Both the position numbers and the translations under genes were made by a program. A stretch of 35,659 nt of DNA. It comes from an uncultured Opitutia bacterium. Lineage in GTDB: Bacteria; Verrucomicrobiota; Verrucomicrobiia; Opitutales; UBA953. Below the pieces are notes generated by a model, which did no database searches, was not told the origin of the DNA, and worked only from the letters and a program-made list of their open reading frames with translations. Location of the stretch: contig CAIKWA010000007.1 of assembly GCA_903831005.1 (NCBI GenBank), positions 1 to 35,659 of the forward strand, written 5' to 3'. Numbering within the stretch: the first letter of the stretch is position 1; the number at the start of each line of letters is the position of its first letter. Shown here in pieces: positions 1 to 35,659 of the stretch.

Positions 1-1
1 A

Positions 2-877
2 CTGATCTCCCCGGCCGCCAAGGCTCACTGGGATATTTCCTGGTTCAATAAGGCCATCGACTTCGAGCGCGGCGTGAAGGTCGCTGGCGCGGGCTTCCCA
101 TTCTATATCGGCGATATGGCCCGCCTCGTTCGCGCGCTCATCCAGTACTTCCTCGAGGAGGCCGGTACCAACGGCTACACCGAGGTCCACGCGCCTTTGC
201 TCGTCAATGCCGCCTCCGCCACCGCCACCGGCCAGCTACCCGACAAGGAGGGCCAGATGTACCATGCGCAGACGGATGATTTCTACCTGATTCCTACCGC
301 CGAGGTGCCGGTCACGAATTTCTTCCGCGACGAGATCATCGAAGAGGCCTCGTTGCCGGTGAAGCGCGTCGGCTACACGCCGTGCTTCCGTCGCGAAGCG
401 GGCAGTTGGGGTGCGCACGTGCGTGGCCTGAATCGCCTGCACCAGTTTGATAAGGTCGAGCTCGTGAAGTGGACCCACCCCGACAAGTCGTTCGAAGAAC
501 TCGAGCTCCTGCGCGGCGACGCCGAGCGTCTACTCCAGAAGCTTAACCTGCCTTATCGCGTGCTAATGATCTGCGCCGGCGACATCGGCTTCTCGCACAG
601 CAAACAGTACGACCTCGAAGTCTGGGCCGGCGGCCAGAAGCGCTGGCTCGAAGTCTCGAGCTGCTCTAATTTCACGGATTTCCAGGCCCGACGTGCGGGG
701 ATACGATTCCGCCCGAAGGATGGAAAGCCGGAGTTCGTCCACACCCTCAATGGTTCCGGCCTCGGTCTGCCGCGCGTCCTCGCCGCCATCTTGGAGAACA
801 ATCTCCAGGCCGACGGCACCGTCCGCGTGCCCGAAGCACTCCGTCGCTGGTACGGCAAGGAAACGCTGTCGTTCTGA
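2..877 (+). CDS. serS: Seryl-tRNA synthetase, C-terminal part (5' truncated by window edge)
   Basis: Frame open from the window start (..LISPAAKAHWDISWFNKAIDFERGVKVAGAGFPFYIGD..); class II motifs FRREAGSWG and LNGSGLGLPRVLAAILENN are typical of SerRS. Confidence 0.95.
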   Translation: MISPAAKAHWDISWFNKAIDFERGVKVAGAGFPFYIGDMARLVRALIQYFLEEAGTNGYTEVHAPLLVNAASATATGQLPDKEGQMYHAQTDDFYLIPTAEVPVTNFFRDEIIEEASLPVKRVGYTPCFRREAGSWGAHVRGLNRLHQFDKVELVKWTHPDKSFEELELLRGDAERLLQKLNLPYRVLMICAGDIGFSHSKQYDLEVWAGGQKRWLEVSSCSNFTDFQARRAGIRFRPKDGKPEFVHTLNGSGLGLPRVLAAILENNLQADGTVRVPEALRRWYGKETLSF

Positions 878-924
878 CGTCCGCTTTGGATTGGCAGGGC
901 TTCGGCGCGACGTAGTCTGACCGA

Positions 925-2319
925 GTGCCGATGAGCCTGCCCACTCCTGAAGCCTTGCGCGCGGCCGCCTTACGTTTGCCGCGCCTACCATCGCCGCCCG
1001 AAGAAAAGGGCACGATTGCCGTGGCTGTCTCGGGCGGTGCGGATTCGGTCTACTTGCTCTGCGCGCTTTGGGCAGACGAAGCCGTGCGACCACGTCTGCG
1101 CGTCCTGCATTTCGATCACCGCGTGCGGGGCGAAGTTTCGGCGGAGGACGCCCGTTTTGTCGCGGCGCTTTGCGCCGCCCTTGGTGTACCTTGCACCCAG
1201 GGTGCACGCGAAGGGCAGGGCGCTGCTTCAGAGGCTGAGCTTCGTTCAGCCCGCGATACGTTCTTCGCCGAACAGCGTCAGGCTCTCGGTTTCGAACTGC
1301 TTTGCACTGCACATCATCTCGACGACGTCGTCGAAAATGCGCTACTCCGGCTTGCCCGTGGCGCGGGCCTCGCGGGCCTAGCGGCTCCGCGCACGCTGCA
1401 GGAGTTTCGTGATGGCCATCGTCGCTGGCGTCCGCTGATCGCTGCTGGTATCGCGAAGCCTGCTCTACTGGTTTCGCTTCAGGCCACCGGGATTCCTTGG
1501 CGCGAGGATGCGACGAACGCTTTACCTATTGCGGCCCGTAATCGTATCCGCACTTGGCTGGCCGACGGGGGTGAGGCAGCCTTAGGGGTTGGATATGCTG
1601 AAGGGTTCGCTCGTTCTGCCCGCATTATCGGTCAGGCCCAGATGGCCTTGGCGCAGTGGGCGCGGGAAATTGGCTGTGTCGTCTCAACTGCCGGCACCAT
1701 GCCTGTCGGCATGCTCAAGAATCGACCTGTAGCCCTGGCCCAAGAATGCTTACGTGAGTTCCTGCATCACCACAGCGTCGTCGACCCCAGTACGAAATCA
1801 CTCTTACCGCTCGCATCCGCAATTGTCGCCGGGAGCGACGCCCGGTCCGCCGTGCGCGGGGTGGTCGTCCGCGTAAAGGCTGGTGAACTTTCCGTTCTGA
1901 CGGACGCTCCGTCCTTCGGTCCCTCCGAGCGACCCTTGCCGATTGGAGAGGCCGATGATGAATGCGGTTTACTTGCTGAAGTCGTGGACGTCGAAGCGCC
2001 ATTGTGGGCAAGTCTGTCCCGCGGCGACATTTCGCCGGCGAAGGAAGTCTATGTCATCGCCCCGGCCGCAGCTCTTGCCTGGCGTGGACGAGCCGAGGGC
2101 GATCGCTATCGCCCGCTTGGTTCGCCCGGCTCGGCCAAACTATCCGACCTGCTCATCAACCGCAAAATCCCCTCGGAAAGGCGGGAAGCTCTCCCGGTTG
2201 TCCTTTCTGGGGCAGAAATCCTTTGGGTGCCTGGTCTGCCCCCGGCTGAATCGGCGCGTCTAGCGGGCCCGACGAAGGGGGCTCTCCGGTTGACTTGGCT
2301 TGGCCCCTGCTTAGGTTAA
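925..2319 (+). CDS. tilS: tRNA(Ile)-lysidine synthase (start GTG 925 or ATG 931)
   Basis: N-terminal PP-loop SGGADS motif, HFDHRVRGE and CTAHHLDDVVEN; followed by ftsH, a common order. Confidence 0.9.
   Translation: MPMSLPTPEALRAAALRLPRLPSPPEEKGTIAVAVSGGADSVYLLCALWADEAVRPRLRVLHFDHRVRGEVSAEDARFVAALCAALGVPCTQGAREGQGAASEAELRSARDTFFAEQRQALGFELLCTAHHLDDVVENALLRLARGAGLAGLAAPRTLQEFRDGHRRWRPLIAAGIAKPALLVSLQATGIPWREDATNALPIAARNRIRTWLADGGEAALGVGYAEGFARSARIIGQAQMALAQWAREIGCVVSTAGTMPVGMLKNRPVALAQECLREFLHHHSVVDPSTKSLLPLASAIVAGSDARSAVRGVVVRVKAGELSVLTDAPSFGPSERPLPIGEADDECGLLAEVVDVEAPLWASLSRGDISPAKEVYVIAPAAALAWRGRAEGDRYRPLGSPGSAKLSDLLINRKIPSERREALPVVLSGAEILWVPGLPPAESARLAGPTKGALRLTWLGPCLG
2290..2317 (+). promoter_or_regulatory. 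Possible sigma70-type promoter for ftsH overlapping the tilS 3' end
   Basis: TTGACT, 16-nt spacer, TAGGTT; very close to ATG 2331. Confidence 0.25.
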
Positions 2320-2330
2320 ATTTTCTGCCC

Positions 2331-4328
<1,998 letters not shown>

Positions 4329-4365
4329 GGTTTGCCCTCGGCGGAGCGGGAAGGTAGGGTAGGGT

Positions 4366-4941
4366 ATGGTCATCGGACTCACGGGTGGGATCGGGTGCGG
4401 CAAGTCTGCCGCGGCCGCCTGCTTTGCGAAGGCGGGCTTCCTTGTCGTCGATACCGATCGGCTTGCCCGCCAGGTCTTGGAAGCGGCGGACATTGTCCCC
4501 CGGTTGCAAGCGCGCTGGGGCAAGGCCTGCCTGGGTCAGGACGGGCGCCCAGATCGCCGTTGGATCGCGACAAAGGTCTTTCAGGACTTAGGCGAACTCG
4601 CGTTCCTGGAAGGATTGATTCATCCCGAGGTCGCCCGGCTTCGCCGTCTGGCGGTCGCGAATCAGAGCCGCCACCATGTGGTCGAAATTCCGCTCCTTTT
4701 CGAAAAGAACCTTACCGATGGTTTTGATGCCATCGTCTGCGTCGCTTCTTCGAAGGAGACGCGGCGAGCACGGTTACTAGACCGTGGGCTTTCCGTCGAT
4801 GATATTAACCGCAGGATTAATTCACAACTTCCTCTCTCGGAGAAGGTTAAGCGTTCCGAATTCGTGCTTTGGAATGACGGCGAGCTCGATTTCCTGCAGG
4901 CGCAGGTCACGCAGCTGATTGCACGCCTGACGAGTCGTTGA
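4366..4941 (+). CDS. coaE: Dephospho-CoA kinase
   Basis: MVIGLTGGIGCGKSAAA P-loop; VVDTDRLARQVL; HHVVEIPLLFEKNL typical of CoaE. Confidence 0.92.
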   Translation: MVIGLTGGIGCGKSAAAACFAKAGFLVVDTDRLARQVLEAADIVPRLQARWGKACLGQDGRPDRRWIATKVFQDLGELAFLEGLIHPEVARLRRLAVANQSRHHVVEIPLLFEKNLTDGFDAIVCVASSKETRRARLLDRGLSVDDINRRINSQLPLSEKVKRSEFVLWNDGELDFLQAQVTQLIARLTSR

Positions 4942-5068
4942 AGTCGTCAATCTTAGGTTAATTTGCGATTGCGGGCAAGGTGGCTGGATTTAGCGTATTT
5001 TTCCCCGTTGTTCTCCTCTCTGAGGAGCAACCTTCCTACCCCCATCTTCCGCTCCGGATTTCCCCACT

Positions 5069-6793
5069 GTGACGACCGCCGACGACTACGTCATTCAATT
5101 CATTCAGGACAAGGGACTGGTGTCCCCCGCCGATGTGAACGAGGCCCGTGTCGCCGTCGGGACCGCTGCTGAGGGCCAGAATGTCGACACCCTCACTCTC
5201 GCCAAGCTGGTGGACGCCGGCAAGGTAAGTTGGTCCAAGATCACCGGGGCGCTCAGCCTGGAGTTCGATATGGAACTCGTCGATGTGACGCTGGTTACCC
5301 CTTCCGAGGATATTCTCAAACTGATTAGCCGAGAGCAGGCCGAAACCCGCAACATCTTGCCGCTGCAGATGGATGGGGTGGAGCTCCTCGTCGCCATCTC
5401 TGACCCCCTTGATACCGAGACGATTGATTCGATCTCCCGCGTGCTGAAGCTCGCCATCAATCCGAAGCTCGCCCCGCCGGACCTCCTCAAGGAAGCCATC
5501 TCGCGATGCTATGTCGGCGGCCCAATTGGCGGTGGCTCTTCGTATGATGACATCCTTGGGAAGGGCGGCGACGATGGCCTGGCGGTCGAACTCCCCCAGG
5601 GCGGCGACGTCAAGGAAGACGACGCCCCGATTATCCGCTACGTCAACTCGCTCATCGTCGATGCCATCCGTCGCAAGGCTTCGGACATCCACCTCGAGCC
5701 CCTGGAAAAGCGTTTCCGTGTCCGCTTCCGCGTCGACGGTGTGCTGCAGGAGATGAAAGGCCCGCCTAAGCGCCTCCAGCCCTCCATCATCTCGCGACTC
5801 AAGCTCATGGCGGAAGTCTCGCTCGCTGAAAAGCGCATCCCGCAGGACGGGCGCATCCAAGCCCGTACCGGCGGACGTGACATCGATTTGCGCGTCTCCG
5901 TCCTCCCGACCGTCTACGGCGAGTCCATTGTCATGCGAATCCTCGACAAGGAAGGCCTCAAGCTCGGCCTGCCTGAACTAGGTTTCTTCGCCGACGACCA
6001 GGCCAAGTTCCAGGGGCTTATCTCTGGCTCCGATGGCGTCTTTCTCGTCACCGGACCGACCGGCTCTGGTAAGTCGACCACGCTTTATTCTGCACTGAAT
6101 TACATTAATAAGCCGGACCGCAAAATCATCACCGTCGAGGACCCCGTCGAATACCAGATGGCCGGTATCAACCAGGTGCAAGTGAAGCGCGATGTCGGTA
6201 TGACTTTCGCCGCCGCGCTTCGCGCGATGCTCCGTCAGGCTCCGAACATTGTGATGATCGGTGAAATCCGAGATCTGGAGACCGCTGAAATCGCGATCAA
6301 TGCCGCGCTCACGGGCCACATGGTATTCTCGACCCTTCACACCAACGACTCCGTCAGCGCCGTCACCCGTCTCGTTGATATCGGCGTGAAGCCGTTCCTC
6401 GTTTCCGCCGCTCTTCGCGGCGCGCTCGCCCAGCGCCTCGTGCGCCGTAACTGTCAGGCCTGCGCTGCCCCGTACAAGCCAACCCCCAAGGAGCTCTACT
6501 CCATTGGCATGTCTGAGCAGGACCTCGCCAGCGCCACCCCCATGAAGGGCGCCGGTTGCCCTAAGTGTGGCGATCGCGGCTACAAGGGTCGCCGCGGCGT
6601 CTTCGAGATGTTTGTTATCACTGAGGAAATTCAGGAGATGATTTACGGCGGCGCCAATCTCGTCGACCTTCGGCGCAAGGCGCGCGAGGCCGGCATGCGC
6701 ACGATGCGCGAGGACGGCCAGCGCAAGGTAGCCTCGGGCATGACCACCATTGAGGAAGTACTCGGCGCCACCGTCGCCGACGACGTTATCTAA
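5069..6793 (+). CDS. GspE/PulE/PilB-family secretion/pilus assembly ATPase (GTG start)
   Basis: N-terminal MshEN-like region, Walker [28 protein letters not shown], zinc site CQAC...CPKC. Confidence 0.93.
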
Positions 6794-6797
6794 TCCT

Positions 6798-7871
6798 ATG
6801 GCCTACGAGATGAACCAGTTGCTGGAGGCCATGATGGAGAATGGTGCTTCCGACCTGCATATCCACGTGGGTCGCTCGCCTAGCCTACGCGTTAACGGAA
6901 CGATTGTCTCGATCGACGGCACCCCTCTCACCGTCGACGATGCCAAGGCCCTCGTACTTGGCGTCGTGCCGCCGTCCCAACTTGGCCGTCTCGACGCCGA
7001 CGGCGGCTGCGACTTCGCCTTTTCCTTTCGCCAGAAGACGCGTCTACGCGTGAACGCCTTCCGCAGTCATGCCGGCTACGGTATGGTCCTGCGCCTCCTC
7101 CCCTCGAAGATGTTTACGCTCGAGCAGCTGCGTCTGCCCGCGGTCATCAAGGACATGCTCAAGCGTGCCCGCGGCCTCATCCTCGTGACCGGCCCCACCG
7201 GTTCCGGCAAGTCGACCACCCTCGCCTCGATGATCAATTGGATCAATGAGAACGAGCAGGGACATATCATCACCATCGAGGACCCGATCGAGTATACACA
7301 CGCGCACAAGAATAGCCTCATCACGCAGCGCGAAGTCGGCGTCGACCTGCCGTCCTTCGCAGAAGGCGTGCGCTCCGCGCTCCGGCAGGATCCGGACGTC
7401 ATCCTCATTGGCGAAATGCGCGATCTCGAGACCATCGAAGCCGCCGTCACCGCGGCGGAGACGGGTCACCTTGTTCTCGGCACGCTGCATACCTCCGGTG
7501 CCGCGCGTACGGTTGACCGTATCATCGACGCCTTTCCGGCGGGCTCCCGCGACCAGATTCGGGCCCAGCTATCCACCTCGCTTTCCGCGGTCATCTCCCA
7601 GTGCCTATTGCACACCACCGACGACCGCCGCGTTGCTGCCTTCGAGATTATGATTCGGACCGATGGGGTCGCCGCCAAGATTCGCGAAGGCAAGACCTAC
7701 CAGCTCCTCACCGATATCGAGACCGGCGGCGCCCGCGGCATGCGGACCCTCGATAGCGACCTGCTCGCGCTCTTCTTCCAGGGGCTTGTCTCCGAGGAAG
7801 AGATTTTCAACTACTGCCAGAATCCCGAAGCCATGCGCGAGCGCATGCGTGCCGGCGCGCAGTCTCGCTGA
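6798..7871 (+). CDS. pilT: Type IV pilus twitching motility ATPase PilT
   Basis: [81 protein letters not shown] 6798, 4 nt after the upstream stop. Confidence 0.93.
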   Translation: MAYEMNQLLEAMMENGASDLHIHVGRSPSLRVNGTIVSIDGTPLTVDDAKALVLGVVPPSQLGRLDADGGCDFAFSFRQKTRLRVNAFRSHAGYGMVLRLLPSKMFTLEQLRLPAVIKDMLKRARGLILVTGPTGSGKSTTLASMINWINENEQGHIITIEDPIEYTHAHKNSLITQREVGVDLPSFAEGVRSALRQDPDVILIGEMRDLETIEAAVTAAETGHLVLGTLHTSGAARTVDRIIDAFPAGSRDQIRAQLSTSLSAVISQCLLHTTDDRRVAAFEIMIRTDGVAAKIREGKTYQLLTDIETGGARGMRTLDSDLLALFFQGLVSEEEIFNYCQNPEAMRERMRAGAQSR

Positions 7872-7901
7872 ACTGCCTCATCCCTTTAACAACCCATTCC
7901 C

Positions 7902-9587
7902 ATGTTCGACGACCATAGTGACGTGATCCGCGATATCGCCCTCGAGGCGGGCCTCGTGACCCCAGCCCAAGCCGAGGAGATCTGGGAATCCCACGCCACC
8001 ACGGGTAAATCCTTCAGCGAAAGCCTCATGGATGCCGGGCTCGCCGATCGTGCGACCATCCTGCAAGCAATCGCCGACCATCTCAACGTACAGTATTACT
8101 CCGTAGTGCCAGCTGATCCGGGTGATGCGCTGGTTAAGCTCCTCAAGGCCCCGCAGGCCCACAAGTACGTCGTTTTGCCGGTCGCGGACGAAGCCGGTAA
8201 ACTGACGTTGCTTGCCAAGGACCCTTTCAACTCCTCCGTCATCAACGAACTGGGCTTCATCCTCCAGCGCGACATCGAGCTCGCCGTCGCTGATCCCGCG
8301 CAGGTCGAGGCTGCGGTCACGCGCGTTTACGGCGAGGCCACCTCGGCCTCGATGGAAGAGCTGCTCGGCGAGTTCGATCAGGTCGAGGGTGCGGCCGCCG
8401 TAACCGATGAGGACGTGACCAAGCAGGCCAGCCAGGCCCCCATTATCCGCTTCGTCGACCTGGTACTCCAGGAAGGCGTTAAGGCGAAGGCGTCGGATAT
8501 CCACTTCGAGCCTTTCGAGCACGAGTTCCGCATCCGCCTCCGCATCGACGGCTCCCTCTACGAGATGGCGCCCCCGCCGAAGAATCTCGCCTCGGCCGTC
8601 ATCGCCCGCGTCAAGGTGCTTTCCTCCCTGAACATCGCCGAACGGCGCGTGCCGCAGGATGGTCGCATCAAGACCACCATCAGTGGACGTCAGATCGACC
8701 TCCGCGTCTCGACCTTACCCACGCAGTTCGGCGAATCTGTCGTGCTCCGAATTCTCGACAAGACCGTCGTCAACCTGAGCCTCGAGGCCCTCTCGATGCA
8801 GGATGATATCAAGGAAGGTATCCGCGCGATGGTCGGCCGTCCGAACGGTATCTTCATTGTCACCGGTCCGACCGGCTCCGGCAAGACGACCACCCTCTAT
8901 TCCGCCCTTCGCGAGGTAAATACGGAGGACGTCAAAATCCTTACCGCTGAGGACCCGGTCGAATACGAGGTCGAAGGCATCATGCAGGTGCCGATCAATC
9001 ACCAGGTTGGTCTGACCTTTGCGGCCGCGTTGCGTTCATTCCTGCGACAGGATCCGGATACCATCATGGTGGGTGAAATCCGAGATCTCGAGACTGCCCA
9101 GATTGCCGTGCAGGCCTCCCTTACGGGTCACGTCGTGCTTTCGACCCTACACACCAACGATGCCCCGGGTGCCGTCACCCGTCTCATCGATATGGGCCTA
9201 GAGCCATTCCTGATTTCAGCTTCGCTTGAAGGGGTGCTCGCCCAGCGACTCCTTCGCCGGATCTGTAAGACCTGCCGGACACCCTACGAACCCGATAAGG
9301 ATGTGGTGAATATGCTTGGCGTCGACGCCTTGGAAATCGCCAACAAGAAGTTCTACTACGGCAAAGGGTGCCCGGACTGTAACCGCTCCGGCTACAAGAG
9401 CCGCCAAGGTCTTTTCGAACTCATGACGATTTCCGACCAGATGCGCACGCTGATTACGCAGCGAGCGCCGACCCTCGTCCTCAAGCAGAAAGCAATCGAG
9501 GCCGGCATGCGCCCGCTGCGCGAGGACGGCCTCCGCTGCATCTTCGATGGCCTCACCTCGATCGAGGAAGTGCTCAAGTATACCTAA
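7902..9587 (+). CDS. pilB: Type IV pilus assembly ATPase PilB / GspE family (second copy)
   Basis: [46 protein letters not shown], zinc site CKTC...CPDC; MshEN-like N-terminus. Confidence 0.93.
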
Positions 9588-9611
9588 CTTTCATAACACC
9601 CCTAAACTCCC

Positions 9612-10853
9612 ATGCCCGACTACAAGTACACTGCTATCGACCGGACCGGTTCCCAGACTTCTGGCCGCATCGAGGCCGCCAATGACGAGCAGGCCCGCCA
9701 GAAGCTCATGGCCAAAGGCCTGATGGTCACCACGCTCGCGAGTGACGCCGGGGCGGCCAAGTCCGCGGCGACGCCCGCGGCGCCCGCCAAGCGTGGTATC
9801 ACCTTCGGTGCGAAGGTGACGCAGAACGACGTCACGCTCATGACGCGCCAGCTGGCGACGCTGATCACGGCCGGGCTACCGCTCCTGCGTGCCCTCGAAC
9901 TCATCACGAAGCAGGAACGTAATCCGACCTTTAAGACGATTCTCGGTAATATCGCCGAAAGCGTCTCCCAAGGTAACAACCTTTCCGAGGCCCTGCAGGC
10001 CCATCCCAAAGTCTTCGATCGTCTCTTCGTCAATATGATCCGTGCTGGTGAAGCGGGCGGCGTGCTCGACAAGGTTCTCGATCGCCTCGCGAAGTTCCGT
10101 GAAAAGGCCGAGCGCATCCAGAAGAAGGTCAAGTCCGCGATGGTGTACCCCGGCGTGGTTATGTCCGTCGCCATCATCATCGTCTACATCCTGATGGTGA
10201 AGGTCGTGCCTTCCTTCCAGAAGCTGCTGAGCGCCCAGAAGACGGAAATGCCGCCGCTGACAAAGTTTGTCGTCAGCATCTCCACGTTCCTGACGGAGTA
10301 TTGGTGGGCCACCCCGATCTTGATCTTCGGAGTCTACTTTGGGCTGAAGACCTGGCTGGCGACAGAGAAGGGCAAGGAGCTCTTCGACCGCATTATCTTC
10401 CGACTGCCCAAGGTCGGCAGCTTCATCCAGATTGTCTCGGTCTCGCGTTTTGCCCGCACCTTCGGGACGCTCATGGCCTCCGGCGTACCGATCTTGCAGT
10501 CGATTACAATCACTCGCGACACCCTCGATAACGTAGTCATCGCCAAGTCTTTGGAACGCGTTCATGATCGCGTCCGCGACGGTGAACCGCTGTCGGTGCC
10601 GCTCGAACAGTCGGGCGTGTTTCCGCAGATGGTAACCTCGATGATTCAGGTCGGTGAAGAGACCGGCCAGCTGCCCGAGATGCTCAATCGTGTCGCTGAT
10701 ATCTATGACGAAGAAGTCGACAACGCCGTGACTGCGCTGACCTCGATTATCGAGCCGGTGCTCATCGTGTTCCTCGCGGTGGTTGTCGGTGCCATCGTGT
10801 TGGCGATGTTCCTCCCGCTCATTGCTCTCATTACCAAGATGACCGGAGGTTGA
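9612..10853 (+). CDS. pilC: Type IV pilus inner-membrane platform protein PilC / GspF family
   Basis: MPDYKYTAIDRTGSQTSGRIEA N-terminus, TRQLATLITAGLPLLRALE, GEETGQLPEML, C-terminal TM helix. Confidence 0.93.
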   Translation: MPDYKYTAIDRTGSQTSGRIEAANDEQARQKLMAKGLMVTTLASDAGAAKSAATPAAPAKRGITFGAKVTQNDVTLMTRQLATLITAGLPLLRALELITKQERNPTFKTILGNIAESVSQGNNLSEALQAHPKVFDRLFVNMIRAGEAGGVLDKVLDRLAKFREKAERIQKKVKSAMVYPGVVMSVAIIIVYILMVKVVPSFQKLLSAQKTEMPPLTKFVVSISTFLTEYWWATPILIFGVYFGLKTWLATEKGKELFDRIIFRLPKVGSFIQIVSVSRFARTFGTLMASGVPILQSITITRDTLDNVVIAKSLERVHDRVRDGEPLSVPLEQSGVFPQMVTSMIQVGEETGQLPEMLNRVADIYDEEVDNAVTALTSIIEPVLIVFLAVVVGAIVLAMFLPLIALITKMTGG

Positions 10854-10874
10854 GCGATCCCTGCGCGGACAACT

Positions 10875-10905
10875 AAGCCCGGTCCGAAAGGAGCCGGGCT
10901 TTTTT
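10875..10905 (+). terminator. Rho-independent terminator of the pil block
   Basis: AGCCCGG (10876-10882) pairs with CCGGGCT (10894-10900), followed by a T run; just after the pilC stop. Confidence 0.85.
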
Positions 10906-10934
10906 ATGCCTGGAGGCAGATACCATCTGGGCAA

Positions 10935-10978
10935 AAAGGAGGCGGCTTGCATACCCCTATGCAAGCCGCCTGTTTTTT
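10935..10978. terminator. Strong, apparently bidirectional terminator between pilC (+) and tRNA (-)
   Basis: Perfect 12-bp stem GGCGGCTTGCAT (10941-10952) / ATGCAAGCCGCC (10959-10970); followed by TGTTTTTT on + and preceded by AAAAAGGA (T tract on -). Confidence 0.85.
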
Positions 10979-11118
10979 ACTGCTTTATCTTACTTACCCC
11001 ATTGTCCCGTAGGACAAATTTAATACCTGATACCGTGCATTTAATTCCGATCGGTTCAAGCCTTATCATAATCTTTTTGGTCACTTCTTTAAGTGACTGG
11101 CCTTCATGGCCTTAAAAT

Positions 11119-11196
11119 TGGGTGCAGGGGTAGGATTTGAACCTACGACCTTCAGGTTATGAGCCTGACGAGCTAACCGGGCTGCTCCACCCTGCA
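11119..11196 (-). tRNA. tRNA-Met(CAT), initiator type (tRNA-fMet); CCA encoded
   Basis: Reverse complement folds as TGCAGGG TG GAGC AGCCCGGTTA GCTC G TCAGG CTCATAA CCTGA AGGTC GTAGG TTCAAAT CCTAC CCCTGCA C CCA; D-arm and anticodon loop closely resemble known bacterial initiator tRNAs. Confidence 0.93.
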
Positions 11197-11332
11197 ATAA
11201 GTGGGAGGTCGAACACAAAGGGGTGGGGACTGAGTCGCAAGCCATTTCTTGCGGTAGTTCGACCCAGCTCGATGGGCAAAAAGGGTTGAAGCAGTCGGAA
11301 CAGGGGGGAAGATTGTTTACCCCCCTTAAGCG

Positions 11333-13294
11333 ATGAGCGAAGAAACCCCTCCCCCTCAGCCCAACGATTTGCCTCCGGCCGAGACGAAGAAAGTCGAAAC
11401 AGACTCTCTCGTCTCTAAGCGCATGAAGCGTAGCTTCTGGCAGCGCATCGGCGCCAGCGGTCTGTCTGTCTCCCTGGCAATCCACGTTGTACTCGTCTTC
11501 GTCGCGGCGGCTTTCGTTGTCTCGACTGTCACTGATAACGCCAAGAAGGATCCGAACACGTTTGCAACTGGCGCGGGCGGGGGCTCTGGCGGCGAACGCG
11601 TGAAGAGCACCGAGCGCAAGGTCCAGCCGAAGAACGTCAAGACCCTTGCCAAGACGACCACTCGCATCACCTCCAAGAGTGCCACGGCCTCCATGGCTTT
11701 GCCGGATTTACCGAGCTCGGCGTCCGCTTCTTCGATGTTCTCCGGCGCCACGGCCGGAGGCGCCTCCAAGGGCTTCGGTGGCGGCGCGGGTGGTGGTATC
11801 GGCAGCGGTAAGGGTATGGGCTCCGGCGGCGGCAAGAACTTCGTCGCGAGGCCGGTCATGGGCGCGAGTATCTTCTCACAGCGGCTGGCGGTCTATTTTG
11901 ACGCTTCGGCCTCCATGTTGCCCTATCTCGACCGCGTTGAAGCCGAAATCCGTGATAAATTCCCCGACGCCGATGTTTTCCTGAGCAATGGCGTCTTCAT
12001 CGACATCCATGATACTGAAGTGGTCGGAGGAGATAAGTTCAAGGGACAGCCGTTCCTCAACCGGGCGACGGGCCCTGGTACCAAGAAGAACGCCAAGGGA
12101 GAAATGGTCGCGACCGAGACCAATCCGGCCAAGCTGACCAGCCAGGGTCGTGCCATCCTCAAGAAATACGGTAATAACTTCAAGGTGGGCTCCGTCGGCG
12201 GTTGGGTCGACATCCTCAAGGATGAGCGTGCTTATGACGCGTTGGTGATCTTCTCTGACTTCCAAGACGGTATCCGCCAGATCCGCTCAAAGGGCTACAA
12301 GCCCGACAAGGGTATGCGGCCGGATCCGCCCACGGTTTTCTCCGACCGTGGTGCTGGTGGCGGTGGCTTCGCCCTCACGGTGACCTTGATTGCCAATGGT
12401 GGCGCTTCCGGTCAGCCGGTTGTCCTGTGTAAGGACACCACGGGTCTGATTGTCGGCATGGTCGCTATCGGGCAAGGCATCCCTGCCGGCACCACCGTCA
12501 CTGAAATCAAGCCCAACCTCAGCTTCACTCTCAGTAAGCCGCTCACAGCCCTCGCTTCCGGTCGTATCACCTGCAACAATGGCGGGGATAAGCGTACCCC
12601 CGAAGAGAAGAAGTGGGAAGACGAATGGGTCCAGGCCTTCGCGGGCGCTCGCGAAAACAAAGGACCTCGCCTCTACCTGATCAGTACTTCCCGTGCTTAC
12701 GGAAATAAGCCCGGCACGATTTTCCAGCGTTGCGTCGCCGCCTCCGAGGGCAGCGCCATCATGGTGAAGTTTGGTAGCGCCAAGAAAGGCACCAGCACGC
12801 TGAACGACCTCCATAACTATGACGACCTCTACGTCGGCATGCCGGCCAGCGGTCGCGGTATCCCCGATGGGGCCACCCTAATCTCGCTGCCGACTTATAA
12901 GGAGATCATCGACCCGGAGGATCCCGAGAAGAAGCGCAAGAAGCGCGTGATCGACAAGCAGCTGACGATCTCGGCTCCGCTCACCGAAGATTCAACCAAC
13001 ACCGTCTTCGCCTTCACGCCTCTCATTCAGGCGGTCGGTACCCTCGCTAAGGATTCCAAGTCCATCACCGAGGTTTCTGGTTCCATCGACCTCAAGCCAG
13101 GCATGCTGATCCTCGATCCCCGTTTCCCCGCTGGCACCAAGGTCTCCTCGGTCGTGCCGAACAAGGCCGCCATCGGCTTCTTTACGGTCGAGATGTCGGC
13201 TCCGGCGACTGGCGCTGGCGCCAACGCTGTCCTCCGTTTCCGGCCTGCTCAGACCGGTTCAGGCAGTACGCGCGGCGCCGCCCCGACCCGTTAA
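11333..13294 (+). CDS. vWA-like protein with TonB-like N-terminal TM anchor, Gly-rich linker and beta-type repeat modules
   Basis: TM segment SVSLAIHVVLVFVAAAFVV; Gly-rich linker; MIDAS-like RLAVYFDASASM and YDALVIFSDFQDG; three GM..xGxGIPxGTxV..-type modules. Confidence 0.85.
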   Translation: MSEETPPPQPNDLPPAETKKVETDSLVSKRMKRSFWQRIGASGLSVSLAIHVVLVFVAAAFVVSTVTDNAKKDPNTFATGAGGGSGGERVKSTERKVQPKNVKTLAKTTTRITSKSATASMALPDLPSSASASSMFSGATAGGASKGFGGGAGGGIGSGKGMGSGGGKNFVARPVMGASIFSQRLAVYFDASASMLPYLDRVEAEIRDKFPDADVFLSNGVFIDIHDTEVVGGDKFKGQPFLNRATGPGTKKNAKGEMVATETNPAKLTSQGRAILKKYGNNFKVGSVGGWVDILKDERAYDALVIFSDFQDGIRQIRSKGYKPDKGMRPDPPTVFSDRGAGGGGFALTVTLIANGGASGQPVVLCKDTTGLIVGMVAIGQGIPAGTTVTEIKPNLSFTLSKPLTALASGRITCNNGGDKRTPEEKKWEDEWVQAFAGARENKGPRLYLISTSRAYGNKPGTIFQRCVAASEGSAIMVKFGSAKKGTSTLNDLHNYDDLYVGMPASGRGIPDGATLISLPTYKEIIDPEDPEKKRKKRVIDKQLTISAPLTEDSTNTVFAFTPLIQAVGTLAKDSKSITEVSGSIDLKPGMLILDPRFPAGTKVSSVVPNKAAIGFFTVEMSAPATGAGANAVLRFRPAQTGSGSTRGAAPTR

Positions 13295-13316
13295 TCGGCA
13301 TTCTGGATGTTACTTT

Positions 13317-13347
13317 AAAAGGCGAAGCCATTAGGCTTCGCCTTTTT
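13317..13347 (+). terminator. Rho-independent terminator after the first vWA paralog
   Basis: AAGGCGAAGCC ATTA GGCTTCGCCTTTTTG hairpin plus T tract. Confidence 0.85.
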
Positions 13348-13424
13348 GTTGGGGACTTTGCCTCATGTCCGCACAATCGGCTTTTCGAGCAAGTCATTTT
13401 CGCCGATGATGTTCTTACCCCGCC

Positions 13425-14183
13425 ATGAGACGCCTCCGATTTATCGCTGCTGCCTGTTTCGCCTTAATGACCGTGTTGGCCCATGCAGCGACGACGGTCG
13501 TCGTCACCGAGCCGCGCGTCGTCACCAATCCGTCGGGGCCCCGTATCGCCGTCTATCTGGACTGCTCCAACTCGATGGAGTCGTACCTCGCCGGCGTCGA
13601 AGCTGAGATCCGTAAGCAGTTCCCTGACGCCGATGTCTTCAGCGTCCCGCACATCAAGGTCTGGGTCGACGGCACCGTCGTCCGTGGCGGGGCGACCTCG
13701 GTCCTCGCGCATCGTCCTCCGGCCACGGGGCCGCGCGTCTCCCTCGACGCCAGTCGGATGACTCCGGTGGGCCGTGAGATTCTCGCTCGCTATGCGGGTA
13801 ACTTCGAGGCCGGCTCGGTCGGCGCATGGATCGACATCCTGCGTCGCGAAAAGCGTTATGACGCGTTGGTGGTATTCTCTGATTTTAACGATCAAGCCCT
13901 GCAGACTCGCGCCGACGCCCGCGTGGTCTACCTCGACGCCGCCGAACAACGGGCCCTACCCAAGGCTATCATCGACACGCGCACCGTCGCCGAGATGGTC
14001 TGGGAAGACTCCTGGGTCGGCTCCTTCGATCTGGCCCACGCGGGCAAGGGCCCGGTGCTCTATCTTTTCTCCACGCGGAATCCGGCGACGCGCGTCCTGC
14101 AGAATTGCGCCGACGTCTCGGGGGGTAAGTTCACGCTAGTCGATTGGTTGCGTCCAGACGGCCCGCCTAAGCCCGCGAACTGA
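13425..14183 (+). CDS. Secreted vWA-like paralog (signal peptide, no anchor)
   Basis: MRRLRFIAAACFALMTVLAHA signal peptide; RIAVYLDCSNSM (DxSxS); GSVGAWIDILRREKRYDALVVFSDFND shared with the neighbours. Confidence 0.82.
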   Translation: MRRLRFIAAACFALMTVLAHAATTVVVTEPRVVTNPSGPRIAVYLDCSNSMESYLAGVEAEIRKQFPDADVFSVPHIKVWVDGTVVRGGATSVLAHRPPATGPRVSLDASRMTPVGREILARYAGNFEAGSVGAWIDILRREKRYDALVVFSDFNDQALQTRADARVVYLDAAEQRALPKAIIDTRTVAEMVWEDSWVGSFDLAHAGKGPVLYLFSTRNPATRVLQNCADVSGGKFTLVDWLRPDGPPKPAN

Positions 14184-14277
14184 GTACTCGCTCAGGGGGA
14201 TTTCTCTTGTCGGTAGGCAGGGTATATCCGTGTGCCCGTTCGCTTGATGCGAGCCGCATGTGCTTAGCCTTGGGGGG

Positions 14278-15360
14278 ATGGATCATCCCGCATCTTCCTT
14301 GGTCGGTCGGCGCGCTTCGGCACGTTCATGGCGCAGTCTCCTGCTTTCCTTAGGCTTGCACCTCCTATTGGTCGTCGTCGCGTGCTGGATTGTGTTTCGT
14401 GAACCGGTCGCACCGCCAAGGCGTGAATTCACTGCGCATGCAGTTGCCGGGGGCAAGTCGGGTGGACCAGCCACAACTCATCCCGTTCAACGTAAGCCGA
14501 AGGTGCCGACTCCGCAGAAACGACTCACTTCTAAGTCTGCCAGCTCGACCTTGGCGTTGCCGCCAATGAAGGCGATAACGCCGGAGATGGGGTTGGCTGG
14601 ACTTTCTGGCGGACAAGGGAAGGGCGGCTTCGGGCGCGGCCAGGGTGCCTTCGGCGGCAAAGGTCTCGGCGCCGGGTTGGGTAACCGCGTCGGGTTTGTG
14701 GGTCGCCCGGTGATGGGCGCCTTCATCCGGGCCAAGCGCGTCGCGGTCTATCTGGATTGCTCCGGCTCGATGCGATCATACCTGCCGCGTGTCGAGGCGG
14801 AGATCCGGAAGGAGTTTCCCGACGCGGACGTCTTTCGTTTCGACGGTGCCCGGGTGGTCGGCTTGGGCGATATGGTCGTCTTCGGACGACGTTTCCGCGG
14901 GGTTGCCCCACGCCTACGTGAAGGACCGACGCAGACTTTGGTCGAGACGCTGACGCCTCATGGGCGGACCGTGCAGGCGAAGGTCCGGACGGCTTGCGAG
15001 AAGGGGTCGCTCGGCGCGTGGATGGATCGCCTGCTGGCGGAGTCTTACGATGCCTTGGTGGTCTTCTCCGATTTTCAGGATGGCGTCAGGCTCTATGAAT
15101 CAAAGAAAGGCGAACCGAAGATGGTCTATTCAGATAGCTCCTATCATAAGGTAGGCGGAAGTCTAAAGACCCATACCCGTTGGCAACGGGAGTGGCTCGA
15201 GGCCTTCGCCAAGGCTCCGCAAGGCGCTGGGCCGAGGCTTTATCTGTTCACCGTCCAACAGGAACCGCAGGCCTTCCTCCAGGCCTGCGTGGCCGCGTCG
15301 GGAGGTACCTCGACCTCGGTATCCTGGCTGAAGAAAGGCGGCCGGAAGGCCTCGCCTTGA
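14278..15360 (+). CDS. vWA-like paralog with TonB-like N-terminal TM anchor and Gly-rich linker (start ATG 14278; GTG 14260 possible)
   Basis: LLLSLGLHLLLVVVACWIVF TM segment; RLTSKSASSTLALP and GRPVMGA motifs shared with the 11333 protein; RVAVYLDCSGSM and YDALVVFSDFQDG. Confidence 0.83.
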   Translation: MDHPASSLVGRRASARSWRSLLLSLGLHLLLVVVACWIVFREPVAPPRREFTAHAVAGGKSGGPATTHPVQRKPKVPTPQKRLTSKSASSTLALPPMKAITPEMGLAGLSGGQGKGGFGRGQGAFGGKGLGAGLGNRVGFVGRPVMGAFIRAKRVAVYLDCSGSMRSYLPRVEAEIRKEFPDADVFRFDGARVVGLGDMVVFGRRFRGVAPRLREGPTQTLVETLTPHGRTVQAKVRTACEKGSLGAWMDRLLAESYDALVVFSDFQDGVRLYESKKGEPKMVYSDSSYHKVGGSLKTHTRWQREWLEAFAKAPQGAGPRLYLFTVQQEPQAFLQACVAASGGTSTSVSWLKKGGRKASP

Positions 15361-15397
15361 CGGTTGCACCCTTGGGCTGGACGGCTTGGATAGCCGC

Positions 15398-15817
15398 ATG
15401 GTCCCTTTCACGGCAGAATACCGCGCTAATTTCTCCGACACCGATGCCGCGGGTATCGTGCATTTCTCCACGATCTTCTTCTGGGTTGAGGCGACTGAGG
15501 AGGCGATTTTCCGTCAGCTCAAGCTCCCGTTCCTGCGCACCGAAGGCACTAAGCTGACCGGCTTTCCCCGCGTTCGCGTCGAGTGCGATTTTCTTTTCCC
15601 GATTTACCGCGATGACATCGTCACCGTCTCCCTCACGCCGATCGAAATCGGTGACAAGAAGCTCGTCTGGGGCTTCGCCGCCGCGGTCGGCGAGCGGGCC
15701 GTCGCGAAGGGCGCCCTGACGACCGTGTACGCGTGGCGCGAGGCGCAGGGGCCGATGTCGGCTGCGCTCGTACCGCTCGACATCAAGACGGCGTTGCAAA
15801 AGCATTTCGGAGCGTAA
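15398..15817 (+). CDS. Acyl-CoA thioesterase, 4HBT/YbgC hotdog family
   Basis: YRANFSDTDAAGIVHFSTIFFWVEATEEAIFRQL matches the 4HBT D-x-x-G-hhhh-x-x-hhxxxExA pattern. ATG 15398. Confidence 0.85.
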   Translation: MVPFTAEYRANFSDTDAAGIVHFSTIFFWVEATEEAIFRQLKLPFLRTEGTKLTGFPRVRVECDFLFPIYRDDIVTVSLTPIEIGDKKLVWGFAAAVGERAVAKGALTTVYAWREAQGPMSAALVPLDIKTALQKHFGA

Positions 15818-17211
15818 TGGCTGACGCGGCGAACCAGTCGGGCACGGTCTCCCGTATCGGCTTGGTCGTCGTCGTTGTCGCTGCCTTACTCTGGTCCGCG
15901 ATAAGTTTCGTTCCTCCGGGGCCTTTGCATGCGGACGAGGCGGTCCAGTGGTCCCTCGCCAAGGAGCTCTCTGAGGGCACGCCCTATAGCTCGCATCAGG
16001 ATAAGTTTCACGGGCCGACGCTGGCCACCGTCCTGCTTATCTCCGCTAAGCTGACGGGCACCGCGCCGACCGATATGTCCGAGCATTATCTCCGCAGCGT
16101 CGTCTCCCTCTTCCTCGGACTCATGGCGGCGGCGAGCTTGATTCTCCCGGGAGTCAGCCGGCCAGTCCGGTACGTGACGGCTGCCTTCATCGTGCTCACC
16201 GGCGGCTGCACGCCGTTCAGCTATTACTTTGTGCAAGAGATGTTGCTGGTGACGGGCTTCGTCTGGGGCGTTGCCTTATGGATGCGCGCCGAAGGCGCTG
16301 CGATTGATTCCCGCTGGTGGATGCTCTCCGGTGCGGCTTTCGGTTTCGCCCTCGCCTGCAAGGTTACCGCGGCGGCTTACCTATTTCTGTTCATCGTGGC
16401 CTTGCTGCTCTCTCGTCGGTTCATTCCCGATCGGCGCTGGCTTCGTTTCGGCTTCGGCCTGGTCGCTTCCTGGGCGTGTTTCCAATCCGTCGGCTTCACG
16501 GATTTCGGAGGCTTGAAAACCTGGTGGCTACAACTGGCGCGGGCGCTCGGCGTCGCCAGCGGTCATTCCGAAGATACCTTGCTCGCCGTCAGTCTGGCTC
16601 CGTGGGGCTTGGCCGCGGCATGGCTGGGGGTCTTCGCTCTGGCCCGCTCCGGTCTTTCGGTGGCTGGATGGTGGCGCCGGCAGGAGGCCGATTTGCCGTG
16701 CTTGGTGGCTGGCCTCGTCTTCCTGTTTCATCTCGCACTGCCTTACAAGACGCCGTGGCTCCTCCTGCTGGCCTTCTCCCTGCCCCTGACGCTTGCCTTG
16801 CCTTACTTTCTCGTTGGCCAAACTGGTCGGGCAGTGGTGCTCGCACCCGCTTTGTTGATGATCGCCCTGATGGCCCAGTCTTCACTGTCTTCTCATTCGC
16901 GGACGAGCTCCGACGTCATTCACTTCCAGGGCAGGGTTGCGAATCTAGCCAAGGCTTATGGCGATAAGTTCTATATCGCCGTGGACGGGGGGCATTACTG
17001 GCCGCTGCCTTATTATCTGAGGGCGTATCGGGTCGGCTATGCAGACTTCCCCCAGGCCGCGAAGGCGCCCTTACGACTCATTCCCGCGAGCGACGCCAGC
17101 GAGCCCGTCGTCGCTGGCTATATGGTCTCAAGCCTAACCCTCCGTGAAGGCGGGGATCGTTACTGGGTGTTAGTTGCCAAAGGCTACGAAAGCGTTTTTA
17201 TCGGAAAATAA
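15817..17211 (+). CDS. Multi-TM glycosyltransferase-like (GT39/PMT, TIGR03663-like) membrane protein
   Basis: Early periplasmic-loop HADEAVQWSLAKEL and HGPTLATVLL, many TM helices; ATG overlaps the upstream stop by 1 nt. Confidence 0.6.
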   Translation: MADAANQSGTVSRIGLVVVVVAALLWSAISFVPPGPLHADEAVQWSLAKELSEGTPYSSHQDKFHGPTLATVLLISAKLTGTAPTDMSEHYLRSVVSLFLGLMAAASLILPGVSRPVRYVTAAFIVLTGGCTPFSYYFVQEMLLVTGFVWGVALWMRAEGAAIDSRWWMLSGAAFGFALACKVTAAAYLFLFIVALLLSRRFIPDRRWLRFGFGLVASWACFQSVGFTDFGGLKTWWLQLARALGVASGHSEDTLLAVSLAPWGLAAAWLGVFALARSGLSVAGWWRRQEADLPCLVAGLVFLFHLALPYKTPWLLLLAFSLPLTLALPYFLVGQTGRAVVLAPALLMIALMAQSSLSSHSRTSSDVIHFQGRVANLAKAYGDKFYIAVDGGHYWPLPYYLRAYRVGYADFPQAAKAPLRLIPASDASEPVVAGYMVSSLTLREGGDRYWVLVAKGYESVFIGK

Positions 17212-17217
17212 CTCCCC

Positions 17218-18129
17218 ATGGAAGACCCGCCCATTATCCACAGTTTCTCGCATGAGGCCTTCGGCTCCCGTTTTTGGGTACGCATCGCCGCTGAAGACGG
17301 CATCTACGCCCGCAACGCGGCCGAAGCGCTTTTCCAACACCTCGATGACCTGGATTTCCAGACCGACCGTCGCCATGACAGCGGCCCGGTTGCTTCCATC
17401 AATCAGATGCCCGAAGGCGCAATGATCGCCGCCTCCGAGCACGTGCAGACGCTCTGGAACTTCTCGAAAGATATCAGTGCGGAGACCGGTAAAGCATTCG
17501 ATGCCACCGCGGGCGCCTTATTCAGTTACTGGAAGAACCGCGGCGAAATGCCTTTCAATCCGGATGACCAGGCTTGGACGCAGGTGATGTCGGCTTACCG
17601 CGATGGCGAGTTCAAGCTCGAGGGCTGCGAACTGCATTGCGTGAAATTCGGGGGCGCCATCGACTTCGGTGCCCTCGTGAGGGGTTATGCCCTCGACCGC
17701 ATGGCCGACATGCTCGAAAGCAGCTGGGGTATCCACCGCGCCTTACTGATGGCCTCGGGCAGCGTGACCTTGGCGCTCGACCCGCCTGGTGATTCCAGTG
17801 GCTGGCGCATCGGCGTCGGCCCTCGCTCGGAGATCAAACTTTGCCGTTTTGCAATCGCCAGCAAGACGGCTGATACGGTCCACGGTAATCTCATCGACCC
17901 GCGCACCGGCCAGGTAATCTCCTTGCCCGGTCCAGTTCGTGCTATCGCGACCTCCGCCTTGGAGGCCGAAGGCCTGGCGATGGCCGCGTCGGTCTTATCG
18001 GCGGCCGAAGCCGAGGAGTTTGTTAACCGCGGTTGCAGCCGCGGCCTCTGGTTGCCGGATGGCACCAAGCTCGGCTCGGTGACTTACTTCGAGGTGACCG
18101 AGCGGCCGGAGCCAGAAGCGGCTACCTGA
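17218..18129 (+). CDS. ApbE-like FAD:protein FMN transferase family protein (possibly divergent)
   Basis: AFDATAGALFSYWK, GAIDFGALVRGYALDRM, HGNLIDPRTGQ and a C-terminal EAEGLAMAASVL segment arranged as in ApbE. Confidence 0.75.
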   Translation: MEDPPIIHSFSHEAFGSRFWVRIAAEDGIYARNAAEALFQHLDDLDFQTDRRHDSGPVASINQMPEGAMIAASEHVQTLWNFSKDISAETGKAFDATAGALFSYWKNRGEMPFNPDDQAWTQVMSAYRDGEFKLEGCELHCVKFGGAIDFGALVRGYALDRMADMLESSWGIHRALLMASGSVTLALDPPGDSSGWRIGVGPRSEIKLCRFAIASKTADTVHGNLIDPRTGQVISLPGPVRAIATSALEAEGLAMAASVLSAAEAEEFVNRGCSRGLWLPDGTKLGSVTYFEVTERPEPEAAT

Positions 18130-19867
18130 TTTTAGCTTCAAGATCTCGGAGCAGGCTCTCGCGGTCGCCGGAGAAGAGGTAGGTGTCCGAGCCTAGCTTC
18201 CGTAACGCTGCGCCGAGGACTTCCTTGGAGGGGCGTCGATTCTGCATGAGCCGGCGGAGGTAGGTCTCGAGGTCTGCCGCGATACGCGGATGGTCGAGCT
18301 TCAGTTGCACGATGTGCATGAGCACCGCTTGGTTCGACTCGTTCTGCAGATGGGCCTGACCGAGGACGTCATTAGCTTCGTCGTAGCGTCTGGCGGCGAT
18401 GAGCTTACGGCTAGCGGCGATAAGGACCTGCGGAGGGACCCCGCGGTTCTGCATGAGTTTCTGGAGGTTGATCGAGCCGATCTCCGTTTGACCGTCAGCG
18501 AAATAGGCGATGGTGCGCAAGGCCTCGAAGGCCATGCGCGTCTCCGCGACCCATTGGTCGCGCTCGGCCTGCTTGTAGAGTTCGTCGACGAGCAGGATGG
18601 TCTCGCGGGCGCGGCCGGCGTTAAGCAGGCATTCGACATGGACGAGATCGAAGCGCACGCGGTTAGTGAAGCGCCGTTCCTTCGCCAGTTTGGCTAGGCG
18701 GGAGGTAAGGGCCGCGTCCGTCGTGTCATTGCCGAAGCGGGCGAGGTCGAGCATGGCTTGCTCGAAGTTGCCGAAGCGGGCGATGGCTTTCTCGACCAAG
18801 GCCTCCCGGCGGGTACGGTTGGGTTCGCCGGGCAGGAGGTAAAGGGACTGGATCAGCGGGCCGGGCTTATCGGGCTGGCTGATGGCCAGCAGGTCGAGGC
18901 AATCCTTGGCGCCGGCTAGGTTGCCGGTGTCCTTGAGCCAGCGGGTCTTGATCTCGAGCAAGCGGGCCGTGCCTGGGTAGGCGGCGAGGGCCGCATCCAA
19001 TTCGGCCAAGGCCCCGTTCCGGTCACCGCTTTCCCAAAGGATCTGGCAATTGAGCAGATAGCCTTCCGCGGCTTGGTCCAGGCGGTGGTCTTTGATGAGC
19101 TTAGCGGCTTCGGTGAAGTTGCCTCGAAGAAAGTGGGCTTGGGCGGAGGCGAGTAGGAGGTCGGCGCGAATCTCAGATGAAAGCTCGGGGTCGCTCACGT
19201 ATTTTGCGGCGGTCGCGATTAGCCGCGCATCTTGGTCGAGCATGAAGCAGCGGTAGACGTACTGGCGGAAGTATTCCTGGTCCTTCTTTGCGAAGCCTAG
19301 CGACTCCTCGAGAAGCTGGTAGCCATCCAGTGGTCGCTGGAAGGCGAAGAACAGGTCAGCGCAAAGGCGTTGGGCCTCCAGGTTAGCGGGGGTGAGTTGC
19401 GCACCTGTGCCGATATATTTTGCGAATTCGGCGTAGTCCTGCCGGACGAGGGCAGCTTTGGCGATGCTGACATAATATTCGCCTTTACGATAGAGGTGGG
19501 CCGAGCGGCCGTAAGAATCCTTCACGCTCAGCAGTTTCTGCCGTTCCCGTAGGCGTGCCTGCTCTTTACTCAGGAAGAGGTTGGCCACCGAATTGGCCAA
19601 GGTGTCCGGCAGATAGAGGTACATGTCAGCCCGGCGGGTCGAGGGGATGCCGTTCATATACTTTTCCTTGAAGAGGTTCATCTCCGACAGGCCGACCCAG
19701 ACAATCAGCAGGAAGACCGGGAACAGGAGGCCGATTCGCCGCCAGTGCGGACGGTATCTGCGCTCCTTGTAGCCGATGGCTTCGACGATGACCATCCCCA
19801 GCAGGATAGGATAGCTTGAGCGTGAGCTCTGCCCTTGGCCGTAGACGTAGTGGGGGTCGGCTGACAT
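18122..19867 (-). CDS. Membrane-anchored TPR-like repeat protein (ATG 19867; GTG 19876 possible)
   Basis: Hydrophobic segment IGLLFPVFLLIVWVGL, then long helical-repeat region (e.g. LNCQILWESGDRNGALAELDAALAAYPGTARLLEIKTRWLKDTGNLAGAKDCL). Confidence 0.7.
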   Translation of the reverse strand: MSADPHYVYGQGQSSRSSYPILLGMVIVEAIGYKERRYRPHWRRIGLLFPVFLLIVWVGLSEMNLFKEKYMNGIPSTRRADMYLYLPDTLANSVANLFLSKEQARLRERQKLLSVKDSYGRSAHLYRKGEYYVSIAKAALVRQDYAEFAKYIGTGAQLTPANLEAQRLCADLFFAFQRPLDGYQLLEESLGFAKKDQEYFRQYVYRCFMLDQDARLIATAAKYVSDPELSSEIRADLLLASAQAHFLRGNFTEAAKLIKDHRLDQAAEGYLLNCQILWESGDRNGALAELDAALAAYPGTARLLEIKTRWLKDTGNLAGAKDCLDLLAISQPDKPGPLIQSLYLLPGEPNRTRREALVEKAIARFGNFEQAMLDLARFGNDTTDAALTSRLAKLAKERRFTNRVRFDLVHVECLLNAGRARETILLVDELYKQAERDQWVAETRMAFEALRTIAYFADGQTEIGSINLQKLMQNRGVPPQVLIAASRKLIAARRYDEANDVLGQAHLQNESNQAVLMHIVQLKLDHPRIAADLETYLRRLMQNRRPSKEVLGAALRKLGSDTYLFSGDRESLLRDLEAKIR

Positions 19868-19919
19868 GCCTGCCACGATGTTTCCGCTCCCCTCGGAGCG
19901 GGCAAGAGCCGATTGCCCG

Positions 19920-21947
19920 TCAGAGGCTCGCCGCCGCCTCTGGGGCGGTTTTGACCGGGGCGAGGCAGGTCTGGCCTACGCACACGCTGTAACCGGCTTC
20001 GGCGGGTTCACGGAGGAGGGTGATGGGCCGGTATGGCCGGGCGTGCGGTGCGGTCTTGTCGTCTCCATTGAGGGCGGCCCGCAGTTCATCCCAGCGGCCC
20101 GCAGATTTTACCGTCGCATAGCCGAGGGCGAAGCGGGCGATGCCGTCCAGCGCATGGGCGACACCGTTCGGGACGTTCTTACAAAGGCCTCCGTAGGCGG
20201 TGGAAAGGTCGGCGAACTCGCGAGCCCAGCGGGGGTCCGCCGAGAGCATCTGGATCTGGCCGAGCCCGTGAAGGAGCGAGGAGTTTCCGGCCGGGACAGC
20301 GTTATCGAACCAGTCCTTCTGGCGGACGGAAAGATCCTCGCGGTCAGCCGGCACCACGAATGAACCGACGGAGTGCGGATCGCCGAAGAGTTCCAGCGAG
20401 GCCAAGAGGATCCGCTCGGCGCGGGCGGCGTGGGGATGGGCCTGTCCGGGCCGCGCCCAGTTGGCGTAAGCCGCGAGGGCGAGTTCCGCTTCGGTAAACC
20501 AGGCGTAGTCGCTGAGGTTGCCGCCGAGCGTGATCTTGTCGCCATGTGCGACCGAGAGGAGCCGGAGGCTTTCAGTGTCCTGAGCGAATTGCTTCCATAG
20601 GGCTGCTTCAAGTTCGTGGGCGAGCTCGACCCAATCCTTACGGTCCAGGATCCAGCCGGCCTTGGCGAGATTGCCGACAAGCAGGGCGTTCCAGCTGAGC
20701 AGGTTCTTGTCGTCGCGCGCGGGTTGAGGCCGGTGGTCGCGGAGGGTGAGCAGTTTGGCGCGTGCAGGAGCGAAGCGTTTCCGCGCCGCATGGTCGCCCT
20801 TGAGCTTGGGGATATTCTTCCCTTCAAAGTTTCCCTTATCGGACAGCCCGTAGGCCTGCGCGAAGGCGAAGGCGTCCTCGCCCAGCGCGGCGGCCACTTC
20901 CGGCGCCGTCCAGACGTAAGTGGTTCCCTCATGGTGGTCGGTGTCGGCGTCGAGCGAGGCGGCGAACAGGCCGTTGGCCGTCCGCATCTCACGGAGTAGC
21001 CAGCCGACCGTTTCGACGCAGACGTCGACGTAGAGCGGATCGCGGTAGCGGGCCCAGGCTTCAGCGTAGGAGCCGAGCAGCTGGGCGTTGTCGTACAGCA
21101 TCTTCTCGAAGTGCGGCACGGTCCAGTCGCGGTCGACACAGTAGCGATGGAAGCCGCCACCGATTTGGTCGAACAGTCCGCCGCGGGCCATGGAGCCGAG
21201 CGTGATGGTCAGGACGGCATCAATGCGGGAGGCGAGCGCGCGGTCGGCTTCGACGGCGGCAGCACCGCGGATGCCGAGGAGGAAGTTGAGCGTGTGCGGG
21301 GCGGGGAATTTTGGCGCGGCGCCGAAGCCGCCAAAGGTATCGTCATGCTGCTCACAGATGCGACGTGCGGCGGCGACAAGATCTTCAGGGGACGGCGCGC
21401 TACCATCGGCGTCCGGCGCCCGGGTGAGGTGCGTGAGGTTCTGCGCGATGGCGTCGGCGTTGGCGGCGAGTTCGGATTTATTGCGATGGTAGAAATCCGA
21501 GACTCGCATCAGTAGCTGAGGCCAAGGGACCTGACCATGGCCGCGGTCCTCGGGCGGGAAGTAGGTTCCGCCGAAGAACGGTCGTCCGTCCGGTAGGCAG
21601 AAGCAGTTGAGCGGCCAGCCGCCGTGGCCTTGGATCATCTGCACGGCATCCATCATGAGTTTGTCGACTTCGGGTCGTTCCTCACGGTCGACCTTGATGC
21701 AGACGAAATGCTGGTTCATCAGGTCGGCGATCCAGGGCTGCTCGAAGGATTCTCGGGCCATCACGTGGCACCAGTGACAGGAGGAGTACCCGACCGAAAC
21801 CAGCACGGGCTTATCCTTCGCCTTGGCCTCCGCGAAGGCCTCAGCGCACCAAGGCCACCAATGCACGGGGTTGGCCTCGTGTTGACGGAGGTAGAGCGAG
21901 CTTTCGTGGGCCAGGCGGTTCGACACGTCTGGAAGGTTGGCATCCAT
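19920..21947 (-). CDS. Thioredoxin-domain DUF255 / YyaL (SSP411) family protein
   Basis: [24 protein letters not shown]...[19 protein letters not shown]; long six-hairpin-like C-terminal region typical of YyaL. Confidence 0.9.
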
Positions 21948-22092
21948 CGGCAGGGTGCAACAAAGACCGTTTCCGAGCCGTTCGACTTGCAGGGGAGGGG
22001 GCGAAGGGCAAAGGTTCGCGGGTGCCTTCCGCCCGCCCCAGCCGCGTCCTCGGCCGTCCCTTCGGACGGTCCGCGGTCAAGCCTGCCTGACC

Positions 22093-23820
22093 ATGTCGAC
22101 TATCCGTATCCTAGAGCCGACGGTGGCCAATCAGATCGCTGCCGGTGAAGTGGTGGAACGTCCGGCCGCGGTCATCAAAGAGCTGCTGGAAAACTCCCTC
22201 GACGCCGATGCGCGCCGCGTGACGGTCGACTTCTCCCGGGGCGGTAAGGCCCAGATGATTGTCGAGGACGACGGGAAGGGCATGACGGGCGATGAAGCGC
22301 TGCTGAGCCTTGAGCGTCATGCGACCAGTAAGATCCAGGTGGCTTCCGACCTCGACCGTATCGCGACCTTCGGTTTCCGTGGCGAAGCGCTCCCCTCCAT
22401 CGCCAGCGTCGCCCGTTTCACGATGCAGACCCGGACTGCCTCCGCTCCCGCGGGTACTGAAATCGCAATTAATGGCGGCAAGCTCGTCCATCGTCGTGAC
22501 CATGGGATGGCGCCGGGTACGCGCATCGAGGTCACCAATCTTTTTCACCCAGTTCCAGCCCGGTTGAAGTTTCTTAAGTCTGACGAGACCGAGGCTGCCC
22601 ATATCGTGCGTCTGGTGCGTCTTTACGCCATCGCCCACCCGGAAGTCGGTTTCCTGCTGCGCGAAGATGGCCGCGAGATCTTCCGTTCGCCGGGCAACGC
22701 ACCTTTGCTGGACCGCGTCCGCGAGATCTGGGGCCGGCAAGTGGCCGAAGAGGTCACCATCATGCCGACCTTCGAGCGTCCGGGCATGCGTCTCAGCGGC
22801 CTGCTGGGTAAGCCAGGCGTGAGTCGCGGTACCCGTCAGGACCTCGTGACTGTTGTCAATGGCCGGCCGGTCGATAGCCGGACGATGGCCTTCGCGCTGA
22901 CGGAGAGCTATCACACGCTGATTCCCAAGGGCCGTTACCCGCTAGCCTTCGTCTTTTTGGAAATGGATCCGGCGTGGGTCGACGTGAACGTCCATCCCGC
23001 CAAGCGTGAGGTGCGCTTCCGCGACGAAGCCAAGGTCCGTAACTTCTTGATCGAGTCCGTCCTCGCCGTCCTACGCGCCCGTGCCGATGACGGGTTGCCG
23101 GCAGCGACGATTCCTTCCGTGTCCGCCGCGGCTCCGCTGACCTCCGCTGCGCCTACGCTGAGCTCGCCGGTCTCTCCAAACGGTGTGCCAGCCGCGTACG
23201 TGCCGCCTTCCGCCTCTCCGGCTGCGACGAATCATGCGCCGGCGGTCCGCCTCGGCTGGCGTCTGCTTTCCCGTCTGCGTGAGGAGAGGGCCGTCTTCGA
23301 GACGCCCACGGGTCTGGCCATCCTCGATATCGGAGCGGCACACCAGCGCGTGCTTTACGAATCCATCCTCGCGCAGTTCACCGCGCAGAAGCCCGTCAGC
23401 CAGCCGATGCTCGTGCCGCTGAGCATCGAGCTTGAACCTTTGCCTGCCGCAGTGCTCAAGGAGCGCATACCGCTACTTGCCTCGGCCGGTTTCGACTTCG
23501 AGGAGTATGGCCGCAACTTCTGGCGCATCCAGGCGCTCCCTGCGTGGCTCGAGCCTGAGGAGGCCTTGGCCTTCGTGCGTGACCTGCTGGCCGAAATGGC
23601 CCGCCGGGAAGGCGACTTTGGTCGTCCCTCGCTGGCCTATGATGCACTCGCCAAGATTGCCGTCATCAAGGCCCGCCGTAAGGGCGACAGTCTTTCGGAT
23701 CCCGAGCTCATGGAGCTCGTGCAGGCGTTGTTCCGCACCGTCCAGCCGGGTAGCTGCCCGCGAGGCCGCCGGACCTACGTCGAGTGGACGGATGCCGATC
23801 TGACCCGCCGGTTCGGCTGA
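22093..23820 (+). CDS. mutL: DNA mismatch repair protein MutL
   Basis: MSTIRILEPTVANQIAAGEVVERPAAVIKELLENSLDADA, DDGKGM, GFRGEALPSIASVARF, VDVNVHPAKREVRF. Confidence 0.96.
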   Translation: MSTIRILEPTVANQIAAGEVVERPAAVIKELLENSLDADARRVTVDFSRGGKAQMIVEDDGKGMTGDEALLSLERHATSKIQVASDLDRIATFGFRGEALPSIASVARFTMQTRTASAPAGTEIAINGGKLVHRRDHGMAPGTRIEVTNLFHPVPARLKFLKSDETEAAHIVRLVRLYAIAHPEVGFLLREDGREIFRSPGNAPLLDRVREIWGRQVAEEVTIMPTFERPGMRLSGLLGKPGVSRGTRQDLVTVVNGRPVDSRTMAFALTESYHTLIPKGRYPLAFVFLEMDPAWVDVNVHPAKREVRFRDEAKVRNFLIESVLAVLRARADDGLPAATIPSVSAAAPLTSAAPTLSSPVSPNGVPAAYVPPSASPAATNHAPAVRLGWRLLSRLREERAVFETPTGLAILDIGAAHQRVLYESILAQFTAQKPVSQPMLVPLSIELEPLPAAVLKERIPLLASAGFDFEEYGRNFWRIQALPAWLEPEEALAFVRDLLAEMARREGDFGRPSLAYDALAKIAVIKARRKGDSLSDPELMELVQALFRTVQPGSCPRGRRTYVEWTDADLTRRFG

Positions 23821-25806
23821 TCAGCGTCGGCCCTTATGGCGCTTCGGCGAAGCCGGCTTCCCGGTGCGCAGCGCTTCAATCTGGTCGCGTAGATTCGCTG
23901 CGCGTTCGAACTGCAATTCGTCTGCCGCCGCGAGCATCTCGGTCTCCATGTCGGCCAGCACGCGCGCGATATCGCGGTCGTCGGTGCCTTCGGCCACCGC
24001 GAGGGCTTCGTCGGCTTCGAGGTCCACGAGGCTCTCCTCGATCTTGCGGGTCGTGCTCTTTGGCGTGATGCCGTACTTCGTGTTATGGGCCTCCTGGCGT
24101 TTACGGCGGTCACCGCAGATGGTCAGAGCCCGCGTCAGGGATTTGGTCATCACGTCGGCATAGAGCAGCACTTTGCCCTCCAGGTGACGGGCCGCGCGGC
24201 CCGAGGTCTGGATGAGGCTCGTCTCGCTGCGAAGGAAGCCCTCCTTGTCGGCGTCGAGGATGCCTACGAGCGCCACTTCCGGAAGGTCGAGGCCTTCGCG
24301 GAGGAGATTGACGCCCACGAGGACGTCGAAGGAGCCAGCCCGGAGCCGGCGGAGGATTTCGACGCGTTCGATCGCATCGATATCGGAGTGCAGGTATTCG
24401 ACTTTCAGGCCGCTATCACGCATGAAGTTGGCGAGGTCCTCGGACATCCGCTTCGTGAGCGTCGTGACCAGGGTACGGAACCCGCGGGCGGCGACGGCTT
24501 TGGCCTCGCCGATGATGTCCTCGACCTGGCCGGCGATCGGGCGGACCTCCATGATCGGGTCGAGCAGGCCCGTCGGGCGGATTACCTGTTCGGCGATGAC
24601 GGCCGAGACCTTGTATTCATGGGGCGCGGGCGTGGCGGAGACGTAGACCGCTTGGTCGACGATCACGTCGAACTCTTCCGGGCGCAGCGGCCGATTCTCG
24701 AGCGCGGAAGGCAGGCGGAAGCCAAACTCTACGAGCCGTTCCTTGCGGGCGCGGTCACCGTGATACATCCCGCCGATTTGGGAGACCGAGACGTGGCTCT
24801 CGTCGATGAACACCAGCTTGTCCTTGGGGAAGAAGTCCAGGAGGCAATGCGGGCGTTCGCCAGGGCGGCGGCCGGACATGTGCATCGAGTAGTTCTCGAT
24901 GCCCGGGCAGAAGCCCGTCTCGCGGAGCATCTCCAGATCGTGCTCAACGCGCATGCGGATACGCTGGGCCTCCACGAGCCGGTTCGTCTTCTCGAAATGG
25001 TCGACCCGTTCTTCGAGTTCAGCGCGGATGGCCGTGGCGGCAGCCTTCACGCGGCCCGGGGCCATCACGTATTGGTTGGCGGGGTAGAGGTCGAACTTCT
25101 GGAGTTGCTTACCTGGTTTTACGCTGACCGGATCGAGTTCGCGGATGGCTTCGAGCGTATCACCCCAGAACTCGAGGCGGACGGCTGACTCCATGTAGGC
25201 CGGCCAGACGTCGATTGTCTCACCACGGGCGCGGAAGTTACAGCGCTCCAGGATGGCGTCATTGCGGACGTACTGGTTGGCGACGAGCTTCGCGAGGAGT
25301 TCATCGCGTCGCATCGTCATCCCGGCCTTGAGGGCGATCATCGCGGCCAGAAAGTCTTCGGGTGAACCGAGGCCGTAGATGCAGGAGACCGAGGCGATGA
25401 CGATCACGTCGCGGCGGGAGAGCAGGGCGCTGCTGGCGCTGATGCGCAGGCGCTCGATATCCTCGTTGATGGCGGAGTCCTTCTCGATGAAGGTGTCCGT
25501 TGACGGCACGTAGGCCTCCGGCTGGTAGTAGTCGTAGTAGCTGACGAAGTATTCGACCGCGTTCTCGGGGAAGAAGTTCTTGAACTCCGAGTAGAGCTGG
25601 GCGGCCAGCGTCTTGTTGTGCGAGATGATCAGCGCCGGGCGCTGTTGCTGCGCGATCAGGTTCGCCATCGTGAACGTCTTGCCCGACCCCGTGACGCCGA
25701 GGAGCGTCTGGCGGCTGTTGCCGGCGCGCAGGGAGGCGTCGAGCGCGGCAATCGCGGTCGGCTGGTCGCCCATCGGGCGGTAGTCGGATTTAAGACGGAA
25801 TTCCAT
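23821..25806 (-). CDS. uvrB: Excinuclease ABC subunit B
   Basis: TLLGVTGSGKTFTMA, YFVSYYDYYQPEAYVPSTDTFIEKD beta-hairpin, DKEGFLRSETSLIQTSGRAARH, C-terminal UVR domain. Confidence 0.97.
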   Translation of the reverse strand: MEFRLKSDYRPMGDQPTAIAALDASLRAGNSRQTLLGVTGSGKTFTMANLIAQQQRPALIISHNKTLAAQLYSEFKNFFPENAVEYFVSYYDYYQPEAYVPSTDTFIEKDSAINEDIERLRISASSALLSRRDVIVIASVSCIYGLGSPEDFLAAMIALKAGMTMRRDELLAKLVANQYVRNDAILERCNFRARGETIDVWPAYMESAVRLEFWGDTLEAIRELDPVSVKPGKQLQKFDLYPANQYVMAPGRVKAAATAIRAELEERVDHFEKTNRLVEAQRIRMRVEHDLEMLRETGFCPGIENYSMHMSGRRPGERPHCLLDFFPKDKLVFIDESHVSVSQIGGMYHGDRARKERLVEFGFRLPSALENRPLRPEEFDVIVDQAVYVSATPAPHEYKVSAVIAEQVIRPTGLLDPIMEVRPIAGQVEDIIGEAKAVAARGFRTLVTTLTKRMSEDLANFMRDSGLKVEYLHSDIDAIERVEILRRLRAGSFDVLVGVNLLREGLDLPEVALVGILDADKEGFLRSETSLIQTSGRAARHLEGKVLLYADVMTKSLTRALTICGDRRKRQEAHNTKYGITPKSTTRKIEESLVDLEADEALAVAEGTDDRDIARVLADMETEMLAAADELQFERAANLRDQIEALRTGKPASPKRHKGRR

Positions 25807-25807
25807 C

Positions 25808-26473
25808 TCAGCCCAGGCTCCCGCGGGCGAGCCACTGCGGGTCGACCTCCGAAAGGTCCTTCACGATGCGATGGGCGCCGACGGGCTCCAGCTGCTCGCG
25901 GGTATTGGTCGTCGCGAGTGCGATGGTGATGAAACCGCCGGACAGGCCGGCCTGCAGGCCCGAGAAGGAGTCCTCGAAGACGAAGGAACTCGCCGGGTCG
26001 CCCCCGCCGAGGGCGCAGGCCTTCAGGAAGACTTCCGGGTCGGGCTTACCCTTCGTGACGTCCTCGCTGGCGACCGCGCCGGCGAAGAAGTGGCCGATGC
26101 CGAAGAGCTCAAAGGACAGCGCCAGATTCTCCTTGTGCGTGGAGGTGCCGATGACACACGGGATGCCGAGATCGTTGAGCGCGCCGCAGAGTTCACGGAC
26201 GCCGGGGAGCAGACGGACATGGCCGGTGCGCGCGATGTCACGATAGAGGGCTTCCTTGCGATTAGACAGGCGCTTCACTTCGGCCGGATCGCGCGACCAA
26301 TTTAGGATGTCGGGGATGATCAGCTCGTTGCGCTTGCCGAAGCCGCGCTTGAAGTGGTCAGCTGGGAGTGGGAGCTTCTCCTCCGTGGCCAAGGCTTCCC
26401 AGGAGCGTTCATGGGCGACGGAAGAGTCGATGACGACTCCGTCCCAATCGAAGACGGCGACGGTGCGGGGCAT
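25808..26473 (-). CDS. HAD-superfamily hydrolase (beta-phosphoglucomutase/phosphatase-like)
   Basis: VFDWDGVVIDS motif I, GTSTHKEN motif II, KGKPDPEVFLKA and VFEDSFSGLQAGLSGG. Confidence 0.88.
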   Translation of the reverse strand: MPRTVAVFDWDGVVIDSSVAHERSWEALATEEKLPLPADHFKRGFGKRNELIIPDILNWSRDPAEVKRLSNRKEALYRDIARTGHVRLLPGVRELCGALNDLGIPCVIGTSTHKENLALSFELFGIGHFFAGAVASEDVTKGKPDPEVFLKACALGGGDPASSFVFEDSFSGLQAGLSGGFITIALATTNTREQLEPVGAHRIVKDLSEVDPQWLARGSLG

Positions 26474-26476
26474 GGT

Positions 26477-27952
26477 TTAGTGCTTATCCCAAGGCAGCGT
26501 GACCTTGATTGGGCGATGTTCCCAGACGTTGAAGGGTTCGAAGATCTGGCCGGGTGCGAGGATGCCGTTCGGGTCGAGGGCCTTTTTGATCGCGAGCATT
26601 GCGCCAATCTCGGCCGGCGTATGCTGGAGCGTGAGGAACGGGGACTTCGCGAGGCCGATGCCGTGCTCGCCCGTGATCGCGCCGCCGAGTTCGACGACTT
26701 TCTCCATCACCTCGCGGATGGCCTGTTCGGCTTTGCGGCAGTGCTCCGGGTTGAACCGGTCGTACATGATGTGCACGTGGAAGTTCCCGTCGGCCGCGTG
26801 GCCGAAGGTCGGGGTCGCCAGGCCGAAGCGATCGCGGATCTCGCGGGTGAAGCGGAGTAGGTCGACGTAGCTGCGGATCGGCACCACCACGTCTTCGTTG
26901 AGTTTGGCATCACCTAGGGCGAACATGGCCTGAGAGCAGGTGCGGCGGAGTTCCCAGAGGGCTTCGGCTTCCGCGGGGTCTTCTGGTGCGCGGAAGGCGA
27001 CCGCATGACGTTTGGCCCACGCGATGACCTTGGTCGCGTCGTCGGCGAGGACGGCAGGGTGGCCGTCGATCTCGACGAGCAGGGCCGCGTGCGTATCGGC
27101 GGAGCCGGCTAGTTCGCTGTCGGTGAAGACGCGCTGGCCGCGGCGTTTCTCCGTGGCGGCGACCGTCTGAACGTCGAGAAACTCGAGCACCGACGGGTTC
27201 ACGCGCAGGGAGATGAGGTCGATGGCTGCCTCAAGCGCGGCTTCGTCGGAACGGAAAGCCAGGAGGAAGGTGCGCCGGGCGGCGGGCAGGACCGAGAGCT
27301 TGAGCGTAGCCTTCGTGATCACGCCGAGCGTGCCTTCGGAGCCGATCCAGAGGTCGCGCAGATTGAGGCCGCTGACGAATTTACGGAGCGGGGCGGCCCA
27401 GCGGACCTTTTCGCCAGTGGGCAGGAAGCCTTCGAGCGCATAGACGTGGTCGCGGACCACGCCGTACTTCGCCGCGCGCAGGCCGCCGGCGTTGGTGGCG
27501 ATGTTGCCGCCGATGCTGCAATGCTTCACCGAAGACGGGTCGGGCGGGAAGAAGAGCCCATGCGGAGCGGCGAGGTCGTTGATGTGGGCCGTGATCGCGC
27601 CGGGCTGCACGGTCGCCATCGCGGAGACCGGATCGATCTCGATCTTGTCCCAATGGTCGAGGTGGATGACCCAACCGCCCTTGATCGGGGCGCTGGCGCC
27701 GGTCGTGCCGGTACCGCGGCCGCGGACCGTGACCGGCACGCGTTGTTCGTTGGCGAGCTTGAGCGTGACGCCGATATCATCCTCCGTCGCTGGGCGAATG
27801 ACCGCCTCAGGCATGAAGGACAGGCGCATGTTGTCGAACGACGCGGCGAAGCATACGGCTTCGTCGGTCAGGACGACCTGCGGACCCAGCTTCGCCAGGA
27901 GGGCCTGGGTGGCGGCGGGATGCGTCTGCGCGGGAGGGCTCACGCCTCCCAT
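26477..27952 (-). CDS. FAD-binding oxidase, glycolate/D-lactate dehydrogenase GlcD-like
   Basis: VRGRGTGTTGASAPIKGGWVIHL FAD-binding segment, SSVKHCSIGGNIATNAGGLRAAKYG, GEHGIGLAKSPFL, DPNGILAPGQIF. Confidence 0.9.
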   Translation of the reverse strand: MGGVSPPAQTHPAATQALLAKLGPQVVLTDEAVCFAASFDNMRLSFMPEAVIRPATEDDIGVTLKLANEQRVPVTVRGRGTGTTGASAPIKGGWVIHLDHWDKIEIDPVSAMATVQPGAITAHINDLAAPHGLFFPPDPSSVKHCSIGGNIATNAGGLRAAKYGVVRDHVYALEGFLPTGEKVRWAAPLRKFVSGLNLRDLWIGSEGTLGVITKATLKLSVLPAARRTFLLAFRSDEAALEAAIDLISLRVNPSVLEFLDVQTVAATEKRRGQRVFTDSELAGSADTHAALLVEIDGHPAVLADDATKVIAWAKRHAVAFRAPEDPAEAEALWELRRTCSQAMFALGDAKLNEDVVVPIRSYVDLLRFTREIRDRFGLATPTFGHAADGNFHVHIMYDRFNPEHCRKAEQAIREVMEKVVELGGAITGEHGIGLAKSPFLTLQHTPAEIGAMLAIKKALDPNGILAPGQIFEPFNVWEHRPIKVTLPWDKH

Positions 27953-27961
27953 CAAGCAGGC

Positions 27962-29905
27962 TTAGCCCAGTTCGGCAAGCCACGCCGTCGCCTCGGCGTC
28001 GGAAGGCATGCGCCAATCGCCGCGGGGGGACAGGGCCAGCGAGCCGACTTTCGGGCCATCCGGCATGACCGAACGCTTGAACTGCTGGCTGAAGAAGCGG
28101 TTCAGGAACGAGCGGAGCCAATGGCGAATCTCCGCCTGGTCATATTTTCCAGCAAAGGCGTGCTCGGCGATCCAGAGGACCTTCGAGGGGCGGAAGCCGT
28201 TGCGGATGACGTGGTAGAGGAAGAAATCGTGGAGTTCGTAAGGGCCGACTAGCATCTCCGTCTGTTGGGCGATTTCACCGTCATCGCCGGGTGGGAGCAG
28301 CTCAGGGCTAACCGGGGTCGCCACGATATCCTCGAGGATGGAGCGTTCGGTGCCGACGTGGCGGGCGTGGGCGGCCCAGCCGACGAGGTGCTTCACTAAG
28401 GTCTTCGGCACGCCGATGTTCACGTGGTACATCGACATGTGGTCGGCGTTGAACGTGCACCAGCCAAGGGCGGCTTCGGAGAGGTCGCCCGTGCCGACGA
28501 CGAAGCCGTGGCTCTGGTTGGCGACGTCCATGAGAATCTGGGTACGTTCGCGCGCTTGGGCGTTTTCGAAAGTAACGTCGTGTTTGCCGGCCGGATGTTG
28601 GATGTCGCGCAGGTGCTGCTCGACGGCCTCGTTGATGGGAATCTCTCGGGCGGTGATGCCGAGGGCCTCCATCAGCCGCATCGCGTTGACGCGGGTGCGG
28701 GCGGAGGTGCCAGGCCCTGGCAACGTAAGTCCGATGATGCCTTTGCGGTCGAGGCCGAGGCGATTGAAGGCCTCGAGGGTGACAAGTAGGGCGAGGGTGG
28801 AGTCGAGGCCCCCCGAGATGCCGATGACGACGTGCTTAAGGCCTGTATGACGGATGCGGCGAGCGAGGCCCGTGGACTGGATGGCGAAGATTTCCTGACA
28901 GTTTTCGTCTCGGCGGTGCGGGTCCGAAGGCACGAACGGATGTTGGCTGAAGCGGCGGCGCAGCTTGGGCGTCTGGCCGGTCGGTACGCCGAGAGTGAAG
29001 CCGATCACGCGCGGGCGGACGGCCACCGGAGCTCCGAAGAAGGTGCTGTTACGGCGGCGTTCGGCCGCGAGACGGTCGAGGTCGATCTGCGAGACGATCA
29101 GCGCGAGGTCGAAGCGGAAGCGCTCGGATTCGCCAAGGACGACGCCGTTCTCGGCGATGAGGCCGTGGCCGCTGTAGACGATATCAGTGCTCGATTCCCC
29201 CGCGCCGGCGGCGGCGTAGACGTAGGCGGCGAGGCAGCGGGCCGACTGCGACTTCACTAGGTCGCGGCGGTACGCGGCCTTGGTGAGAAGCTCGTCGCTA
29301 GCCGAAAGGTTGCAGAGCAGGGTGGCGCCGGCGAGGGCTTGGGCCCCGCTCGGGGGTTCGACGGCCCAGAGGTCTTCGCAGATCTCAATGCCGACCATGC
29401 AATCAGGCATGTCAGTCGCTTGGAAGAGGAGGTCGGTGCCGAAGGGGACTTTTTGTCCGAGGAGTTCAACTTCGGAGACCGGGGCGACCCGGGCGGAGGC
29501 GAACCAGCGCTGCTCGTAGAATTCCCCGGTGTTCGGAAGGTGGGTCTTCGGGACGACCCCGAGGATCTTGCCGCGGGAGACCGCCACGGCTACGTTGAAG
29601 AGGCGTCCATTGACCTCCAGAGGGGTGCCGACGAGGGCGGTGAGGCCAAGCTTAGCCGTGGCCTCGCAAACCTGTCCAAGGGCCTTTACGGCGCCGTTCA
29701 GGAGGGTCCGCTGGCCGAAGAGGTCACCGCAGCTGTACCCGGTTAAGCAGAGTTCGGGGAGGACGACGATTTCCACCCCTTCTTGGGCGGCTTTTTCCAG
29801 AGCCTGAATGATCAGGGTGGCATTGGCCGCAGGGTCCCCTAGGCGGAGGGCCGGCGAGGCGGCCGCCACGGTCACAAAACCGTTCTGGTGGATGCGGTTG
29901 GACAT
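27962..29905 (-). CDS. nadE: Glutamine-hydrolysing NAD+ synthase
   Basis: N-terminal nitrilase-type amidase ([17 protein letters not shown]), [13 protein letters not shown]-loop, [26 protein letters not shown]. Start placed at ATG 29905. Confidence 0.93.
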
Positions 29906-29917
29906 CAAAGGACTGTT

Positions 29918-29936
29918 AACGGTCATGTTCACCGTT
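29918..29936. promoter_or_regulatory. Inverted repeat AACGGT-N7-ACCGTT in the nadE/thrB divergent intergenic region
   Basis: 6-bp perfect arms around a 7-nt spacer between two divergent start codons. Confidence 0.35.
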
Positions 29937-29990
29937 GACCGCTGGGGAGGCAACCCGAAAGGTCTGCCCAACCCTGTTAAAGGGGCTCAT

Positions 29991-30944
29991 ATGTCCGCTC
30001 AGCCGCTCAAAGAAGTCCGTATCTTTTCGCCTGCCACCGTGGCCAACGTGGCCTGCGGTTTCGACGTGCTTGGCTTCTGCATCGACGCCCCCGGCGACGA
30101 GATCGTGGCCCGGTTCTCGACGACCCCTGGCCTGCGCATCACCAAGATCACCGGTGACGACGGCCGTCTCCCCCTCGACTCGAAGAAGAATACCGCCGGC
30201 GTCTCCGCCCACGCGCTCCTCCGTCACCTCGGCAAGAGTGACCTCGGTATCGAGATGGAGATTCACAAGAAGATGCCCTTCGGTAGCGGCCTCGGCTCCA
30301 GCGCCGCGAGCGCGGTCGGCGGCGCGTTCGTCGTCAACCGTCTCTTAGGCGACCCGCTGACGCGCCGTCAGCTCCTGCCTTTCGTGGTCGCCGGCGAAGC
30401 CGCGGCCGATGGCGCCTGGCATGCCGACAACGTCGGCCCGTGTCTCCTCGGCGGCATTACTCTCATTCGCTCGAACGCCGAGCTCGACGTCATGGACGTG
30501 CCGATCCCGGAACGTCTCTGGGCCGCGGTCGTGCATCCTGACATCGTCGTACTGACCAAGGTCGCCCGCGAGATCATGCCCCGCCAGATCCAGCTCGAGA
30601 CCTCCACGCAACAGAGCGGCAATCTCGGCGGCCTCCTGTGTGGCTTCTTTAAGAGCGACTACGCCCTCATCGGCCGTTCGCTGCATGACCTCATCGCCGA
30701 GCCACATCGCCATCGCCTGATCCCGGAGTTCTACCGCGCCAAGGCCGCCGCCATGGCCGCCGGCGCGTTGGGCTTCTCAATCTCTGGCGCCGGACCCAGC
30801 GTGTTCGCGCTCTGCGACGGAGAGGAGACCGCCCGTAAGGTCGCCGCCGCCGTCGCTGCCGTGTTCTCTTCGGTGCCGATCAAGGCCACGCCTTACGTCT
30901 CGCGCATCAATCCCAAGGGTGTCCATGTCCTCTCCGAGTCCTAA
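29991..30944 (+). CDS. thrB: Homoserine kinase
   Basis: PATVANVACGFDVLGFCID, GHMP motif MPFGSGLGSSAASAVGG, SGAGPSVFAL. Confidence 0.95.
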   Translation: MSAQPLKEVRIFSPATVANVACGFDVLGFCIDAPGDEIVARFSTTPGLRITKITGDDGRLPLDSKKNTAGVSAHALLRHLGKSDLGIEMEIHKKMPFGSGLGSSAASAVGGAFVVNRLLGDPLTRRQLLPFVVAGEAAADGAWHADNVGPCLLGGITLIRSNAELDVMDVPIPERLWAAVVHPDIVVLTKVAREIMPRQIQLETSTQQSGNLGGLLCGFFKSDYALIGRSLHDLIAEPHRHRLIPEFYRAKAAAMAAGALGFSISGAGPSVFALCDGEETARKVAAAVAAVFSSVPIKATPYVSRINPKGVHVLSES

Positions 30945-32259
30945 GTTGGAATTCGTCTCCACCGCCGACGCCTCCTGTCGCGGTTCCCTGCGTGACGTGC
31001 TGCTTTCGGCCATGCCCGCCAAGGGCGGCCTCTGGGTGCCGACGCATATCCCGCAAATCGCGCCTGATTTCGTCGAGCGCTATCGTGACGCATCCTACGC
31101 CGATCTCGCTGAGGCTGTCGTGGCCCCTTATTTCGCCGAAGTCCTCGGGCCGGCGGTCCTACGTCAGCTCTGCCAAGAAGCCTTCAATTTCCCGGTCCCG
31201 CTCATCCGTCCTGAAAAATTCAAGGGCACGCCAGCCGAACGCATCGCGGTCCTCGAACTCTTCCAGGGTCCTTCCGCGGCCTTCAAGGACTTCGCCGTCC
31301 GTACGCTCGTACGCGTCACCGCGCGTGTGCTCGGTGACGAGTTCCCGCAGCTGACCGTCCTCGCCGCGACTTCTGGTGACACCGGTGCCGCGGTCACCGA
31401 GGCCTGCTCTGGCGTCCCTGGCGTCCGCGCGGTGGTGCTCTATCCGCGCATCGGAGTCAGCGGGGTGCAAGAATCGCAAATCGCTCGCCCTCGCCCTGGC
31501 GTGGTGGCCCTGTCGGTCGACGGTACGTTCGATGATTGTCAGGCGATGGTGAAGCGTGCGCTCGCCGATGAGTCTCTGCGCCGTCGCCGCCCGTTGCTCA
31601 CGGCCAACTCCATTAACCCTGTTCGTCTGATTGCTCAGGTTCCCTTCGCCTTCCATGCCAAGCGCCTGCTGGCTCCGGGCCGCCGCATGGGCATCGTGGT
31701 TCCTTCGGGTAATCTCGGTAATGTCGGCGCTGTCCAACTGGCCCGCCGCATGGGTCTCGAGGTCGCTGCGCTCGTCGCCGCGACTAATACCAACTCTCCG
31801 CTGCCCGACCTGTTCGCCACTGGCGAGTATCGTCCCCGCCGCGCCACGCCCACGGCTTCCAACGCCATGGATATTGGCGACCCGAATAACCTCAGCCGCC
31901 TGCTCGCTTGGCGAGAGGGTGGACCAGCCGTGACGGCGGTCACCGTCGACGACAAGGCCACGCTCGATGCCATGCGTCGCGTGCGTGACGTCAGCGGCTA
32001 TATCCTTTGCCCGCACACTGCGGTCGGCTGGAAGGCCGCCGAGGATCTGTTAGCTCGCGACGGGTCCAAGCTTGATGATGTTATCGTCTTCGGCACCGCG
32101 CACCCGGCCAAATTCCCGGACGTACTGCGTGAGGCCTTTGGTGACGCCAACGCTTCTCGTTTTCCAGGCGAGCTGCCGGCGCCGGCGCCGATCAAGATTG
32201 GCAACGACTTCGAGGCTGTCCGCAAGGTCCTCGAATCTGAAGCTGGTTTCGCTCGCTAA
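30925..32259 (+). CDS. thrC: Threonine synthase
   Basis: LFQGPSAAFKDFAVR PLP-lysine motif, ATSGDTGAAV, VVPSGNLGNVGA, HTAVGWKAAEDLL. ATG 30925 lies inside thrB. Confidence 0.95.
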   Translation: MSSPSPKLEFVSTADASCRGSLRDVLLSAMPAKGGLWVPTHIPQIAPDFVERYRDASYADLAEAVVAPYFAEVLGPAVLRQLCQEAFNFPVPLIRPEKFKGTPAERIAVLELFQGPSAAFKDFAVRTLVRVTARVLGDEFPQLTVLAATSGDTGAAVTEACSGVPGVRAVVLYPRIGVSGVQESQIARPRPGVVALSVDGTFDDCQAMVKRALADESLRRRRPLLTANSINPVRLIAQVPFAFHAKRLLAPGRRMGIVVPSGNLGNVGAVQLARRMGLEVAALVAATNTNSPLPDLFATGEYRPRRATPTASNAMDIGDPNNLSRLLAWREGGPAVTAVTVDDKATLDAMRRVRDVSGYILCPHTAVGWKAAEDLLARDGSKLDDVIVFGTAHPAKFPDVLREAFGDANASRFPGELPAPAPIKIGNDFEAVRKVLESEAGFAR

Positions 32260-32262
32260 GGC

Positions 32263-32409
32263 TTACTTCTTCGAACTATCGGGATTCGCCTTGGCCGGGA
32301 CTTTCTTGGCCTGGACGGACTTTTCGGCGGGTGCCTGTTCGATTACGATGATGCAGCCCGAGAGGGCGAGGGTGGCGAGGGCGAGGGTGGCGACGAGGAA
32401 GCTCTTCAT
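32263..32409 (-). CDS. Small (48 aa) putative lipoprotein
   Basis: MKSFLVATLALATLALSGC signal sequence with lipobox LSGC; short Lys-rich tail. Confidence 0.6.
   Translation of the reverse strand: MKSFLVATLALATLALSGCIIVIEQAPAEKSVQAKKVPAKANPDSSKK
32362..32391. repeat. Perfect 15-bp tandem duplication inside the small lipoprotein signal sequence
   Basis: GAGGGCGAGGGTGGC twice in direct succession. Confidence 0.9.
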
Positions 32410-32450
32410 GTGGCGGAGCATGGGCTGTCTGAGTGGCTTGGCAAATCCCC

Positions 32451-32482
32451 AAAACAAAAAGGCCGCCCGAGGGCGGCCTTTG
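32451..32482 (-). terminator. Rho-independent terminator of the exbB-exbD-exbD operon
   Basis: GGCCGCCC GA GGGCGGCC stem (32461-32478); on the minus strand it is followed by TTTTTGTTTT. Confidence 0.8.
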
Positions 32483-32501
32483 CGGGCGGCTAGGATGCCG
32501 C

Positions 32502-32945
32502 TTACTCCGTGTCGGATACCGCGAACGTGACGTTCGTGATGTTCGCCTTGGCGAGGCAGTCGAGGACGTTGATCACGCGTTCGTAGCGGGCGTTCTCTTC
32601 GGCTTGGACTGTGATGAGCAGCTTCGTCTTGGACTGCTCGGCGGCCTGTCCCATCTGCTTCATCTGGTTAAAAAGGCTTTCGAGGAGCTTGTCGCCGGGC
32701 GCACCAACCGAGTCTTCGTTGAGGGTGATTTCGCCAGACTCACTGATACCGATGGTGACTTCGTCGGGAAGTTCGGTCTCCTTGGCGGTCTCAGCGTTAC
32801 CGGGAAGGGTGGTCTTCAATTCATGTTCAACCTTCACGGCACCGGCCATGACCATGAAGAAGAGCATGATCACGAAGACCACGTCGATCATGGGAGCGAT
32901 CTGGAAGCCGGGGGCTGCGTCTGGAATTTGTTCGCGCTGTTTCAT
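32502..32945 (-). CDS. exbD: ExbD/TolR-family biopolymer transport protein (second ExbD)
   Basis: FQIAPMIDVVFVIMLFFMV TM with conserved Asp; ERVINVLDCLAKANITNVTFAV C-terminus. Confidence 0.9.
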   Translation of the reverse strand: MKQREQIPDAAPGFQIAPMIDVVFVIMLFFMVMAGAVKVEHELKTTLPGNAETAKETELPDEVTIGISESGEITLNEDSVGAPGDKLLESLFNQMKQMGQAAEQSKTKLLITVQAEENARYERVINVLDCLAKANITNVTFAVSDTE

Positions 32946-32948
32946 GGC

Positions 32949-33389
32949 TTATTCCTCGTGGTTGAGGCCGGAGAAGGCGATGTTGTCGATGCCGGCTTCG
33001 GCACCCCATTCGAGGGCCTTGGAGATGTATTTGGCGTGGCACTCCTTGTCGGCTCGAATCAGGAGGCGGTACTTCTCGTTCGTGCCCTTGCGGTCGGCAA
33101 GTTCCTTGGAGATGCCTTCTTTGTCGTTCGGGTCGATTTCCCGGTCGTCGATCTTGTACTTCGCCTGTCCCGTGGTCTTGTCCCAGGAGATATTGATGAG
33201 CCCGGCGGCCGCCTTGTCGTCGCGCTTCACGCCATTGGAGGCGACGGGCAGGGAGATGTTCTTGTCGACCTTCAGCACCTGCGACGAGGTGATGGACATG
33301 AAGAAGATGAGCAGCACCAAGAGCACGTCGATCATCGGCGCGACCTGGAACTCTGGTTCCCCTTCTCCGCCTCCTCCTCCGCCTGCCAT
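32949..33389 (-). CDS. exbD: ExbD/TolR-family biopolymer transport protein (first ExbD)
   Basis: Poly-Gly N-terminus then FQVAPMIDVLLVLLIFFM; YISKALEWGAEAGIDNIAFSG. Confidence 0.9.
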   Translation of the reverse strand: MAGGGGGGEGEPEFQVAPMIDVLLVLLIFFMSITSSQVLKVDKNISLPVASNGVKRDDKAAAGLINISWDKTTGQAKYKIDDREIDPNDKEGISKELADRKGTNEKYRLLIRADKECHAKYISKALEWGAEAGIDNIAFSGLNHEE

Positions 33390-33421
33390 GGCTGTTCTGT
33401 TTGGTTAGGGTTGGAAGGAGC

Positions 33422-34210
33422 TTAAGACTGGACGCTCGAGGAAGCGTTCCAATCCGGCTTGGCAGCGTAGATCTCTTCGTCGCCGACCTTGCGGCCTTCG
33501 ATTTCTTCGTAAGGGAAGGCACGGAAGAGGCCGGTCACGATTTCAGTGATATCGTGGATGCCCTTGTTGATGCGGTTCGCCAGGAGGTAGTAAGAGATGA
33601 ACGCTGGGATCGCGATGAAGAGACCCGAGGCAGTCGCCACGAGCACTTCGCCGATAGCGCCGGAGAGCTTGGAGGGGTCGCCCACGCCGGAAGTGCCGAG
33701 GGTTTCGAACGCACTCATCATGCCGGTCACCGTGCCGACTAGGCCGATCATCGGGGTGCAGACGCCGATCACGGACAGGTAGGAGGAGCGGCCCTTGAGC
33801 TCGGCATTGACGCGGGTGATTTCAGAAATGATCGCTTCTTCGGTCATGGTCTTGCCATCCGGGGTGAAGGCGACGCCCGCACGGACGACGTCAGCGACGG
33901 GGGAGCCAGCGGTCTTGGCGAAGCTGTAGGCGCCGACGTAGTCGCCTTTCTTGAAGAGCTCGCGGAGCTGGGTGACGTGATCGGCTGGGTAGAGCTTGCC
34001 GGCGCTCGTGCGCATGTAGCCGTCGACGATAAACCAGATCATGGCCACGGAGCAGGCCGTAATCGGGTACATGACCCAGCCGCCTTCGACGAACAGGTCC
34101 ATGAGGGTCTTCTTGTGAGCACCGCCAGCGGCTTCTTGGGCCGAGGCAGCGATAGTCATAAGGCCGAGGAAGACGGCGCTGAGGGAGGTGGAACGGAAGT
34201 TCATCTTCAT
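33422..34210 (-). CDS. exbB: MotA/TolQ/ExbB proton channel family protein with signal peptide
   Basis: Signal peptide MKMNFRSTSLSAVFLGLMTIAASA; LSVIGVCTPMIGLVGTVTGMMSAFETLG...IGEVLVATASGLFIAIPAFISYYLL. Confidence 0.93.
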   Translation of the reverse strand: MKMNFRSTSLSAVFLGLMTIAASAQEAAGGAHKKTLMDLFVEGGWVMYPITACSVAMIWFIVDGYMRTSAGKLYPADHVTQLRELFKKGDYVGAYSFAKTAGSPVADVVRAGVAFTPDGKTMTEEAIISEITRVNAELKGRSSYLSVIGVCTPMIGLVGTVTGMMSAFETLGTSGVGDPSKLSGAIGEVLVATASGLFIAIPAFISYYLLANRINKGIHDITEIVTGLFRAFPYEEIEGRKVGDEEIYAAKPDWNASSSVQS

Positions 34211-34262
34211 GATGATGGGGTGTAGGTTGGTTTTAGGTTAGGATTTGGAAAGGGGCAAGGAC

Positions 34263-35279
34263 TCACTTGTTGGCTTCGACGGCTTCTTCGGCGGCGAGTT
34301 TGGGCTTAGACATGATGACTCCCTCGGGAAGGGGGCCGCCGGCGGCAATCTTCTTCTGGTCGGCCTCAGCCTTGGCGCGCTCCTCCTTGGGGAGCATGCG
34401 TTTAGCTTCTTCGGCCTCCTGGGAGACGGGGAAAGAGACGATGACGTCGTAGAGGTAGCGGTTCGCGATAGCCTCGAGTTTCTGTTCGCGCAGGGCAGGG
34501 CTGTCCATGCCACGGAAGCAGCGGGCGGCACCGAGCAGGGCTTTGGGGATGAATTCAGTCTCGGAGCCGAAGAAGACCGGTACGCGGAGGTAGGTCGTCA
34601 TCGCGGCTTCGTACTTCTTCGAGGCAAAGAGCGAATTCCCTTTGACGATATGGAGTCGGGCCTGGAGTTCGTTGCTGTCGACCTTGGTGAGGAGTTCGGT
34701 CGATTCGGCCACGACGGCGTCATGTTCACCTTTACGGGCGCGTTGCATCAGGCGCGCGAGCTGGATCTGGGTAGCGACTTCCGGTAGTTTGGCGGCGTCT
34801 TCTTTCTCGAGATTTTCGAGGAAGGCGGCGGTGGCGGCGTCGTTGGCGAGGCGGTCGAGGGCGTCGAGCTTCACGATGGAGGCCTTGACCCACCAGGAGC
34901 CCGGCACGTTCTTGATGGGCTCAAAGAACTTCAGCACGGCTTCGACGTTGTCGAGAGCCTTGGCAGGTTCGCCGCGGTTGACGTTAGCCTGAGCCTCCTT
35001 GAGGCGGGCGGGAGTCGGCCAGATGACCTCGGTGACTTCAGAGAGCTTGCGGGTGAGGGTGACTTCGATGCCGCCTTGGTTGCTCGTGCGATCGATGGTA
35101 CCTTTCACCACGTTAATCGTGCCTTTCTTCGGGTCGATCACGGCCTTCGGTGGGATGGAATTGTCCAACTTGAAGGGGTCGTTAATTTCCCAGCGCTCGC
35201 CCTTAAAGACGAAGGTCTGGGCTGGCGCGGTGGCGGCCGCAATCAGGGCGAGGGCCGGAAGGAAGAGGGAGAGGCGCAT
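34263..35279 (-). CDS. Exported TPR-like protein of the ExbBD operon
   Basis: Signal peptide MRLSLFLPALALIAAATAPAQ; helical-repeat region; 5 nt from the next TPR gene, 52 nt from exbB. Confidence 0.7.
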   Translation of the reverse strand: MRLSLFLPALALIAAATAPAQTFVFKGERWEINDPFKLDNSIPPKAVIDPKKGTINVVKGTIDRTSNQGGIEVTLTRKLSEVTEVIWPTPARLKEAQANVNRGEPAKALDNVEAVLKFFEPIKNVPGSWWVKASIVKLDALDRLANDAATAAFLENLEKEDAAKLPEVATQIQLARLMQRARKGEHDAVVAESTELLTKVDSNELQARLHIVKGNSLFASKKYEAAMTTYLRVPVFFGSETEFIPKALLGAARCFRGMDSPALREQKLEAIANRYLYDVIVSFPVSQEAEEAKRMLPKEERAKAEADQKKIAAGGPLPEGVIMSKPKLAAEEAVEANK

Positions 35280-35284
35280 GTTGA

Positions 35285-35659
35285 TCAGAGTCCGAGGAGG
35301 AAGGCTTTGGCTTCCTGGGCTTCGCGGGTGTCCTTGATACGATCCTTCTCGAGCATCTCCTTGAGGAGCACCTTGGCGGCGTCCTTCTGGTTGAGCTTCG
35401 TGGCGAACAGCTTGGCGGAAGCGAAATAGGACTTGGCGGCCCAGACCTCATATTTCTTCCAGGTCATATAGCAGCGGCGATAGTAGGCGACGGCTTCATT
35501 ATAGCCCTTCTCGTCGGTCGCCTGGCGTTCGGCCATGAGACCCAGCCAGTAGAGAGACGCCGCGGTCTTCTCGCCGCGCCACTCATTGGTCTTGGCGATT
35601 TCCTCGAATTCATTCTTGGCCTCGGCGTACTTCGACAGCTCGGAGAGCGAGCGGGCGCG
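35285..35659 (-). CDS. TPR-like protein, C-terminal part (continues beyond right window edge)
   Basis: Frame stays open to the edge: ..RSLSELSKYAEAKNEFEEIAKTNEWRGEKTAASLYWLGLMAERQATDEKGYNEAVAYYRRCY..; helical-repeat pattern. Confidence 0.7.
   Translation of the reverse strand, partial: RARSLSELSKYAEAKNEFEEIAKTNEWRGEKTAASLYWLGLMAERQATDEKGYNEAVAYYRRCYMTWKKYEVWAAKSYFASAKLFATKLNQKDAAKVLLKEMLEKDRIKDTREAQEAKAFLLGL

Follow-up and report, generated by a model that had tools for sequence, protein, structure and literature searches.

ExbBD/TolQR motors are known from textbooks for driving TonB and TolA, in both of which a His-bearing helix docks on the ExbB pentamer, such that the motor does work on the helix. 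A further kind of output was described in 2025 by Williams-Jones et al. (PMC12204202), who reported vWA force transducers in the PVC group, encoded downstream of TPR-tolQ-tolR-tolR, together with an AF3 model of operonic relatives in which the His lies at the motor site. The same paper describes a second family, TPH-vWA, which is paired with tolQ alone, has no exbD, and carries a proton-binding Asp in its TM helix and no SHLS motif. Given this publication, the idea of a vWA transducer is not in itself new.

The DNA considered here, hereafter the window, is a stretch of 35,659 nucleotides from an uncultured Opitutia bacterium; it forms contig C7 of a 62%-complete genome of 1.55 Mb whose closest named relatives are Opitutae MAGs. 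Two of its proteins, encoded from positions 11333 and 14278, are most probably force transducers of the inner membrane that resemble TonB and TolA in type, except that a vWA-like head takes the place of TonB_C; their docking on an exbBDD motor is proposed. Like TonB and TolA, they have an N-terminal TM helix with S-x3-H, a periplasm-spanning disordered segment, a C-terminal domain and a motor of the ExbBD/TolQR type; unlike them, they have no TonB_C or TolA_C, and their linker is Gly-rich. With the vWA force transducers of PMC12204202 they share a single N-terminal TM helix with its conserved motor-binding His, a disordered linker of ~100 residues before the head (AF2 pLDDT mostly <50, ~42-140), a C-terminal vWA fold (from a profile match and an invariant DxSxS, the fold search being weak), motor genes in the order TPR-tolQ-tolR-tolR and the absence of TonB_C. 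As in TPH-vWA, a vWA domain is tethered by a TM helix and there is a link to a TolQ-like protein; the window proteins differ in that the anchors have His and no TM Asp, and in that two exbD genes are present.

The tandem vWA-B genes and their head

Three vWA-B genes, vWA-B denoting the window-type head group, lie in tandem on the + strand. The first encodes transducer 1 (653 aa, 11333..13294), which consists of a cytoplasmic N-terminus, an S-x3-H TM anchor, a linker and a vWA-like head. The last encodes transducer 2 (360 aa, 14278..15360), for which AlphaFold2 gives a single helix at residues 18-41, disorder over ~42-140 and, at 142-355, a compact alpha/beta head with pLDDT mostly >90. The architecture given in the preliminary description, in which a TM helix with S-x3-H is joined by a Gly-rich linker to a vWA-like head, holds for both proteins. 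Moreover, a re-reading of the sequence puts the proposed motor-docking motifs, identified by sequence and conservation, exactly where that description had put them, S47-LAI-H51 at 11471..11485 (+) and S24-LGL-H28 at 14347..14361 (+). The common motifs TSKSA, RPVMGA, DASAS/DCSGS, YDALV and FSDFQDG are likewise all in place, with the MIDAS-like DxSxS, as judged from sequence and homolog alignment, occurring as DASAS at 11900..11914 (+) in transducer 1 and as DCSGS at 14755..14769 (+) in transducer 2.

Between these two genes lies a third paralogue beyond the two first described (252 aa, 13425..14183, +), which has the vWA head with DCSNS kept, and a signal peptide as judged from its sequence, and is without an anchor; at a guess, it may act as a soluble partner, competitor or adaptor. 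In transducer 1, extra beta-type segments interrupt the head and also come after it: the repeats, of the pattern VGM..G.GIP.GT.V, occupy residues about 345-650, and in the orthologs L034 and L035 just the first of them is present.

The nature of the head was addressed in several ways. No Pfam vWA model matches in a scan of the window proteins, and Foldseek with the full vWA-B model returned weak matches, including the vWA domains of CLCA1, Rpn10 and TFIIH p34/p44, none of them at E <= 0.001, probably because the disordered part was included in the query. Profile-profile comparison of window-type heads with Pfam-recognised vWA heads, on the other hand, gave a probability of 91.6% (E 8e-7, 51 columns), and the DxSxS is invariant in 25 of 25 aligned homologs; the vWA-like domain first suggested from the sequence is borne out by these two results. 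The window-type head appears to be a divergent and apparently undescribed branch of vWA. The absence of TonB_C, also proposed at the outset, is upheld, there being no Pfam match to TonB_C or TolA_C in the window transducers.

One anchor-linker module with four kinds of head

A search with the 14278 protein recovers vWA homologs and, in addition, proteins that match its N-terminal half alone and whose C-termini are other domains. The 140 anchor-bearing proteins, a number in which some genes count twice because two collections supplied them, sort by head into exactly four groups: vWA-A (42), PA14 (39), alpha/alpha-toroid (30) and vWA-B (29). Profile comparison shows the N-terminal modules to be homologous for every pair of heads (probability 99.3-100%), and among the heads themselves it finds no relation except that of vWA-A with vWA-B. 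The PA14 assignment comes from Pfam, with one member over the cut-off, and from AlphaFold2 models which Foldseek matches to sugar-binding PA14 domains (E 2e-6), while the toroid assignment comes from Pfam SQHop_cyclase_C, at or above its cut-off.

Conservation of the anchor motif was read from 60 matches to a linker-only profile, in which the His was not used for selection, and which was run on genomes new to the profile at the time of fetching, a few matches being from the same species as earlier-fetched loci. A TM helix is present in 59 of these, and the TM His in 56 of the 59, a proportion in which some selection may remain given that the profile was trained on anchors earlier chosen by their His. 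At position -4 from the His, the 56 anchors have Ser (49), Ala (5) or Thr (2). By comparison, [STA]xxxH is found in 45 of 452 unrelated TM-bearing ORFs from the same loci, from which it follows that the TM His is not there by chance. Within vWA-B homologs Ser-x3-His is kept in 29 of 29, so the S-x3-H of the preliminary description is indeed conserved among orthologs, with Ser often replaced by Ala or Thr in the wider module. The three exceptions are operonic vWA-A anchors (L265, L267 and L275), in which contact with the motor must differ or be lost.

The rest of the SHLS motif of TonB and TolA (Leu, Ser) is replaced in module anchors, and in this respect the window type departs from TonB/TolA: S and H are met, with Ala/Gly at +7 and Val/Ile at +11. 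A profile search of the TM segment against TonB/TolA chains in the PDB gave no match, which with a query of just 39 positions is uninformative. The transducers of PMC12204202 have a predicted beta-strand motor box following the TM helix; inside the linker of the present module is a conserved RIxS...LP segment, for which single-chain AF2, the motor being absent from the model, predicts no strand.

The occurrence of mutually unrelated heads (vWA, PA14, alpha/alpha-toroid) on the same module is apparently undescribed: the main text of PMC12204202, with which it contrasts in this regard, mentions no PA14 or squalene-cyclase-like heads, and a full-text literature search, its scope stopping short of subscription papers, preprints and the supplement of PMC12204202, found no paper on them. 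What is apparently new relative to PMC12204202 is, in other words, the multi-head, multi-client picture, together with the divergent and motor-detached vWA-B branch. In one locus, two tandem transducers after exbBDD (L157:9696-11090 and 11110-12708) have near-identical anchors and linkers followed by a vWA-A and then a PA14 head, which looks like a recent head exchange.

Motor genes and their linkage to the module

The exbB-exbD-exbD operon noted earlier as lying about 18 kb from the vWA genes is confirmed at 34210-32502. It comprises, on the - strand, exbB (33422..34210; Pfam MotA_ExbB), which the tree assigns to a motor class that is operonic with transducers in relatives, exbD copy 1 (32949..33389; Pfam ExbD, with the Asp of APMIDVLL present) and exbD copy 2 (32502..32945; Pfam ExbD, with the Asp of APMIDVVF present). 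Upstream of exbB is a gene for a small TPR-like protein (34263..35279, -), conserved in this position across the motor class. The preliminary description saw no TonB next to these genes, which is true locally, but a TonB_C protein is encoded elsewhere in the genome (G000:C192). A second contig of the bin, G000:C153 (L284), is ~90% DNA-identical to the motor region of the window (32456-35659) and probably belongs to a co-binned sister species, such that the bin would be mixed; from it, a large TPR gene (1137 aa) can be seen to precede the small one, the window ending inside the large gene.

In an ExbB tree from a short search, with some long branches, the motor class forms one clade (SH-aLRT 100), separate from TonB-linked ExbBs, within which the ExbBs of the window's family are sister to those operonic with vWA-A (and one with PA14) from the same order, Opitutales (SH-aLRT 93). 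In other Verrucomicrobiota the anchor-linker module is encoded immediately after exbB-exbD-exbD. Counted on identified anchors, it lies <=400 bp downstream of exbD for 34 of 42 vWA-A, 28 of 30 toroid and 8 of 39 PA14 genes, compared with 0 of 29 for vWA-B. A distance of ~17-19 kb separates vWA-B genes from exbBDD in the window, and likewise in seven relatives from two genera. Taken with the tree, the absence of vWA-B beside exbD is most simply read to mean that the window's family lost its linked client and has clients elsewhere, the operon being split in this clade. The window differs in this from the transducers of PMC12204202, as it does in its divergent heads and its duplicated genes, one copy being anchorless, although motor adjacency is not a strict criterion, because PMC12204202 says 'often'. 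In L152, L163, L170, L173 and L185, a second and different exbB-exbD pair comes soon after the toroid client, followed by a TPR protein.

A genome survey of the kind first proposed bears on the same point. Among 384 Verrucomicrobiota genomes, a motor-class ExbB (E <= 1e-60) is found in 39, and 37 of these also have the module (Fisher p 2e-26, kinship left uncorrected), the two without it being those whose ExbBs score lowest. A further 44 genomes have the module but no motor-class ExbB at that threshold, and where their loci were read, most show a more divergent exbBDD right by the module; every module genome that was checked for ExbB has one, and orthologs in ExbB-lacking genomes were accordingly not found. 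A genome has a single motor-class ExbB, apart from G050 and the window's bin with two each, but can have as many as ten modules. In G082, a 97%-complete genome, motor and modules are kept, and neither TonB_C nor a TonB-receptor plug is detected.

Proposed coupling to the motor and its alternatives

Our proposal is that the exbB-exbD-exbD genes (32502-34210) encode an ExbB5-ExbD2 motor on which the S-x3-H helix would dock, that proton flow through the motor would work the helix, and that the periplasm would be spanned by the Gly-rich linker so that the vWA-B head may grip a periplasmic or outer-membrane partner, perhaps via its MIDAS-like site. For the window transducers we infer the docking, the force and the partner. 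The original suggestion that vWA replaces TonB_C on an ExbBD motor finds good support in the linkage of the motor class, the 37/39 co-occurrence and the conserved His. Also in favour of coupling are the homology of the N-terminal modules across heads, the place of the window's ExbB in the operonic motor clade with the TPR gene kept upstream, the gene content of G082 and the AF3 model of PMC12204202; against it are the 0/29 count for vWA-B, the presence in these genomes of other ExbBs and a TonB, the replaced Leu and Ser of SHLS and the three anchors without His. Necessarily, as vWA-B never adjoins exbD, its coupling rests on module homology and co-occurrence.

An alternative is that the transducers are driven by the proton motive force but, in the window's clade, through another ExbB/TolQ of the genome, the orphan exbBDD serving a stand-alone TonB or other clients. 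In its favour, there are 4-6 ExbB/MotA-type genes per genome, stand-alone TonB_C genes do exist and no vWA-B gene adjoins exbD, yet it is unlikely, as the orphan exbBDD is of the class that is elsewhere operonic with the module and co-occurs with it, and the TonB-linked ExbBs fall in another part of the tree. That the proteins are plain membrane-tethered ligand-binding or adhesion proteins, with the helix a mere anchor and nothing energised, appears decidedly unlikely: both vWA and PA14 are folds known for binding, sugar-binding domains of adhesins are similar to the PA14 heads and three anchors are without the His, but neither a polar TM His fixed across distant relatives nor operonic linkage and co-occurrence with a proton motor would be expected of a plain anchor.

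Just upstream of the vWA genes lies pilB-pilT-pilB-pilC (5069-10853), and over 5069-17211 the series runs on through the vWA genes to one gene for a YbgC-like thioesterase and another that is glycosyltransferase-like, an order that is maintained in relatives of two genera; YbgC is also a gene of the tol-pal operon. Despite the pil-vWA-ybgC order in these relatives, membership of the vWA genes in the type IV pilus system, for example as surface or assembly proteins, is highly improbable and was set aside, since a tRNA on the opposite strand separates the two sets, the loci fetched from further members of the family and class that carry vWA-B (L052, L054, L058, L067, L233, L238, L253 and L255) showed no pil genes, and elsewhere the same module, with other heads, stands beside exbBDD.

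For the phylum as a whole, we lean towards a modular platform driven by the proton motive force, in which a genome would normally have a single, dedicated ExbB-ExbD-ExbD motor that serves many transducers built on one anchor-linker module. The periplasmic heads of these (vWA-A, vWA-B, PA14 sugar-binding-like, alpha/alpha-toroid) would be interchangeable, having been swapped in the course of evolution within the motor operon as well as at unlinked sites. As it is the head and not the anchor that varies, the head most likely determines what a transducer pulls on or grips. If the motor does take many clients with exchangeable heads, then 5:2 motors would be a general means of mechanical work at the outer membrane, with a swappable domain determining the output. 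The family allows a clean test of which part makes a client (the His, the linker motif) and of which targets are pulled by the vWA, PA14 and toroid heads, and the module suggests a role for groups of Verrucomicrobiota proteins whose domain annotation is weak or lacking. In three transducers (L149, L157 and L160), a cytoplasmic SAM domain precedes the S-x3-H helix, identified by Pfam SAM_1 (down to 2e-18) in L149 and L157 and by sequence in L160; from the cell interior, such a domain could bring motors together or recruit them.
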